In this document: positions 1 through 64,000 of the stretch, in pieces | How the letters are laid out: every line of letters begins with the position of its first letter | How positions within the stretch are numbered: position 1 is the stretch's first letter | From: Aurantiacibacter marinus | GTDB lineage: Bacteria > Pseudomonadota > Alphaproteobacteria > Sphingomonadales > Sphingomonadaceae | Length of the DNA stretch: 64,000 nucleotides | Assembly (NCBI RefSeq): GCF_001021555.1 | Contig: NZ_LDCP01000003.1 | Span: 62,001 to 126,000, forward strand | Reading direction: 5' to 3' | Translations under genes and position numbers: made by a program | Notes under the pieces: generated by a model | Databases searched by the model: none | What the model was told of the DNA's origin: nothing | The model's input: the letters and a program-made list of their open reading frames with translations, nothing else

Positions 1-64
1 CGGCAGCGATGATCTCCGGTCCGACTCCCGCCGGATCGCCGAGCGATACAGCGAGAGGTTTCAC
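1..64 (-). CDS. pdxA: 4-hydroxythreonine-4-phosphate dehydrogenase PdxA, N-terminal fragment
   Basis: Only the first 21 codons are inside the window; the gene runs off the left edge. The reading frame starts with GTG at 64 and gives MKPLAVSLGDPAGVGPEII, which matches the well-known PdxA N-terminus (SLGDPAGIGPE). PdxA oxidises 4-phosphohydroxy-L-threonine in the DXP-dependent route to pyridoxal 5'-phosphate. The start lies 4 bases after the surA stop codon, so it is probably translated from the same transcript. The order lptD-surA-pdxA is the classic one in proteobacteria, where ksgA often follows. The short length limits certainty, but motif and context agree. Confidence 0.85.
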   Translation of the reverse strand, partial: MKPLAVSLGDPAGVGPEIIAA

Positions 65-68
65 CGGA

Positions 69-1439
69 TCAGTTATACTCGATCACAGCATCGCGGCGCA
101 GATCGCGCAGGTAACGCTGGGCTCGGCGGTTGATGCGTTCATCCTCGATCTGGCCCATGATCTGATCCACGCTAGGCCCGGCGGTTTCTTGTGGGTCATC
201 ACGGCCACACAGCATCAATACGCGAATGCCATCAGTCAGGTCGCCGAAGGGCGGGGTTGTCTGGCCGATGCTCAATTGCAGCAAAGTGCCCTGCAAGGCT
301 TCCGGCAACTGGCGTACAGTTATTTCGTCATTGTCCACGGTGGTCGCGCCGACTGCTGCCGCATCGGCATCAGCAGTGCCGCAGCCACTCATGGCTTCGA
401 CGGCTGCGATGAACGCAGCGCCTTGGCGCTCGGCTTCGGTCTGCGATGTGCCAGGCGCGAAATTATACGAAATCTGCTTGAGACTGAGGACGGCATCGCG
501 CGGATCGGCCATGCCGATCTGGCGCTGATCGATCATCAGCAAGATTGAATAGCCACCCGGAATTTCCAGAGGACCGACCAGCTGGCCTGCCGTCATTTGC
601 GCGGCTGCGGCTTCGAGCTGCGGCTGCTGCAATTGTTCAAGCTGGATCCAGCCCAGATCACCGCCGACGATGGCGCTGGAGGCTTCCGAATACTGGCGCG
701 CGTAGGCAACAAAGCTGCCGCCCTGCCGCAATTGTGCGATGATCTGCTCGGCATTCGAGCGGACTTGCTGACTGTTGACGGAGTTGGCCGACAAGAAGAT
801 TTCACCAAGACGATATTCTGTAGTGCCGCGCGATTCCTGCAAACGGGTCCACAGATCGGTCACTTCTCCTTCAGACACATTCACAAACGGCACGACATTC
901 CGGCGGAGCAGACGTTCCCACGCCAGTTCGCCCTGGATCTGGCGTTTGATGGAGCGCGGTGACGAGCCGACAGAGACAAGGTAAGTGTCCATTTCCGCAA
1001 CGCTCATCCCGCGCGTTTCCACGGCAAAGCGTTCGTAGGACGAATTCACATCCTCCTGCGTCACTTCCATGTCTTGCGCAGAAGCTTCCTGCACCTGCAA
1101 AGTTTCGTCGATCAAATTGCGCAGTACCTGCAGGCGAACGCGGGCGACTTCCTCTTCCGGAAGCGCAATTTCCTGCGCGGCAAGAATCAGCGCCAGCCGT
1201 TCGTCAATATCCGTGCCGGTAATGATATTGCCATTCACCCGCGCGGTGGCACGCCGATCATTGCGGTTTTCGGCCTGTTCCATGATGAAGGAAACATCTT
1301 CGGGCAGGTTGAAGGCATCGCTTCCCGCGACCTGCGCCAGCGCGCCAGTACTGGCCAGCGGAGCGGTAATGATGGCTGCGCCAAATCCGGCGACAGCAAC
1401 CCGAAGAGCGTTTTTAAAAAGCGAATTCACGTTTTCCAT
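69..1439 (-). CDS. surA: Periplasmic chaperone / peptidyl-prolyl isomerase SurA
   Basis: About 456 residues. An N-terminal signal peptide (hydrophobic stretch ending near ASTGALAQ) is followed by a SurA N-terminal chaperone region with a conserved VNGNIITGTDID-like segment, then a parvulin (PPIC) domain at roughly residues 215-310 containing GGDLGWI. A second, weaker parvulin-like region may follow. SurA escorts outer-membrane proteins, including LptD, through the periplasm, and here it lies directly downstream of lptD and upstream of pdxA. I chose ATG at 1439 because AAGGA lies just before it, though the spacing is short. An in-frame ATG at 1457 would add six residues and has no clear ribosome binding site. 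Confidence 0.9.
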   Translation of the reverse strand: MENVNSLFKNALRVAVAGFGAAIITAPLASTGALAQVAGSDAFNLPEDVSFIMEQAENRNDRRATARVNGNIITGTDIDERLALILAAQEIALPEEEVARVRLQVLRNLIDETLQVQEASAQDMEVTQEDVNSSYERFAVETRGMSVAEMDTYLVSVGSSPRSIKRQIQGELAWERLLRRNVVPFVNVSEGEVTDLWTRLQESRGTTEYRLGEIFLSANSVNSQQVRSNAEQIIAQLRQGGSFVAYARQYSEASSAIVGGDLGWIQLEQLQQPQLEAAAAQMTAGQLVGPLEIPGGYSILLMIDQRQIGMADPRDAVLSLKQISYNFAPGTSQTEAERQGAAFIAAVEAMSGCGTADADAAAVGATTVDNDEITVRQLPEALQGTLLQLSIGQTTPPFGDLTDGIRVLMLCGRDDPQETAGPSVDQIMGQIEDERINRRAQRYLRDLRRDAVIEYN

Positions 1440-1544
1440 AATCCTTAAGACGGCCATTTGGTCGGCCCGGCAATTGGCGCGGTAAACCGGCGCCTGTATC
1501 AGAAATGCCCTATGCCGAGATTTGGCTGAACCCTAGCTGAGCCA

Positions 1545-1565
1545 CTTCCCCCCGCCAAGGGGAAG
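1545..1565. other. GC-rich hairpin between lptD and surA
   Basis: CTTCCCC and GGGGAAG form a perfect 7-bp stem around a 7-base loop. There is no T-tract on either side, so it is not a typical intrinsic terminator. It lies 15 bases downstream of the lptD stop (minus strand) and could protect the lptD 3' end or pause transcription ahead of surA. Nothing else is recognisable in the 141-base lptD-surA spacer. Confidence 0.4.
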
Positions 1566-1580
1566 CCGGACGCAATACGT

Positions 1581-3887
1581 TCAGAACCCCAGATTTCGAA
1601 GGGAGAAATATAGGCGGAAGCTGTTGCCGTTCTCCGCATCGGCCAGCTGAATATAGTCGCGCCGCCAGGTCAACCCGAACTCCAGGCAATCGTCGGCATA
1701 GGCAATGCCCAGCCGGGTACGAAGTGGTTCGAACCCGTCAGATGTAAACGACGGGTCTTCGTCCCTGTCCGTCAGATTCACTACGGCAGAGCCAAATACG
1801 GACCAGTACCGGTCAAAAGCAAACCGGCCCGCGGCGCGCACTTCCTCGCGATCCTGCAAATCTTCGAATGTAAAGTCGATGTCACGATTCAGACGCAAAT
1901 ACCCGAGCTCAAGATAGGTTCTGTCCGATCCGACCGTTGCGTCCACTTCGTTGCGGCGAACAGCGAAATTGTCCTTGTCGAGGCGGAAACGGTGGGTGAA
2001 CTTCAGGAAATCATTGTAGCGTACTTCGGTGCGCCCCACGAAATCAGAAAACTGCTCATTTAATCCCGTGCCGTCGGGGAATAGCGTGGGCTCATCCGTC
2101 AGGCGATATGATTGCCCGATCGAGGTGCTGAGGCGCCACCCGGGCAAATTGGCCTGCCAATCAACGCCGTAGGTAAGCCGGACACCATCTTCGACCCTGT
2201 CATATCCGGGAAAACGGTTGAGCGCGAAAAGGTTGGAGTCTTCCAGATCGATTGCGCGGGCGTCTTCGTTAGGAATATCGAGATTGCGAATCTCGGGCGC
2301 GGCCACAAGCTGTACGCGCGGGGTGAGGATCTGTGTGCCTTCGAGGAAACTGCCAATAAACGGCCATTTCACATCAACCGCAGCCAGTGCAACGCCGCGC
2401 GTCTGCCACCCGCCCTGGCCGCGATAGCTGGGATTGGATGTAAGCAGATTGCCGTTCGAGTGATACACATCGCCGCGTATCAAACCGGTAACAGTCACTT
2501 CCTGACCCCACGGCGTGATCCGCCGCAGATCCCATTGTGCGCGGCCGAAGGCGCGCTGGGTGTCCTGTCCCTCCGCGCGGGTGATGGCGAGCGTATTCGC
2601 CTGCACTTCAACCTGCCCGCCAAGAACAGGGTCCTGCAACCGGTAACGCGCATCGATCAGCGGCAGGGCGAGCGGCACTTGGCCTTGGTCGGTGCTGACA
2701 AGCAGGGCCTGCGTCGCCCAGCCGGCAATCGAGACATAGGAGTTGTCGTCGATCCGCTCGAATTCGACGGTCGAACGGATGCGGTCTTCGCGGCTGATGT
2801 CATACCGGCGCAGGAAAGTGCGATCGCTGGCGATTCGCAAAGAACCGCTTGCGGTCCAGTTTTCATCCAGCTGGAAACGGCCATTGGTGGCCAGATACCC
2901 GCGAAAATTGCTTTCCGAAGTAGGTTGGGTGGCGTTCAGCTGGATACGCGAGCCATAGGTGGCATAGCCCGTCGCTTGAAATGCGCCGTCTTCTGTCAAT
3001 TGACGATAGTGCGCGGACACCATCGGCGCCGCACCGGTGTATATATATCCGGTAACAGTCAGATCGCGATTGTCTGCCAGCCTCCAGTAATAGCTATCGC
3101 TGATTTCCACCCCGTTGGATGCCGATAGACCGATGCTCGGTACCAAAAAGCCGCTGCTGGCACGGCCATCGGCGCGCACGGTGAGGCCGGGCAGTGGAAG
3201 AATCCGCGCGCCGAATATCTCCAGATAAGCACCGGAAAAGCGGATTTGCGCGCTCTCGTTATCGTAAAAAACGCGCTCTGCCGTGATTCTCCAGCTCGGA
3301 CTGCGGGGGCAGCCATCGGCATCGACAACCGCGCAGGACGAATAAACCGCGCGGTCCAGCGCGATATCGCCATCTTCCGTGCGTGTGGCCTGCGCTGCGG
3401 CGAGCCGTGCACCTTGCCGGAAGGCGAGCAAAAGATTGCTCATCGCGCCCGCTTCCAATTCGTCTGTCAGCACTACGCTGTCCGTGAACAGCTGATTGCC
3501 GTCCGGATCGACCAGCCGGACAGTGCCTGTGGCGATGATTTCGCCGGTCAGGCGGTTCCAGGTGACGTCATCGGCGCGGAGTGACTGGTCGCCCGATCGC
3601 AGAATGACATTGCCGGATGCCGTCACTGTGTCGGTATTCTGATCATATTCCAGCGTATCGGCTTCAAATCCGATCTGGCGCTGGCCTGCATCGTTGAATT
3701 CGGGGATCAGTGGGCGGTCGGACTGGATAATGGCAAGGTCATTGTCCTGCGCGGCAGTCGAATCGGTTGCAGGATCACTTTGCGCATGCGCCGCGGGTGC
3801 CGCGCAGCATACTGCAACCGCGAGGGCGCAAGTCGCCGAGACCTGGCGCAACAAAGCGTGTGGCACATTTGGCAACCCGGGTAGCAT
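1581..3887 (-). CDS. lptD: LPS-assembly outer-membrane protein LptD
   Basis: 768 residues. The frame stays open upstream to 4124, but I place the start at ATG 3887 because it begins a normal signal peptide (hydrophobic core CALAVAVCCAAP, cleavage near AAHAQ) and because the longer version would overlap pepA. Residues about 70-190 form the OstA/LptA-like periplasmic domain (FEADTLEYD, VTASGNVIL, LRADDVTWN), followed by a long beta-barrel with alternating aromatic strands that ends in SLRNLGF, with a terminal Phe typical of outer-membrane barrels. LptD with LptE inserts lipopolysaccharide into the outer leaflet. Two cysteines around 210 and one near the C-terminus could make disulfides, but the E. 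coli four-cysteine pattern is not obvious. surA follows. Confidence 0.92.
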   Translation of the reverse strand: MLPGLPNVPHALLRQVSATCALAVAVCCAAPAAHAQSDPATDSTAAQDNDLAIIQSDRPLIPEFNDAGQRQIGFEADTLEYDQNTDTVTASGNVILRSGDQSLRADDVTWNRLTGEIIATGTVRLVDPDGNQLFTDSVVLTDELEAGAMSNLLLAFRQGARLAAAQATRTEDGDIALDRAVYSSCAVVDADGCPRSPSWRITAERVFYDNESAQIRFSGAYLEIFGARILPLPGLTVRADGRASSGFLVPSIGLSASNGVEISDSYYWRLADNRDLTVTGYIYTGAAPMVSAHYRQLTEDGAFQATGYATYGSRIQLNATQPTSESNFRGYLATNGRFQLDENWTASGSLRIASDRTFLRRYDISREDRIRSTVEFERIDDNSYVSIAGWATQALLVSTDQGQVPLALPLIDARYRLQDPVLGGQVEVQANTLAITRAEGQDTQRAFGRAQWDLRRITPWGQEVTVTGLIRGDVYHSNGNLLTSNPSYRGQGGWQTRGVALAAVDVKWPFIGSFLEGTQILTPRVQLVAAPEIRNLDIPNEDARAIDLEDSNLFALNRFPGYDRVEDGVRLTYGVDWQANLPGWRLSTSIGQSYRLTDEPTLFPDGTGLNEQFSDFVGRTEVRYNDFLKFTHRFRLDKDNFAVRRNEVDATVGSDRTYLELGYLRLNRDIDFTFEDLQDREEVRAAGRFAFDRYWSVFGSAVVNLTDRDEDPSFTSDGFEPLRTRLGIAYADDCLEFGLTWRRDYIQLADAENGNSFRLYFSLRNLGF

Positions 3888-3987
3888 GGCTTGCCTATCG
3901 CACCACGCGCTCCTAACTGCAATGTCAGCTTTGCAGGGCAGCAATTCCCTGCGCTCAGACACACAACGACAGTCCGCGGGAGCCTCC

Positions 3988-5451
3988 ATGAACATTGAAT
4001 TCCACGATAGCCTTGATGCCGCCAACACACGAATTGTTGCGCACATAGTCGAACAGGACAAGCTGCCTGGCGATCTTCCGCGTGCAGTGGCAGAGGGCGC
4101 GTCCGCATCGCGCTTCACGGGCAAGGCGGGTCAAGTCTTTGATGGCTTCTATGAAGCCGACGGCAAGGTCATCCGATTGGCGCTGGTAGGCGCGGGCAAG
4201 AAGGCAGATGCGGGCCGGATGGCCGCGCTGGAAAAGGCGGGAGCTGCGCTGACAGCCAAATACCTCATGAGCGGCGAAGAAGGCTTGGCTATTGATGTGG
4301 CCTCCAGCGGACTTTCTGCCGATGAAGCGGCTGCGGTGCTCACCGGCGCACGGCTGCGCAGCTGGCGCTGGGACACCTATCGTACGAAGCTGCGGGACGA
4401 ACAGAAACGCACTTTGAAAACCATTCACTCAATCGGCGCGCCAAAGGGCATGGCGGCCGCATGGGATGATGCTGCGGCTGTTGCAACCGGCGTTGAATTC
4501 ACGCGCGAGCTGGTCGCGGAACCGGCCAATGTGATCTATCCGCAAAGCTTCGTCGAACGGTGCCAGAAACGCTTTGAAGGCACAGGCGCGGTTATTCGCG
4601 TGCTGGATGAAGACGAGATGCGTACACTTGGAATGGGCGCGCTGCTCGGCGTCGGGCAAGGCTCCGCCCGGGATAGCAAGCTGCTGGTCATTGAATGGAT
4701 GGGCGGCGCTGCAGGCGAGACGCCGACGGTGTTCGTCGGCAAGGGCGTGACTTTCGATACCGGCGGTATTTCCTTGAAGCCGCCTGCAGGCATGGAAGAC
4801 ATGAAGTGGGATATGGGCGGCGCGGGCGCTGTTGCGGGTGCCATGCTCGCAATTGCCGGACGCAAGGCCAAGGCCAACATCGTAGGCGTATGCGGTCTGG
4901 TTGAAAATATGCCGGACGGCAATGCCCAGCGTCCCGGCGATATCGTCACTTCCATGAGCGGCCAGACGATCGAAGTCATCAACACCGATGCCGAAGGGCG
5001 GCTGGTGCTGTGTGACGCGCTGACATGGGTGCAGAAGGAATATTCGCCAAAGACGGTGGTCGATCTGGCCACGCTGACTGGTGCTATGATGATTGCTCTC
5101 GGGATGGAGCACGGCGGCGTTTTCTCAAACAATGATGGGCTGGCAGATGGCTTGCTGGCGGCTGGCAAGGCGAGCGGAGACAAGCTCTGGCGTTTCCCGC
5201 TTGCTCCTGAATATGACAAGCTGATCGACAGCCCGATTGCCGACATGAAAAATGTCGGCCCGCGCTGGGCAGGCTCCATCACGGCGGCACAATATCTTCA
5301 GCGCTTTATCGAAGACGGCGTGAACTGGGCCCATTGCGACATTGCTGGCATGGTCTGGTCGGATAAGCCGGGCGCCACTTGGGACAAGGGAGCAACCGGT
5401 TACGGCGTGCGCCTGATTGACCGCTTCGTGCGCGAAAATTGCGAGAGCTGA
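3988..5451 (+). CDS. pepA: Leucyl aminopeptidase (M17)
   Basis: 487 residues. The start at ATG 3988 is preferred over in-frame codons back to 3694, which lie inside lptD on the other strand. The C-terminal catalytic domain shows the M17 metal and active-site motifs: VGKGVTFDTGGISLKP near residue 250, MKWDMGGAGAV just after, and the signature NTDAEGRLVL near 332. The N-terminal third is the variable macro-like domain of the family. It acts as a cytosolic hexameric zinc or manganese aminopeptidase in peptide turnover. It is divergent from lptD, with a 100-base region between the two start codons that must hold both promoters. Confidence 0.93.
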   Translation: MNIEFHDSLDAANTRIVAHIVEQDKLPGDLPRAVAEGASASRFTGKAGQVFDGFYEADGKVIRLALVGAGKKADAGRMAALEKAGAALTAKYLMSGEEGLAIDVASSGLSADEAAAVLTGARLRSWRWDTYRTKLRDEQKRTLKTIHSIGAPKGMAAAWDDAAAVATGVEFTRELVAEPANVIYPQSFVERCQKRFEGTGAVIRVLDEDEMRTLGMGALLGVGQGSARDSKLLVIEWMGGAAGETPTVFVGKGVTFDTGGISLKPPAGMEDMKWDMGGAGAVAGAMLAIAGRKAKANIVGVCGLVENMPDGNAQRPGDIVTSMSGQTIEVINTDAEGRLVLCDALTWVQKEYSPKTVVDLATLTGAMMIALGMEHGGVFSNNDGLADGLLAAGKASGDKLWRFPLAPEYDKLIDSPIADMKNVGPRWAGSITAAQYLQRFIEDGVNWAHCDIAGMVWSDKPGATWDKGATGYGVRLIDRFVRENCES

Positions 5452-5462
5452 GTGCGAAAATC

Positions 5463-5524
5463 ATGCCCTCAAGCAGCGAAGCGATAGGGTGGATATGATG
5501 CCCTCAATTAGCGAAGCGATAGGG
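5463..5524. repeat. Two tandem 27-base near-identical units, 35-base period
   Basis: Unit 1 is 5463-5489 and unit 2 is 5498-5524. They match at 25 of 27 bases, differing only by gc versus tt in the middle. Each unit begins atgccctcaa and ends agcgaagcgataggg, so CCCT and AGGG at its ends can pair. The pair sits just upstream of the DUF2256 gene, 11 bases after the pepA stop. It may be a REP-like element or a slipped duplication within a leader. Confidence 0.7.
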
Positions 5525-5542
5525 CGAACATAATTGGCCCAG

Positions 5543-5689
5543 ATGCGGAAGAAATCGGACCTGCCCACCAAAACCTGCGCCGGGTGCGGGCTGCCATTCA
5601 CCTGGCGCAAGAAGTGGGAGCGTGACTGGGACAATGTGAAGTTTTGTTCCGAACGTTGCCGCCGCTCAAAGGGGGCGAACACCAAATGA
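5543..5689 (+). CDS. DUF2256 small zinc-ribbon-like protein
   Basis: 48 residues. It begins [20 protein letters not shown] and carries CxxC near residues 12-15 and FCSERCR near 34-40, with the [13 protein letters not shown] block between them. This is the DUF2256 pattern; the four cysteines should bind one zinc ion. The function is unknown, though the family is widespread in proteobacteria and cyanobacteria. Its TGA overlaps the holC ATG (ATGA), so the two are probably co-translated. The duplicated repeat unit lies immediately upstream. Confidence 0.85.
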
Positions 5690-6123
5690 GGGTCGATTTC
5701 TATCTTCTTTCATCTGATCCCGCGCCTGCAGCAATCGCTCTGCTGGCGCGAAAGGTGCGCGAGGCAGGGGAGCGGTTGCTGGTTGTGGCTGAAGATCTCG
5801 ACCTGCTCGAAACGACGTCAGAAGCGCTTTGGAATGCGAGCCCCGAGGCGTTTCTCGCTAATGGTATTGCGGGTGATGAACATGATGCGCGCCAGCCGAT
5901 ACTGCTGTCGAACGAAGTTGAGCCCTCTAATGGCGCGAGCTTTCTCCTGATAGCTGACGGTGTGTGGCGGGAACCGGAAGACAGCTTTTCAAGAGTACTC
6001 TATCTTTTTGACGATGCCACGCGCGGGCAAGCGCGCGAAACCTGGAAAGCGTTGGAAAGCCGCGATGGGCTGGAGCGCAAATTCTGGAAGCAACAGGGCG
6101 GGCGCTGGGTCGAGGGACCTTGA
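5686..6123 (+). CDS. holC: DNA polymerase III subunit chi
   Basis: 145 residues beginning [20 protein letters not shown]. The family features are visible: an N-terminal strand leading into a helix with repeated Ala-Leu, [18 protein letters not shown] in the middle, and the C-terminal [14 protein letters not shown] ending that is characteristic of alphaproteobacterial chi. Chi pairs with psi (HolD) and links the clamp loader to SSB. The start at 5686 overlaps the previous stop by four bases; an earlier in-frame ATG at 5644 lies inside the DUF2256 gene and is rejected. pepA followed by holC is a common arrangement. Confidence 0.88.
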
Positions 6124-6166
6124 GCGCGATAGCAATAATGGTTCGAAAAAGATGTGATTGGAATTT

Positions 6167-6598
6167 ATGATGCGCCGCAATTCATGCCTACTCGCACTTG
6201 CATTGCTTGCCGGGTGCGGAGCTGCCGAGTCGGAAAACTATGAAGCGCAGAGCGAGATTTCCCTCGAAGACGTTGGCGCTTCTGAAGCAGCGCTTCCTGA
6301 AGGCTTCACGCTCCCCTCAGGCACGCAGGTCGCTCAAAATACTCGAGTAAGTACGGCAAATGGCGATGGGTGGGTCATTTATCTCGATAGCGCATCGTCT
6401 CCTGAAAGCCTGGAAGAGCATTTTGCTGCCCAGGCGGAAGCCGCCGGTTTCGTTATATCGGTGGAGATGAATCAGAGCGGTTCGAAGCAGTTGAGAGGCG
6501 CTAGAGCGGACGGAATGAAATTTGATTTTGCAGCTCTGCCTCATGATGGCGGATCGAGCCGCGCCAGTCTTGCGATAGGACGCGACCGCCAAGACTAG
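6167..6598 (+). CDS. Small lipoprotein, function unknown
   Basis: About 143 residues. The N-terminus is a lipoprotein signal, with RRN then LLALALLAGC, the Cys being the expected acylation site. The mature part starts acidic (AESENYEAQSEISLEDVG) and then has a segment typical of small periplasmic alpha/beta proteins, including WVIYLDSASSPESLEEHF. I do not recognise a family. The start could be ATG 6158, 6167 or 6170; 6167 gives a compact signal peptide. It stands alone between holC and ndk. Confidence 0.7.
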   Translation: MMRRNSCLLALALLAGCGAAESENYEAQSEISLEDVGASEAALPEGFTLPSGTQVAQNTRVSTANGDGWVIYLDSASSPESLEEHFAAQAEAAGFVISVEMNQSGSKQLRGARADGMKFDFAALPHDGGSSRASLAIGRDRQD

Positions 6599-6701
6599 CG
6601 CTTCGGATAGTCTTGCCGACTACTGATGCACTTGTTCGGAGGGGTTATGGGCGCTAAGGGCGCGCGCAATCACTCTATCCCAATCCTCGAAGGAAATTCC
6701 A

Positions 6702-7124
6702 ATGGCGGTTACCCGCACGTTCTCGATCATCAAGCCCGATGCCACTCGCCGTAACCTGACCGGCGCTGTTACCAACATGCTGGAAAAGGCTGGCCTGCGC
6801 GTTGTTGCGTCCAAGCGTATCCACATGACGAAGGAACAGGCTGAAGGCTTCTACGCCGTTCACAAGGAGCGCCCTTTTTTCGGTGAGCTCGTCGATTTCA
6901 TGATCAGCGGCCCGGTTGTTGTGCAGGTTCTCGAAGGTGAAGATGCTGTTGCTCGCAACCGGAAGATCATGGGCGCAACCAATCCGGCTGACGCTGATCA
7001 GGGCACAATTCGCAAGGAACTGGCTGAAAGCATCGAAGCCAATACAGTGCACGGTTCCGACAGCGACGAAAATGCCGCCATCGAAATCGCCTATTTCTTC
7101 GACGAGAGTGAAATCGTCGGCTGA
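6702..7124 (+). CDS. ndk: Nucleoside diphosphate kinase
   Basis: 140 residues, the normal length. It starts [18 protein letters not shown] and carries the active-site histidine in [20 protein letters not shown]; the phosphohistidine there carries phosphate from ATP to NDPs. [19 protein letters not shown] is also a family hallmark. AAGGA six bases before the ATG is a good ribosome binding site. It is a single-gene unit balancing cytosolic NTP and dNTP pools. Confidence 0.97.
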
Positions 7125-7270
7125 AGCATACGTTTCGGCCAGGATCGGGGCACCAGGTTCCGAATCCATAAGCCGTGTGTTATAACCCCTGATAATCGTT
7201 GCGATATTTCGGCGCTTAACCGCACTATCGCACGAGTCGCGCACCTTTGCGCGGCATCAGGGGAGTAACC

Positions 7271-7693
7271 ATGCAATTCTGGCGGCCAATAACACGCAAG
7301 GCGATCGTTCGCAGATACGTTCAGGCAATTAACGCAAAAGATCTCGGTGCAATCGAGAAACTGACTTGCCCTGATTTCAGCCTGATCGACACTGCAGGTA
7401 TTGAAGTCAGCGGCAGGAAAGACTGTATCGAAGTCTTGCGCGGCCTGTCCCGTCATGCCCCGGATTATCGGATCGAAGTGAGTGCCTTGAGCAAACACGG
7501 TGACGATGTCCTGGTCAGCGGCAAGGCTCATAGCACTGTTGCAGGTATCAGGCGCGCGACCCAGTGGCGTGCGCGCTTTCGGCAACGCAAGTTGGCAGAA
7601 TGGCATAGCTACGGCGCATATCCGCCCTCAACAGTTCGCGCGATACTTTCTGATGAGCAGATGCCGGACGTTATGCCAGACGCCCGTGGCTGA
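7271..7693 (+). CDS. SnoaL/NTF2-like protein
   Basis: 140 residues. The start at ATG 7271 follows GGGAG at the right distance. The opening is VRRYVQAINAKDLGAIEKL, then FSLIDTAGIEVSGRKDCIEVL and a beta-rich second half including WRARFRQRKLAEWHSYG. This is the cone-like NTF2/SnoaL fold (PF12680 or similar), which houses ketosteroid isomerases, polyketide cyclases and many proteins of unknown role. No catalytic residues can be assigned, and the gene is not in a biosynthetic cluster. It converges on the sulfotransferase gene with 12 bases between. Confidence 0.7.
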   Translation: MQFWRPITRKAIVRRYVQAINAKDLGAIEKLTCPDFSLIDTAGIEVSGRKDCIEVLRGLSRHAPDYRIEVSALSKHGDDVLVSGKAHSTVAGIRRATQWRARFRQRKLAEWHSYGAYPPSTVRAILSDEQMPDVMPDARG

Positions 7694-7705
7694 CCGTCAA
7701 GCTTG

Positions 7706-8908
7706 TCAGACACCCGACTGGGCAAACGCGCGGTACTGTTTCGCATGTGCATGATGTGCGGACACTGCGGCGCGGTCATGCTCACCTTGCATGGCTGACA
7801 GCGACGAGGCGGGTAGCAGGATGCCCAGATCGCTATAGACTTGGCCGATCACGTCTTTCCAATCATCTCCCAGCGCATCAAAATCGACCGTAGTCTTCGG
7901 GCCGGTGAAATTCGCAATTGCTGCGTCCATCCTGCTTTGCCGGAGGCTGATCTTCCGACCCATTTCTGCCTCGATCCAGTCCATATCGACGTCGTCCGAC
8001 TGAATGGTCATTTGATTGGCGACCAGTGAAGCTGCGCTGTTCGCTGTCTGTTGATCACACCGCTTTGTCAGGATCACCCTGGCATTAGGGAATTGCGCCA
8101 GCAAAGCAGGCAGATCTTCAGCGAATTGCGGCACCTTTAGAACGCGGGGCCGGTCTGCATTGCCATGATAGTGTGCATCGGTGCTCAATATCCGGGCGAA
8201 TTCACGGTAGACCGGTGCAGGATCTCGGCTTTCGGAAAACGCGGTAAATGTCGGCACACGCCACTGCGCTTCATAGGTGCCGTGGTTCAGTGCGCAGGCC
8301 AGCCAGCCCAGCTCCTCGTCGGCGCGTGTGACTCCGAACGGATGGATCGAATCGAGCCATGGATCAAGTTTCCGGGCAAACAGCAGTGATATCGCAGACC
8401 ATGCCGGCCGTGTATCCGGCCGGCGCGGGACCGGGAGCCAGCTATCGCAAAAGCGGGTGGAGGAGAATTGGGGATCGGCCGCTAACAGTCGGTGGAGCCG
8501 CGTGGTGCCGCTGCGCATCTGCCCGGCAATGATGACAGGCGCGGCGAGCGGACCACCGGCAAGGCCGGGCTGATCGCTCCACAATGCCCCCAGTTCAAGG
8601 CGCTGGCGGATGACGCGCACCAGCTGTCCATGCGCGATGGTGAGGCCAAGCGGATTTAGCTTCGCTTCTTCCGTAAGCGAGGCTGTCAGCATGGTCAGGC
8701 GCAAACGGAAATCGGCGATATCGCTTTCTGCACGAATACCGTGTTCCGCGCTGGGCGTTGCATCTTTGCACGCCTTTTCAAACAGCACATCGGGATCGAG
8801 CGTTGGCCGCGTAAGCAAGCCCTTCGACCACGCACTTTCCAACCAGCCACAAGTGCGATCAACCAGTGGGGATCGGGATAGGGGGTGCGGACGCGGGGGA
8901 GGGCTCAT
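7706..8908 (-). CDS. Sulfotransferase family protein
   Basis: 400 residues. The PAPS 5'-phosphosulfate loop is clear: IIAGQMRSGTTRLHRLLAAD near residue 126. A second conserved block, RVLKVPQFAEDLPALLAQFP followed by RVILTKRCDQQTANSAASLV, matches the 3'-phosphate binding region. The family (Sulfotransfer_3 type) transfers sulfate from PAPS to small molecules, lipids or sugars; the substrate cannot be read from sequence. It begins only 3 bases after the purN stop on the same strand, so it may be the last gene of a purM-purN transcript, though the functions look unrelated. Confidence 0.85.
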   Translation of the reverse strand: MSPPPRPHPLSRSPLVDRTCGWLESAWSKGLLTRPTLDPDVLFEKACKDATPSAEHGIRAESDIADFRLRLTMLTASLTEEAKLNPLGLTIAHGQLVRVIRQRLELGALWSDQPGLAGGPLAAPVIIAGQMRSGTTRLHRLLAADPQFSSTRFCDSWLPVPRRPDTRPAWSAISLLFARKLDPWLDSIHPFGVTRADEELGWLACALNHGTYEAQWRVPTFTAFSESRDPAPVYREFARILSTDAHYHGNADRPRVLKVPQFAEDLPALLAQFPNARVILTKRCDQQTANSAASLVANQMTIQSDDVDMDWIEAEMGRKISLRQSRMDAAIANFTGPKTTVDFDALGDDWKDVIGQVYSDLGILLPASSLSAMQGEHDRAAVSAHHAHAKQYRAFAQSGV

Positions 8909-8911
8909 TGG

Positions 8912-9901
8912 CTAGAACTGGTCCGCAGCATCTTGCAGTTTCTTGAGGCGCTTTGGCGCAACCGTACGCCAGCTGCGACCGAGCCATTCCGCGACATTGT
9001 CCCAATCCACGCCGGGCCGGTTGAGAATGATACCGACCCAGCCGCTCGCGCCGTAGTACGCAGGTTTGTAATAGGTGCCTGGCGCGGCCTCTGAAAGGCC
9101 GACAACTTCATCCATGCCGCTGGTTTTGACGAGCACGCTGACATGTTCGGTACCGTGGAACTGATCCTGAAAATACGCGAAGTACTTGCCGGTCTTGCCG
9201 CCAGTGCGCCAGCCGGGGGAGCCGTGGCTTTCGCGCTCCTCCACTTCCGGCAAGGCGAGAGCGAGAGACTGGACGCGATCCAACAGCCAGTCTGGGCGGT
9301 ATTGGCGTCCGACATATTCAGCCAACATGCGCGGGTAGAGCTGATATTCGGCCAGAATCACGCGGCTCGCCAGGCTGTCGGAGGTATCATCAGGCAAGAT
9401 CGCGACCGGCATCTGCCCCAGTATCGGCCCGCCATCCAGTTCAGGCGTGACGATATGGACGGTACAGCCACCAAAGGCATCACCCGCATCAATCGCGCGT
9501 TGATGCGTGTCGAGGCCTTTGTACTTGGGCAAGAGCGAGGGGTGAGTGTTCACCATCCGGCCTTCCCAGCCTGCAAAAAAATCTTCTGTCAGGATGCGCA
9601 TATATCCGCACAGCGCCAGATATTCCGCACCAGCTTCGCGCAAGGCGGCGTCCATGATTTCTTCATGGGCGCGGCGGTCCATCCCGTGATGGGCATGAGC
9701 AAAGGTCGGAATGCCTTCCGCCGCGGCAATTCCTAGTCCCGGAGCATCGGGATTGTTGCTGGCAACCAACACAATTTCGTACGGACAATCAGCCAGTTTT
9801 GCATGAAACAGCAATGCCGACATAGTAGTGCCATTGCCTGATAACAGGCAGGCTACCTTTACTTTCTCTGGCACCTTTGTCGGCCCCTTGGCATCAGCCA
9901 T
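8912..9901 (-). CDS. purN: PurN glycinamide ribonucleotide formyltransferase fused to a YjbR domain
   Basis: 329 residues in one uninterrupted frame. Residues about 14-215 are Pur[17 protein letters not shown] at the phosphate site, [10 protein letters not shown], the catalytic [17 protein letters not shown] (Asn and His) and [13 protein letters not shown] with the catalytic Asp. It transfers formyl from 10-formyl-THF to GAR, the third step of purine synthesis. The remaining ~115 residues look like the MmcQ/YjbR (DUF419) fold: [20 protein letters not shown], a strand with VLVKTS, then [14 protein letters not shown] usual PurN stops near 210-220 residues, so this is a fusion. The start at ATG 9901 overlaps the purM stop by 8 bases. 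Confidence 0.9.
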
Positions 9902-10991
9902 CGTGCCCGGCGTCCCAATCTTCGCGAGCGGACCATGTTCCGGCAGAGCCGCGCACCGTGCAGCCGCGCTGTCCCTCCACAATCTCCCCGATCCGCATTA
10001 CGGTTTCACCGGCATCGCTAAGGGTCGCGGTCACGGCATCGACGTTGTCCGGCGTAACAGCCAGCACCATGCCGATACCGCAATTGAAGGTACGCGCCAT
10101 TTCGCCCGGTTCGATATTGCCCTGCGACTGGAGGAAGGCCATCAGTCGCGACTGTTCCCAGGCATCGGCATCAACCACAGCGCGCGCGCCTTCGGGCAGG
10201 ACGCGGGGCAGGTTTTCCAGCAAACCGCCGCCGGTAATATGGGCCAGCGCATCGATGTGGCCTGCGCGCACAACCGGCAGCAGGCTTTTCACATAGATTC
10301 GCGTCGGCGCGATCAATACGTCGATCAGCAGCCGGTCCTGATCGAACAGGGCAGGGCGGTCGAGCTTCCAGCCTTTGTCTGTCGCCAATCGCCGGACGAG
10401 CGAATAGCCGTTGGAATGAACGCCGGAGCTGGCAAGGCCAAGCAGCACGTGGCCCGGCGCAACTCTTTCGCCGGTCAATTGCTCGCCGCGTTCCACTGCG
10501 CCAACGCAGAAGCCCGCGAGGTCATAATCGCCCGCCGCATACATGCCCGGCATTTCGGCAGTCTCCCCGCCAATCAGCGCGCAGCCTGCTTCGCGGCAGC
10601 CCTCTGCAATTCCCGCGATCACGCGTTCCGCCACGCCGTTGTCCAGTTTTCCGGTGGCGAAATAATCCAGGAAGAACAGCGGCTCAGCGCCCTGTACGAT
10701 CAGGTCGTTCACGCACATGGCCACCAGATCGATGCCGACCGTGTCATGCTTGTCGTTTTCGATGGCAAGCTTCAGCTTTGTGCCCACGCCGTCATTGCCA
10801 GCCACCAGCAGCGGGTCCTTGTAGCCCGCTGCTCTGGGATCGAAAAAGCCGCCGAAGCCGCCAATTTCGCCGTCTGCCCCTGGGCGCATTGTGGCTTTTA
10901 CAAGTGGCCCGATCGCCTTGACGAGCCTGTTGCCCGCCTCGATTGAAACGCCGGCTTGTTCGTATGTATAAGAGGGTGTGTCAGAACTCAT
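9894..10991 (-). CDS. purM: Phosphoribosylformylglycinamidine cyclo-ligase PurM (AIR synthetase)
   Basis: 365 residues. [20 protein letters not shown] near the start, [15 protein letters not shown] (ATP site), [20 protein letters not shown] and [16 protein letters not shown] are all PurM hallmarks, with [16 protein letters not shown] in the second half. It closes the imidazole ring of AIR. I place the start at ATG 10991; an ATG four codons upstream is possible. The final bases overlap purN, the standard purM-purN pair, and the gene is divergent from the DUF2066 gene 69 bases away. Confidence 0.96.
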
Positions 10992-11060
10992 GGCACATGC
11001 CATAGTCTTTCGTGCTTGGATTTCCACTCGCCTTTGGGCAAAAGGCACTGGATTTCCCCC

Positions 11061-12347
11061 ATGAGCATACTTTCCCTCCCTTATCGCCCATCGGCAAAAC
11101 AGCTTCCGGCACTGATCGGAGCGATAGCTGCCGCCTTGCTGTGCGTTGTGGCGGCGGCTTCGCTGATGGCGCAAGTCTCCGGCAATCGCGGAATTGCCCC
11201 CGTCGCCAGCAGCACCGACATCGATGTTGGCGGTATCGAGGTGAACACAACCGGCGACAATGCTGAAGACGCGCGGATGAACGGCTGGAAAGAAGCGCAA
11301 CGACTGGCCTGGGCAGAACTTGGCGGACCGGACATTCCCGATTCGCAGCTAGATACGCTTGTCGCCGCCATCGTTGTTGAAGAAGAAAATATCGGTCCGC
11401 GCCGTTATATCGCGCGGCTCGGCGTGATTTTCGACCGGCAGCGTGCGGGTTCTTTGCTGGGGTCGAGCGGACAGCGCGCCCGCTCTGCGCCGATGCTCAC
11501 TTTGCCAACTTTGGTATCGGGCGGCACACAGACCATGTTCGAAGTGCGCAATCCCTGGCAGCGCGCCTGGGCGCAGTATCAGTTCGGGTCGAGCACGATC
11601 GATTATGTCCGCCCGTCTGGCGCTGGCGGCGAATCGCTGCTGCTGACCTATGGCCAGACCGGTCGCCGTAGCCGGGCATGGTGGAACAATATTCTCGACC
11701 AGTTCGGCGCTGCCGACGTTCTTGTGCCGATTGCCAACCTGCGCTGGGAATATCCCGGTGGCCCGGTGGAAGGACGTTTCACTGCACGTTACGGCCCGGA
11801 CAATCGCTACCTGGATGAATTCACCCTGCGCGCGAACAATGAGGCAGCGTTGCCCGCGATGCTCGACCGCGCTGTGCAACGGTTCGATTCGATTTATTCT
11901 GCGGCTCTTTCTGCAGGACGCTTGCGCCCTGATCCGACGCTCTCGCTGGACAATATTGAGATCAGTCCGGCATTGCGCGCTCTGCTTGATGAAGCTCGAC
12001 GTTCAGAGCAGGCAGATCGCGCTGCTGCGGCAAGCGCGGATCAGCCCGGCGAAAGCGGTGGCGCAAGTTCGACCGAAGCCGAACCACAGCCGGAGGCAAC
12101 TGCGGCGGCAGCGGCAACCTTCGCTGTCCAGGTTGCCACACCTGATGCGGCATCGTTTGACAATGCGCTCTCGTTGCTGCGTGGCACGCCCGGCGTAAGC
12201 GCCGTGGCCGTCACATCCACGGCAATCGGTGGAGCGTCGGTTTTGCGCGTTACCTATGCGGGCGAGCTTTCCGCATTGGCCGGAGCCTTGCGTTCGCGCG
12301 GCTGGGCGGTGAACGAAGGGTCAAATGCTCTCGGCATTTCGCGCTAG
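11061..12347 (+). CDS. DUF2066 domain-containing membrane-anchored protein
   Basis: 428 residues. The start at ATG 11061 gives a single N-terminal transmembrane or signal segment ([20 protein letters not shown]). The exported part has the DUF2066 pattern, with [32 protein letters not shown] and [21 protein letters not shown] low-complexity Ala/Glu/Pro/Ser linker near residues 335-355 leads to a small C-terminal domain of about 75 residues ([20 protein letters not shown] onward) resembling a ferredoxin-like fold. The role is unknown. Its neighbours purM and hdaA are often next to it in alphaproteobacteria. Confidence 0.75.
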
Positions 12348-12367
12348 GCGCTGTTAGGAGCGCCGCG

Positions 12368-12973
12368 TTGGAGCAGATCGCCCTACCTCTCAAGGCCGGA
12401 AAAGGTCCTGCGCGCATCGTTGTCGGGGCGGGCAACGCGCATGTCGCGGAGGCGCTGGGCACACCGGCAAGCTGGCCCTACCGCACTGCTGTGCTGACCG
12501 GACCGCCGCGCTCGGGCAAATCATTGTTCGCGCGCTGGTTTGCTGAAAGCGGCGCTGGTGAAGCTCTTGATAATGCGCAGACACTGGATGAGGATGCAGT
12601 CTTCCACCGCTGGAACCGCGCGCAGGAAAGCGGCACGCCATTGCTGATCATTGGCGGAGAGCCGCCTTGGGACATCGCTCTCCCGGATCTCAAATCCCGC
12701 CTTGCAGGCTCGCTTCAGATTGAAATCGGCCAGCCGGATGATGACATGGCCCGCGAACTGCTGCTGTCATTGTCGGAAGAGCGAGGTTTGCCGCTGCCAG
12801 CTGACGCGGCCAAATACCTGATACCGCGTGCCAGCCGGTCCTATGCTGATATAGAAAAGCTCGTGGCCACGGTTGACCGCTTGTCTCTTGAACGAAAGGC
12901 CCCACCTACACAGGGAATTTGGCGGGCTGCGCTTGAAGCTGTGCATGGCCCGGATGAGCCCCGCTTGCTTTGA
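12368..12973 (+). CDS. hdaA: Hda/DnaA-like regulator of replication initiation
   Basis: 201 residues starting with TTG, which has TAGGAG eight bases upstream. It is a short DnaA-type AAA+ protein without the DNA-binding helix-turn-helix domain: MEQIALPL at the N-terminus is a likely clamp-binding motif (QxxLPL), the Walker A region is LTGPPRSGKSLFARWF, and sensor-like LPADAAKYLIPRASRSYADI lies near the C-terminus. This is the Hda architecture, which with the beta clamp stimulates DnaA-ATP hydrolysis. The usual Walker B acid is less clear (LLIIGGEPPW), so ATPase activity of this copy is uncertain. Confidence 0.8.
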   Translation: MEQIALPLKAGKGPARIVVGAGNAHVAEALGTPASWPYRTAVLTGPPRSGKSLFARWFAESGAGEALDNAQTLDEDAVFHRWNRAQESGTPLLIIGGEPPWDIALPDLKSRLAGSLQIEIGQPDDDMARELLLSLSEERGLPLPADAAKYLIPRASRSYADIEKLVATVDRLSLERKAPPTQGIWRAALEAVHGPDEPRLL

Positions 12974-12982
12974 GCGGGTTTT
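12960..12982 (+). terminator. Probable intrinsic terminator of hdaA
   Basis: CCCGCT and AGCGGG make a 6-bp stem with a 7-base loop, followed directly by TTTT. The stem includes the hdaA stop codon. The stem is short, so termination may be partial and cysE may be partly read through. Confidence 0.5.
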
Positions 12983-13001
12983 AATGGGAAACTGATCTCA
13001 C

Positions 13002-13736
13002 ATGTTCGAACGGCTGATCAGCTATCTGGACTCGGTCCATGAACGGGACCCGGCTCCGCGCTCTCGCTGGGAAATCCTGTTGTATCCCGGGGTTCTGGCG
13101 CTGGGCCTGCACAAGGTCGCGCACTGGCTGTTCGAAGCTGAAATGTTCTTCCTCGCCCGTTTTGTAAATCATTTCAGCCGGTTTCTCACCGCGATAGATA
13201 TTCACCCCGGTGCCAAGATCGGGAAGAATTTCTTTATCGACCATGGCTTCACCGTTATCGGGGAAACCGCCGAAATCGGTGACAACGTAACGATTTACCA
13301 GTGCGTTACGCTGGGCGGTACCAATCCGACTAATGGCGAGGGGGGCAAACGGCACCCGACCTTGTGCGACAATGTGATCATCGGATCCGGCGCGCAGATT
13401 ATCGGGCCCATCACCATTGGAGAACGCGGCCGTGTTGGCGCGAATGCCGTTGTAACGGACGATGTGTCCGAAGGCGCGACGATGATCGGTCTGAAGGCCC
13501 GCTCTACCCTTGTGCCTGCAGAGGACTGGGTGAAGGAATTCATCCCTTATGGTACGCCGTGTGATGACCCGTGTGAGCCTGCTGCAAGCGAGCAGGTTCA
13601 GCAGATGGAAGCGCAAATTGCGGCTTTGGCGCAGCAGGTAGAGGCTTTGCGCAAGGCCCTTCCTGCTCCGGATACCGGTTCGGGGGAGAGCGCTTCTGAT
13701 CTCTTTGCCAATCGCAAGAACGGCACCAAGGATTGA
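13002..13736 (+). CDS. cysE: Serine O-acetyltransferase
   Basis: 244 residues. After an N-terminal helical region (LGLHKVAHWLFEAEMFFLAR) come hexapeptide left-handed beta-helix repeats: IDIHPGAKIGKNFFIDHG, VIGETAEIGDNVTIYQCVTL, GGTNPTNGEGGKRHPTL and IGSGAQIIGPITIGE. The histidines in IDHG and KRHP match the catalytic pair. It acetylates serine from acetyl-CoA, the first step of cysteine synthesis. The C-terminus carries an additional predicted coiled coil (QQMEAQIAALAQQVEALRKA), longer than in minimal forms. The stop codon overlaps the start of the DUF2794 gene. Confidence 0.95.
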   Translation: MFERLISYLDSVHERDPAPRSRWEILLYPGVLALGLHKVAHWLFEAEMFFLARFVNHFSRFLTAIDIHPGAKIGKNFFIDHGFTVIGETAEIGDNVTIYQCVTLGGTNPTNGEGGKRHPTLCDNVIIGSGAQIIGPITIGERGRVGANAVVTDDVSEGATMIGLKARSTLVPAEDWVKEFIPYGTPCDDPCEPAASEQVQQMEAQIAALAQQVEALRKALPAPDTGSGESASDLFANRKNGTKD

Positions 13737-14095
13737 TGCGAGCGTCGCCTTCTGCACCGAATGTTCTGCCATTTCCTGGCAATCGCCCCCCTTCACAGAT
13801 CGGTTTTGAACGGCAGGAGCTCAACCGCATTCTCGACCTCTATGGTCGCATGGTTGCAGCGGGCGAATGGCGTGACTACGCCATGGATTTTACGCGCGAT
13901 TGCGCCACCTTCGCCGCCTTCCGCCGCGCCACGGAAGTGCCGCAGATGCGGATCGAGAAGCGACCCTCCTTGCGCAACAAGCAAGGTATGTGGGCGCTGT
14001 TTGGTGAACAGGGGCAGGTGCTGAAACGCGGCCATGATCTCGCAGGCGTTCTCGCCCCGATAGAGCGGCGGCTGGTCAAGGCCGTGGACACATAG
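13736..14095 (+). CDS. DUF2794 family protein
   Basis: 119 residues, starting at ATG 13736, which shares its first base with the cysE stop (TGATG). The core FERQELNRILDLYGRMVAAG, then EWRDYAMDFTRDCATFAAFR and IEKRPSLRNKQGMWALFGEQ is the DUF2794 signature, found almost only in alphaproteobacteria. The function is unknown. Translation is probably coupled to cysE, and a strong terminator follows immediately, so cysE-DUF2794 form a two-gene unit. Confidence 0.85.
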   Translation: MRASPSAPNVLPFPGNRPPSQIGFERQELNRILDLYGRMVAAGEWRDYAMDFTRDCATFAAFRRATEVPQMRIEKRPSLRNKQGMWALFGEQGQVLKRGHDLAGVLAPIERRLVKAVDT

Positions 14096-14096
14096 A

Positions 14097-14127
14097 AAAG
14101 CCCGCGAGGCGCTGGCCTGCGGGCTTT
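14097..14127. terminator. Bidirectional intrinsic terminator
   Basis: AAAGCCCGC and GCGGGCTTT form a perfect 9-bp stem around a 13-base loop. The A and T ends supply a short T-run on either strand, so it can stop both the DUF2794 transcript (plus) and the convergent membrane-protein transcript (minus). Confidence 0.85.
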
Positions 14128-14147
14128 CCCTATTTAATTGAAGCCGG

Positions 14148-15203
14148 TCAGGCCGCTTGCGGGATCACTCCGGCAACCGGTAGGCGCGCCTGCATGCCGT
14201 CAGGGAGGTTCTGAACAACAGTGCCGCGAATTGCGGGCCAGAAAGCGCTCAGCATCAGCAGGGCGGAACCGATAACCAGCGCAGTCAGCGCGACCGACAG
14301 CTCTACCATGCCGAATTCACCAAACAGCTCTGCCAGGGCGAACAGCACATAGGCGAGGGCTGACACCAACAGCGCACGCCGGTCAATTGCCAGCGCAACC
14401 AGTCCGAAGGCCAGATACACTGCCAGCACAATCACTGCGCCGCCAACGCCGACCATGCTGCCGTCCGAAATGCCAAGCCAGTGGAACAGCGGATGGGCGA
14501 TCATCGGTGCAGCAAGCAAATGCAGCCAGAAAGCGACATCACTCCGGCGAGTTTCGCGCTTCCGATCGCTCATATCCCAGCGCATGGCGAAGGCAAAAAT
14601 GGCGAGTCCGGCGATGAACACCAACGATAGGATCACCTGCTCCGGATCGGCAATTGATGCCGGACCAATCGCTGTGACGATCAATGCGATGGCAGATGCT
14701 GCGATTGTCGCGCTCAGGGCTGCAATCGTGATCGGGACCATAAAGCGCTTCCAGTGCAGAAACGCGCCGACTGCACCAGCAATGAAGCTGGCGGCGACCA
14801 GAGCGCCCACCAGGCGATCACTCTGATCGGCGGTCGTCTCGCTCAGAATTTCGATCGGCGCCGATACGATGCCCCCGACAAATGCCAGCATCAAGATGAT
14901 AGATGGCAATGCCATTCGGCGGCGTCTGGTGAAGAACTCAGCCATGAACCATGCCACGCCTGCGACCAGGATGCCGGCCAGACCTGCCACTACCGCGCTG
15001 CCTATGCCGGCCATCGCGACCAGCAATAGAATCGCCGCAATGGTAACAAAAATATCGTTCAAGCTGTTGACAAGGCGGAAGTTTTCTTCGTCCGTCACCG
15101 GCATTTGCCGCAACTCTGCAACATGCCCCCGCAGCGCATCGGCCGCTTCCTGACTTATCGCGCCGCCCGCTACGGCATCGCGCAGGTCTTGTTCGCTATA
15201 CAT
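14148..15203 (-). CDS. Polytopic membrane protein (DUF2157-like)
   Basis: 351 residues. The first ~45 are soluble and helical (EQDLRDAVAGGAISQEAADA), with a region resembling the N-terminal helices of DUF2157 proteins. After that there are about ten hydrophobic segments, for example IAAILLLVAMAGIGSAVVAG, IAALSATIAASAIALIVTA and VALTALVIGSALLMLSAFWP. There is no catalytic motif. GGGGAG six bases before ATG supports the start. The gene stands alone; a dyad next to a TTGACA sits about 55 bases upstream. The family assignment is tentative; the membrane location is firm. Confidence 0.65.
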   Translation of the reverse strand: MYSEQDLRDAVAGGAISQEAADALRGHVAELRQMPVTDEENFRLVNSLNDIFVTIAAILLLVAMAGIGSAVVAGLAGILVAGVAWFMAEFFTRRRRMALPSIILMLAFVGGIVSAPIEILSETTADQSDRLVGALVAASFIAGAVGAFLHWKRFMVPITIAALSATIAASAIALIVTAIGPASIADPEQVILSLVFIAGLAIFAFAMRWDMSDRKRETRRSDVAFWLHLLAAPMIAHPLFHWLGISDGSMVGVGGAVIVLAVYLAFGLVALAIDRRALLVSALAYVLFALAELFGEFGMVELSVALTALVIGSALLMLSAFWPAIRGTVVQNLPDGMQARLPVAGVIPQAA

Positions 15204-15250
15204 CGCATTCTCCCCCTGTGGGATGTCCCGCGCAGGAGATTAGCTTACTG

Positions 15251-15270
15251 TGTTATGATGTCAACACACC
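15251..15270 (-). promoter_or_regulatory. Candidate operator over a TTGACA box upstream of the membrane-protein gene
   Basis: On the minus strand TGTGTT, eight bases, then AACACA form a perfect dyad, and a consensus -35 hexamer TTGACA (15264-15259) sits inside it. No convincing -10 is visible at 17 bases, only TAATCT at 16. It overlaps the end of the phosphatase gene. A repressor bound here would block the downstream membrane-protein gene. No regulator gene is nearby. Confidence 0.3.
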
Positions 15271-15948
15271 TGGGGGATTGAGCGTGTGCAGCACCGGCAC
15301 CAGCTCATCGAAATGATCGATATGTGCATGGCCGCCCAATTCGCTTACGGCCACATCAAGGTAGCCGAAGCCGCAGGTGACCGTGGGATAGCCTGCAGCT
15401 TTCCCTGCACCGACATCGAAAGTCGTGTCGCCGATCATTACCGCGCTGCCGCCGCCGCAATCTGCGATCGCTGCATGGAGCATATCGGGTAAAGGCTTCG
15501 CCCTGTTGCGCCCCAATGTATCTCCGCCATAGATCGCAGAAAAGTGCCGCGTCATGCCCAATGCTTCCAGCAATTCACGCGCTGGTCCTTCGGATTTGTT
15601 GGTGCAAACCGCCAAAGTGCAGCCAAGCGAGGCAAGCTGATCCAGCGCCGCAATGCAGCCGGGATACGGTACGGTATTGTCCGAGAGATGAGCCCAGTAG
15701 AAGTCGAGCAGATCTTGCGCCAGCTTCCGGTACTCTGCATCTGCAATCATGCCGCCAGTAGCTTCCAGAGCCCGGCTGAGCATCATGTCGGTCCCGCCTC
15801 CGATCATGCCGCGCGTCGCGCTTTCCTCAACCGGACCGCGACCGATCAGGCCCAGAGCGTGGTTCACCGCCGGACACAGGTCGCGGGCGGAATCGACCAG
15901 GGTTCCGTCAAGGTCGAATAGGGCGATATCAAAAGGAAAATTGGCCAT
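15253..15948 (-). CDS. gph: HAD-family phosphoglycolate phosphatase
   Basis: 231 residues. HAD motif I is IALFDLDGTLVDSARDL with the nucleophilic Asp, motif II is the LAVCTNKSEGPA region, the motif III lysine lies in RAKPLPDMLHA, and motif IV is VMIGDTTFDVGAGKAAGYP. The helical cap (LGLIGRGPVEESATRGMIGG) matches Gph-type enzymes. It removes 2-phosphoglycolate, formed by DNA repair or oxygenase side reactions. The start at ATG 15948 places motif I near residue 8; an upstream in-frame extension to 16029 overlaps the divergent glmU gene and is unlikely. Confidence 0.88.
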   Translation of the reverse strand: MANFPFDIALFDLDGTLVDSARDLCPAVNHALGLIGRGPVEESATRGMIGGGTDMMLSRALEATGGMIADAEYRKLAQDLLDFYWAHLSDNTVPYPGCIAALDQLASLGCTLAVCTNKSEGPARELLEALGMTRHFSAIYGGDTLGRNRAKPLPDMLHAAIADCGGGSAVMIGDTTFDVGAGKAAGYPTVTCGFGYLDVAVSELGGHAHIDHFDELVPVLHTLNPPGVLTS

Positions 15949-16010
15949 GTCGGCTGCGCAGATAGACTGCCGTATGGAAACCGCAATGATTTGGTGGCAT
16001 GGCCCGCTGC

Positions 16011-17369
16011 ATGAGCGAAACCAGACCACTCGCAGCGATCATCCTTGCCGCCGGCAAGGGCACACGCATGAAGAGCAATCAGCACAAGGTGCTACATGAA
16101 GTCGGCGGCAGGTCGATGATCGAACATCTGCTTGCCAGTGTGGAAGCCTTGGCGCCGGAAAGGCTCGTTACCATCGTTGGCGAAGCGCGAGAGCAATTGC
16201 ATGAACGGCTTGGCGACCGATGCGCGTTTGGCGTGCAGGAACCGCAATTGGGCACTGGCCATGCGGTGCAGCAGGCAGAAGAAGCGCTTGCCGGTTTCAG
16301 CGGCGATGTGCTTGTGCTTTACGGCGACGTGCCTTTTGTTTCGACGGCAACGATGCAGGCGATGATCGACCGGCTGAATGCACATGACACACCATCGTCC
16401 GTGGTGCTGGGTTTCGAGCCCGATGATCCGCTGCGTTATGGCCGCGTGATTGCACAGCAGGGCCGCATCCTGAAGATGGTAGAATGGAAAGACGCGAACG
16501 AAGAGGAACGCGCCTGCACTTTGTGCAACTCCGGCCTGCTGGCTGCGCGCGCGGAAGACCTCTTTGCGCTGCTCGCCCGTGTGCAGAACAACAATGCTCA
16601 GGATGAGTATTATCTGCCCGATATCGTCAATATTGCCATTGCTGATGGCCAGACCTGCGCTGTCGTCAACACGCCCCGGCCGGCTGAGGTCACCGGCATC
16701 AACAGCCGCGCTGAACTTGCCGCAGCAGAGGCGCAGTGGCAGGAATTCAAACGTGCAGAGGCGATGGAGGCGGGCGTTACCTTGCGTGCTCCAAGCACGG
16801 TATTCTTCAGCTGGGATACCGAACTTGCCGCCGATGTGGTGGTGGAGCCCAATGTCGTGTTTGGTCCCGGCGTTGTCGTGGCTTCCGGTGCGTACATAAA
16901 GGCGTTCAGCCATCTCGAGGGTGCAACGGTTGGTGAAGATGTTGAAGTGGGCCCCTATGCGCGCCTGCGCCCTGGTGCAGTGCTGGAAAAAGGCAGCAAG
17001 GTTGGCAATTTCGTAGAGATCAAGAAAGCCACATTGGGGGAGGGCGCGAAAGCCAGCCACCTGTCCTATCTTGGCGATGCTACCGTTGGTGCGGGCGCGA
17101 ATATCGGAGCGGGTACGATCACCTGCAATTACGATGGATATTTCAAGCACAAGACCGTGATCGGTGAACGCGCCTTCATCGGATCGAACAGCGCGCTGAT
17201 TGCTCCGTTGAATATCGGCGCGGATGCCATTGTTGCTGCCGGCAGCGCGGTCAGCCGTGATGTCAGTGCGGGAGAACTGCGCATGGTGCGGGCTGAACAG
17301 ATGGTCAAACCGGGATGGGCCGACCGGTTTCACGATGCGATGAAGAAAAAGAAGGCCGGAGGCAAATGA
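16011..17369 (+). CDS. glmU: Bifunctional GlcNAc-1-P uridyltransferase / glucosamine-1-P acetyltransferase
   Basis: 452 residues. The N-terminal nucleotidyltransferase domain begins LAAIILAAGKGTRMKS and contains EPQLGTGHAVQQAEEAL and VLYGDVPFV. The C-terminal half is a left-handed beta-helix with VVVEPNVVFGPGVVVASGAY, GPYARLRPGAVLEKGSKVGN and GAGTITCNYDGYFKHKT. It makes UDP-GlcNAc from glucosamine-1-P in two steps for peptidoglycan and lipid A. ATG 16011 starts just before the nucleotide loop; ATG 15999 is a possible alternative. It is followed by a small overlapping gene and then glmS, which makes glucosamine-6-P. Confidence 0.96.
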   Translation: MSETRPLAAIILAAGKGTRMKSNQHKVLHEVGGRSMIEHLLASVEALAPERLVTIVGEAREQLHERLGDRCAFGVQEPQLGTGHAVQQAEEALAGFSGDVLVLYGDVPFVSTATMQAMIDRLNAHDTPSSVVLGFEPDDPLRYGRVIAQQGRILKMVEWKDANEEERACTLCNSGLLAARAEDLFALLARVQNNNAQDEYYLPDIVNIAIADGQTCAVVNTPRPAEVTGINSRAELAAAEAQWQEFKRAEAMEAGVTLRAPSTVFFSWDTELAADVVVEPNVVFGPGVVVASGAYIKAFSHLEGATVGEDVEVGPYARLRPGAVLEKGSKVGNFVEIKKATLGEGAKASHLSYLGDATVGAGANIGAGTITCNYDGYFKHKTVIGERAFIGSNSALIAPLNIGADAIVAAGSAVSRDVSAGELRMVRAEQMVKPGWADRFHDAMKKKKAGGK

Positions 17370-17677
17370 GCGACCGGTACGAAGGTAAGCCTTTTCTCAA
17401 GCTGCTCGACAGCTATGTCCTCGCCGCCATAGGTCATCTGGATGATCCGACGGAAAAATGGCTGGTAGAGGCAGAACCCTATTTCCGCGACATTTTCGGC
17501 GCTGAGGGCAGCTGGAAAGACATTGTAGAGCAGCGCCTGAAAATGCCGGAAGGCGGATCGGCTGCCATATTGGAAGTCTGGGAAAAGGGCGCGATCAAAT
17601 ACCGCGAGCACACCGGCGAAGACCCCCATCCGGTCAACTTTACACATACACTCGTAGACACCAATTTTCCGCACTGA
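17366..17677 (+). CDS. Uncharacterised small protein between glmU and glmS
   Basis: 103 residues, with its ATG overlapping the glmU stop (ATGA). It is acidic and soluble, with no signal peptide: DRYEGKPFLKLLDSYVLAAI, WLVEAEPYFRDIFGAEGSWK, then VWEKGAIKYREHTGEDPHP. No motif or family I can name, though the residue pattern (few gaps, many charged and aromatic residues) looks like a real conserved protein. Its place between two consecutive enzymes of aminosugar synthesis, and its coupling to glmU, suggest a link to that pathway or to cell-envelope supply, but this is inference only. Confidence 0.75.
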   Translation: MSDRYEGKPFLKLLDSYVLAAIGHLDDPTEKWLVEAEPYFRDIFGAEGSWKDIVEQRLKMPEGGSAAILEVWEKGAIKYREHTGEDPHPVNFTHTLVDTNFPH

Positions 17678-17696
17678 GGCGGCAAGGATTAAAGAC

Positions 17697-19520
17697 ATGT
17701 GCGGAATTATCGGAATCGTCGGCAAGGGTGATGTGGCAGCGCGGCTGGTCGATGGGCTGCGCAGGATGGAATATCGCGGTTATGACAGCGCGGGCGTCTG
17801 CACGCTGACAGGCGGCGATTTGGTGCGCCGCCGGGCGGAAGGCAAACTTCACAATCTGGTGGAAGAACTGGCATCCAATCCGGCTCCGGGCGAAACGGGG
17901 ATCGCGCACACACGGTGGGCCACCCACGGCGCTCCTGTTGAAAAGAACGCTCACCCGCATGCGACAGAGCGGGTTGCGCTGGTGCACAACGGGATCATCG
18001 AGAATTTCAAGGAATTGCGTGACGAACTGCGCGCTGAAGGGCGCACATTCGAAAGCGATACCGACACCGAAACTGTCGTTCACCTGATCAGCCGGGAGAT
18101 CGAAGCGGGTCATTCGCCGGAAGAGGCGGTGCAGACGGTTCTGCCGCGCCTGCGCGGTGCCTTCGCTCTTGCGATCGCATTTCGCGACTATCCCGACATG
18201 CTGATCGGTGCGCGGCTCGGGTCCCCGTTGGTCGTCGGGCACGGGGAGGGTGAGATGTTCCTTGGATCGGACGCGCTCGCGCTGGCTCCGCTTACCCAGC
18301 AAATCTCTTACCTAGAAGAGGGCGACTGGGTCACGATTACCCGCGATGATGCGAAAATCCGCGATGTAGAGGGCAACGCAGTCATACGCGAAGTGCGCAC
18401 CTCTGGTGCCTCTGCCGCTGCAATAGAGAAGGGCAATTACCGTCACTTCATGCAGAAGGAGATATTCGAGCAGCCGACGGTGGTCGCGCAAACCCTGCGT
18501 TCCTATCTGCGTCCGGTTGAACAGCAGGTGGCCTTGCCGCAGATCGACTTCGATATTTCTGCCATCGACCGGATCACGCTGGTTGCGTGCGGCACATCCT
18601 ATTACGCCGGAATGGTGGCGAAATACTGGTTTGAACAGTTCGCCCGCGTTCCCGTCGACATCGATTTCGCCAGCGAATTCCGTTACCGCGATCCGGTATT
18701 GTCTGAAGGCGGCCTGGCACTGTTTATCAGCCAAAGCGGGGAAACGGCGGATACACTGGCCGCGCTGCGCCATTGCCGCGAGCAGGGCCAGGTCATCGCC
18801 GCCGTCGTCAATGTGCCCACAAGTTCCATGGCGCGGGAGGCAGACCTTCTGTTGCCCACTCATGCCGGACCTGAAATCGGTGTCGCATCGACCAAGGCAT
18901 TTACCTGCCAGCTTGCCGTACTCGCCGCACTGGCTGCGCATTTTGCAGTGAAGAAAGGCCGTTTGTCGCGGGAGGAAGAGGCAGAAATCGTCGAACATCT
19001 GCTCGAAGCACCGGCTTGCCTGAACGCCGCTCTCGATCATGATGATGATATCGCCAGTATGGCCCATCTGATCGCTCCGGCCCGTGATGTGCTGTATCTG
19101 GGCCGCGGGGCTGATTTCCCTCTGGCGCTTGAAGGCGCGCTAAAGCTCAAAGAAATCAGCTATATTCACGCCGAAGGTTACGCTGCAGGCGAGATGAAGC
19201 ACGGGCCGATCGCCCTGATTGATGAAAATGTGCCTGTTATCGTTCTCGCTCCGTCAGGGCCGTTGTTCGAAAAGACCGTGTCGAACATGCAGGAAGTGCA
19301 GGCGCGGGGCGGGCAGGTTGTGCTCATTTCCGACGCAGAGGGCATTGCGCAGGCAGGGGAGGATTGCATTGCAACCATCGAAATGCCGAAGGTTCATCCG
19401 CTGATCGCGCCGCTGGTTTACGCCGTGCCGGTGCAATTGCTGGCCTATCATGTAGCTGTAGCCAAAGGCACCGATGTCGATCAGCCACGCAATCTGGCGA
19501 AGTCAGTCACGGTCGAGTGA
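17697..19520 (+). CDS. glmS: Glutamine--fructose-6-phosphate aminotransferase (isomerising)
   Basis: 607 residues, the normal length. It begins MCGIIGIVG, with Cys2 as the glutaminase nucleophile; the glutaminase part also has MEYRGYDSAGV and HTRWATHGAPVEKNAHPH. Two SIS sugar-isomerase domains follow, with VACGTSYYAGMVAKYWFEQF, LFISQSGETADTLAALRHCR and ASTKAFTCQLAVLAALAAHF. The C-terminus ends DVDQPRNLAKSVTVE, the universal GlmS tail. It makes glucosamine-6-phosphate from fructose-6-P and glutamine, feeding GlmU two genes upstream. No glmS riboswitch is visible in the 19 bases before it. Confidence 0.97.
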   Translation: MCGIIGIVGKGDVAARLVDGLRRMEYRGYDSAGVCTLTGGDLVRRRAEGKLHNLVEELASNPAPGETGIAHTRWATHGAPVEKNAHPHATERVALVHNGIIENFKELRDELRAEGRTFESDTDTETVVHLISREIEAGHSPEEAVQTVLPRLRGAFALAIAFRDYPDMLIGARLGSPLVVGHGEGEMFLGSDALALAPLTQQISYLEEGDWVTITRDDAKIRDVEGNAVIREVRTSGASAAAIEKGNYRHFMQKEIFEQPTVVAQTLRSYLRPVEQQVALPQIDFDISAIDRITLVACGTSYYAGMVAKYWFEQFARVPVDIDFASEFRYRDPVLSEGGLALFISQSGETADTLAALRHCREQGQVIAAVVNVPTSSMAREADLLLPTHAGPEIGVASTKAFTCQLAVLAALAAHFAVKKGRLSREEEAEIVEHLLEAPACLNAALDHDDDIASMAHLIAPARDVLYLGRGADFPLALEGALKLKEISYIHAEGYAAGEMKHGPIALIDENVPVIVLAPSGPLFEKTVSNMQEVQARGGQVVLISDAEGIAQAGEDCIATIEMPKVHPLIAPLVYAVPVQLLAYHVAVAKGTDVDQPRNLAKSVTVE

Positions 19521-19591
19521 ATTGCGGGCTGACTAAGTAAGATTCGGGCACCTTTACCGTGTGATAACCATTCCCGGCGTATTGCGGATTG

Positions 19592-21940
19592 GTGAGCAAG
19601 AACCCAACTGGCCTCCCGAAATTGCCGCTTAAATTGAGCGCGCTGCAAGTAATCGGATTGCGCGACCCAGGAGAGGGCGACTGGGCACGATTGCGCGCAC
19701 TGCAATATTCAGAGCTTTACAAGGCTTCCCGTATCCGGCTTGCCGCGCATGGCATTGCCGCGATCATGGTGGTTTCGCTGTATGTTGGCACATTGCCCGC
19801 ATGGCTCTTGGCGATCTGGCTCGTCGTGGTCGTGGCAGGCGTTGCCAATGTGGGCAGGGTGGACCGGACCTTTATCGGCGTTGCCAAGCGCTCCATGACG
19901 ATCGAGGAATTCCGCAGGCAAGCTGCTGCGGTTGCCATCTGCGCTGTGCCATGGGTTCTCGCGCTTCTGTTTTTCGTGCCCTCAGGCGATGAAGCGCAGC
20001 ATTTTGGCTTATGGACCCTTGCCGCAATGCTTGTGGCGGGCAGCGCCGCAACGTCCAGCTCCGCACCGGTTGCGACCGTTGTTTTCGATCTGGTTGTGGG
20101 TGTCGCCGGGGCGGCCTCTTTCGTCATTTCCGGCGACTATCTGTTTGCCGTGTCCAGCCTTGCGTTTATCGTTGTGATTGTTGCAGGCGCTCTTAATTCA
20201 GCACGCACATATCTTTCCGCGCGCATTGCCGAGGCAGGTGTTGCGGAAAAGGACGAGGTTGTATCCCTGCTGCTGCGCGAATTCGAGGAAAAGGAATCGG
20301 ATTGGCTGTGGCAGGTCGATAACAATCGCGCCCTGCGTTCGGTTAGCCCGCGTTTCGCCTATGCCTTGGGCCGTGAACCCGCCGATGTGGAAGGTGCGCG
20401 ATTTATCCGGCTGATTGCAGGCCACACTTTCGAAAGCGGGGAAGTTCCGCGCAGCCTGCATGATCTGGCCGAGCGGTTGAAGCGCCGCGAGAGTTTCTCG
20501 AACTTGCTGGTGCAGGTGCATCTGGGTGAACAGCGCCGCTGGTGGGAACTTTCAGGGACGCCAATGCGCGATGCTTCGGGCAATTACATCGGTTTTCGCG
20601 GCGTTGGATCCGATGTGACCGAGCAGCGCGACCGTGATGAAAAGATCGCTTACCTCGCCCGCTATGACACGCTGACAGGGCTGCCGAACCGCCTGATGCT
20701 GACAGAAGCCCTAGGCGAAGCCATGCGTTTTTCGGAGCAGTGGCGCACCCGCTGCGCCTTCCTGATGATCGATCTCGACCGGTTCAAGCAGGTTAATGAT
20801 TCGCTTGGCCACCTTGTGGGCGACCGGCTGCTGACAAAGGTTGCGCAGCGCCTCAACGAAGTCTGTACTGACAATGAGCAATGCGGACGGCTGGGCGGCG
20901 ATGAATTTGCCGTCGTGATCCGTGATGCGACCGACCACACCCGTGTGGACCTCATTGCCGAGACGGTAATCGAGCATCTCTCACAGCCTTACCTTGTCGA
21001 TAATCACACGCTTTTTATCGGGGCAAGTGTCGGTTCAGCCATCGGACCGCGCGACGGACAGAGTGTGGAAACGCTGATGCGGAACGCCGATCTCGCCCTA
21101 TACCGCTCCAAGGATGATGGCGGCGGGGTGCATCACACCTATGTCCCGTCGTTGCACGCCGATGCAGAGGAGCGCCGTTCGCTGGAGTTTTCGCTGCGTA
21201 ACGCGATTACCGAGGGCGAGATGAGCCTGAATTTCCAGCCCGTAGTCAATGCCAAGACGGAAGGCGTCGTCAGCTTTGAAGCTCTGCTGCGTTGGAACAG
21301 CAAGGAGCATGGCTTCGTTAGCCCGACAAAGTTCATTCCACTGGCAGAAGACACGCGTCTGATTATCCCGATCGGTAAGTGGGTGCTGCACGAAGCGTGC
21401 CGTCAGGCAACACGCTGGCCCGAAGACATCAAGGTCGCGGTCAACGTATCAGGTGAACAGCTGCTCGAGCCGAATTTCCCGGCGACTATCGTAACCGCGC
21501 TGGCCGAAACCGGCCTGCCCGCTCATCGGCTGGAGGTTGAAGTCACCGAAAGCGTCTTCCTGCGCGACGGGAAGACTGCGCACTCGACGCTGGAAGAGAT
21601 TCTGGCGCTAGGCTGTTCCGTGGCGCTGGATGACTTTGGCACAGGCTATTCCTCGTTAGGCTACCTGCGAAACCTGCGCTTCTCCACCATCAAGGTCGAC
21701 CGCAGCTTTGTACAGGGCGCGGTGGAAGACAGCCCGGAAAGCCTCGCAATTATCAGAGCGGTGGTCGCAATGGCGCAAAGCCTTGATATGTCGACTACGG
21801 CGGAGGGTGTGGAAACAGCCGAGCAGGCGGACCTGATCCGGAACCTGGGTTGTACGAAGATCCAAGGATATTATTTCGGACGTCCGATGAGCGCAACAGA
21901 GGCTCACTCGCTGGTTGTAAAACGCCGCGTCGCTGCGTGA
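19592..21940 (+). CDS. Membrane-anchored PAS-GGDEF-EAL cyclic-di-GMP enzyme
   Basis: 782 residues. The N-terminus has about five or six membrane segments (for example GIAAIMVVSLYVGTLPAWLL and WLAIWLVVVVAGVANVG-like). A PAS-like region follows (DWLWQVDNNRALRSVSPRFA), then GGDEF with the motif intact in CGRLGGDEFAVVI, then EAL with SFEALLRW, NVSGEQL, LEVEVTES, LDDFGTGYSSLGYL, KVDRSFV, EGVETAEQ and QGYYFGRPMS. All residues needed for phosphodiesterase activity seem present. No RxxD inhibitory I-site precedes GGDEF. It probably sets local c-di-GMP and so motility or attachment. Start is GTG 19592 or the adjoining TTG 19589. Confidence 0.9.
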   Translation: MSKNPTGLPKLPLKLSALQVIGLRDPGEGDWARLRALQYSELYKASRIRLAAHGIAAIMVVSLYVGTLPAWLLAIWLVVVVAGVANVGRVDRTFIGVAKRSMTIEEFRRQAAAVAICAVPWVLALLFFVPSGDEAQHFGLWTLAAMLVAGSAATSSSAPVATVVFDLVVGVAGAASFVISGDYLFAVSSLAFIVVIVAGALNSARTYLSARIAEAGVAEKDEVVSLLLREFEEKESDWLWQVDNNRALRSVSPRFAYALGREPADVEGARFIRLIAGHTFESGEVPRSLHDLAERLKRRESFSNLLVQVHLGEQRRWWELSGTPMRDASGNYIGFRGVGSDVTEQRDRDEKIAYLARYDTLTGLPNRLMLTEALGEAMRFSEQWRTRCAFLMIDLDRFKQVNDSLGHLVGDRLLTKVAQRLNEVCTDNEQCGRLGGDEFAVVIRDATDHTRVDLIAETVIEHLSQPYLVDNHTLFIGASVGSAIGPRDGQSVETLMRNADLALYRSKDDGGGVHHTYVPSLHADAEERRSLEFSLRNAITEGEMSLNFQPVVNAKTEGVVSFEALLRWNSKEHGFVSPTKFIPLAEDTRLIIPIGKWVLHEACRQATRWPEDIKVAVNVSGEQLLEPNFPATIVTALAETGLPAHRLEVEVTESVFLRDGKTAHSTLEEILALGCSVALDDFGTGYSSLGYLRNLRFSTIKVDRSFVQGAVEDSPESLAIIRAVVAMAQSLDMSTTAEGVETAEQADLIRNLGCTKIQGYYFGRPMSATEAHSLVVKRRVAA

Positions 21941-21978
21941 TCTGACTCGGCCCGACACGTGGTCGAAGACGGCGATAG

Positions 21979-22644
21979 CTAGACCAGTTCTGCCAGCGCG
22001 CTTTCAAACAGGCGCCGCCCGTCATGCCCGCCATGGGCATCTTCTATCGCGCGCTCGGGATGGGGCATCATTCCCAGCACATTGCCTGCCGCATTGACGA
22101 TACCGGCGATGTCGCGGCGCGAACCGTTGCAGCTTTCGGCGTAGCGGAAAGCCACGCGGCCTTCGCCCTCCAGCCTGTCGAGCGTCTCCTCGTCAGCGAA
22201 GTAATTGCCATCGTGATGCGCCACTGGAATGCGGATTTCCTCGCCTGCAGCATAACCGCTGGTGAACATGGTCTGCGAATTTTCCACCTTTAAGGCGACC
22301 GTGCGGCAGATGAATGTCTGGCCCGCATTGCGCATAAGGGCGCCGGGCAAAAGGCCCGCTTCCGTCAGGATCTGAAAGCCGTTGCACACACCCAGAACCG
22401 GCACACCGCGTTTCGCTGCCGCAACGATAGAGCGCATGATCGGGCTGTTCGCCGCCATCGCGCCGCTGCGCAGATAATCGCCATAGGAAAAGCCGCCTGG
22501 CAGAGCGATGAAATCAAGCCCGTCCGGCAATTCCGCATCGCCATGCCAGACTTTTACCGGCTCACGGCCGGAAACATCACGCATTGCAGTCCACATATCC
22601 CGGTCACAGTTGGAACCCGGGAAAGTTACGACGGCGCTTTTCAC
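21979..22644 (-). CDS. purQ: Phosphoribosylformylglycinamidine synthase glutaminase subunit PurQ
   Basis: 221 residues beginning at a [20 protein letters not shown]. The class I glutamine amidotransferase triad is visible, with the nucleophile in [17 protein letters not shown] and His/Glu in [32 protein letters not shown]-type region ([19 protein letters not shown]) is typical of PurQ. It supplies ammonia to PurL. The GTG overlaps the purS stop by four bases, so the two are coupled. purL is not in the window. Confidence 0.96.
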
Positions 22645-22877
22645 GCTGCAGCCTTTTCGATGCGATAATTTTCGATGACCGTATTCGCGAGCAATTTCTC
22701 GCACATATCCGTCAGCGCCGCGTCACTGGTGTCGTCAGCCACGTCCAGTTCAATCAGGCGGCCGATGCGCACATCGGCTACGCCGGCAAAGCCCAGGCCT
22801 TCCAGCGCGTGGTGAACAGCGCGGCCTTGCGGGTCGAGCACGCCGGGCTTCAGTGAAACATGGATGCGGATTTTCAT
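22641..22877 (-). CDS. purS: Phosphoribosylformylglycinamidine synthase subunit PurS
   Basis: 78 residues, the usual size. [20 protein letters not shown], then [20 protein letters not shown] and [18 protein letters not shown] are diagnostic. PurS bridges PurQ and the small-type PurL in the trimeric FGAM synthase. It is upstream of and overlaps purQ. In many alphaproteobacteria purC lies just ahead of purS; here the hydrolase-OsmC fusion and the M16 peptidase gene separate them. Confidence 0.95.
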
Positions 22878-23007
22878 GTCTGTTGGCCTTTCGGACGCGT
22901 GATCGGTTTGCGCGTGCCTATGACAATTGCCCGCGCTACCCGCAAGAGGGACTGAAACCGTTCCCCCATTTCAAACGATATGCGGGTGACACGAAAGGAC
23001 GGCAGGC

Positions 23008-24231
23008 ATGATCGCGACGGAGAAATTTTCCTTCATCGGCAAGAATGGACAGGTGCTGGACGGGCGTCTGGAATTACCGTTATATTCCAGACCAATAGGT
23101 GCGGCATTGTTCGCCCATTGCTTTACTTGCACAAAGCAAAGCCATGCGGCGACGCGTGTTGCGGGGGCGCTGGCGGCAAAAGGGCTGGCGGTATTGCGGT
23201 TCGATTTTACCGGACTGGGCGGCAGCGATGGTGAATTCGCCAACGCCGGATTTGTCAGCAATGTGGAAGATCTTGTGGCTGCGGCGCAGGCTCTGGATAT
23301 GCGCGGCCTGCCGCCTGTCTTGCTTATCGGACACTCGCTGGGCGGAGCCGCCGTCATTGCTGCAACAGAGCACATCCCGCAAGCGCGCGGCGTGGTCACG
23401 CTGAACGCGCCATTCGATACCGACCATGTTTTCGAACATTTTGGAGACGCGGTTGCACGGATCGAAGCGGACGGCGAGGGCGATGTCATGCTTGCCGGGC
23501 GAACCTTCCGCATTTCGCGCGAGTTTCTGGAGCAGGGGCGCGGTCAGCCGCAAGCGGACAGGATTGCGGGGCTCGGGCGCGCTCTGCTGGTAATGCATAC
23601 ACCGCAGGATGCATTTGTCGGCATCGACAATGCACGCCAGATTTTTCAGGCTGCCAGGCATCCCAAGAGCTTCATCGCGCTGGACGGGGCGGACCATCTG
23701 CTGACCGAAACGGGATCAGCCGAATATGCGGCAGACATGATCGCGGCTTGGGCGATGCCCTATCTTGCGAAATTGCCGGAAGCCGCGCGGCAAGACTTCG
23801 CCGGCGCAGTCGAGGTTTCGACGGCAGGCGGGAAATTCGCGCAATGGGTGCGGACGGCAAAGCACGAGTTTATAGCTGATGAGCCGGAAAGCTATGGCGG
23901 CTCAGACCATGGCCCCACACCTTATGACTTGCTGCTGGCGGCGCTGGGTACCTGCACCAGCATGACGATCAAGATGTATGCCGATCGCAAAGGGATTCCG
24001 CTTGAAAGTGTGCGGGTGGAGCTGGAACATAGCCGCGATCATCACAAGGATTGCATTGATTGTGAAGAGAGCGGCGTGCCGATTCAGGTGATCGACCGGG
24101 CCATTGAGCTATCAGGTGATTTGACGGCGGAGCAGCGCATTCGCTTGCTGGAAATCGCCGACAAGTGCCCGGTGCACAAGACGCTGGAGGGCGAATTGCA
24201 CATCCATACGAGCGTGATCCCGGCTGAATAG
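23008..24231 (+). CDS. Bifunctional alpha/beta hydrolase - OsmC fusion
   Basis: 407 residues in two parts. Residues 1-255 are an alpha/beta hydrolase: LRFDFTGLGGSDGEF, the nucleophile elbow IGHSLGGAAVIAAT, and LDGADHLLT carrying the likely catalytic His. Residues 270-407 are OsmC/Ohr-like: EPESYGGSDHGPTPYDLLLA, the peroxidatic Cys in ALGTCTSMTIKMYADRKG and the second Cys in IADKCPVHKTLEG. OsmC domains reduce organic hydroperoxides. The fusion is a known family; it may release and detoxify acyl hydroperoxides, but the true substrate is not known. It is divergent from purS and ends in a strong terminator. Confidence 0.9.
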   Translation: MIATEKFSFIGKNGQVLDGRLELPLYSRPIGAALFAHCFTCTKQSHAATRVAGALAAKGLAVLRFDFTGLGGSDGEFANAGFVSNVEDLVAAAQALDMRGLPPVLLIGHSLGGAAVIAATEHIPQARGVVTLNAPFDTDHVFEHFGDAVARIEADGEGDVMLAGRTFRISREFLEQGRGQPQADRIAGLGRALLVMHTPQDAFVGIDNARQIFQAARHPKSFIALDGADHLLTETGSAEYAADMIAAWAMPYLAKLPEAARQDFAGAVEVSTAGGKFAQWVRTAKHEFIADEPESYGGSDHGPTPYDLLLAALGTCTSMTIKMYADRKGIPLESVRVELEHSRDHHKDCIDCEESGVPIQVIDRAIELSGDLTAEQRIRLLEIADKCPVHKTLEGELHIHTSVIPAE

Positions 24232-24247
24232 GATTGCCCACAAACAA

Positions 24248-24276
24248 AAATGGCCGGGCGTGATGCCCGGCCATTT
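24248..24276. terminator. Strong bidirectional intrinsic terminator
   Basis: AAATGGCCGGGC and GCCCGGCCATTT form a perfect 12-bp stem with a 5-base loop. It lies between the convergent OsmC-fusion gene and the M16 peptidase gene and can serve both strands. Confidence 0.85.
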
Positions 24277-24299
24277 GCGTTATTTATCGTTGCAGCGGC

Positions 24300-27167
24300 T
24301 TATTCGCCCGATGCATCGTCTCCGGCGAACAGAATGCGCGTATCTGCGCGGCGATCCGGTGCAAGATAGGTTCGTGCCAGTTCCTGCAATTGAGCCGGTG
24401 TCCAGCTTTCAAGCACTGCGATCTGCTGGCGCACACGGTCGAGACGGTCGGCCTCGCTTTGTGCATCAGAGGCAACGCCCAGCCAGAAGCCGTTGTTTTC
24501 ACGGGACTGACGGATGTTTTCAAGCACCGGCTGGCGCGCACGGAGCAGGAAGTCTTCGCTCACCGCTTCGCTGCGCAATTCGCTGGCGAGGCGAGTGATG
24601 ATGGCACGTACTTCGTCTGCCTGAGCCGGATCAACGACTGCCGAAAGACTGAGTGTGCCGACATCGACATAGTCCGAACTGGTCGAATTGGACACAGACG
24701 GGCTGTATGTCGCCGCAAGTTCCTCTCGCAGGGTTTCAAGCCCCTTGAGACGGACCAGACCCGACAGCAACGTAAGCCCCATGTCCTCACGGAAATCGCT
24801 GTCATCACGGGTACGCCAGATACTGCCGACAAGGGCCTGATCAGCCTGCCCGGTGTGAGTGTAATCGTTTACACCCTCTCCTGACAGATCGCGCAATGTC
24901 ACCACACGCTTGTCCGCAAATTCGGAGAATCCCACATTGCGTTCGGACAAAGCGCCGAAGCTTTGCGCAACCGCAGCGATTGCCGCATCAGGATCGATGT
25001 CGCCGACAATGCCGATTTCAATCGCACCACTCGCAGCTGCTGCAAGCACTGCGTCGCGCAGCACTTCACGGTCGACCGCCGCCAGATCGTCGCGCGTGGG
25101 GAATTCTGTATAAGGACTGTCCACGACCTGCTCGCTCGAACGCAGGCTGAAGACCTGGGCAGGATTCGATTCCAGCTGGTTCCAGACGGCATCGATCACA
25201 GCATCGAACCGCGCATCAGCTTCTGGACGCAGACCGATATCAGTGAGGTAAGCTGCGCTCACCTTCATCTGCATTGCAAGATCGTCCGGCGTGGTGACAC
25301 CGCCCGAACTGAACGTATCGGTTCCTGCACCAATTCCGGTGGAAACCTGCTGGCCAGCAAGAAGCTCTGTAATTTCATCGAAGCTGTGCTGGCCAAGGCC
25401 CCCAACTTGCGATGCAATTTGCAGATAGATGCTCGCTGCAGTCGAATTCATGCCGTCCAGCGCAAAGCCGCCGCCATCCATATTTACATTGAATCGCACG
25501 CGGCCCGGCTCGAAATCCGTCTGCTTGATGTTCAGCCGCACATTGTTTGCGAAAGTGACTGTGCGGATGCCCAGATCATCGATCATGCTATCGGCCACAA
25601 TCATGCCCGGCGTACCCCAGTCGTCGTAGGCAAACGCGCTGACTTCAACATCTTCCGGCTCAGCCACGGCAAGCGTGGTGCTTGCATTGTAAACTGCTGC
25701 AACGGCCTCAGTCCCGCCTTCGAGTTCTTTCGCCGTAACGCGCACCAGCGGTTCGCCCTGGCTCCACATTTCGGTGAAGGCGGCATTCACGGCTGCGACG
25801 GTAAGTTGAGGGCGAATTTGCTGGAAGAATTCGTAACGCCATTCGGGATCGGTGACGAAATCGTTTTCTGCCGCGACGTTCACGATCGCCATTGCAAGCT
25901 GGCGATTGTCGCGCGCTTCTGCTTGCGCAACCGAGCGGCGCAGGGAACTGTCGATCTGTGTCAGCACATAATCGAGTTCCGACTGGGTGAACCCATATTG
26001 CAGTGCGCGGCGCAATTCTTGTTCAGCGATACCGAGGCCCGCTTCCCATTCCCCGTCACGTGTGCTCACGGACATAACCGCGAAATCTGCAACGCCTTCA
26101 TCGTCGGTAAAGCCGGTACCGCCACCAAGGATCGGGCTGTCTTCCTGATTGGAAATCCGCGTGATCCGGCGTCCGACGATAGTGTTCGCAATATCGCGAA
26201 GCTGGCTTTCTGTGCGCGTCGCAACTGTATCGGCAGGATCAGTGTACGGGCGCAGCTGGAAAATCGAAACGCCTTCGCTGATTGCCGGATCGACGAAAGT
26301 ATCAAATTCCGTTCCACGATCGAAATCCACATCGCCGAGAGGCGGGATCACATCCGCGTCGCCGCGGCCCTGCCAATTGCCGAAGCGCGCTTCGATCATC
26401 GATTCCATTTCCGCAACATCGAAATCACCAACGGCGACGAGGGTCGCGTTTTCCGGGCGGTAGAACCGGTAGTAAAGATCGCGCAGCCTTTCTGCCGGGG
26501 CTTCACGCAGAATTTCGTCGGTGCCAATCGGGAAACGCGTGTTGTATCGTGTGCCGGGGATACGGAAGTCGAACAGGTCGCGGAAGTTGCGCAGACCGGC
26601 GCTGTCACGTGTCCGGCGCTCGCTCACCAGAATTTCACGCTCACGGTCAACTGCCTCGGGTGCGAACTGTATTTCACTGGCGGTTTCACGCAGCAAGAAC
26701 AGCGCGACTTCAAGTCCGTACTCGGTCGCATTGGGAACATCGAGCATATACACGGTTTCATCGAAGCTCGTGTAGGCGTTCGTGTCTGGTCCAAAAGCCA
26801 GGCCAAGACGCTCCAGCAAAGGTATCATTTCGCCTTCGGGCACGTTGGTTGTGCCGTTGAACGCCATGTGTTCAATGAAGTGGGCGAGGCCCTGTTCGTT
26901 ATCGGCTTCACCAAAGGATCCGAAATCGAAGTGCAGGCGCAGAGATGCGGCGCCATCCGGCGTATCGTTCTGACGGATGGCATATTTCATGCCATTGGAC
27001 AGCTGACCGTACGTGAAGGTCTCATCCGGCTCGACATCGGTGGCTTCCATGCCCCAGCCTTCGCTCGGGCCGACTTGTGCTGCCGCAGGGGCGGCAAGAG
27101 CGAGCGTGAAAGCCAGAGTGGCACTGGAAATGGTAGTGCTGAGTGCACGGCGGATTGTCATCGGCAT
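24300..27167 (-). CDS. M16 family (insulinase-type) zinc peptidase
   Basis: 955 residues with an N-terminal signal peptide (SATLAFTLALAAPAAAQ), so probably periplasmic. The inverted zinc motif HxxEH is present as GLAHFIEHMAFNGTTNVPEG near residue 100, and the third ligand Glu fits DREREILVSERRTRDS. The protein has the two-half M16 structure, with an inactive second half from about residue 530. Such periplasmic M16 enzymes degrade peptides or signal-peptide remnants. Start choice: ATG 27167 or 27161, with GAGG just upstream. The expected terminator shared with the OsmC-fusion gene follows the stop. Confidence 0.9.
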   Translation of the reverse strand: MPMTIRRALSTTISSATLAFTLALAAPAAAQVGPSEGWGMEATDVEPDETFTYGQLSNGMKYAIRQNDTPDGAASLRLHFDFGSFGEADNEQGLAHFIEHMAFNGTTNVPEGEMIPLLERLGLAFGPDTNAYTSFDETVYMLDVPNATEYGLEVALFLLRETASEIQFAPEAVDREREILVSERRTRDSAGLRNFRDLFDFRIPGTRYNTRFPIGTDEILREAPAERLRDLYYRFYRPENATLVAVGDFDVAEMESMIEARFGNWQGRGDADVIPPLGDVDFDRGTEFDTFVDPAISEGVSIFQLRPYTDPADTVATRTESQLRDIANTIVGRRITRISNQEDSPILGGGTGFTDDEGVADFAVMSVSTRDGEWEAGLGIAEQELRRALQYGFTQSELDYVLTQIDSSLRRSVAQAEARDNRQLAMAIVNVAAENDFVTDPEWRYEFFQQIRPQLTVAAVNAAFTEMWSQGEPLVRVTAKELEGGTEAVAAVYNASTTLAVAEPEDVEVSAFAYDDWGTPGMIVADSMIDDLGIRTVTFANNVRLNIKQTDFEPGRVRFNVNMDGGGFALDGMNSTAASIYLQIASQVGGLGQHSFDEITELLAGQQVSTGIGAGTDTFSSGGVTTPDDLAMQMKVSAAYLTDIGLRPEADARFDAVIDAVWNQLESNPAQVFSLRSSEQVVDSPYTEFPTRDDLAAVDREVLRDAVLAAAASGAIEIGIVGDIDPDAAIAAVAQSFGALSERNVGFSEFADKRVVTLRDLSGEGVNDYTHTGQADQALVGSIWRTRDDSDFREDMGLTLLSGLVRLKGLETLREELAATYSPSVSNSTSSDYVDVGTLSLSAVVDPAQADEVRAIITRLASELRSEAVSEDFLLRARQPVLENIRQSRENNGFWLGVASDAQSEADRLDRVRQQIAVLESWTPAQLQELARTYLAPDRRADTRILFAGDDASGE

Positions 27168-27233
27168 AGTCCTCTTAAATCAAAAGCTTCATATCTGATC
27201 CAGGGCGCGCAGATTAAGCACGCCTGTTCGTCC

Positions 27234-27249
27234 CGTTACCAGTGTAACG
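27234..27249. promoter_or_regulatory. 16-bp palindrome upstream of the M16 gene
   Basis: CGTTACCAGTGTAACG has perfect 6-base arms with a 4-base centre. It lies about 70 bases upstream of the M16 start, in the 144-base space between purC and M16. The size fits a dimeric repressor site. No regulator is encoded nearby. Confidence 0.35.
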
Positions 27250-27267
27250 AGTGAACTGTGCCGTGCA

Positions 27268-27284
27268 ACAGGCCAAAGGCCTGT
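27268..27284. other. Tight hairpin downstream of purC
   Basis: ACAGGCC-AAA-GGCCTGT is a perfect 7-bp stem with a 3-base loop, 28 bases past the purC stop (minus strand). No T-run follows on the minus strand, so it would be an atypical terminator or a 3'-end protecting structure. Confidence 0.4.
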
Positions 27285-27311
27285 ATTTCGAACTATCCCG
27301 CTATTTTCGGG

Positions 27312-28121
27312 CTATTTTTTCGGTTTTTGCGGGGATTGGCGCAAGCGCGAGCGATGCGCGCTCATATCGAGCACTTCGCCAGGTTCGCCGTCATCATCCT
27401 TCTGGAGCAATCCGAGGCGTCTCGCGACTTCCTGATAGGCTTCTTCCTCACCGCCAAGATCACGCCGGAACCGGTCCTTGTCCAACTTTTCGCCGGTATT
27501 GAAATCCCACAGGCGGCAATTGTCAGGGCTGATTTCGTCAGCGAGAATAACACGGCTGAAATCGCCATCGAAAATGCGCCCGAACTCCAGTTTGAAATCG
27601 ACCAGCTTGATATCGATCGCAGCAAACATCCCGCACATGAAATCATTGATGCGGATGGCCATGGCGGCAATATCCTGCATTTCTTCATGGCTGGCCCAGT
27701 TGAAGCACGCGATATGTTCTTCGGCGACCAGCGGATCGCCCAGTTCATCCGACTTCAGATAATATTCGATCAGCGTGTGCGGCAGCATATCGCCTTCTTC
27801 GATACCGAGGCGTTTGGAAATGGAGCCCGCCGCAATATTGCGCACGACCACTTCAAGCGGAATGATTTCCACCTGACGCACAAGCTGTTCGCGCATGTTG
27901 AGGCGCCGGATGAAGTGCGTCGGGATGCCAATATGCGCAAGGCGCGTGAACACGTGTTCGCTGATACGGTTGTTGATCACGCCCTTGCCATTGATCGTGC
28001 CGCGTTTTTCGGCGTTGAAGGCTGTGGCATCGTCCTTGAAATACTGGATGATGGTGCCGGGTTCCGGACCTTCATAAAGGATCTTGGCCTTGCCTTCGTA
28101 AATCTGGCGGCGGCGGGACAT
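27312..28121 (-). CDS. purC: Phosphoribosylaminoimidazole-succinocarboxamide synthase (SAICAR synthetase)
   Basis: 269 residues. [20 protein letters not shown] at the start, [39 protein letters not shown] and [20 protein letters not shown] are SAICAR synthetase blocks; [13 protein letters not shown] is the conserved ligand loop. It joins aspartate to CAIR. The protein has a C-terminal tail (about 25 residues, Arg/Lys/Ser-rich near the end) beyond the usual ~240-residue core. ATG 28121 is the start; the upstream frame has no good start. A hairpin lies in its leader. Confidence 0.96.
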
Positions 28122-28140
28122 GGGCAGGCCTTTCGATCTT

Positions 28141-28163
28141 CGCCCAGTCAGGAAACCTGGGCG
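28141..28163. other. Leader hairpin of purC
   Basis: CGCCCAG and CTGGGCG form a 7-bp stem with a 9-base loop, starting 20 bases upstream of the purC ATG. No T-tract follows on the minus strand. It does not resemble a known purine riboswitch; it may just be mRNA leader structure. Confidence 0.35.
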
Positions 28164-28360
28164 TAACAAAAACAAACCGCCCCGGCACGTGCGATGCATC
28201 CGCTTCGCATGGGCCAGGGCGCGGTCGAGGTGGCCTATACACCCGCCAGCAGAGGAGGGCAATTGGAACCACAGGGACCATCCGCCATCCTTCGCGCTAT
28301 CAAACATGACAGGCAACTGTTACGTGAACTGCGGGTCGCGCCATTTAGGGGAAGTTTTCT

Positions 28361-28777
28361 ATGCGTAGATCTGTATTTTTTGTGGCTGCTGCAAGCTTTG
28401 CACTGGCGGCCTGCAATTCCGGTGAAGAAGCTGCCGAAGCACCTGCCGTGGACGAGGCAATGGTCGCGGACGAGCCTGCCGCAGAAGTGGCATTGGCAGC
28501 GGATGGTCAGCCTGCAACCGGCACCTACGAAGTAACCTTGGCAGATGGGTCTGTCATTACCGAAATCGTCAACGCGGACGGCACCATGTCCTGGATTTCG
28601 AGCGATGGAACCGAGGGTTCGGGCACATGGCGGACGGATGGCCCGAACGTGTGGTGCTCAACCGACGAAGGCGAAGCGGAAACCTGCTCTGACGAAGTTG
28701 TTGGCGAAGACGGCGTCTGGACATCGATCAACCGCGAAAGCGGCAATACGGCTATTGTGGTTCGCGCCGACAGCTAA
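28361..28777 (+). CDS. Small acidic lipoprotein
   Basis: 138 residues. The signal RRSVFFVAAASFALAAC ends in a lipobox with the acylated Cys. The mature chain is acidic (EEAAEAPAVDEAMVADEPAA) and then contains a beta-rich region (GTYEVTLADGSVITEIVNAD, GTWRTDGPNVWCSTDEGE) with two further cysteines in WCSTDEGEAETC, a likely disulfide. I know no named family. AGGGGAAG before ATG is a good ribosome binding site. A strong terminator follows. Confidence 0.75.
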   Translation: MRRSVFFVAAASFALAACNSGEEAAEAPAVDEAMVADEPAAEVALAADGQPATGTYEVTLADGSVITEIVNADGTMSWISSDGTEGSGTWRTDGPNVWCSTDEGEAETCSDEVVGEDGVWTSINRESGNTAIVVRADS

Positions 28778-28804
28778 GGCAGCTGAGAGGCCCGAAGGGT
28801 AAAA

Positions 28805-28844
28805 GAAAACGGGGCGCGCTGGTCATCCAGCACGCCCCGTTTTC
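28805..28844. terminator. Bidirectional intrinsic terminator
   Basis: GAAAACGGGGCG and CGCCCCGTTTTC form a perfect 12-bp stem around a 16-base spacer that can itself pair (CTGG with CCAG). It separates two convergent lipoprotein genes. Confidence 0.85.
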
Positions 28845-28861
28845 CATTCGGTCGCGGTTGG

Positions 28862-29383
28862 TCAATCAGCCATCGGGACATCTTCGACGGAGGCATAAAG
28901 GCCTTGGCCAACAATGCCTTCGCGAACGTCTTCGCCAACTTCGGCGTTGTATTCGGCGACGGTCGAGATCACTTCGCCGTCCTTATCCAGCAGCACAGCC
29001 TGATCGCCGGAACCGGTAGCTGCCATGCGGATATAGACAGGATCGGGATGCAGGCGGTTTGATGCGCCGTTGCTGGCATCGACTACGCCGCCGATAAGAC
29101 CGCCGGCCAGCAAATTGCCGGCAACGCTGCCGCTGGTGCGGCTTTGCAGATAGATGCTCACCGGCGCGTAACCTGCGGCGGTGAAGGTGACCATGGAATC
29201 ATCGCCGCGGCGCATTTCGAAGGTGCAAGGCGTTGTGCACGTCTGCCCGGCCAGCGTTTCGATAACGGCACCAGTTGGTTCTGATTCGAATTCGACCGGC
29301 TGGCTGGTGCCATTCAAAACCGTTGCGCAGCCCGAAAGACCAACTGATGCAGCGAGCAGCGCAGAAGCAAAGATTTTTTTCAT
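28862..29383 (-). CDS. Lipoprotein with PEGA-like region
   Basis: 173 residues. The signal MKKIFASALLAASVGLSGC has a lipobox LSGC. The mature start ATVLNGTSQPVEFESEPTGA and the paired cysteines in GQTCTTPCTFEMRRGDD resemble a PEGA-type beta-sandwich found in many surface lipoproteins, and a glycine-rich loop (AGNLLAGGLIGGVVDASNG) could touch the membrane. The function is unknown. It is monocistronic and convergent with the other lipoprotein gene. Confidence 0.75.
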   Translation of the reverse strand: MKKIFASALLAASVGLSGCATVLNGTSQPVEFESEPTGAVIETLAGQTCTTPCTFEMRRGDDSMVTFTAAGYAPVSIYLQSRTSGSVAGNLLAGGLIGGVVDASNGASNRLHPDPVYIRMAATGSGDQAVLLDKDGEVISTVAEYNAEVGEDVREGIVGQGLYASVEDVPMAD

Positions 29384-29943
29384 TATGATTACGTCCCTCC
29401 AAGATTTGGTGGGAGCTGCATATCCTCAAGTTTCGACTGTAATCAATCGCAAATGAGGCACGCTTTGCCGAATGTCGCTGAGATACAATTTCTCGCTATC
29501 ACAACCACATGCTGCGCCGCTCTACCGGATAGAAGAGGCCCGCTGAGAGAGATCTGGACCTCGCCTGCATCACCAGACGGCGGCCATGTTTCGATCACAC
29601 GAAGAGATCAGCGGTGCTGTGCCAATCCGCTTCTTCCGGATCGACAGGAAAAGCTTTGCATCTTGCTTCCGCCCGCCAAGGGCGAAAGGCACCGCATGAT
29701 GGTCCAACTGGTAAAAATCAGAGCCTCTTCATCGGGGCGCAGGACATAACGCATGTTCTGCGCCGGCCCGGGCGATTCCACAATTCCCGGCAAAGGTGAT
29801 GGTATTCGTCCATTCCCGGCACAGTCTTCCCGCTGCCCGCTGCGGCCATGCTTTGCAGTCGCTCCAGCGTAGTCGCGGGGCCGCCGGGCGGCCTTGTAAA
29901 GTCCGCGCGTTATGCCATCTTCCTCGCTTGGGGAGACCTTTTC
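29384..29943. other. 560-base stretch with no supported gene
   Basis: The longest open frames (29453-29749 plus, 29608-29793 minus) have no family resemblance and no good ribosome binding site. The region must hold the promoter for the divergent lipoprotein at its left end and for the reductase at its right end. It may be a decayed gene or contain a small RNA; nothing specific can be assigned. Confidence 0.5.
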
Positions 29944-31563
29944 ATGGAATCAATTGCTGCCGATCTCGAGACGATGAAGCGCGTCCCGCTTGCTGACCGC
30001 CATGTCGCCATGATCTGCGCCATCGGGTCCGAACGAACTTACGAATGCGGCGATATGGTTGCCGAAGTCGGTCAGCCGATGGATGAATTTCTCTACGTTC
30101 TCGAAGGTGAGATTGAAGTTGTCGACCCCTGGTCGGGCGAACGTCTGCTTGATGCTTCGCTCGGGCCAACGCAGTTCATGGGCGAGATCGGGTTTTTGAA
30201 CGCGGGCACATGGTTTCTGCCCATGCGAGCTGCCAGTGTGACCAAGGTTGTCGCTGCACCTCGAGAGGCGATGCTGGAGCTCATGAGCCGAGTGCCGGAG
30301 CTTTCAGACCATGTTATTTCGGTGTTTGCAGCGCGGCGGCGCAAGCAGTTCGAGGCGCAGAATTCTTCGGTCAAACTCATCGGAGCAGACCGCGATGGCG
30401 CAGTCCAAAGGGTGGAGAGTTTCCTGCGCCGCAACCGCGTCCCCTACGAAAGTTACGACCTCGATTCGTCTGAGGAAGAGGCGCTGGAGCTGTGCAAACT
30501 TTCCGATCACAAACCATCGGTAATCATGGGCGATAGCGAAGTGATGGCAGACCCCACTCCGCGCAAAGTGGCGCAGAAGCTGGGTCTTGATCTGAACATC
30601 TGTTCCAACCGCGATTATGATGTGTTGATCGTTGGCGGCGGACCGGGCGGGGTCGCAGCGGCAGTATATGCCGGTGCGGAGGGGCTGTGCGCTCTTCTCG
30701 TCGAAGATACGGCGATTGGCGGTCAGGCAGGCAGGTCAAGCCGTATCGAAAACTATATGGGATTTCCGACCGGCATTTCCGGCGCTGATCTGGTGTACCG
30801 TGGCGAAATCCAGGCGATGAAATTCGGCACGCGTTTTGCGATGCCCCGCCGTGTTACCGCATTACGGCAAACAGATGATGGCCGCTTCTGCGCCACGCTG
30901 GATAATAACGAAGACGAGATTTGCGCCCATGCAGTGGTGGTCGCAACGGGGGTTAAATATCGCCGGCTGCCAATCGCCCGGCTGGCTGAGTTCGAAGGTG
31001 CCGGCATCTATTACGCTGCAACCGACATGGAAGCGCGCTTCTGCCGCAACAACGAGGCCATTGTGGTTGGTGGTGGCAATTCTGCAGGGCAGGCGGCAAT
31101 GTTCCTGAGCCGGGCAGCAAAGCACGTACACCTTGTGGTACGCGGAAAGAGCCTGGCGCAATCAATGTCCGAATATCTGACGCGCCGGTTGGAAAGCGAT
31201 CCGGCGATCACAATCCACCATGAAACCGAAGTTTCCGCGCTGGACGGCGATGACCGGCTTTCTGAAGTGACCTTGTCGGGACCTGATGGCGAGCTGCGGC
31301 TGGCTACCAACGCGCTTTTCATCATGATCGGAGCTGCGCCCAATACCGATTGGCTGAAAGGTCACGCAGAGCTTGATGAGCGCGGCTTTGTGCTGACAGG
31401 TGAGGAAGTCGGAGCGCGTTCGCCATTCGAAACGTCGACACCGGGCATTTTCGCTATTGGCGATGTGCGCGGCGGATCCGTCAAAAGGGTGGCGAGCGCT
31501 GTTGGTGAAGGCTCCGTCGTGATTTCAGCCGCCTGGAACCACGTGGCCAAGCAGAAATCCTGA
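29944..31563 (+). CDS. Cyclic-nucleotide-binding thioredoxin-reductase-like flavoprotein
   Basis: 539 residues from ATG 29944 (GGGGAG nine bases upstream). Residues 15-130 form a Crp-like cyclic-nucleotide-binding domain (YVLEGEIEVVDPWSGERLLD, FMGEIGFLNAGTWFLPMRAA). Residues about 145-220 look like a glutaredoxin-type fold without cysteines at the active place. From about 225 comes a TrxB-like pair of nucleotide domains: DVLIVGGGPGGVAAAVYAG (FAD) and AIVVGGGNSAGQAAMFLSRA (NADPH), plus PGIFAIGDVRGGSVKRVASA. The CxxC that TrxB needs is replaced by YYAATDMEARFC, so classical thioredoxin reduction is unlikely. Such proteins are known as cyclic-nucleotide-binding TrxR-like. Confidence 0.85.
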   Translation: MESIAADLETMKRVPLADRHVAMICAIGSERTYECGDMVAEVGQPMDEFLYVLEGEIEVVDPWSGERLLDASLGPTQFMGEIGFLNAGTWFLPMRAASVTKVVAAPREAMLELMSRVPELSDHVISVFAARRRKQFEAQNSSVKLIGADRDGAVQRVESFLRRNRVPYESYDLDSSEEEALELCKLSDHKPSVIMGDSEVMADPTPRKVAQKLGLDLNICSNRDYDVLIVGGGPGGVAAAVYAGAEGLCALLVEDTAIGGQAGRSSRIENYMGFPTGISGADLVYRGEIQAMKFGTRFAMPRRVTALRQTDDGRFCATLDNNEDEICAHAVVVATGVKYRRLPIARLAEFEGAGIYYAATDMEARFCRNNEAIVVGGGNSAGQAAMFLSRAAKHVHLVVRGKSLAQSMSEYLTRRLESDPAITIHHETEVSALDGDDRLSEVTLSGPDGELRLATNALFIMIGAAPNTDWLKGHAELDERGFVLTGEEVGARSPFETSTPGIFAIGDVRGGSVKRVASAVGEGSVVISAAWNHVAKQKS

Positions 31564-31592
31564 ACGCCGCAATTGCCTGAACGCCGCAATTG
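31559..31592. repeat. 17-base tandem duplication across the reductase stop codon
   Basis: The 17 bases cctgaacgccgcaattg occur twice back to back (31559-31575, 31576-31592). The stop codon TGA (31561-31563) is within the first copy. Confidence 0.85.
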
Positions 31593-31623
31593 ATCGTCGA
31601 GACAGGGGGCGGCGTGCACCACG

Positions 31624-31657
31624 TTTTCTGGAAAAGACAATTTTCTGGAAAAAGAAT
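31624..31657. repeat. Second 17-base-period duplication beside tRNA-Phe
   Basis: TTTTCTGGAAAA occurs at 31624-31635 and 31641-31652, again with a 17-base period. Each copy is itself a small palindrome (TTTTC/GAAAA). It abuts the 3' end of the tRNA gene on the opposite strand; on the minus strand the T-runs could act in tRNA termination. Confidence 0.7.
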
Positions 31658-31732
31658 GGTGCCCGAGGGCGGAGTCGAACCACCGACACGACGATTTTCA
31701 ATCGTCTGCTCTACCACTGAGCTACTCAGGCA
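31657..31732 (-). tRNA. tRNA-Phe (anticodon GAA)
   Basis: The 76-base RNA reads 5' TGCCTGAGTAGCTCAGTGG... 3' with the encoded CCA end. The acceptor arms TGCCTGA and TCGGGCA pair with one G-U. The anticodon stem GACGA/TCGTC holds the loop TTGAAAA, giving anticodon GAA. The T-arm has GGTTCGACTCC. It is an isolated tRNA gene between the reductase and yacG. Confidence 0.97.
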
Positions 31733-31836
31733 TTTCACTGGCCAGCGGACATCGTCGAAGTGCCCGAAGTGCGAATGAGTGCGGGCCTATGGCGAAGCAC
31801 GGCGCGCTTGGCAAGGCCCCACATTCAACTTCGCCG

Positions 31837-32001
31837 CTATTCTTCTTGCGCAATATCCTCAGGAGCGGCTGGCGGGCCTGGCACGGCGTAGCCATCGCTG
31901 AACCATTGGGCGAGGTCGCGATCACGGCAGCGGGTGGAACAGAACGGCGTAAACTCCGCCGTTCGGGGCTTTTTGCAAATGGGGCAGGGTTTGTGATTCA
32001 T
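31837..32001 (-). CDS. yacG: DNA gyrase inhibitor / zinc-binding protein YacG
   Basis: 54 residues. MNHKPCPICKKPRTAEFTPF then CSTRCRDRDLAQWFSDGYAV shows the four-cysteine YacG zinc site (CPIC...CSTRC) and the conserved DLAxWxxxxYxxP block. YacG binds the gyrase B C-terminus and lowers its activity in E. coli; here the role is inferred from family. Its ATG overlaps the stop of the RNase gene (ATGA), so it is the last gene of the infA-maf-RNase-yacG operon. Confidence 0.92.
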   Translation of the reverse strand: MNHKPCPICKKPRTAEFTPFCSTRCRDRDLAQWFSDGYAVPGPPAAPEDIAQEE

Positions 32002-32975
32002 CGTGTCACAAGCTGGGCGTGGGAGGCTTCAAGTGCAAGACCGGGATCGGGTCGAATCGAAACCTCTTTTCCGGTGCGGCGGGTCAGCTCTTCCAGCCAG
32101 TTGTCTTCGATTGCAGCCAAAACCGCCGGGTGAGCAGACAGTTCAACCTTTCCGGGCCCTTCCAGCACTTCTGCGCGACGCAGGAGCAGACGCGCTGCCG
32201 CTCCGCTCCGGTTCCGGGCGATTCGGTGTATCAGGGATGGGCGGGAAAGCCGCGTTACGATCTGCACAAAGCCAAAACCGTTCATCGCTGTGCGTTCATG
32301 CGGCCAATCGTCCAGGCATTCTGCCAATCCGGTGTCAATTGCCTTGCGATCAGCCTTGTCCTGAACGCTGGGGAAATCAACGCCGATATTTCCGCCAAGA
32401 TCGAAACGGCGAAGGGCCTTCGCCAAAGCGGCAACGGCCTTCTGCTGGGCGGCCCGCTGCGCACTGCCATCGACATCGATCAGCGTCATTGCAGGGGTTT
32501 CTGCGAACAACAGGCTGCCGCCGTCAAAGGTCACCTTCTGGCTGGCAGCGTCCAGCCACAGTTCCTGCCAATCCGCCTGATCGGGAAAGCGGCGGATCAA
32601 TTCGACCTCGTGACTCTCATCGACAAGCGACTGCGCAAGCGCAGGTCCCGGACGGACAGGGGCATCGCTGAAGCGGGACTGCGCGAGTTTGAAACGACCG
32701 CGTTCTGCAATGGCTTCGCGCGTGACCTGCATTCGCACCGGTGCCCCGATGCTGACAGAGCGCGGGATCTGCGCAGCGAATGCCTGCTCTCCGCTGGGAA
32801 ACTCCACCCGGCCACGGCCGCCTTCCCCGATGCGTTCGCGCAGCTTTGCATCGGCAATTTCGCCTGCCACCAAGCGCGTGCCCGGCCAGAAAATGCGCGC
32901 CTCTTCGATGCCATCAGGCCCGAGCTGGATCGCACGATGTTCGCCGATACCTTCCTCGACCAGCCACTTAGCCAA
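31998..32975 (-). CDS. Ribonuclease E/G family protein (short form)
   Basis: 325 residues starting at a TTG that overlaps the maf stop by 8 bases. The N-terminal GEHRAIQLGPDGIEEARIFW and GTRLVAGEIADAKLRERIGE resemble the S1-like entry, and VTFDGGSLLFAETPAMTLID followed by the late segment GGNIGVDFPSVQDKADRKAI corresponds to the catalytic Asp region of RNase E/G (RNase G: DLPGGSLVIEPTEALVAIDVN and GGIIVVDFIDM). It is shorter than E. coli RNase G (489 residues), with the S1 and zinc-link regions reduced. It may process rRNA or mRNA; the symbol rng is often used, but I leave it blank because of the reduction. Confidence 0.75.
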   Translation of the reverse strand: MAKWLVEEGIGEHRAIQLGPDGIEEARIFWPGTRLVAGEIADAKLRERIGEGGRGRVEFPSGEQAFAAQIPRSVSIGAPVRMQVTREAIAERGRFKLAQSRFSDAPVRPGPALAQSLVDESHEVELIRRFPDQADWQELWLDAASQKVTFDGGSLLFAETPAMTLIDVDGSAQRAAQQKAVAALAKALRRFDLGGNIGVDFPSVQDKADRKAIDTGLAECLDDWPHERTAMNGFGFVQIVTRLSRPSLIHRIARNRSGAAARLLLRRAEVLEGPGKVELSAHPAVLAAIEDNWLEELTRRTGKEVSIRPDPGLALEASHAQLVTR

Positions 32976-33561
32976 GCTTGAATCCTGCAGCTTTCAATAG
33001 TGTGCGTGTTTCGTACAGTGGCAGTCCCATGACTGCTGAATGGCTACCCTGAATCCACGGGATAAGCGCTTCGGCCATGCCCTGGATCGCGTATCCACCA
33101 GCCTTCCCGTGCCATTCACCGCTGGCGATGTAAGCGTTTATCTCGTCAGGAGAGAGGCGTTTGAATTTAAGCTGGGTTTCACTCAACTTTGCCCGCACTG
33201 TGCCATCAGGTGCAGCCAATGCGATGGCGCTGAGGACGCGGTGCCGACGGCCGGAAAGCAATTCCAGGCATTTGCGTGCGGTTTGTTCGTCCTCTGCCTT
33301 GGGCAGGATTCGCCGTCCGCAGGCCACAACCGTATCGCCTGCCAGTACGTGAGCATCCCCTGCCGCAACTGCCAGCGCTTTTTCGTGTGCCATGCGTATG
33401 GCATAGGTCCGCGGCAATTCCGCCTTGTGCGGCGTCTCGTCGATATCGGCAGGACATATGGCATCAGGCTTCACGCCGATCCGCGCGAGCAATTCGCGCC
33501 GTCTCGGGCTGGCCGATGCCAGAATGAGAGAGGGGCCGGGCGTTGGCATGCCCGACAGCAT
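32968..33561 (-). CDS. maf: Maf-family nucleoside triphosphate pyrophosphatase
   Basis: 197 residues. SLILASASPRRRELLARIGV at the start, MAHEKALAVAAGDAHVLAGD with the acidic catalytic region (AGDTVVACGRRIL) and GEWHGKAGGYAIQGMAEALI are the Maf signatures. Maf proteins hydrolyse non-canonical or pyrimidine NTPs (dTTP/UTP type). The ATG shares one base with the infA stop (TAATG) and the 3' end overlaps the RNase gene. A slightly later ATG at 33549 is possible. Confidence 0.93.
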   Translation of the reverse strand: MLSGMPTPGPSLILASASPRRRELLARIGVKPDAICPADIDETPHKAELPRTYAIRMAHEKALAVAAGDAHVLAGDTVVACGRRILPKAEDEQTARKCLELLSGRRHRVLSAIALAAPDGTVRAKLSETQLKFKRLSPDEINAYIASGEWHGKAGGYAIQGMAEALIPWIQGSHSAVMGLPLYETRTLLKAAGFKLG

Positions 33562-33812
33562 TAGCCCGTGTAGCCTGGAGGCCCGGCGCGGCCCGGCATA
33601 AAGCGGTAGGTGATACGCGCCTTGGTGAGATCATAGGGTGTGAGTTCACACAGAACTTCGTCACCAACTAGAACGCGGATACGGTTCTTGCGCATCCGAC
33701 CAGCGGTATGACCAAGGACTTCGTGACCGTTTTCGAGCTCGACCCGGAACATCGCGTTGGGCAGCAGCTCCACTACCTTGCCGCGCATTTCGAGGAGTTC
33801 TTCTTTAGCCAT
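33561..33812 (-). CDS. infA: Translation initiation factor IF-1
   Basis: 83 residues. [40 protein letters not shown] and ITYRF are standard IF-1; a short tail [12 protein letters not shown] extends beyond the usual 72-residue end. IF-1 is an OB-fold protein on the 30S A site that supports IF-2 and IF-3. It heads the maf-RNase-yacG operon, which is a typical order in sphingomonads. Confidence 0.97.
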
Positions 33813-33881
33813 TCAGTTTCTCAAGTCCTTTGTGATGGGCGACAATTCGCGTCAGAATTTCATATTGGGCGGCGCATAGCG

Positions 33882-33901
33882 TTCCCTCCCGTAAAAGGGA
33901 A
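33882..33901. other. Short hairpin in the infA upstream region
   Basis: TTCCCT and AGGGAA pair across an 8-base loop, about 75 bases upstream of infA. The purpose is unclear. The stem echoes the CTTCCCC/GGGGAAG hairpin near 1.55 kb. Confidence 0.35.
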
Positions 33902-33947
33902 GTCCGGCATGAGGCACCAAGTTCGACTGGAACGATTGTGACCCAAA

Positions 33948-33967
33948 TGTCGCAGTATAATGCGACA
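33948..33967 (+). promoter_or_regulatory. Inverted repeat around a TATAAT box upstream of the receptor gene
   Basis: TGTCGCA, six bases, TGCGACA is a perfect 7-base inverted repeat. A consensus -10 hexamer TATAAT (33956-33961) lies over its centre and right arm on the plus strand, giving a transcription start near 33968 and a leader of about 90 bases before the receptor gene. On the minus strand the same palindrome contains TATACT, facing infA. Protein binding would therefore compete directly with RNA polymerase. No -35 match is strong. Confidence 0.45.
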
Positions 33968-34059
33968 AATTGATACTTTGGACCATCTTGAGGTCCCGTG
34001 CGTTACGGCACATACGTCTCAGAAGGTGGGGACCTGATCATATTTTTCAAGGATTAACA

Positions 34060-36993
34060 GTGCGCGCTCATACCACCACGAGTATCGCGGTCATTGCGGT
34101 TATGCTCGCATTGCAGCCTTTCAATGCAGGTGCGGCAAGCGCGCAGGACGCCAATCCGGAGCCGCCAACCGGTCCGGACCCTGCGCAATCGGAAGACGAT
34201 ATCGATCAGATCATCGTTTACGGCGCACGCCTGCGCGGCCGCATCGATTCGCCGCAACCGCCAATTCTTGAGCTGGATGAAGACGATATCGCCGCATACG
34301 GTGCTGGCTCCATCGCCGAATTGATCGAGGCGCTTGGGCCGCAGGTTTCCAGCGGGCGAGGACGCGGAGGCGGTTTTCCGGTCATTCTGGTGAACGGCGT
34401 GCGGATTTCCAATTTTCGCGAATTGCGCAGTTATCCACCCGAAGCCATCGAGCGGACCGAGGTTTTCAGCGAGGAAGTGGCGCAGCGGTTCGGCTATTCG
34501 GCTGATCAGCGTGTGGTCAATATCATCCTGAAGGACAATTATTCCAGCCAGAGCGTCGAGCTTGAATATGGCCAACCGTTCGACGGTGGCTTTTCCCAGC
34601 AGGAGGTACAAGGCACCTATCTGCGGATCGACGGACCAAGCCGCCTCAATCTCAATGTGGAATGGGACAATTCCAGCCTTTTGACCGAGGGTGAGCGCGG
34701 AGTAATCCAGGCTGATGCGAGCATCCCGGATGTTGCGACCGATCCTGATCCAGCCAACTTCCGCAGCCTTGTCGGCGATAGCTCGAGTGTGGAGGCGACC
34801 GCCAACTGGACGACGCAGCTTGGTGAAACCGGCAACTCGATCAGCCTGAATGCCACATATGAGCGGAATGACAGCTTGCGCCTGCAAGGGCTAGATACCG
34901 TTGAATTGACAGATGACACAGGTGAAAGCGCGCTGCGGGCGTTTAATGTCGCGAGCCCGCTGGCGGTGGATCGCCAGAGCAACAACTATTCCGCAGCCGC
35001 CAGTATCAATGCCGGTGTGGGTGACTGGCAGGTTACAGGTACGGTTGACGCAACCATCACCGATTCCGTCAACGATACCCAGCTACGGCTCGACACCACT
35101 TCTCTTGTAGCGGCCGCCGCAGCTGGCAATCTCGCTATCGATGCCGACCTTGGCGATTTTGCGGAAGCGGGTTTCGATCGCTCTGAAACGAACACTTATA
35201 CCGTGAACGCGCTTCTTACGGCACGCGGCAATCCGGTCTATCTGCCGGGCGGCGAGATGTCGGTCACAGCAATCGCCGGCTACCGCGCCAATGGCATCGA
35301 AAGCACCGATACGGGCAATCCCGGACTGATTACCAATCTTGACCGGACGCGCTGGCAGGCGGGCCTGAATGTCGGCGTACCGATTACCAGCCGGGATGAG
35401 GATTTCGGCAGCGCGCTGGGTGATATTTCGCTCAACTTCAACGCCGCTGTTTTCGAACAATCTGATTTCGGCACCCTGTTTGACTGGTCGGCGGGTGTGA
35501 CCTGGGGTGTGATTGAAGGGCTCACTCTTACTGCGACCTATATCAACCGCGACAGCTCTCCATCGCTGAGCGAGCTTGGCACAGCGCAGATCGCGACACC
35601 CAACGTTCCTGTCTTCGATATTGCCAACAATGAAACCGTGCTGGTTACGGTTATTACAGGCGGCAATCCGCTACTTCCGGCACAAAGCCAGAGCGACTGG
35701 AAGTTCGGTATCAACTGGCAATTGCCATTCATCGAAAACAGCAGCCTGCAGATCGAATATTTCGACAATCACTCCGACGATGTGACGCAGGGCTTTCCCG
35801 TGTTGACCCCGGCCATCGAAGCCGCCTTTCCCGGGCGGGTTGAACGGAATGCGGCAGGCATTCTGACCCGACTGGACGAACGTTTCGTCACCTTCGCTGA
35901 ACAGGATGTAGAGCGGTTTCAAGTGGGCTTGAATATGTCTGGCCAATTCGCTGGCGGTGGCGAGACGAGTGGCCAAAGCGGTCCTCCTGGCGCAAATAGT
36001 CCCTCTGGCCGTCCCTCGGGGCCAGAGTCTGGTGGACCGGCTGCAAGGCCCGGTGGTGGTGAAGGTGCCAGTGAAGGTCGCGGTGAAGGTGGCGGGAGGC
36101 CCGGCCCGGAACAGATGGCCCAAATGCGCGAGCAATTTTGCACAGCAGAGCCCGATGTGGTCATCGCACGATTCGATGCCGCGCTTGAAGCGGCCGCAAA
36201 CGGTGAACCCGCACCGCTTGGGCCAGGCGGGCAGCCGCTCGCGATACCTGCGCGTATGCTTGAAAGATTGACCGGCGAAGACGGCAAGATTGATCCGGAA
36301 CGTTTTGCAGCGCTGCGTGAGCGTATTTGCAGCACCGATGGAGCGCAAATGGCCGGGCGCCCCGAAGGCGCCGGTGATGGTCCGCCGCGCGGCGAAGGCC
36401 GGCCCGGTGGCGGCGATAGCCAGGCGCGTGGCGGCAACCGAGGCGGCGGCGGGGGACGTGGCCGTGGCGGTCGCGGCTTCAGCCCCTTCGGCGGCGGCGA
36501 CGGTCCGCCGGTTGGCCGCTGGTTTGCCAATATCCAGTATACGCTGGAGCTGGAAAACACAGTGCTGATCGCGCCGAACATTCCGTTGCTCGATCTGCTG
36601 GACGGAGATGCACTGTCCGGAGGCGGGCAGCCGCGCCATTCGATCACCTGGCGCAGCGGAGCGTTCTATGATGGCTATGGCATGTTGCTGTTTGCCAGAT
36701 ACACGGGGCAGTCGCGCATCAACGGATCGGGCCTGGCAGGAAGCACAGACCTGTTTTTTGATGATTTTGCGACCATCAATATTCGCACTTTCGTGGATCT
36801 TGGCCAGCGCGACAATCTGGTGGCAGCAATACCGTTTTTGAAAGGTTCGCGCATCGGCTTCGATATCGACAATCTGTTCGACTCGCGTCAGCGCGTGACG
36901 GACAGCAGCGGCGCAACTCCGCTGCGGTATCAGCCATTCCTGATCGATCCGCGCGGGCGCAGTTTCGAAATTGAATTTCGCAAACTGTTCTGA
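34060..36993 (+). CDS. TonB-dependent-receptor-like outer-membrane protein with Gly/Arg-rich insertion
   Basis: 977 residues from a GTG with AAGGA six bases upstream. A signal peptide (SIAVIAVMLALQPFNAGAAS) is followed by a TonB-box-like IDQIIVYGARLRG, a plug domain (VILVNGVRISNFRELRSYPP, IERTEVFSEEVAQRFGYS, VVNIILKDNYSS) and a beta-barrel ending EFRKLF. Between barrel strands, residues about 630-817 are an insertion: Gly/Pro/Ser/Arg-rich, then a helical part with Cys in MREQFC and RERIC, then a Gly/Arg-rich run. No standard transporter partner or regulator (TonB, ExbB, FecR) is adjacent. A palindrome over the -10 box precedes it. The ligand is unknown; TonB dependence is inferred only. Confidence 0.75.
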   Translation: MRAHTTTSIAVIAVMLALQPFNAGAASAQDANPEPPTGPDPAQSEDDIDQIIVYGARLRGRIDSPQPPILELDEDDIAAYGAGSIAELIEALGPQVSSGRGRGGGFPVILVNGVRISNFRELRSYPPEAIERTEVFSEEVAQRFGYSADQRVVNIILKDNYSSQSVELEYGQPFDGGFSQQEVQGTYLRIDGPSRLNLNVEWDNSSLLTEGERGVIQADASIPDVATDPDPANFRSLVGDSSSVEATANWTTQLGETGNSISLNATYERNDSLRLQGLDTVELTDDTGESALRAFNVASPLAVDRQSNNYSAAASINAGVGDWQVTGTVDATITDSVNDTQLRLDTTSLVAAAAAGNLAIDADLGDFAEAGFDRSETNTYTVNALLTARGNPVYLPGGEMSVTAIAGYRANGIESTDTGNPGLITNLDRTRWQAGLNVGVPITSRDEDFGSALGDISLNFNAAVFEQSDFGTLFDWSAGVTWGVIEGLTLTATYINRDSSPSLSELGTAQIATPNVPVFDIANNETVLVTVITGGNPLLPAQSQSDWKFGINWQLPFIENSSLQIEYFDNHSDDVTQGFPVLTPAIEAAFPGRVERNAAGILTRLDERFVTFAEQDVERFQVGLNMSGQFAGGGETSGQSGPPGANSPSGRPSGPESGGPAARPGGGEGASEGRGEGGGRPGPEQMAQMREQFCTAEPDVVIARFDAALEAAANGEPAPLGPGGQPLAIPARMLERLTGEDGKIDPERFAALRERICSTDGAQMAGRPEGAGDGPPRGEGRPGGGDSQARGGNRGGGGGRGRGGRGFSPFGGGDGPPVGRWFANIQYTLELENTVLIAPNIPLLDLLDGDALSGGGQPRHSITWRSGAFYDGYGMLLFARYTGQSRINGSGLAGSTDLFFDDFATINIRTFVDLGQRDNLVAAIPFLKGSRIGFDIDNLFDSRQRVTDSSGATPLRYQPFLIDPRGRSFEIEFRKLF

Positions 36994-37334
36994 CTTTTTG
37001 AGGGGTTTTGAGACAGTTTTCGCTGCATGAGATTTGTCCCAAGCCAAGAGTTGGGGGCGAATAATGCCTCACTTTGCCCAACCATTTTGCTGAATTCCTG
37101 TCGCCGCGCGCGGTTCGTCCGGTTGGGGGCGACGCATTGCAAATAGGATGACGCGTCAAAACCGAAATCAATGCTTTGGGAGTAAGCGGGCCAGGTTCGA
37201 TTCAAGGCTGTCACGCCGGTGCTATCGTGCGATGCTGCTTAAAAAGGCGATAGTGAAACCATCATTAGCCGCGCCGCACAGGCGGCTGTCGATGGGTATC
37301 AGACAGTGTCGTAACCGAAGCGTGTGCCTGACAG
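36994..37334. other. 341-base intergenic region without a supported gene
   Basis: It lies between the receptor gene and the convergent flavoprotein gene. No clear terminator is visible: weak dyads only, such as AGCCGC/GCGGCT near 37.27 kb. The run ctttttgaggggttttgag just after the receptor stop is T-rich but has no stem. A T-arm-like ggttcgattc near 37.19 kb has no surrounding tRNA fold. Confidence 0.5.
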
Positions 37335-38516
37335 TTATGGCGCCTGCGCCGCCGCGTGGGCGCTGGCCCATGCCCATTGAAAATTATATCCACCCAGCCA
37401 CCCGGTTACATCCACCGCTTCTCCAATAACGAACAGGCCCGGCACCCGTTTGGCTTCCATTGTCTTGGATGAAAGCTCTGCGGTCGAAATGCCGCCTGCG
37501 GTGACTTCTGCCTTGGCGAAGCCTTCGCTGCCATTGGGGTGGAATTGCCAATTCGCCAGCCGCTCTTCCGCTTGCCTTATCGCTTTGTCCGATACGTTGC
37601 CAAGGTCGGTTTCGATGCCGATCTGGTCCGCCAGAACATCGGCCAAGCGAGCAGGCAATGCGTCGCGCAGGATCCCGCGCAACCTGAGTGATGGAGCGGA
37701 CCGCTTGGTTTCAAGCAACCAACCTGCGGGGCGATCTGCAAGGAAGCGGATGGCAACAGGTTCCCCATGCTGCCAATAGCTGGAAATCTGGAGGATCGCC
37801 GGGCCGGATAATCCGCGATGAGTGAACAGCGCGGCTTCCTTGAAGCGCGTCTTGCCCGCAATTGCCTCCACGTCTGCTGCAACACCCGAAAGCTCCCTGA
37901 ACAAAACCTCCTCTCCGCCCAACGTCAGCGGGACGAGGGCAGGGCGCGGCTCCACGATCTTCAGGCCGAATTGCCGCGCCAGATGATAGGCGAAATCGCT
38001 TGCACCCATCTTCGGGATGGAAGGGCCGCCGGTGGCGATGACGCATTGGCGGGAGGTGAAGGCTTCATGCTGCGTGGTGACGACGAACCCGCCGATGTCG
38101 TTTGTGACGCTGGCGATTTCCTCTTCACAGCGGACAACGACTTCCCCCGGTCCGGCCGCGCATTCATCCAGCAGCATGTCCACAATCTGCCGCGCAGAGC
38201 CATCACAGAACAGCTGACCGAGCGTTTTTTCGTGCCATGCGATATCGTGCTTTTCGACCAGCGCGACAAAGTCTGCGGCGGTGTAACGGCTCAGTGCGCT
38301 CTTGGCGAAATGCGGATTGGCGGAGAGGTAGTTGGCCGGGCCTGCACCGATATTGGTGAAATTGCACCGTCCACCACCGGAAATCAGGATCTTCTTACCG
38401 ACCTTTTCGCCGCGCTCCAGCACGAGCACACGCTTGCCCCGCTGACCGGCAACAGCCGCGCAGAACAGGCCCGCCGCTCCACCGCCAAGGATTATCGCAT
38501 CGAATTTGGTAGACAT
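37335..38516 (-). CDS. BaiN/HI0933-family NAD(P)/FAD-dependent oxidoreductase
   Basis: 393 residues. The FAD loop is FDAIILGGGAAGLFCAAVAG near the N-terminus, followed by KKILISGGGRCNFTNIGAG, the signature of the HI0933/BaiN family, and VIATGGPSIPKMGASDFAYH. Near the C-terminus AKAEVTAGGISTAEL and PGLFVIGEAVDVTGWLGGYN with FQWAWASA complete the family pattern. Members include a bile-acid reductase, but most are uncharacterised flavoproteins. It starts immediately before the APC permease stop, so the two may be co-transcribed. Confidence 0.9.
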   Translation of the reverse strand: MSTKFDAIILGGGAAGLFCAAVAGQRGKRVLVLERGEKVGKKILISGGGRCNFTNIGAGPANYLSANPHFAKSALSRYTAADFVALVEKHDIAWHEKTLGQLFCDGSARQIVDMLLDECAAGPGEVVVRCEEEIASVTNDIGGFVVTTQHEAFTSRQCVIATGGPSIPKMGASDFAYHLARQFGLKIVEPRPALVPLTLGGEEVLFRELSGVAADVEAIAGKTRFKEAALFTHRGLSGPAILQISSYWQHGEPVAIRFLADRPAGWLLETKRSAPSLRLRGILRDALPARLADVLADQIGIETDLGNVSDKAIRQAEERLANWQFHPNGSEGFAKAEVTAGGISTAELSSKTMEAKRVPGLFVIGEAVDVTGWLGGYNFQWAWASAHAAAQAP

Positions 38517-39806
38517 TCAGCTCTCTATGGCAGGCGTGGCAGGTTGCTGCCGTGCGGCGAAGAAGTACAGGCCCGTACCCACCAGGAAGATCAGGCCGAG
38601 CATCTGGAATGCTTCCGCGCTCGCATGGCTGGCGACCCACAACGTTGCAACCACCGCGAGGAGAGCTGCCGGGAGGTGCCACCACGGGGCGTTCACGCCC
38701 TCCCTTCGTTCAAGCACCGGCAGCGCCAGCGCAGAAAGCAGGTAAGTGACAAGCCGCGACAGCGTACTGGCCACCGCCAGCGCTGCAAAACCGCCCCAGA
38801 AACTGAACAGTATGGCGACACCGCCATAAAACAGAATTGAGACATCGGGGGTTTTGAAACGCGGTGAGACATGGGCGAAAACAGCCGGGAGCGTGCCCTG
38901 TTCGGCCATTCCATACGTCATGCGCGGGACTACGATCCCGCCATTAAGCGTGTTCGCCGCGACAGAAAACGCAGCCGCAATCGAAATTATCACAATGCCA
39001 GCCTGTCCGGCGATTTCTCCGGCAGCCGCCGCCAGCGCGCTTTCGCCGCCGCCAGCATCAGGCGCAATCGCCAGATAGGCCCAGATCACCAGCATGTAGA
39101 ACAGCGCGACTGCGGCCAGTGTAGTCATCAGGGCAAGCGGGATCGTACGACGCGGATTGCGCAATTCACCGGCAGGGAAATTGCCGTTTTCGAACGCCAT
39201 GTAGGCGTAGAAAGTTAGCAGGACGACGCTTTCGAAGTCCGTGAATTGAGGAAGGCTCAGGCCTACCGCAGGATCGCGGGTCAGCAGGCCAACGATCACC
39301 AGCACCACAAGCGGTGCCAGCTTGATCACCGTCATCACGCCCAGCGTGCGGACAGATGCGCGCATTCCCACCAGATTGACCAACGTGACGAAGGCAATGA
39401 AGGCGACTGTCGCTGCAGAGCGCAGCATCTCGTCTTCGAGCACAGGAAACAACACCGCCAGATAGGCAATCGCCACGTGGGTATTGGCAGCAACGGCCAC
39501 TACGGCGGAGGCATAACGCATCCAGCCTGACTGGAAGCCAGCGAATTTTCCGAATGCGGCATTGGCATAAAGCACTGGGCCGCCATGCCCGTCGAACCGG
39601 GTGGCCAGTGCTGCGAAAACCCACGCCAACGGCAGGATGATGAAAGCGCCCAGCAACATCATCCACGGGGCGAAATTGCCGACCGCGGCCACAAGGATGG
39701 CCGGCATGGCGAAAATGCCGGAGCCGATCATGCCATTCACCGGGAACAACGCCGTGCCCCAGAAGCCGACTGTGCGCGGAAGCGGCTCCGATTTATCTAT
39801 GGTCAT
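38517..39806 (-). CDS. APC-family amino-acid permease
   Basis: 429 residues with about 12 membrane segments. The first helices carry the APC signature: VGFWGTALFPVNGMIGSGIF, with GSGIF forming the unwound substrate site in TM1. Later segments include AYMAFENGNFPAGELRNPRR (TM6 and the loop with the typical E-ExxNP-like motif) and IISIAAAFSVAANTLNGGIV. It is likely an inner-membrane amino-acid or amine transporter; the substrate is unknown. ATG 39806 starts it; earlier in-frame codons have no support. It is divergent from uvrC. Confidence 0.88.
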   Translation of the reverse strand: MTIDKSEPLPRTVGFWGTALFPVNGMIGSGIFAMPAILVAAVGNFAPWMMLLGAFIILPLAWVFAALATRFDGHGGPVLYANAAFGKFAGFQSGWMRYASAVVAVAANTHVAIAYLAVLFPVLEDEMLRSAATVAFIAFVTLVNLVGMRASVRTLGVMTVIKLAPLVVLVIVGLLTRDPAVGLSLPQFTDFESVVLLTFYAYMAFENGNFPAGELRNPRRTIPLALMTTLAAVALFYMLVIWAYLAIAPDAGGGESALAAAAGEIAGQAGIVIISIAAAFSVAANTLNGGIVVPRMTYGMAEQGTLPAVFAHVSPRFKTPDVSILFYGGVAILFSFWGGFAALAVASTLSRLVTYLLSALALPVLERREGVNAPWWHLPAALLAVVATLWVASHASAEAFQMLGLIFLVGTGLYFFAARQQPATPAIES

Positions 39807-39897
39807 CAATTTCCCCTGAACAGTATTGCACGCTGCCCTGTGGGCGAGGGGAGTGCAAGCTTTGCCAACTGACAAGTGCACGCCTATCTACATCGTC

Positions 39898-41865
39898 ATG
39901 TCGCGCACCCCAGCAGGTTCTCCGCCGAATCCTCCGGCCAATCCTCCGGCCAATCCAGGGGGCAAGGAGCGGTTCAATGAAGACCGCGCGACCTATACTG
40001 TCAAAGGCAACGCCCAGCCGGACATCGATGCCGGTGTGGCCGCTATCCGCGAAGTGGTTGCCACGCTGAAGCCAAGCCCCGGCGTGTACCGCATGCTCGA
40101 TGCGCGGGGCGATGTACTGTATGTCGGCAAGGCGCGCAGCCTGAAGGCGAGGGTGGTGAATTACACCCAGATCAAGGCGCTGACGAACCGGCTGCAACGC
40201 ATGGTCAGCCAATGCCGCGGTATGGAGATCGTGACCACCAATTCCGAAGCCGAAGCGCTGCTGATGGAAGCGCAATTTATCAAACGGTTTCGCCCGCCTT
40301 ACAATGTGTTGCTGCGCGACGATAAGAGTTTCCCTTTCATCCTGCTGAAGGAAGGACACGACTTTCCGCGCATCATGAAACATCGCGGCGCACGCAAGGC
40401 CAAAGGTGCCTATTACGGGCCGTTTGCCAGCGCTGGATCGGTCAACACGACTATTAACGCGCTGCAGAAACTGTTCCTTTTAAGATCCTGCACAGACAGC
40501 TTTTTCTCCCGCCGTGATCGTCCATGCCTGCTGTACCAAATCAAGCGGTGCAGCGCGCCCTGCGTGGGCCGCATCGACGCGGAAGGTTATGCCGAACTGA
40601 TCCAGGAAGCGCGAGACTTCCTCGGCGGCAAGTCAGGGGCGGTCCAGGCCCGTATCGAGACGCAGATGAAGGAGGCATCCGCGGCGCTGGACTTCGAAAC
40701 GGCTGCGCTTTTGCGGGACAGGCTCCGCGCCGCGACTTTCATCCAGGGCTCTCAGGCGGTGAATGCCGACGGCGTTGGTGATGCGGATGTGTTCGCGCTT
40801 GCTGCCAAGGGCGGACAGATCGGCATTCAGGGCTTCTTCGTGCGCGGCGGGCAGAATTGGGGCCACAAGGCGTTTTTTCCCACACATACGCAGGATTTGG
40901 AGAAGGACGACGTGCTCGCCCGCGTGCTGGCGCAATTTTATGAAGAGGTGCCTCCGCCGCGCACAATTCTGGTGGACCGTGATCTGCCGGAAAAGGAGCT
41001 GCTGGAGGAGGCATTCGGAGAACTGGCAGGGCGCAAGGTCACGATCAGCATCCCCCAGCGCGGTGAGCGCCGAAAATTAATGCTGCAGGCCCAGCGTAAT
41101 GCCACAGAAGCGCTCGACCGGCGGCTGGCGGAAACTGGCACGCAGGCCAAGATCATGCGCGAAATGGCGGAATTTCTGGAGCTGTCCGAAGTGCCCGCCC
41201 GGATCGAAGTTTACGACAATTCCCATATTCAGGGCAGCAAGGCCGTGGGCGCAATGGTGGTAGCAGGGCCGGAAGGCTATCAGAAAAACCAATACCGCAA
41301 ATTCAATATCAAGACCGCGCAGACCAATGATGATTACGCGATGATGCGCGAAGTTATGGAGCGACGGTTCAGCCGCGCAATGAAAGACGACCCGGACCGT
41401 GAGCAGGCCGGGACCTGGCCCGATCTGGTCCTGATTGATGGCGGCAAGGGCCAGATGTCCAGCGTGCGCGATACGCTGGAGGAATTGGGCATAGAAGATG
41501 TGCCACTTATCGCCATTGCCAAAGGGCCGCATCACGGGCGTGAGGGGCGCGAGGTGTTCCACTTTCCGGACGGACGCGAGAAGACGCTGCCGGTCAATTC
41601 GCCCGTCCTGTTCTATCTTCAGCGACTGCGCGATGAAGTGCACCGGTTTGCGATCGGCGCGCACCGGGCCAAGCGCAGCAGGGCGATCACCGCTTCTCCT
41701 CTGGACGAGATTCCCGGCATTGGCCCCGCACGAAAACGCGCGCTGTTGCTGCATTTCGGTACCGCCGGAAAGGTTCGCGCTGCTGCACTTGATGATCTGA
41801 AGCGCGCGCCGGGCGTAAGCGAAGCGGTCGCGCAGAAGATCTACGATTTCTATCACGCGCGCTGA
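39898..41865 (+). CDS. uvrC: Excinuclease ABC subunit C
   Basis: 655 residues. The GIY-YIG nuclease opens with PSPGVYRMLDARGDVLYVGK; CSAPCVGRIDAEGYAELIQE follows, then a UvrB-binding UVR motif (ARIETQMKEASAALDFETAA), the RNase H-like domain with YDNSHIQGSKAVGAMVV and LVLIDGGKGQMSSVRDTL, and a C-terminal helix-hairpin-helix (DEIPGIGPARKRALLLHFG). It makes both incisions in nucleotide excision repair. The N-terminus has a Pro/Asn tandem repeat (NPPANPPANPG) before the core. Start at ATG 39898; an earlier frame extension to 39826 is not supported. Confidence 0.96.
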   Translation: MSRTPAGSPPNPPANPPANPGGKERFNEDRATYTVKGNAQPDIDAGVAAIREVVATLKPSPGVYRMLDARGDVLYVGKARSLKARVVNYTQIKALTNRLQRMVSQCRGMEIVTTNSEAEALLMEAQFIKRFRPPYNVLLRDDKSFPFILLKEGHDFPRIMKHRGARKAKGAYYGPFASAGSVNTTINALQKLFLLRSCTDSFFSRRDRPCLLYQIKRCSAPCVGRIDAEGYAELIQEARDFLGGKSGAVQARIETQMKEASAALDFETAALLRDRLRAATFIQGSQAVNADGVGDADVFALAAKGGQIGIQGFFVRGGQNWGHKAFFPTHTQDLEKDDVLARVLAQFYEEVPPPRTILVDRDLPEKELLEEAFGELAGRKVTISIPQRGERRKLMLQAQRNATEALDRRLAETGTQAKIMREMAEFLELSEVPARIEVYDNSHIQGSKAVGAMVVAGPEGYQKNQYRKFNIKTAQTNDDYAMMREVMERRFSRAMKDDPDREQAGTWPDLVLIDGGKGQMSSVRDTLEELGIEDVPLIAIAKGPHHGREGREVFHFPDGREKTLPVNSPVLFYLQRLRDEVHRFAIGAHRAKRSRAITASPLDEIPGIGPARKRALLLHFGTAGKVRAAALDDLKRAPGVSEAVAQKIYDFYHAR

Positions 41866-41867
41866 AT

Positions 41868-41881
41868 TTGATCTCGATCAA
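41868..41881 (+). promoter_or_regulatory. Consensus FNR/FnrL box upstream of the universal stress gene
   Basis: TTGATCTCGATCAA is an exact TTGAT-N4-ATCAA match. Its centre is about 57 bases upstream of the start codon; if the transcription start is 41 bases downstream (near 41916), the leader would be about 16 bases and contain AAGGAGA, a good ribosome binding site. It is 2 bases past the uvrC stop. This fits class II activation of the stress-protein gene under low oxygen. Confidence 0.6.
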
Positions 41882-41931
41882 TGCAGCCACTCGATTGGCA
41901 GATTATCTCTTAAAAAAAGGAGATAAATGCG

Positions 41932-42744
41932 ATGAAATCCTTTCTGCTACACGCCCATGACGAGCCACGCTTTGATGCCCGCCTTCAAACCGCTTTGGAC
42001 CTGACGCGGGCATTCGACGGCCACCTCACTGTGTTCCATGCGATTCCGATGACGATGATCATCCCGACAGACCCCTGGGGTGTGACGATGGCGGATGTGA
42101 CGCATCAGGTGAAAGAGAACGCCGACAAGTTTCGAAAACGCATATGCGATAGGCTGGAAGGTGAAGATGTCCGGTGGGACTGGGTATCCGATGTGGGTGT
42201 CGCGCGTTCGCAAATGGTACAGTACGCCGCCCTGAGCGATCTCACTATCATCGGTGCCGATGATCCGGGTGAATATGAAGGCGCTTCACAATTGGCTGGC
42301 AGTCTGGCGCTGCAATGCCGCACGCCAGTGCTGGTATCGACCGAAGGTGCAGGCGGGTTTGATCCGGCGTGCCCGGTCATCATCTGCTGGAACGGTTCTG
42401 TCGAGGCATCGCGCGCCGTCCGCGCAGCCACGCCTTTGCTAACCCGGGCGAGCAGCGTAACGCTTGTGCAGGTTGGCGAGAAAAAGCCACGTACCCCGGA
42501 TATGCTGCCTGCCCTGTCGGGAGCTCGCTATCTCGACCGGCACGGCATCCGCTCTGAAATCCTTGAAGTTGATCGGGACGGCGGCAAGGTCAGCACAGCG
42601 CTGAAAAACGTCGCGAAATCGCGCGAGGCAGGTCTGATAGTCATGGGCGCCTATGGTGTTCCGCGCCTCTTGCAAACGGTATTTGGCGGTGTGACGCGGG
42701 AAATGCTGGTAGCGCCCGAGGTGCCGGTTTTGCTGACACACTGA
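41932..42744 (+). CDS. Tandem universal stress protein
   Basis: 270 residues made of two UspA-like halves. The second half keeps the ATP-binding pattern G-x2-G-x9-G-(S/T): MGAYGVPRLLQTVFGGVTRE near the end. The first half has SDLTIIGADDPGEYEGASQL as its counterpart, without a clear ATP loop. Such two-domain Usps respond to oxygen or nutrient stress, and the FNR-type box upstream fits control by oxygen. The start at 41932 is required because the ATG at 41926 is followed at once by a stop. Confidence 0.88.
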   Translation: MKSFLLHAHDEPRFDARLQTALDLTRAFDGHLTVFHAIPMTMIIPTDPWGVTMADVTHQVKENADKFRKRICDRLEGEDVRWDWVSDVGVARSQMVQYAALSDLTIIGADDPGEYEGASQLAGSLALQCRTPVLVSTEGAGGFDPACPVIICWNGSVEASRAVRAATPLLTRASSVTLVQVGEKKPRTPDMLPALSGARYLDRHGIRSEILEVDRDGGKVSTALKNVAKSREAGLIVMGAYGVPRLLQTVFGGVTREMLVAPEVPVLLTH

Positions 42745-42760
42745 CCGGGTTTCTGCACTT

Positions 42761-44368
42761 TTACTCGGCAATCCGCTCCAGTTGCAGATCATGAAAGTCG
42801 TAGGAGAAATCCGTGAGGTCGGAGATGGCCCGCATCGTCATTCCCGTGACTTGACCGTCTACGACGCTGAAATCGACGAAAGCGTCGGCTTTCAGGGAAC
42901 TGTCAGGCCAGAATGCTGCGAAGCGGTTGCCGTCGACGTGGGTAAGCTGCCCGTCCAGAATTTCGCTACGGCTCATGTCGATGAACAATCCTTCTGCCGT
43001 ATCCGAGATGCGGACTTCGCCGTACCAGGGATCTTGGTAAGCGCCGACATAGGCCGCCAGCGGCAGGCTTGGGGAGGGCGCAGGCCCTTCGTCCGGAGTA
43101 TCGGCGGTCGCAGTAATCAGCGCAGCCCCGCGCGCTTCAGCAGCTGCAAATTGCGCGCCCCAGTCACCGATAAAATCATTCTCCGGCCTGCCGACCAGTT
43201 CGTTGGCAACATGATAATTGAATGTAGAAGCCGCCCCGCGGTAATCATTGGTGGCCGAAAAGATCACGATGCTGTGTTCCGGCAAGATCAGGAAATTGCT
43301 GACAACGCCGGGTGCGCCGCCGCCATGCCCGACTGCCAAAGTGCCTTCAAAATCATGCACGCTCCAGCCAAGCGCATATAAGGCGAGGTTTGAAGAGCCG
43401 CTGGCCTGCAAACCGCCGCGAGGGCTTTGCGGTGTCACACCCTGCAACAATTCGCGTGCCTGGTTTTGGCTGATGAGGCGCTGACCATCAGCCGTCACGC
43501 CGCCATCAAGCCAGAACTTGCCCCATTCCATCATTTCTCCGGCAGGGCAGTAAATGCCGCCTGCAGCAGACCAGGTAGGCGAGAAATTGAGCCTGGGGTC
43601 GGTTGGGACGCCGTCATCTGCCCCGGCCGCACGTTCATGCCCGGTTACCAGCGGTGCGCCTTCGGGGATGCGGTCTCGCTGCGCGGCGCAATTATCCATA
43701 CCGATGGGGGAAAGCAGTTCAGCCGTAACGAAATCGGCCCAGCTTTGGCCTGAGACACGCTCGACTATCTCGCCAGCCACCACGTAGAGTAAATTGTCAT
43801 AGGCATAGCCCGATCGGAAGCCGGTGCTGGGCCGAAGGTGAGGCAGTGCAGCAATAACATCTTCCGGCTCTGCATCGCCGTCGGGCCAGATCAGCAGGTC
43901 GCCCGCGCCAAGAGGCAGGCCGGAGCGGTGCGTAAGCGCATCGCGAACCGTAAAGTTTTCGCTGACCCAGGGATCCCACATGGAAAATTCCGGGATGTAG
44001 GTGCGGATCGGTTCGTCCCATTCGATGTCACCACGATCGACAAGTATGGCGAGCGCAGTGGTGGTGAATGCCTTGGAGATGGAGGCGATCGGAAACAGCA
44101 TGTCTGTGGTGACGGGCCGGTCAGTACCTTCCTCGGCCAGGCCAAAAGCGCCTTCGTAAACAGTTTCTCCGTCGATCATTACAGCAGCGACCATGCCGGT
44201 GGAATCGTAGGCCGCCATCGTCCGGGCAACCTCGACATCGAAATTGACAGCGGGCGCTGCAATGATTGTTGTGGCGCTATCAACCGGCTGTGCGACAGGT
44301 GCGTGCGCGCAGGCGCCAAGGCCGGTGACCAAGGCAGCAAAGCTGCCCCATTTCGCGATGCTAATCAT
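42761..44368 (-). CDS. Class C beta-lactamase-like serine hydrolase
   Basis: 535 residues. A signal or lipoprotein segment (SFAALVTGLGAC) starts it. The beta-lactamase fold motifs are SISK (the catalytic Ser and Lys in FPIASISKAFTTTALAILVD), YDN in YAYDNLLYVVAGEIVERVSG, and HGG in VGHGGGAPGVVSNFLILPEH. A C-terminal beta domain (DUF3471-like) follows. Members include esterases, D-aminopeptidases and penicillin-binding-protein-related enzymes; the exact activity is not evident. It lies 21 bases after the thioesterase stop, on the same strand. Confidence 0.88.
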   Translation of the reverse strand: MISIAKWGSFAALVTGLGACAHAPVAQPVDSATTIIAAPAVNFDVEVARTMAAYDSTGMVAAVMIDGETVYEGAFGLAEEGTDRPVTTDMLFPIASISKAFTTTALAILVDRGDIEWDEPIRTYIPEFSMWDPWVSENFTVRDALTHRSGLPLGAGDLLIWPDGDAEPEDVIAALPHLRPSTGFRSGYAYDNLLYVVAGEIVERVSGQSWADFVTAELLSPIGMDNCAAQRDRIPEGAPLVTGHERAAGADDGVPTDPRLNFSPTWSAAGGIYCPAGEMMEWGKFWLDGGVTADGQRLISQNQARELLQGVTPQSPRGGLQASGSSNLALYALGWSVHDFEGTLAVGHGGGAPGVVSNFLILPEHSIVIFSATNDYRGAASTFNYHVANELVGRPENDFIGDWGAQFAAAEARGAALITATADTPDEGPAPSPSLPLAAYVGAYQDPWYGEVRISDTAEGLFIDMSRSEILDGQLTHVDGNRFAAFWPDSSLKADAFVDFSVVDGQVTGMTMRAISDLTDFSYDFHDLQLERIAE

Positions 44369-44389
44369 CAGATACCTTTCTAACGATAT

Positions 44390-45295
44390 TCAGACGTGGC
44401 GCAGCATACCTTCCTGGGTGACGCTGGCGACCAGCCGGCCATCGCGGCTGAAAATCTGGCCGCGCGCAAAGCCGCGCGCCGCGCCGCTCCACGGGGCTTC
44501 GGTGACAAACAAGAGCCAGTCGTCGACCGAGAAATCCTCGTGGAACCACACGGCGTGGTCCAGACTGGCGCCTTTGATCTTCCCGCCGTGAATGGTCTTT
44601 CCATGCGGTTGCAGCGCCGTGGCAAGGATCTGGAAATCGGAGATATAGGCCAAGACCGCACGGTGGACAGCAGCCTCCGGTGGCAAGGGCGCAACGGTTC
44701 GGAACCAAACGTGGCTGACAGCCGGGCGTGCCTTCGGCCTTAACCAGTCGCGCGGCTCGACCGATCGGAAATCAACCGGGAATGGCCGCTCGAGCAGCCT
44801 TTTCATTGGCCCGTCAGGGACATAATTCGCCGCTTCCAGGCGAATTTGTGAATCGGGAACAAGATCTTCCGGGCCGGGCACATCGGGCATCGCTGGATGC
44901 TGATGTCCGGGGCCTTCGACAGGGATCTGGAAAGACGCGGTGAGGTTCAGGATCGGCTTGCCGTCCTGGCTTGCCACAACGCGCCTGTTGGAGAAGCTGC
45001 GCCCGTCCAGATCGCGCTTCACCCGGTATTCGATCGGTAGATCATCGCTTCCCGGACGCAGGAAATATGCGTGCAGGGAATGTGCCGCTCGCGCGCTGTC
45101 GACCGTACGGCTTGCGGCGCCCAGCGCCTGCGCTATCGCCTGTCCGCCAAACACGCGGCCAGTCCCGTCGGGTCTGCGCCGACCAAGAAATACATCCGGG
45201 CCCTTCGCTTCCAGATCGAGCAGGAAGACGAGGTCGGCAACGATTTTCTCTGGCGTAGGCATTTGTTCGGCAGTTGAGTTCATCGCCGCCGCCAT
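44390..45295 (-). CDS. tesB: Acyl-CoA thioesterase II (TesB)
   Basis: About 301 residues. GTGRVFGGQAIAQALGAASR near residue 45, HSLHAYFLRPGSDDLPIEYR and SLDHAVWFHEDFSVDDWLLF in the C-terminal hotdog, with SRDGRLVASVTQEGMLR at the end, are diagnostic of TesB double-hotdog enzymes. It hydrolyses medium to long acyl-CoA. The start is uncertain: ATG 45295 or 45283, or a TTG at 45319 that would overlap the cupin gene's stop. It follows the cupin and acyltransferase genes closely. Confidence 0.93.
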   Translation of the reverse strand: MAAAMNSTAEQMPTPEKIVADLVFLLDLEAKGPDVFLGRRRPDGTGRVFGGQAIAQALGAASRTVDSARAAHSLHAYFLRPGSDDLPIEYRVKRDLDGRSFSNRRVVASQDGKPILNLTASFQIPVEGPGHQHPAMPDVPGPEDLVPDSQIRLEAANYVPDGPMKRLLERPFPVDFRSVEPRDWLRPKARPAVSHVWFRTVAPLPPEAAVHRAVLAYISDFQILATALQPHGKTIHGGKIKGASLDHAVWFHEDFSVDDWLLFVTEAPWSGAARGFARGQIFSRDGRLVASVTQEGMLRHV

Positions 45296-45315
45296 GCGCG
45301 CCGGGCCGCTTTGCG

Positions 45316-46200
45316 TCAAGCGAGGCCGGGGATCCGCCTTGCGATCCGCATGGCATTCGCCTTAAGACTGTTGCGTGCAGGCCACCGTTTCGGGGCGTTG
45401 GGCATTATGCCGGCACCACGCAGCATGGCGTTGAATGCCCGGGCATCGGCTTCTGCAAAGCTCCATTCACTGCGCCATGTAATGGAAAGCGAGATCGACA
45501 CCTCGCTGCCGTTCTTGACGTAGTGTGGAGCCATGACCGGCACATAGATCGCATCGCCGCCGTAAAGCCGCATTGTTTCGCCTTCGCCTGCGAAACTGTC
45601 ATCCCACTTCAATTCCCGGGCCCCGCCTGTGTGATAGGCTTCGTGCAATTCATCGGGAGCAAATCGCGCGTCCCCTGCCGGGAATACCATCATCGATTTT
45701 CTGCCGCGCAATTGCAGCAATATATTGTGCTCAGGATCAAAATGGTACGGTGTCACGGCATCGGGGCTGGATACGAATATAAACCCCTGAGTCCGCATCA
45801 TCTTGCCGGTGCGCGCCTCTATAATTGGCCGAAGTTCGTCCAGCAGTTCTTCCAGCAGGGCGGCATACGGTTTTTTCTGTTCGATATTCTTCAGCACAGC
45901 CCAACTGTTGGATGTGCCGATTTCGCGAATTGTCTGCCCGATTGAAAGGCCGTTGCCGGCAGGCTTCCCATCCACGCCAATCGGGACATCGCCCAGATTA
46001 TATTCCACGCTTTCAGGCGGAAGCGCTTCACCCAGCATGGCCAGGGCGTCCAGTTCCAACATGGGGTTGGAGACCAGATCATGATCCAGTTTATGCGGGC
46101 CTTCGGGGTAGGATGCCTTGAAATCGCTACGCGCGCACGCCGAAAAGACGCGCCGCTCCCTGAGAGATCGGCCCTGTAAAGAACGGGTCATGTGGGTCAT
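45316..46200 (-). CDS. JmjC/cupin-like Fe(II)/2-oxoglutarate-dependent oxygenase-like protein
   Basis: 294 residues. The central cupin shows the metal triad of JmjC-type oxygenases: H-x-D in VTPYHFDPEHNILLQLRGRK, and a distal His in MAPHYVKNGSEVSISLSI. RGRKSMMVFPAGDARFAP between them resembles the cupin_8 core. Such proteins hydroxylate proteins or small molecules using 2-oxoglutarate, though binding here is not demonstrated. ATG 46200 overlaps the acyltransferase stop by four bases. The substrate is unknown; neighbours include an acyltransferase and a thioesterase. Confidence 0.8.
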   Translation of the reverse strand: MTHMTRSLQGRSLRERRVFSACARSDFKASYPEGPHKLDHDLVSNPMLELDALAMLGEALPPESVEYNLGDVPIGVDGKPAGNGLSIGQTIREIGTSNSWAVLKNIEQKKPYAALLEELLDELRPIIEARTGKMMRTQGFIFVSSPDAVTPYHFDPEHNILLQLRGRKSMMVFPAGDARFAPDELHEAYHTGGARELKWDDSFAGEGETMRLYGGDAIYVPVMAPHYVKNGSEVSISLSITWRSEWSFAEADARAFNAMLRGAGIMPNAPKRWPARNSLKANAMRIARRIPGLA

Positions 46201-47387
46201 AGGATCCCCTTTGCCGGTCGACCGGTCTCGCGCTGCACGGCTGCCGAGAAGACCCTGCGTCTCACGATGCCGCCAATGCCAATTGAGTGCCCCGCGATGA
46301 TGCGGCGTTCGCGCCAGAAATGATCGATCATCGGGTGATCTTGCGCCGCACAGCTATCCACCCAGGCAATCGTGTCATCCTCCAGTATGTCCAGATTTTC
46401 ACGCTGAAGCAGAACGCCGGGCGAGAAACGGGAGTAGTCCTCGTCAAATGTGGTTTTGTAGGAGAACGCGCCCGGTGCACAGATGAAATTCGCCAGCATT
46501 GCGATTGGCTTGCCGTCCAGCAACAGGGACAGCCGCAACAGCTGCCCGCGCCTGGCAGCGCCTTCCAGGGCATATGTAAACAGGCGGGCCGTTCGCGGAT
46601 CGCAGGCAAGCGCAGAGCCCGCCTTTCCCTTCCAGCCGCGGTGTTCGAGATCGAGGAAATTGTCGATCCAATGCGTCAGCCCTTCTGCAGTTTTGAGCCG
46701 CTTGAGGGTCAGATCACCTTCGTCTTCCAGCCTTCGCTGTTGGCGCCGCAATTCCTTGCGCTTCTTGGTTGAGAGCGATTCTTCGAAATAGGCCTTGGGC
46801 GATGCGCGGCTTACCAGTGCTGCCCGTTCTTCACAGACGACGGTTGCTGCCGGGCGTGCGCGCTCCGACTGCCGTATTTCTGCTGACAGTGCCAAATGCA
46901 GCGGGCCTGTGCCCGGCATGAGAGCGAGGTGGAGAAACAGCGAAAGTCCAGCGTGATGGTCCGCTCGGGCGAGAAGGTGTGACCAGAACACCCGTTCAAA
47001 GCCGCGGACAATCAAGGGCGCGCCAAGAAAGCAATTGGCGTGGGTCCAATTGCACCAATGCGGCATAGAGTAGCCATAATAGCGGAAATCGCGCTTCATC
47101 GGCACCAGTCCGACCAATTGCCCGTCGGCCTTCAATAGCCACAGTTCTACCAGGCCTGACCGATCGAACTCCTCCAGCGCAGGGAGCAGGTTCCAGCTTT
47201 CGTAAAAGGGATTGGGTTCGGCGGCGGTTTTCGCCAACGCATCCCATGCTGCAATATCTTCTGTGTCCGTGAACGTGCGCCAGTCCTGGGCGCGTAGTTC
47301 AATCAGCGGGCCATTTTCAGCAGACGCAGGGGCACTGGCCCGCGTAGCGGCGGATTGAGGACGGTCGATGGGAAGATCCTGGCCCAC
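46197..47387 (-). CDS. GNAT/FemAB-like (BioF2/CelD type) acyltransferase
   Basis: 396 residues starting at a GTG, the only reasonable start. NPFYESWNLLPALEEF near residue 60 and LWLLKADGQLVGLVPM mark the first GNAT-like half; KKRKELRRQQRRLEDEGDLT and DLEHRGWKGKAGSALACDPR the second, with LLLDGKPIAMLANFICAPGA as the acceptor-side strand. This is the BioF2/CelD-like GNAT type found in exopolysaccharide and natural-product loci. It is probably cytosolic or membrane-associated. It begins the overlapping group with the cupin and TesB genes. A 10-bp inverted repeat lies just upstream. Confidence 0.8.
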   Translation of the reverse strand: MGQDLPIDRPQSAATRASAPASAENGPLIELRAQDWRTFTDTEDIAAWDALAKTAAEPNPFYESWNLLPALEEFDRSGLVELWLLKADGQLVGLVPMKRDFRYYGYSMPHWCNWTHANCFLGAPLIVRGFERVFWSHLLARADHHAGLSLFLHLALMPGTGPLHLALSAEIRQSERARPAATVVCEERAALVSRASPKAYFEESLSTKKRKELRRQQRRLEDEGDLTLKRLKTAEGLTHWIDNFLDLEHRGWKGKAGSALACDPRTARLFTYALEGAARRGQLLRLSLLLDGKPIAMLANFICAPGAFSYKTTFDEDYSRFSPGVLLQRENLDILEDDTIAWVDSCAAQDHPMIDHFWRERRIIAGHSIGIGGIVRRRVFSAAVQRETGRPAKGIL

Positions 47388-47400
47388 AGGTGATCGTTAA

Positions 47401-47446
47401 CCTCTACTGGCGGGCTGCCTTGTGCCCATAATGCATCCAGTAGAGG
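47401..47446. other. 10-bp inverted repeat in the acyltransferase leader
   Basis: CCTCTACTGG (47401-47410) and CCAGTAGAGG (47437-47446) are perfectly complementary, spaced by 26 bases, 14 bases upstream of the acyltransferase GTG. Within and beside it, CCTTGT and ACAAGG can also pair, offering an alternative fold. Confidence 0.6.
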
Positions 47447-47480
47447 AGCGGGCAACAAGGATTGCCTAAGCGTAAGGGTT

Positions 47481-47515
47481 AAAAAAGCCCTGCCCGGATT
47501 GCTCCGGACAGGGCT
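47481..47515 (-). terminator. Intrinsic terminator of hppA
   Basis: On the minus strand AGCCCTG...CAGGGCT with inner CCGG/CCGG forms a long stem followed by TTTTTT. It is about 60 bases past the hppA stop. Confidence 0.9.
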
Positions 47516-47576
47516 CATATCATTTCAGTAACAGGTCAATCACAGGACTTGGATGCCTGTATTGGCTGTTTCTTGC

Positions 47577-49700
47577 CTAGCCGCCGTGGCCAGCAAGCGC
47601 CGCGAGCAAGAGCAGCGCGACGATATTCGTGATCTTGATCATCGGGTTGACGGCTGGACCAGCGGTATCCTTGTACGGATCACCAACCGTATCGCCCGTC
47701 ACGGCTGCCTTGTGAGCTTCGGAGCCCTTGCCGCCGTGATTGCCGTCTTCGATGTACTTCTTGGCATTGTCCCATGCGCCGCCACCAGCGGTCATGGAAA
47801 GCGCCAGGAAGAGCCCGCCGACGATCACGCCAAGCAGCAATGCACCCAGCGCGGCGAAGCCTTCGCTTTGCCCAGCGATCATCGTGATCACGAAGTACAC
47901 GGCTACCGGTGCAAGCACGGGAAGCAGCGACGGAATGATCATTTCCTTGATGGCGGCCTTTGTCACAAGATCCACCGTGCGCGCGTAATCGGGCTTCTCG
48001 GAGTAATCCATGATGCCCGGCTTTTCGCGGAACTGTTCACGCACGTCGATCACCACGTCACCCGCAGCGCGGCCAACGGCAGTCATACCCATTGCACCGA
48101 ACAGATACGGCAGCAGTGCGCCAAGCAGCAGGCCGACAATCACATAGGGATTCTCGAGGCTGAAGTTGACGTTTGCTTCCGGGAAAAACTCCCGCAAGTC
48201 CGCAGTGTAAGCTGCAAACAGCACGAGTGCGGCAAGGCCAGCTGAACCAATGGCATAGCCCTTGGTCACAGCCTTGGTGGTGTTACCTACAGCATCCAGC
48301 GCATCCGTCTTGTCACGAACGCTCTGATCGAGGCCTGCCATTTCGGCAATGCCGCCCGCGTTATCGGTCACCGGACCATAAGCGTCGAGTGCGACGACCA
48401 TGCCGGCCAGTGCCAGCATCGAGGTTGCTGCAAACGCAAGCCCCATCAGCCCGGCAAGCTGGTACGCACCGATGATCGCAGCGACAATCGCCAAGGTCGG
48501 AAGTGCAGTCGATTCAAGGCTGATAGCCAGACCCTGGATCACGTTGGTGCCGTGGCCCGTTTCGGATGCCTTGGCGATTGAACGAACCGGACGGAAACCC
48601 GTGCCGGTGTAATATTCCGTGATCCAGATGATGATGAAGGTCAGCAACAGGCCGATCACCGCACATATGAACAAGTCCATGCCAGTGAACTGCACCATGT
48701 CGGTGCCGGCATTCAGCACGGTGCTCATGTCTGTCCCGACACTGCCCAGTGCATATTGCATCACAACATAAATCAGCGGGATAGACAGAACCGCAGTGAC
48801 AAGGAAACCCTTGTACATCGCGCCCATCACATTGGTGCCGTTACCAAGCCGTACGAAATACGTGCCGATGATGCTGGTAACGATGCAGGCACCGCCGATC
48901 AGCAGAGGCATTGCCATCATTGGCAGCAAGAGGTCGCCCAGCATGCTGCCGAGCAGCAGCGCGGTGAGCACCATGGTGGCGCCGACAGTCACAACATATG
49001 TTTCGAACAGGTCGGCGGCCATGCCGGCGCAATCGCCAACATTGTCACCCACGTTGTCGGCGATAACGGCAGGGTTGCGAGGATCGTCTTCGGGGATGCC
49101 CGCTTCTACCTTGCCGACAAGATCGGCACCGACGTCTGCAGCCTTGGTGAAAATACCGCCGCCAAGACGCGCAAAGATGGAAATCAGCGAGGCACCGAAG
49201 GCGAGGCCGACGAGGCCATCAATCACTTCGCGGCTGTTAGGCGCATAACCGGCAGGACCAGTCAGATACCAGAAGAACACCGCAATCGCGAGGAGGGCAA
49301 GGCCTGCCACCAGCATGCCGGTGATGGCGCCCGCGCGGAACGCCAGTGTAAGGCCTTCCTGAAGGCCCTTCATCGCAGCAGCGGCCGTACGCAGGTTTGA
49401 CCGGACCGAGATATTCATCCCGATAAAACCCGCTACCCCCGAAAGGATCGCGCCGATGATGAAGCCGATGACCGGAATGATGCCGAGGAAAACGCCGACC
49501 AATACCGCAACCACAACGCCAACGATGGCGATGGTTGTATATTGCCGCTTCAGGTAGGCTTGTGCGCCTTCCTGGATAGCTGCGGCGATTTCCTGCATTT
49601 TTTCATTGCCCGGATCGGCGCTGAGCACCTGCCGGCTGGTGACAAAGCCATATACAATGGCGAGTGCACCCAAGGCGATTGATATGAAGACGAGTTCCAT
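47577..49700 (-). CDS. hppA: Membrane-bound proton-translocating pyrophosphatase, K+-independent type
   Basis: 707 residues with about 16 membrane helices. The substrate-site sequence [20 protein letters not shown] near residue 215 is the hallmark of H+-PPases, and [20 protein letters not shown] precedes it. The Lys in [17 protein letters not shown] is at the position that distinguishes K+-independent from K+-dependent enzymes. It pumps protons at the expense of pyrophosphate. ATG 49700 follows AAGGGGA. A terminator-like hairpin sits 32 bases upstream. Confidence 0.95.
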
Positions 49701-49725
49701 GACCCGATTGTCCCCTTCCCAAAAT

Positions 49726-49750
49726 AAAAACGACCCGGGTGTTCCGGGTC
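49726..49750 (-). terminator. Terminator-like hairpin between thiL and hppA
   Basis: GACCCGG and CCGGGTC form a 7-bp stem with a 5-base loop, followed on the minus strand by TTTTTATTTT. It probably ends the thiL transcript. It lies only about 30 bases upstream of the hppA ATG, so any hppA promoter must be just before or overlap it. Confidence 0.7.
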
Positions 49751-49833
49751 CGCATAGCAATGCGAGCTAGGGAAAAGCATCCTGTTCGACAAGCGTAAAG
49801 CGTGGCTTTTCCTCTGGTGCGGGCAATTCCTGC

Positions 49834-50661
49834 CTATTTGTGCAGATATCCCAGTCCTTCGGGATTGGTGATCGCCTCCCCGTCCAAAAACAGCGCGGCA
49901 AAGCCCTGCGGCTCCACGGATCCGATCCGGGTCGCCGGAACGGGAGGATATGTCCCTTCCGGAAGAGTGAAGAGCAGTTCGTAATCGTCGCCCCAGGTCA
50001 TGCAATCAATGCGGCGTTCGGGATCGGCCACTGGCACAGCAGCACTATCGATTGCGATAGACACTTCGCTTGCCTCTGCCATCCGGAATGCATCAAGCAA
50101 CAGGCCGTCCGAAACATCCATCATCGCCTTGGCAAGCGGGGCAAGGTCCTGCCCTTCTGCCACACGCGCCATCGGACGGGTGTAGGCTGTGCAATCGCCG
50201 CCGGTGCCAGCTTGAAACGCTTCGAGGCCCAGCATCGCTGCGCCCAGTGTCCCCGTTACAAACAGTGCATCACCATTTTCGGCTCCGGCACGTGAAGGCA
50301 CAGGAGTGTGCGATGCCCGACCAATCGCGGTCAGGCCGAAGGCGCGCGGGCCATCACCTGCAACAGTATCGCCGCCGAGCAGCGGGACACCATAGTGCGA
50401 CAGCACATCATCCAGTCCTGCGACGAAATCGGCATCGCCATTGCCCAGCATATGCCCCAGCAGCACGCCAACAGGTTCCGCGCCTTTGGCAGCGAGGTCC
50501 GAAAGGTTGGTGGCAACAAGTTTCCATGCAACATCGGCCATGTTTTGAGAGCTGAGAAAATGCCGGCCCTCAACCATCATGTCATGCGTCAGAACGAACA
50601 CCTGATTGCCGAGTGCCAAGACAGCTGCATCATCACGCAACCCGCGCGCGCCCTTGTGCAA
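49834..50661 (-). CDS. thiL: Thiamine-monophosphate kinase ThiL, start region unclear
   Basis: At least 275 residues. GARGLRDDAAVLALGNQVFV with the first metal acids, LTHDMMVEGRHFLSSQNMAD, AAKGAEPVGVLLGHML, LLGGDTVAGDGP, MMDVSDGLLLDAFRMAEASE and CMTWGDDYELLFTLPEGTYP are ThiL (AIR synthase superfamily) motifs. It makes thiamine diphosphate. The coding frame clearly continues upstream of the TTG at 50661 (NEFIAALRGLPLHKGA), but no ATG, GTG or TTG lies in that frame before the stop at 50716-50718. An ATG at 50693 is one frame off. The given start is the first standard codon. Confidence 0.9.
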   Translation of the reverse strand: MHKGARGLRDDAAVLALGNQVFVLTHDMMVEGRHFLSSQNMADVAWKLVATNLSDLAAKGAEPVGVLLGHMLGNGDADFVAGLDDVLSHYGVPLLGGDTVAGDGPRAFGLTAIGRASHTPVPSRAGAENGDALFVTGTLGAAMLGLEAFQAGTGGDCTAYTRPMARVAEGQDLAPLAKAMMDVSDGLLLDAFRMAEASEVSIAIDSAAVPVADPERRIDCMTWGDDYELLFTLPEGTYPPVPATRIGSVEPQGFAALFLDGEAITNPEGLGYLHK

Positions 50662-50689
50662 GGGCAGGCCGCGCAGGGCGGCAATAAAT

Positions 50690-51697
50690 TCATTCTCGTC
50701 TATCGTGATGCTCCGTCAATGCGTACGCGTTGGCGAAGCTCTGCCAGCGCGCTTCCAGAATGGCAATCTGCTGCGGCAGCCCTGCGGTATTGGAGGCAAG
50801 CCATTCTTCAAAGCTTGCGCCTGATTTCAGGGCCTGCGCAACTTGCGCAAATATGCGCGCGTCACCGGATTGTTCGATCATGAAGTCCGCGAAGACGCGC
50901 GACTGGCTGTAGAACCGCACCGGATTTGTTTGCTGCTGAAGGCGCTCTGCCTCCTCCCCCGACAACACGATCATCCTGCTGCCACTTTCCGGAACCTCAC
51001 CCAGCGTGCGATGGGCGGCGGCCAGAGCGCCGGCAAACGCGGGATGTGTCATCGAAAGATATTCATCCAGCGCGTATGGGCGTTCCAGCCCGTCACCGCC
51101 AATAAGGGAACCGAATTGCCGCCTGCGTCCTTCACCCATTTCGGTGTCTTCAGCCAAAACGGCGGCCATTTCGTCCAGCCAATCCGGCGCGTCGGAACCA
51201 TATTGCCTTACGCCGAGGGTGTTTCCGTAAAGCGATGAAAAAAACAGATGCGCAATTTCATGCATCATTGCGCTTGGCGATCTTTCGGTCACCCGCCTTG
51301 CCCGGACCGCTGCCAGGGCCTGTTCAAGCGCGCCATCGATCACCGCTTGCGGCCTGCCTTCCATCTGCGCCATAACCTGATCACGGACAGAATTTTCGGC
51401 CTGCTGCTGGAGTGTATCGCCAGTATACCAGGGTAGCCCCCGCATTCCTGCCGCCAGGATGCGGCCATGCAGTTCGCCATCGATATTGCCACCTATAACC
51501 ACCGCTACTCCGCGTTCGGGTACGGCGAAATGGTTGGTGAAGCTGGTTGCGGCCTCGTCTATCAGCCGCGCCAGCTCCGCGGCGTCCTCGCCGCCGTGCA
51601 AAACGATCCCGTGTTCAGCCTCGTAACACTCGATATCGGTGAATTGCGCACACGCGCCAGTTGCAGCCAAAGCTGTTCCGAAAAGTGCAGTAAACAT
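50690..51697 (-). CDS. HExxH zinc-metallopeptidase-like secreted protein
   Basis: 335 residues. A signal segment (FTALFGTALAATGAC) starts it. The zinc-binding motif HEIAH occurs in AMMHEIAHLFFSSLYGNTLG near residue 155 and a downstream acidic helix WLDEMAAVLAEDTEMGEGRR can offer the third ligand, as in gluzincins. I cannot place it in a named family. Its 3' end overlaps the thiL region: its TGA (50690-50692) overlaps the out-of-frame ATG at 50693. It lies between nusB and thiL, where many relatives have no gene. Confidence 0.75.
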   Translation of the reverse strand: MFTALFGTALAATGACAQFTDIECYEAEHGIVLHGGEDAAELARLIDEAATSFTNHFAVPERGVAVVIGGNIDGELHGRILAAGMRGLPWYTGDTLQQQAENSVRDQVMAQMEGRPQAVIDGALEQALAAVRARRVTERSPSAMMHEIAHLFFSSLYGNTLGVRQYGSDAPDWLDEMAAVLAEDTEMGEGRRRQFGSLIGGDGLERPYALDEYLSMTHPAFAGALAAAHRTLGEVPESGSRMIVLSGEEAERLQQQTNPVRFYSQSRVFADFMIEQSGDARIFAQVAQALKSGASFEEWLASNTAGLPQQIAILEARWQSFANAYALTEHHDRRE

Positions 51698-51773
51698 TGA
51701 TAAACCCCGCTTGCATTCGTGCCCCGGGGTTATCGATGACAGTTGTAATTGAATGCTGGCTTAATGCCGGCGT

Positions 51774-52238
51774 TCAGGCACGCACTTCCTTCGCCACGGC
51801 ATCGAGTACACCGTTCACGAACTTCGCCTCGCGCTCGTTGAAAAATGCGTGTGCGACGTCGATATATTCACTGATAACGCTGGCCAGCGGCACATCGGCG
51901 CGCGCCAGCAATTCAAAGATGCCACAGCGCAGGATTTGCAGCATAGTTTTGTCGAGGCGGGCAAGCGACCAACCTTCGGCCAGCTTGCTGATCAGCAAAT
52001 TGTCGATCTCGACCTGCCGGGCCACAACGCCGGAAACCACATCATCGAAGAATTCGACTTCGGCATCTTCGTACTGGTCATCTTCGATTTCCTTGCCCAG
52101 CCGGTGCTGGTGAAATTCATCGAGCAGTCTTGCTAGCGCGGTTTTTTCCATATGGCGCTGGTACAGCGCCTGCACCGCGGCAAGGCGCGCAGCGGAACGG
52201 GCACGGGACCGGGCCTGGGAATTTTTCGGCATATTCAT
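51774..52238 (-). CDS. nusB: Transcription antitermination factor NusB
   Basis: 154 residues. SRARSAARLAAVQALYQRHM is the N-terminal RNA-binding helix region; LLISKLAEGWSLARLDKTML, ILRCGIFELLARADVPLASV, SEYIDVAHAFFNEREAKFVN and GVLDAVAKEVR are NusB hallmarks. NusB with NusE (S10) binds boxA RNA and supports rRNA antitermination. ATG 52238 overlaps the hisD stop (ATGA), so it is coupled to the histidine genes. Confidence 0.95.
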   Translation of the reverse strand: MNMPKNSQARSRARSAARLAAVQALYQRHMEKTALARLLDEFHQHRLGKEIEDDQYEDAEVEFFDDVVSGVVARQVEIDNLLISKLAEGWSLARLDKTMLQILRCGIFELLARADVPLASVISEYIDVAHAFFNEREAKFVNGVLDAVAKEVRA

Positions 52239-53530
52239 TTGAGGCGCACTTTCACACTGGCGGCATGGGCAGGAAGCCCTTCTATTTCGGCGAGGGTCGC
52301 CGCGGCAGGGCCGATTTCACGCAATCCGGCTTCGTCCATTTCGATAAAGCTGGTGCGTTTCATGAAATCGAGCACCGACAGGCCGCTGGCGAAGCGGGCG
52401 CGTCGTCCGGTGGGCAATACGTGGTTCGGCCCGGCGACATAATCGCCGACCGCTTCTGGCGTGTGGCGACCAAGGAAAACGCTGCCTGCGTGGCGAATAT
52501 CTGCAAACATTGTATCGGGATCGGCAACCATCAGCTCGACATGTTCGGCAGCAAGGCGATTGGCGAGGGCAGGGGCTTCGCGCACCAGATCTTCCACCAC
52601 AACCAATGCGCCGTAATCGTCCCAGCTCTTGCGGGCGACCCCGCGCGTTTCAAGCTGCGCGCACAAGACATCGACCGCATCTTCCACCATTTCTGCAAAT
52701 TCTGCATCATCGGTGATCAATATGCTCTGGCTGGTGGGATCATGTTCGGCCTGGCTCAACAGGTCGGCGGCCACCCAGTCGGGATCGCTCTGGTTATCGG
52801 AAATGACCAGGATTTCGCTGGGACCGGCGACCATGTCGATGCCAACAACACCGTATAGCTGGCGCTTGGCTTCTGCCACCCAGGCATTGCCCGGGCCTGT
52901 GATCACATCGACCGGATCGATTGAGTCCGTGCCGTAAGCGAGCGCGGCGATCGCCTGCGCACCGCCGATGCGCCAGATCTCGTCAATCTCGCACAGATGG
53001 GCTGCAGCAAGGACAAGGGCGTTGATTTCACCTTTCGGAGTGGGAGTGGCCACGACCAACCGGTCCACACCGGCAACCTTGGCCGGGATGGCGTTCATCA
53101 ACAGACTGGAAGGATATGCCGCGCGGCCACCAGGGACATAAAGCCCTGCGGCCTCCACCGGTGACCACCTTGCGCCCAGCCGGACATTGGCATCATCGCG
53201 GTAGTCGCGGTCCTGCGGCAATTGCCCTTCGTGATAGGCTCGGATGCGGTCTGCCGCGAGGTTGAGTGCGGTTTTCGCCTCTGATGCAAGATCATTGTAG
53301 GCTGCGGCGCATTGATCCTTGCCGATACGCCAGCTGGATGGATCATCTGTCAACGCATGCTTGTCAAACCGCATGGTCAGATTGCGCAAGGTATTGTCGC
53401 CGTCGCGGCGCACTTCGCGCAAGATTTCCTGCACGTCTTGCGCCACACTCTCGTCGCTCTCGCGCCGGTCGTTCACCATGCGCGTGAATTGCTGTTCGAA
53501 ACCTGCGTCGGTCGAATAAAGGCGCTTCAT
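52235..53530 (-). CDS. hisD: Histidinol dehydrogenase
   Basis: 431 residues. Motifs include SPVEAAGLYVPGGRAAYPSS, MNAIPAKVAGVDRLVVATPT, IDPVDVITGPGNAWVAEAKR, DMVAGPSEILVISDNQSDPD, SQAEHDPTSQSILIT and VGDYVAGPNHVLPTGRRARF; the AEHD sequence contains a zinc-binding His and Asp region. It performs the last two oxidation steps of histidine synthesis. ATG 53530 shares a base with the hisG stop. Confidence 0.96.
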   Translation of the reverse strand: MKRLYSTDAGFEQQFTRMVNDRRESDESVAQDVQEILREVRRDGDNTLRNLTMRFDKHALTDDPSSWRIGKDQCAAAYNDLASEAKTALNLAADRIRAYHEGQLPQDRDYRDDANVRLGARWSPVEAAGLYVPGGRAAYPSSLLMNAIPAKVAGVDRLVVATPTPKGEINALVLAAAHLCEIDEIWRIGGAQAIAALAYGTDSIDPVDVITGPGNAWVAEAKRQLYGVVGIDMVAGPSEILVISDNQSDPDWVAADLLSQAEHDPTSQSILITDDAEFAEMVEDAVDVLCAQLETRGVARKSWDDYGALVVVEDLVREAPALANRLAAEHVELMVADPDTMFADIRHAGSVFLGRHTPEAVGDYVAGPNHVLPTGRRARFASGLSVLDFMKRTSFIEMDEAGLREIGPAAATLAEIEGLPAHAASVKVRLK

Positions 53531-54225
53531 CACGCAGCGTCCTCGATCATGGCAGTGCGGAACCGTTCCACAAGTGCTGAAACCCGCGGATCGGTCTTCA
53601 GTGCGGCACGGTTCACAATCAGGCGGCTGGTAATTTGCATGATCGTGTCTTTTTCGACCAGCCCGTTTGATTTGAGCGTTTGCCCCGAGGAAACCAGATC
53701 GACGATTCGCCCGGCCAGCCCGCTGTAAGGCGCAAGTTCCATTGCGCCGTTCAGCTTGATACATTCTGCCTGAATGCCTTGCCGTTCGAAATAGCGGCTG
53801 GTGATGCCCGGATATTTGGTGGCGACGCGCAGGTGACTGGCGTTGCCATATTTGTATTCAACCGGTTCTTTCGGCTCAGCGACAGACAGACGGCATTCAC
53901 CGATGCCAAGGTCGATCGGGGCATAAAGTTCGGAATAGTCGAATTCTTCGATCACATCCGATCCCACAATGCCCATCTGCGCGGCGCCAAAGGCTACGAA
54001 GGTCGCGACATCGAAAGCGCGCACGCGAAAAATGCGCATATCGCCAGTTTCATCGGCAAAGCTGAGCGATCTGTCAGCCTTGTCGTGAAACGCAGCTTCG
54101 GGCACTACGCCAGCGCGTTCCATTACGGGCACCGCTTCTTCCAGAATGCGGCCCTTGGGGACGGCGAAAATCAGCGGGCCGAATTGGCCCTCGGGATTGC
54201 CATTTGCGGGGGATACTTTGGTCAT
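53530..54225 (-). CDS. hisG: ATP phosphoribosyltransferase, short form
   Basis: 231 residues, the short type that lacks the C-terminal regulatory domain and needs HisZ in many bacteria. [40 protein letters not shown] and [20 protein letters not shown] are diagnostic. It catalyses the committed step from PRPP and ATP. hisZ is not seen in this window. It starts the hisG-hisD-nusB transcript and is divergent from the DUF2332 gene. Confidence 0.94.
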
Positions 54226-54261
54226 CGCCGCGCGATGTAGGGGCGATGCAGGTAAAGGGCA

Positions 54262-55368
54262 ATGCGCATGGCCGAAGGACCAGGGACCAAAGTGCCCGGA
54301 TCAGGCGGGGAATTGGTGATGGAGATTGCCGGGGTTGCAGAAGCGATCGCGTGGCAGGCCGATCACGCAGAAAATGCCGGTGCGCCGGCCACCGCGCGCA
54401 TAATCCGCGCCCTGCTGGCAGTCCTCGAAAGCGATACCGCAACCGGCAGGCGGCTGGCCAATTGGCAGGGGCTGACAATGGCCGACGCAATGCCGCTGCG
54501 CGTCACCGGAGGCCTCCACGCATTGTACTTGGCAGGAGAAGAGCCGCGGCTTGGGGAAATTTACAGCGGGTTGATGTCCGACCAGAGCCTGGTGGACGCG
54601 CTGGTGGTGGAAACAGCGCGAAAATTTGATCACAGGCTGCTGCCGTGGCTCGACGGTCCGCCGCAAACCAATGAAGCGGGGCGATCGGCCGGGATCATGG
54701 CAGGGCTCATGTGGCTGTCAGGCCGGTTGGGACCGAAATTCGCACTGAACGAGATTGGCGCGAGCGCCGGCATCAACACGATGATGGGCCGCTTTCACTT
54801 CAACCTTGGCGGGTTAGAGGCTGGGCCAGGCAATTCGCAGATGCACATTGCGCCAGCATGGCGAGGCCCTCCTCCACCGGCAGGTCCGGTCGAAATCGTC
54901 TCTGCTCGCGGATGTGATCTGTCGCCCGTGGATTTGACGGTTTCGCAGCAGGCCCTGCGCCTCAAAGCCTTCGTCTGGCCCGATGCAACGGAACGGATGG
55001 TGCGAATGGAAGCCGCTATTGCCATGGCCAATGAAACGCCGCCCGATCTGGTGCAGCAAGACGCCGCTGCTTTTGTGGCAGATATGTTGGCGCAGCAGCA
55101 GCAACCGGGCATCACGCGGGTGTTGTTCCACACGGTGATGTGGCAATATATGCCGGATGAGGCCTGCGATGCGATAACCGCCGCGATGGAAACGGCGGGC
55201 GCTCTGGCGACCGGGGACAAGCCGCTCGCGTGGATCAAGGCCGAAACAAACCGCGCGACCTTCAAGCAGGAATGCCGGCTGCGCTATTGGCCCGGCGGCG
55301 ACGATGAAGTGCTGCTCGCAGAGATACACCCGCATGGTGCGTGGGTGGATTGGAAAGCGCCTGATTGA
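54262..55368 (+). CDS. DUF2332 family protein
   Basis: 368 residues. [20 protein letters not shown]-like region ([20 protein letters not shown]), [40 protein letters not shown] and [20 protein letters not shown] match DUF2332, a SAM-methyltransferase-like fold protein group of unknown function. The GxSxG-like loop near EIGASAG could be a nucleotide site. It is divergent from hisG by 36 bases and ends at the AT-rich patch. Confidence 0.82.
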
Positions 55369-55439
55369 CAATATTATCGTTCGCTGACCTTATGATCAAA
55401 ATAATCAATGAAATTTGGTCAATACGGGGGAAGAGAATT

Positions 55440-55601
55440 ATGTCATCAGGTGGGATTAATAGAAAAAGTTCACAAGAACAAAGGGCTTGCTGGATCAAGC
55501 CCGTCATTGTTGATGTAGAAAAGAGAGCTAGCGACTGTGAGAACGGCTATGCCCCTTTAACAGATGCTTTGCAATCTGGGTTAAGTACGTCGTCAAGTTG
55601 A
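55440..55601 (+). CDS. Orphan small peptide of 53 residues, RiPP-leader-like
   Basis: The gene begins with ATG 55440, preceded by a purine-rich GGGGAAGAGA at a good distance. Its base composition is AT-richer than its neighbours. The peptide has Trp18-Ile-Lys-Pro21-Val, reminiscent of the aromatic-x-x-Pro-hydrophobic pattern of some lasso-type leader peptides, two cysteines (17, 33), GYAPLTDALQSG and a final run of Ser/Thr. No maturation enzymes (transglutaminase-like protease, asparagine-synthetase-like cyclase, PqqD) are nearby. The assignment is speculative; it may be an orphan precursor or a random ORF. Confidence 0.45.
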   Translation: MSSGGINRKSSQEQRACWIKPVIVDVEKRASDCENGYAPLTDALQSGLSTSSS

Positions 55602-56519
55602 TGTGCCGTCCGCCAAAAAGATCTGCGCGAGAAAACCATCTAGCGCGGCATTCACGGCATCGGGCGATTCCCATGGAATGAAGTGCCCTGCGTCCGCAAT
55701 CCGCTCTACCGTCAGGTTCTCCACCCAGTCAGTCAGGCCGTCGACGTTGGCGGGAAGCAAAGCTTCGTCTTCCATGCCCCAGATCACCAGCGTCGGGATT
55801 TTCAGCTTGGGGAAGGGCGGGGCGGCATAGCTTGCGGGCAGGCCGAATGGTTCGTCCATACTCGGCACGTAAAGTCCACTGGCGCGGTACCAGTTGAGCA
55901 TGGCAAAGGCGCGGGTCTGGTCGGCCCACTCTTCCATTTGCAGCGCTTGCTCCGCCGGATCATTGGCAATCTTGCGGTCCCACGAAATCGCCTTCAGCAG
56001 CAATGCGCCAAGACCGTGCTCGCGCACCAAGGGATCGTGCGCCGGATCGCGGAAAGTGCGCATATATTGGCTGGCGGCACGCTGCTCGCGGTCTTTCAGA
56101 AGCAGCTCTGCAAACAGCACCGGATGCGGGGCGTTGGCGATCACGGCGCGCGTGACATGGCCGCTCGCCTGGCCAAAAGCGGCCACCAGCCACGCAATCG
56201 CGCCGCCCCAATCGTGGCCGATGATGGTGTAGCTGCCAAGCTCCAGCGCCTGCGCCAGAAGGCCAATATCCTGCGCGACGACCATAGGCTCGTAATGCTC
56301 CACGCCTTCGGGGCGGGAGGAATTGCCGTAGCCGCGCTGATCGGGCGCAATGCAGCGGAAGCGGGAATTGAGATGCTCTATCTGGTGCCGCCAAGTGCGG
56401 TGGTTTTCCGGAAAACCGTGCAGGAAAATCAGCGCGGGCGCATCTTTCGGGCCGCTGTCCCAAACGTCCAGTTCAATGCCGTTGGCAAGTTTGACGCGGG
56501 ACAGATCGGCCATAGTCAA
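55593..56519 (-). CDS. Alpha/beta hydrolase, epoxide-hydrolase-like
   Basis: 308 residues. The oxyanion loop is LIFLHGFPENHRTWRHQIEH, the nucleophile elbow is IIGHDWGGAIAWLVAAFGQA (Asp nucleophile, as in epoxide hydrolases and haloalkane dehalogenases), and the catalytic His lies in DAGHFIPWESPDAVNAALDG. RCIAPDQRGYGNSSRP is also typical. It is most likely a soluble epoxide hydrolase. ATG 56519 overlaps the FKBP stop by four bases. The product may take part in detoxification, in keeping with the GST-fold genes nearby. Confidence 0.88.
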   Translation of the reverse strand: MTMADLSRVKLANGIELDVWDSGPKDAPALIFLHGFPENHRTWRHQIEHLNSRFRCIAPDQRGYGNSSRPEGVEHYEPMVVAQDIGLLAQALELGSYTIIGHDWGGAIAWLVAAFGQASGHVTRAVIANAPHPVLFAELLLKDREQRAASQYMRTFRDPAHDPLVREHGLGALLLKAISWDRKIANDPAEQALQMEEWADQTRAFAMLNWYRASGLYVPSMDEPFGLPASYAAPPFPKLKIPTLVIWGMEDEALLPANVDGLTDWVENLTVERIADAGHFIPWESPDAVNAALDGFLAQIFLADGTST

Positions 56520-57022
56520 ACGCCCTTGCTGGGAATGCCGAGCAATTCGATAGTGAATTGCAAGGTCGCACCGCCCGGCATTCTGCCGCCGCCCAGTCCG
56601 TAGGCAGCCGTTGCCGGAATCACGATTTCAGCCGTGTCGCCCACGCCCATGTATGGAATGGCCACCTGCCAGCCTTCGATCAGACGCGACAGCGGAAAAG
56701 TCGCTGGCTCGCCGCGCTCGACAGAGCTGTCGAACACTTCGCCGTTAACAAAAGTGCCGGTGTAGTGAATTGTAATTTCGTCCGAAACTACCGGAGCTGG
56801 CCCGGTGCCATCACCTGCAGTCCGGCGGAACATTATACCGCGGGGAAGCCGGAACCAGCCATCTGCCGCATCAAGCGTGTGCAGTGCAGCCTGCTGGGCA
56901 TTGTGCCATTCCATGCTGCCCGGCGCACCGGGTTCGGGCGCTGGCGCATCCTGCGCGAATGCCGGAGTGGAAAGGAGAAGGGCGGCGCCCAATGCGATGG
57001 GTGTGAGAAATGTGTTTTTCAT
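56516..57022 (-). CDS. Periplasmic FKBP-type peptidyl-prolyl isomerase
   Basis: 168 residues with a signal peptide (ALGAALLLSTPAFAQ). The C-terminal FKBP domain shows ITIHYTGTFVNGEVFDSS, the hydrophobic pocket WQVAIPYMGVGDTAEIVIPA and AYGLGGGRMPGGATLQFTIE. It may help fold envelope proteins. Start at ATG 57022 fits the signal peptide; the frame's earlier start at 57052 has no support. Confidence 0.9.
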   Translation of the reverse strand: MKNTFLTPIALGAALLLSTPAFAQDAPAPEPGAPGSMEWHNAQQAALHTLDAADGWFRLPRGIMFRRTAGDGTGPAPVVSDEITIHYTGTFVNGEVFDSSVERGEPATFPLSRLIEGWQVAIPYMGVGDTAEIVIPATAAYGLGGGRMPGGATLQFTIELLGIPSKGV

Positions 57023-57062
57023 GACGTCTCCATAGCCACAATCGGCGGGCACGCGAAAGCCT

Positions 57063-57950
57063 CTAAGGATAGCTCACGGTTTTCGGCTCTCCATCGGGCA
57101 GAGGTATCCATTCCTCTTCATCACCCGGAACAGCGGCGAAGCGCCGTTCACGCCAGTCTTCCTTGGCCTGATTGATCCGTTCGCGGTCGCTGCTGACGAA
57201 ATTCCACCAGACATGGCGCTTCGTGGCAAAGGCTTCTCCGCCGAGCAGCATCACCCGCGCGCCGGTGCGGCTGGATAGCGTCATGGCCGCTCCGGGTTTC
57301 AGCACGACCAGATCGTACAGCGCGATGGGCTGACCATCCAGCGCAGCTTCTCCGCCGACCAGCATGACCGCGCGTTCGTCCGCCTCTGCATCGATGGGGA
57401 TGGAGCCGCCCTCGGTCAGCAGGATTTCGGCATAGATCGTTTCTGCATGGCAGGTGGTCGGCGCACGCGCGCCCCACAGTTCGCCCATGATGACGCAGGC
57501 CCGCGCTCCGTCTCCGTCGATCCACGGCAAATCGCTGACCGCTTCGAAGGCCGGATCGATCTCTTCCTTACCATCGGGCAGCGCAAGCCATGTCTGCATT
57601 CCGTAAAGCGATGGGCCACGCTCGCGCTCTTCCTGCGGGGTGCGTTCTGAATGCACGATACCGCGCCCGGCGGTCATCAAATTCACGGTGCCGGGGCGGA
57701 TGGTGGAGAAAGTGCCGAGGCTGTCCCGGTGATCAATCGCGCCGTCGAAGAGCCACGTGACGGTCGAAAGGTTGATATGAGGGTGAGGCCGCACGTCCAT
57801 GCCGCTGCCCAGATCAAGTTGCGCCGGGCCGAACTGGTCGACGAACACGAATGGCCCGACCATGCGCGCTTCTCTGGAGGGCACAGCCCGCCGGACGGTA
57901 AATGCGCCAAGATCATGGCTGACGGGGGTTACGGTCTTGAGGATGCTCAT
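57063..57950 (-). CDS. Pirin family bicupin protein
   Basis: 295 residues. The N-terminal cupin contains GPFVFVDQFGPAQLDLGSGM, then the pirin signature VRPHPHINLSTVTWLFDGAI, GTVNLMTAGRGIVHSERTP with the metal histidines. A second cupin (ERAVMLVGGEAALDGQPIAL) follows. Pirin proteins bind iron, and several are quercetinase-like or regulators; the role here is not known. A short spacer separates it from the FKBP gene downstream and the GST gene upstream; all are on the same strand. Confidence 0.9.
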   Translation of the reverse strand: MSILKTVTPVSHDLGAFTVRRAVPSREARMVGPFVFVDQFGPAQLDLGSGMDVRPHPHINLSTVTWLFDGAIDHRDSLGTFSTIRPGTVNLMTAGRGIVHSERTPQEERERGPSLYGMQTWLALPDGKEEIDPAFEAVSDLPWIDGDGARACVIMGELWGARAPTTCHAETIYAEILLTEGGSIPIDAEADERAVMLVGGEAALDGQPIALYDLVVLKPGAAMTLSSRTGARVMLLGGEAFATKRHVWWNFVSSDRERINQAKEDWRERRFAAVPGDEEEWIPLPDGEPKTVSYP

Positions 57951-57962
57951 GCAGCCCGTTCC

Positions 57963-58664
57963 TTACTGGTCGTCCAGCTCTTCATAATGCCGGAAAATAC
58001 CGTCTTCGTTGAATTCGATCCGGCGTTCGCTGGCGAGATATTCTGCCAGCGGTTCGATATCGGGGACGATGCCTTGCACGCCTTCCAGATGCGGCCAGCT
58101 GCCCTGCATCGCCTTCATGTAATTGGGGAAGGCATAATCAAGCCCTTCCATCAGCTGGAACAGGCTGGTGTCGACGTGTGTCCACTGCTGGCCGAGCGTG
58201 AAAGGACCGCCACTCGATGCAATCGCATTGTCGAAATGGATGAGATATTTCGGGATACGCTGGGCGCGGAAATAGGCGGCCTTTTCAAAGGCTGCGTCCA
58301 TCTGGTCCGAATAAAACAGGTCATGTGCAATAGGGTGGTGGACGCTGTGAACCTCCTCCACGAAATCGGCGATATCCATTTGCAGCTGGAACAATTGCAG
58401 GTCGACATCCATCTCGCCCGAACCGAGCCCGTGCTTGTCAGACAGATATTGCAAAATCAGCGGTGTCTGCCCCAGCACCACTTCATCGTCGACGATGTAT
58501 GGCGGGGCGAAAGGTCGGCGGCCCTGCAATTCATGCATGTGCTCCACCAGCGCGTCTGCGCTCTGCTCGCGCGCCATATCTGTATATTCGATTTCGCTCG
58601 CCTCGCAGTACAGGCGGATAAATTCGCCGCGTCCGGGCAAGTCGGGCCAATACCAGAGTTCCAT
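57963..58664 (-). CDS. Glutathione S-transferase-fold protein
   Basis: 233 residues. The N-terminal thioredoxin-like domain reads LWYWPDLPGRGEFIRLYCEA, with Tyr and Arg positions typical of GSTs, and VLGQTPLILQYLSDKHGLG contains the usual cis-Pro region change (GQTPLIL for the ESxAI type). The C-terminal helical domain includes GGPFTLGQQWTHVDTSLFQL, the N-capping region. Sigma- or alpha-class similarity is likely. Enzyme substrate unknown. It lies between pirin and BolA in a same-strand run. Confidence 0.85.
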   Translation of the reverse strand: MELWYWPDLPGRGEFIRLYCEASEIEYTDMAREQSADALVEHMHELQGRRPFAPPYIVDDEVVLGQTPLILQYLSDKHGLGSGEMDVDLQLFQLQMDIADFVEEVHSVHHPIAHDLFYSDQMDAAFEKAAYFRAQRIPKYLIHFDNAIASSGGPFTLGQQWTHVDTSLFQLMEGLDYAFPNYMKAMQGSWPHLEGVQGIVPDIEPLAEYLASERRIEFNEDGIFRHYEELDDQ

Positions 58665-58666
58665 GT

Positions 58667-58960
58667 CTAAGCTCTTTCGCCCCCATCTCTCTCACCGGGA
58701 GCGTAGCATTTCATGGCGAAAGCATGGACGCGGTTGCCGGGAATATCGCCCAGCGCGCCGAGCACCATGCGTTGCCGCGCAAGGCGGTTCTTGCCATCGA
58801 AGGCCGCGCTTTCAACGACAACAGTGAAATGCGATTCTCCGCTGCCGTCATCGCCCGAATGACCGGAGTGCTGGGCACTGTCATTGATGACGTCGAGGTG
58901 GGTGGGGGAAAGCGCATGCGTCAGCAATTGCTCGATCTCGTTTTTGACTGGTCCGCTCAT
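58667..58960 (-). CDS. BolA family protein
   Basis: 97 residues starting at ATG 58960. KNEIEQLLTHALSPTHLDVI, SGHSGDDGSGESHFTVVVES, FDGKNRLARQRMVLGALGDI and RVHAFAMKCYAPGE match BolA (class II fold with the H/C-terminal helix). BolA works with monothiol glutaredoxins in iron handling and stress. The stop is 2 bases before the GST start, so the two are probably co-transcribed. It is divergent from the J-domain gene. Confidence 0.9.
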   Translation of the reverse strand: MSGPVKNEIEQLLTHALSPTHLDVINDSAQHSGHSGDDGSGESHFTVVVESAAFDGKNRLARQRMVLGALGDIPGNRVHAFAMKCYAPGERDGGERA

Positions 58961-59015
58961 GCTGGCAGAGTTGGGGGTTCCAATCGGCTGGCGCAATCCC
59001 CATTCAATGGCGTTC

Positions 59016-59612
59016 ATGCGAAACCAACGGTTCCACGGACGCTACGATAGCGATGGCAGGGTGTGCGAACATCCGACTTGCCAAGAGGCAGGCGAATTTC
59101 GCGCGCCGGGCCGGCAGGGCAATTCTTTTGACGGGCCGGGCGACTGGCGCTGGTTCTGCCTCGACCATGTGCGCGAATTCAATGACGGCTATGATTGGTT
59201 CGAAGGCATGAATGCTGATGAGATTTACGCGGCCCAAGCGCCAGGATCCGGCTGGCAGACCGAAAGCAAGGCCTTCCGCCCGACGGCTGGGATTGACGGA
59301 ATGCCGCGCTGGGCGGACTTCACCGATCCGCTGGATGCCATAGGCGCGCGGGCAGAAGGCATCCGCCGCGCTGCGCATCGCCAGACGCATTCCCGTGAAA
59401 GTTACGGCCGGTTTACGCCAAGAGAACGCGAGGCGCTGAGCGCCATGGGGCTTGGTCCGAAGGCTGACCGGCCAGAGCTGCGTCGCCGATATTCCGATCT
59501 GGTCCGCCGTTATCATCCCGACCGCAACGGCGGTGATCGCAGCCATGAGGCGCGGTTGCAACAAGTGGTGGAAGCCTATCAGCTTCTGCGCAAAGCAGCG
59601 GCTTTCGAGTAA
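59016..59612 (+). CDS. J-domain co-chaperone-like protein
   Basis: 198 residues. The C-terminal J domain has SDLVRRYHPDRNGGDRSHEA, with the HPD motif needed to stimulate DnaK, and LQQVVEAYQLLRKAAAF as helix III. The N-terminal 120 residues contain cysteines in CEHPTCQEAGEFRAPG and WFCLDHVREFNDGYDWF, probably a small zinc site. In related bacteria this gene often sits close to cobS. Start ATG 59016 or 59007, divergent from bolA by 55 bases. Confidence 0.85.
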   Translation: MRNQRFHGRYDSDGRVCEHPTCQEAGEFRAPGRQGNSFDGPGDWRWFCLDHVREFNDGYDWFEGMNADEIYAAQAPGSGWQTESKAFRPTAGIDGMPRWADFTDPLDAIGARAEGIRRAAHRQTHSRESYGRFTPREREALSAMGLGPKADRPELRRRYSDLVRRYHPDRNGGDRSHEARLQQVVEAYQLLRKAAAFE

Positions 59613-59613
59613 A

Positions 59614-60477
59614 TCAGCGGCGCGGGTTCTGCTTGAAAGCCCAGCGCATCGTCCCGCCCAGCGCGCCGGTGACGAGCCGTGTTGGCAAGGCGGCAAGGCC
59701 GGGTGGCTCCAGATCCAGCATTGTGCGGGCAAACGGCGGCAGCAGGCTGACCGCAGCATTGGCCATGAAGGGCTGAACCCGCCCGGCAGGTCCGGGCGGG
59801 GTTTCATTCAGCACCAGCTGCGCAATTTCGCGCGCCTCAGGCGAAGGGCGAAGATCGCTGCGCATTGCGCGGAACAATGCCTGGGCTTCCGCCTTGGTTT
59901 CAGGAACCGGATCAGCGCCCAGCTTGCGCGCAATCACGGCGAACTGGCGAAAATACTCGTCCTGCTGAGCCATCGGCATGTTTGGCCGGACATGGACCAG
60001 CCACGCTTCGAGAAACATCATCGCTTCGGTCAGGTGCACCCATGCCAAGGTATTCGGATTGCGGGCCTCATATGGCGTACCGTCGGCCAAGGTGCCTTTT
60101 ACGGCAGCGTGAATGCGGTTGACCCGCTCTATGGCCGCTTCAGCATCGTCTTTGTGCCCGTAAGTAGTCACCGCGATAAAGCGCGCTGTGCGGCGCAGGC
60201 GGCCGTGCATATCCTCGCGGAAATTGGAGAAATCCAGCACGCCTTTCAGCGCATGCGGGTGGAGCATTTGCAGCAGCAGCGCCGCCATTCCGCCGACCAT
60301 CATGCTGACCAGATCGGCATGGACCATGCGGATCGGCGTGTCAGGCGCGAACAGCGCATCATCCGAAGGCGGGATCGGTTTCTCCCCCTTGGCGCTATCA
60401 TTGAACGCAGCCCGCACGCGTTCGACCAGCTTTTGCCGGGCAAATTCTACAGGATCAGCAAAGGGTGGTCGGGCCAT
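59614..60477 (-). CDS. DUF2236 / MpaB-like oxygenase-family protein
   Basis: 287 residues. VHADLVSMMVGGMAALLLQM, HPHALKGVLDFSNFREDMHG, RLRRTARFIAVTTYG and NPNTLAWVHLTEAMMFLEAW are the family blocks, including the histidine that could bind heme or iron in this group (MpaB and latex-clearing type). The reaction here is unknown. It converges with the J-domain gene, whose stop is 1 base away. Confidence 0.8.
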   Translation of the reverse strand: MARPPFADPVEFARQKLVERVRAAFNDSAKGEKPIPPSDDALFAPDTPIRMVHADLVSMMVGGMAALLLQMLHPHALKGVLDFSNFREDMHGRLRRTARFIAVTTYGHKDDAEAAIERVNRIHAAVKGTLADGTPYEARNPNTLAWVHLTEAMMFLEAWLVHVRPNMPMAQQDEYFRQFAVIARKLGADPVPETKAEAQALFRAMRSDLRPSPEAREIAQLVLNETPPGPAGRVQPFMANAAVSLLPPFARTMLDLEPPGLAALPTRLVTGALGGTMRWAFKQNPRR

Positions 60478-60517
60478 ACCGCCAATGTGGGCAAGCGCTG
60501 CGCGATGTCGAGGGGGA

Positions 60518-61129
60518 TTAGCCTGCCGGAGGTGCCATCGCTGCTTTGTAGGCGTCGCGGCCTTGCAAGCGCGCCTGATATGCCTTGAAGCTGTCGCGTT
60601 CGGTCAGCGTGCCGAAATTCAGGCCCCAATCCACTTGTGCGCCAACATAGACATCAGCCATCGTGAAGCGCTTGCCGCACACGTAATCGTGATGCTGGAA
60701 CCAGTTGTCTAGCGTATCGACCATCCGGTCATAGCTGCCAAAGCCAACAGTAGCTTCCTGCTTCACGCCCTCCGGCTCCCACCCCATCGCCTTGTTCATG
60801 ATGGCGCTTTCGGCAGGCCCAGCGGCAAAAAACATCCAGCGAAAGTAATCCGCCTTTTCATCTTCGCGGGGAAGCAGATCGGGCGCTTCCATTTCCGCGA
60901 GATAGTGGCAGATCGCCGCCGCTTCGGTAACAACGCGGTCACCGCCTTTGGCATGGTGGATGATAGTTGGCAGTTTGCCCATGGGATTCGCCTGAAGCAG
61001 CGCAGCAGGCTTGGCATCCCATTCCACCATCGCCAGCTTCGGTTCGACACCCACTTCCGCAAAGGCCCATTTGGCGATCAGCGCGCGGCTCATCGGATTG
61101 AAGAACAGGGTGTAGCTGCCGGCCATCAA
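60518..61129 (-). CDS. Glutathione S-transferase-fold protein, second copy
   Basis: 203 residues. The N-terminal domain has SYTLFFNPMSRALIAKWAFA and the cis-Pro region NPMGKLPTIIHH, then VTEAAAICHYLAEM with the E-A-A-I glutathione contact. The C-terminal domain has FTMADVYVGAQVDWGL, the N-capping box. It belongs to a GST family different from the first copy near 58 kb. ATG 61129 overlaps the DUF1428 stop (ATGA), so they are coupled. Confidence 0.88.
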   Translation of the reverse strand: MMAGSYTLFFNPMSRALIAKWAFAEVGVEPKLAMVEWDAKPAALLQANPMGKLPTIIHHAKGGDRVVTEAAAICHYLAEMEAPDLLPREDEKADYFRWMFFAAGPAESAIMNKAMGWEPEGVKQEATVGFGSYDRMVDTLDNWFQHHDYVCGKRFTMADVYVGAQVDWGLNFGTLTERDSFKAYQARLQGRDAYKAAMAPPAG

Positions 61130-61485
61130 TCCCTCCCGGTCGTAAAGATCGGAGAGAATCCACCCCAGATCATGCGTTTTCCGTCAAACGGCATGTTGCC
61201 CATTTGCTCGGCCCAGAATGGATCGGCTTCCATTTTTGCAGAAGCTGCCTCGCATGTGACCTTGTCCGGCCAGATCATCCAGCTGAAAACGATCTTCTCG
61301 CCAGCCGCTGCCTTGGTCGCGCGGCGAAAATCTGTGGTTTTGCCGTCGGGCACGTCATCTTCCCATGCTTCGACGATTTCGGTGACACCATGTTCGCGAA
61401 ACCACGCACCGGATTTTTTGGCTATCGCAGCGTATTCGTTCTTCTTGTCTTCCGGCACTGCCAGAAGGAATCCCTGGACATACAT
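61126..61485 (-). CDS. DUF1428 family protein
   Basis: 119 residues. [60 protein letters not shown] and [15 protein letters not shown] are the DUF1428 signature, an EF-loop-like ferredoxin-fold protein of unknown role (related to E. coli YbaA-like proteins). ATG 61485 is the real start; the longer frame to 61578 overlaps the divergent cobS start. It is the first gene of the DUF1428-GST pair. Confidence 0.9.
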
Positions 61486-61556
61486 ATCCTCTCTCCCTCT
61501 ATACCGCCCCAATACCTTGTTGCAGCAGGCGGGCGCCACGTCTAGGCAGCCGGGCG

Positions 61557-62540
61557 ATGAATGATATGACCAACGCAAGCGAATCCGAACGCACGGTAAT
61601 GGCCGCGCCCGACATCGAAGTTGACGTCCGCGAGACGTTTGGCATCGATATCGACATGAAAGTGCCCGCTTTTTCGAAGGCGGATGAGCGCGTGCCCGAC
61701 CTTGATGAAACCTATGTCTTCGATGCGGACACCACGCTGGCGATCTTGGCGGGATTTGCCTTCAATCGCCGCGTGATGGTCCAAGGTTATCACGGCACGG
61801 GCAAATCGACTCACATCGAACAGGTTGCCGCGCGCCTCAACTGGCCCACGGTTCGCATCAACCTTGATGCGCATATCAGCCGGATCGACCTTGTCGGGCG
61901 CGACGCCATCGTGCTGCGCGATGGCCTTCAGGTAACAGAATTCCGTGAAGGCCTCCTGCCATGGGCTTTGCAGCACCCTGTGGCGCTGGTGTTCGACGAA
62001 TATGACGCGGGCCGCCCGGATGTGATGTTCGTTATCCAGCGCGTGCTGGAACAGGCTGGTAAACTCACCCTGCTCGATCAGAACCGCGTTATCCGCCCCG
62101 ACCCGAACTTCCGCCTGTTCGCCACCGCCAATACTGTTGGCCTTGGCGATACCAGCGGATTGTATCATGGCACGCAGGCAATCAACCAGGGCCAGATGGA
62201 CCGCTGGAACATCGTCGTGGGCCTGAATTATCTGCCTGCCGAAACCGAACGCAAGATCGTCGGCGCGAAGACCACTTTGGGCGATGATCTGGTGGCGGAT
62301 ATGATCCGCGTGGCGGACCTGACGCGCCAAGGCTTCATGAACGGCGATATCTCGACCGTGATGAGCCCGCGTACAGTCATTACATGGGCGCAGAACACCG
62401 AGATTTTCGGCGATGCAGGCTTCGCCTTCCGCCTCAGCTTCCTCAACAAATGTGACGAGGCAGAGCGGATGCTGGTGGCCGAATATTACCAGCGGGTGTT
62501 CAACAAGGAACTTCCTGAAAGCGTTGTGGCGAAAGCCTGA
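61557..62540 (+). CDS. cobS: Aerobic cobaltochelatase subunit CobS
   Basis: 327 residues. It is an AAA+ ATPase with Walker A in [20 protein letters not shown] and Walker B in [18 protein letters not shown], plus [20 protein letters not shown] (sensor) and [17 protein letters not shown]. The N-terminal [20 protein letters not shown] is CobS-specific. With CobT and CobN it inserts cobalt in aerobic B12 synthesis. No cobT or cobN is in this window; in relatives cobT is often close. Start ATG 61557 or 61566. The gene is divergent from the DUF1428 gene. Confidence 0.94.
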
Positions 62541-62616
62541 GGCCAAGTTTGCAGCAGTGCCCGGGGGGAGGGCTGCGGATATAGTACAGGCCTCTGAGCC
62601 TGCAGGAGCTTCCCGT

Positions 62617-64000
62617 ATGAAATTCGCCCCCGCCTCGCTCTTTGCTCCGCTTGCTCTGCTGGCATCACCAGCCACCGCGCAGGTCGTTGTCGATAACGAC
62701 CTGCTGGAACGCGATCTCACCATCCTGGCCGCCGACGACATGGAAGGCCGTGAAGCCGGAACACGCGGGCATGAACGCGCGGCAGGATATGTTGCGGGCC
62801 GCATGGCGGCGCTCGGGCTGGAACCTGCAGGCGATAATGGCACCTACTTTCAGCATGTTCCCCTGCGGACCTATAGCGCAGCCGAAAGCGGCAATACGAT
62901 TTCCATCGAAGGCATGGACGCGCTCGTTCCCGAGGTGGATTTCGTCGTGCGGGGCGGGCCGCAGGTGCAAAGCGGCACGGTAACCGCGCCGCTCGTGTTT
63001 GTCGGTTATGCCCTCGACATGCCCGGTTACGATAGTTTTGAAGGCGTCGATCTGGAAGGCGCCATCGCCGTGCGTGTCAGAGGCGGCCCGGTCAGCTTGA
63101 ACAGCGAAGAGGCCGCGCATTTCCAGTCCAGCACCAATCAGCGCCTGTCCGATCGCGGCGCCATTGGTGTATTGACGCTGTTCACTCCAAGCATGGCTGA
63201 GACATTCGGCTGGGATTGGTTGGTTGGCTACTTGTCGCACAGTTCCTCAATGACGTGGATCGGGCCGGATGGAATGGCCTTTTCGCAGGGGCCAAACATC
63301 GCCGGATCAGGCTATCTTTCGGAAGATATCAGCCGTGCGCTGCTGGACGGGCAGCAATTCGATTTTGATGATCTTGCTGCTGCCGAAGAATCTGACGTCG
63401 CATCGCTGCCCAGCTTTGCGCTTGATCGCAGCGCCACGATCACCTTTGCCAGTGAATTTGACGATATCGACAGCCCCAATGTGATCGGCATGATCCCCGG
63501 CAGCGATCCTGCTTTGGCGGATGAATATGTCGTGCTGACCGCGCATCTCGACCATGTCGGAATTCAGCCGACCGAGGAAGTGGGTGACGACGAGATATTT
63601 AACGGCGCACTCGACAATGCGGTCGGCGTTGCCTCCATGCTCGAAGTTTCCCGCCTGCTGATGGAAACGCCTGCTGCGCGCCCGTTCCTTGTCGTGGCTT
63701 TGACGGCGGAGGAAAAGGGGCTGATCGGTTCCAGCTACCATGCGCGCAACCAAGGACTGGCGACGGGCCAGATAATCGCCAACGTCAATCTCGATATGCC
63801 TGTTGTCACCTATGATTTTCAGGATGTGGTGGCCTTCGGGGCGGAGCGTTCGACGCTTTACCCGGCGGTACGTTCAGCTGCGGAGGAATACGGCCTGACC
63901 CTCAGCCCCGATCCGCAGCCGGAGCAGGGCTTCTTCACCCGGTCTGACCAATATTCCTATGTGATTGCGGGTATTCCGGCGGTGTATCTTGACCTTGGTT
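62617..64000 (+). CDS. M28 family aminopeptidase-like peptidase, 3' end outside the window
   Basis: 461 codons are visible; the gene continues beyond 64000. ATG 62617 has AGGAG eight bases before it. A signal peptide (PASLFAPLALLASPATAQ) is followed by a PA-like inserted domain (PLVFVGYALDMPGYDSFEGV), then the M28 zinc motifs: VVLTAHLDHVGIQPT, NGALDNAVGVASMLEVSRLL with the bridging Asp, LTAEEKGLIGSSYHA with the catalytic Glu, and NVNLDMPVVTYDFQDVVAFG. It probably acts in the periplasm or outside the cell as a peptidase. It does not appear related to the cobS gene before it. Confidence 0.9.
   Translation, partial: MKFAPASLFAPLALLASPATAQVVVDNDLLERDLTILAADDMEGREAGTRGHERAAGYVAGRMAALGLEPAGDNGTYFQHVPLRTYSAAESGNTISIEGMDALVPEVDFVVRGGPQVQSGTVTAPLVFVGYALDMPGYDSFEGVDLEGAIAVRVRGGPVSLNSEEAAHFQSSTNQRLSDRGAIGVLTLFTPSMAETFGWDWLVGYLSHSSSMTWIGPDGMAFSQGPNIAGSGYLSEDISRALLDGQQFDFDDLAAAEESDVASLPSFALDRSATITFASEFDDIDSPNVIGMIPGSDPALADEYVVLTAHLDHVGIQPTEEVGDDEIFNGALDNAVGVASMLEVSRLLMETPAARPFLVVALTAEEKGLIGSSYHARNQGLATGQIIANVNLDMPVVTYDFQDVVAFGAERSTLYPAVRSAAEEYGLTLSPDPQPEQGFFTRSDQYSYVIAGIPAVYLDLG

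Follow-up and report, generated by a model that had tools for sequence, protein, structure and literature searches.

The window analysed here, a stretch of 64,000 nucleotides from Aurantiacibacter marinus (contig NZ_LDCP01000003.1, positions 62,001 to 126,000), carries an open reading frame for a receptor-like outer-membrane protein in which a long glycine-rich stretch with two cysteines interrupts the sequence of the barrel. The periplasmic turns of known TonB-dependent transporters are short, and the locus raises the question of what such an insert might be, on which side of the membrane it would lie, whether it is maintained in relatives, and what it could do for the protein that carries it.

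The receptor and its insert

The receptor gene, its parts and its divergent neighbour are located as follows (window coordinates).

33561–33812, minus strand: infA (IF-1; Pfam eIF-1a), the divergent neighbour, kept in most of the relatives compared
34060–36993, plus strand: TonB-dependent-receptor-type outer-membrane protein, 977 amino acids, GTG start (open reading frame; plug and fold matches)
34060–34143, plus strand: probable signal peptide, cleaved after ASA and before QDANPE (from the sequence; site inferred)
34204–34230, plus strand: TonB-box-like segment DQIIVYGAR (aligned with N-terminal segments of Cir and FepA)
34231–34539, plus strand: plug domain (hhalign to FepA; Pfam Plug in the A1 members)
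34543–35949, plus strand: predicted barrel strands 1–16 (AlphaFold secondary structure; strand numbering assigned manually)
35950–36105, plus strand: N-terminal Gly/Pro/Ser/Arg-rich linker of the predicted T8 insert (pLDDT below 50 over most of it)
36106–36333, plus strand: two-cysteine helical module (conserved and under purifying selection in relatives; predicted fold)
36139–36141 and 36328–36330, plus strand: the module Cys codons, in MREQFC and RERIC respectively (from the sequence)
36334–36516, plus strand: C-terminal Gly/Arg-rich linker of the predicted T8 insert (pLDDT below 50 over most of it)
36517–36990, plus strand: predicted barrel strands 17–22 and C-terminal Phe (six strands after the insert in the AlphaFold model)

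The reading frame runs from the GTG at 34060 to a stop at 36991–36993 and ends in FRKLF, with plug, TonB-box-like segment and barrel all present and only 20 residues separating the TonB-box-like segment from the point at which the signal peptide is probably cleaved. The core of this segment, DQIIVYGA, is a putative TonB box as it aligns with the N-terminal segments of Cir and FepA, which we take to contain the TonB box of these receptors. Taken alone, the protein was not readily assigned to a family: the Pfam Plug score was 20.2 bits, under the 23.9 cut-off and indicative of a divergent plug (26.1 bits in a genome-wide search that included neighbouring stretches), the barrel was not recognised by Pfam, an NCBIfam search gave no match, and a PDB sequence search with this single protein returned no receptor at E ≤ 1. 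Among the ten A1 members, Plug was found in all at E ≤ 0.1 and TonB_dep_Rec was matched in one, and a ten-member profile compared with known receptor sequences matched BtuB (E = 2e-4), Cir (1.3e-3) and FepA (0.015), with the plug aligned to FepA by hhalign at a probability of 94.5 (E = 8e-8). All 50 PDB fold matches listed were TonB-dependent or SusC-type receptors, and among these the fit of the full model was poor (Z at most 15.9, rmsd 10.5–14.4). The protein is almost certainly of the TonB-dependent-receptor type, and the first-pass annotation of a receptor-like protein with a plug and a barrel ending in Phe is borne out by the reading frame, the plug–FepA match and the receptor fold matches. 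Elsewhere in the genome TonB_C has four matches above the cut-off and one under it.

The insert takes up 189 residues (35950–36516) flanked by GLNMSGQF and RWFANIQY; the start given for it in the first-pass annotation was correct, and the end, placed there at 36510 for a length of 187 residues, lies slightly further on. The low complexity claimed for it is real, with a peak of 26 Gly in 60 residues which exceeds all of 2000 shuffles of the same protein (mean 14.2, maximum 21). Elsewhere in the genome there are 26 more Plug proteins, with reading frames chosen by a composition rule, and they reach at most 16 Gly in 60, which makes the receptor the most Gly-dense of the 27. The cysteines picked out earlier in MREQFC and RERIC proved to be the only two in the whole receptor, and both lie in the module. 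Two further receptors of this genome (L206 and L210) contain several Cys pairs with spacings of 4–38 residues, which probably form small loop disulfides.

The window protein shares a probable signal peptide, TonB-box-like segment, plug, predicted 22-strand barrel and C-terminal Phe with the FepA / Cir / BtuB-type transporters, but differs from them in a predicted T8 of 189 residues where they have short periplasmic turns. It also resembles the signalling transporters FecA, FpvA and FoxA in having an additional folded domain at what is predicted to be the periplasmic face of the receptor. However, in the part of a review that deals with FecA the extra domain is N-terminal and ahead of the TonB box (PMC11658791), whereas the module considered here is situated within the sequence of the barrel, with a predicted helical fold and a Cys pair (this being a contrast of position and type). 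Pfam found no STN domain in the window protein or in the A1 members, and a signalling (STN) transporter was ruled out as there is no such N-terminal domain before the TonB-box-like segment.

Placement of the insert relative to the membrane

The AlphaFold model of the full protein is weak (949 residues, mean pLDDT 62.8, pTM 0.44), and by manual assignment contains 22 barrel strands. Six of these follow the insert (residues 791–808, 832–842, 845–854, 875–885, 902–913 and 940–947), with pLDDT values of 64–88 for the ten-residue blocks in which they lie, and our manual count places 16 before it if 251–267, 483–505 and 566–578 are loop structure. The last barrel strand of this class of receptors descends toward the periplasm, so that the strand following the insert would begin on the periplasmic side, and counting from both ends of the barrel would locate the insert in periplasmic turn T8, which joins strands 16 and 17. 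The remaining inner turns then measure 2, 4, 2, 2, 13, 2, 6, 2 and 16 residues (seven of nine with six or fewer) and the outer loops 8, 29, 23, 30, 7, 3, 42, 32, 23, 20 and 26 residues (eight of eleven with at least 20), and short inner turns with mostly long outer loops are as expected for the topology assigned to the model. An hhalign comparison of the C-terminal half with FepA was too weak to place the insert (probability 7), which leaves the side assignment dependent on strand counting, and this half of the protein, searched against PDB sequences, yielded no match below E = 0.09. Judged on the predicted barrel, the insert very likely forms turn T8 on the periplasmic side.

Conservation and distribution of the module

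In a set of 31 proteins (the window protein, those of 29 loci from the genus, and L040) the mean pairwise identity of the module was 0.62, compared with 0.61–0.67 for plug and barrel and 0.35 and 0.46 for the N- and C-terminal linkers. Of 14 pairs of relatives examined for selection, which are not independent since some proteins recur, 11 had unsaturated dS and module dN/dS values of 0.02–0.26 (module dS was saturated for the window protein paired with L002, and the L065–L071 pair covers two modules plus the intervening stretch). The same 11 pairs gave 0.04–0.18 for the plug and first part of the barrel, 0.06–0.66 for the N-terminal linker, and, in the nine for which it could be computed, 0.04–0.30 for the C-terminal linker, which suggests that the N-terminal linker is loosely constrained and the C-terminal linker less clearly so. 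Total linker length ranges from 13 to 178 residues among relatives, with a linker Gly content of at least 20% in 117 of 120 proteins. As far as can be judged from these alignments, the module is conserved in the way that the barrel is and is not a random expansion. Set against the check on close relatives that the first-pass annotation had proposed, conservation applies to the module and not to the linkers, which are variable.

These 120 distinct proteins (126 aligned less six exact duplicates, L031–L036) include homologs away from the infA locus as well as second copies (L073 and L078 in genome G126, and L126 with L074 in G148); neither of the G126 copies has modules. The number of cysteines in the insert was 0, 2 or 4 in 57, 45 and 18 of them, corresponding to zero, one or two modules, and was never odd. 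From the TonB-box-like segment onwards there is no other Cys in 117 of the 120, with a pair in two and one Cys in the remaining protein. It should be noted that modules were selected by means of their Cys pair and that two Cys per module is therefore not independent evidence, whereas the even insert counts are. The simplest reading of these counts is a disulfide within each module, which we regard as very probable, and in this respect the earlier suggestion of a disulfide-held module has stood up well. An even number of Cys, presumably with zero included, is stated for 53 of the 55 proteins identified in the periplasmic fraction of a related sphingomonad (PMC3608174).

The isolated module is predicted to fold as a helical domain of 76 residues (pLDDT 81.9, pTM 0.66), and its first and last helices share a pattern that has Cys as its final residue (5.1 identities in 12 positions compared with 2.3 when shuffled, a level reached in 0 of 1000 shuffles). 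Searches with the module gave no confident match: in a Pfam search with 21 module sequences, 11 families were each hit by no more than two of them (best E = 0.0026, to YppG, from a single sequence) and none by the window protein's own module, the best match among PDB sequences was to a designed binder (E = 0.047), and matches to solved structures were weak and scattered (best Foldseek E = 1.9). In two of the 18 two-module proteins, L055 and L058, the two modules are closest to each other and the duplications look lineage-specific, while in the remaining 16 at least one module is closer to a module of another protein. A quick tree of 115 proteins (the 126 less the six duplicates, the fragments L025, L060 and L121, and the short-insert homologs L124 and L126) requires 14 changes in module number with 34 of 112 inner branches left open; when the groups with zero, one and two modules are each considered separately, the strongly supported branches alone force 3, 7 and 8 changes, respectively.

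The receptor was found in 98 of 119 sampled genomes of the family at E ≤ 1e-30 (not all of these 98 matching genomes were fetched) and in 39 of 40 genomes of the genus, where the match in G001 was short and weak. A module profile matched 37 of the 40, including all 33 good ones, with two modules present in six of those 37; it missed G001, G014 and G017, which are incomplete assemblies (69–74%), and the G014 receptor, L220, has a short plain Gly-rich insert with no Cys in it. The frames bearing modules in the 37 genomes are 912–1201 residues long, save for frames of 690 and 216 residues that lie on broken contigs. In a sample of the order, 42 of the 196 genomes had module matches, 69 in all and never more than two in a genome, in frames of 892–1203 residues except for one of 392 residues in G311, and in a sample of the class the module was found in only two of 190 genomes, these being the genome of the window and that of one family member. 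The finding that the module is seen only in frames of the receptor gene was drawn from how many such frames there are, how long they are and how they pair, not all of them having been read.

The gene cluster infA–maf–rng adjoins the receptor in divergent orientation in 19 of the 25 flanking stretches compared (at the L040 locus about 2.8 kb lie between them), and the receptor gene is solitary next to infA. Modules are lacking at six of the 19 infA loci (L038 and L039, plus those of L059, L074, L089 and L104), which indicates that one gene exists both with and without modules. Such module-free proteins are common (57 of 120, including the six at the infA locus, and L220 within the genus) and this argues that the module is not indispensable for transport; it is an accessory and not a condition for the transporter.

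Possible roles of the predicted periplasmic arm

We tentatively describe the window protein as a core sphingomonad TonB-dependent transporter, single-copy and family-wide, in which turn T8 has grown into a disulfide-stapled periplasmic arm, a description that we find plausible though far from secure. The turn between strands 16 and 17 would have become a long flexible arm consisting of a disordered Gly/Pro/Arg-rich tether and zero to two small helical modules, and the two Cys within a module would pair with one another under the oxidising conditions of the periplasm. Turns T8 and T9 of FhuA are labelled in the FhuA–TonB complex in a figure legend of the review mentioned above (PMC11658791), which suggests that the arm would begin close to the TonB-docking face, though that legend makes no statement of contact between T8 and TonB. 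A folded module so placed may bind a periplasmic partner, which could be TonB, peptidoglycan or a protein to which the ligand is passed, with the tether giving the module the reach to do so. Docking of this kind is possible, and neither the locus nor its neighbourhood offers a partner, ligand or operon that hints at it. We are more doubtful of the wider proposal that T8 is a novel sort of accessory to outer-membrane transporters, an evolvable arm with zero to two family-private modules that physically links the transporter with TonB, peptidoglycan or a protein accepting the ligand, and in which the number of modules is tuned between species.

The insert had been interpreted earlier as a loop exposed at the surface and serving in adhesion or ligand capture, with a binding module stabilised by its disulfide, and the short-spaced Cys pairs in other receptors of the genome, which probably lie in outer loops, offer some precedent for this. 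However, 16 strands before the insert and six after it would make it a periplasmic turn, the outcome that the first-pass annotation had itself named as fatal to the surface-loop idea, and strand parity on the predicted barrel leads us to rule out the surface loop, which we consider very improbable. The further suggestion in that annotation, that the protein may not be a normal nutrient importer, stands beside the plug, TonB-box-like segment and barrel that the protein has. An insert beneath the barrel could instead act as a gate or stop, with the arm folded under the barrel to limit movement of the plug or to block the pore until TonB pulls. The predicted position of the arm at the periplasmic mouth would suit this, as does the case of FecA, whose signalling domain reportedly obstructs the TonB box at the periplasmic face (PMC11658791), but the poor conservation of the linkers and the lack of a module in 57 of the 120 proteins make such a gate unlikely.

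It could also be argued that the insert is a neutral low-complexity expansion, in which GC-rich Gly/Arg codon repeats slip and the module is carried along without a role, and the range in total linker length, the fast divergence of the N-terminal linker and the 14 changes in module number are all in keeping with this. Yet the rate of evolution of the module is as low as that of the barrel, inserts with an odd number of Cys are absent, linker Gly is kept at 20% or more in almost all proteins, and the C-terminal linker shows only modest dN/dS values in the nine computable pairs. We consider the neutral explanation improbable as a whole; for the module it is ruled out by the dN/dS values, and it may hold for the linkers only. 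The last alternative is that the module switches with calcium or another metal, its DG-x-I-D loop being about half an EF hand. Like EF-hand domains the module is predicted to contain a helix–loop–helix with this loop, position 5 is Asp in 62 of 81 modules and position 6 Gly in 79, and there are weak, non-significant matches of calmodulin type. Against this, the module has a Cys pair, the acidic ligands at positions 1 and 3 are mostly absent and replaced by Leu (65 of 81) and Gly (56 of 81), position 12 is Arg in 61 and Glu in six, and the structural matches are insignificant (that to calmodulin has a Z of 2.4 over 59 residues, and unrelated matches reach 3.4). A calcium-binding EF hand was ruled out as the calcium-ligand positions 1, 3 and 12 are not kept, and a metal sensor seems to us most improbable.

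How transporters engage TonB and how ligands then pass across the periplasm are still under study, and a receptor that carries its own (predicted) periplasmic arm, together with module-free relatives at the infA locus, provides a ready comparison for TonB engagement or the handing-on of ligand. It also adds a small and probably disulfide-stapled module, seen in one gene, which has no significant match in Pfam or among solved structures. The insert appears not to have been described in the titles and opening lines of abstracts that we surveyed, a body of literature with subscription journals mostly outside its scope.

Several minor observations concern the surroundings of the gene. The leader that separates the receptor gene from infA (33900–34059) looks, by eye, conserved within the genus, and in many relatives has a GCG-TGC-x-CACATA-like stretch before the start codon; it could be a regulatory site. 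An Rfam search across the window found no family at the leader and no riboswitch upstream of the receptor, and its one tRNA gene lies elsewhere (31660–31731, minus strand). Further upstream again, 29848–31563 encodes a fusion of a cyclic-nucleotide-binding domain with a pyridine nucleotide-disulphide oxidoreductase.
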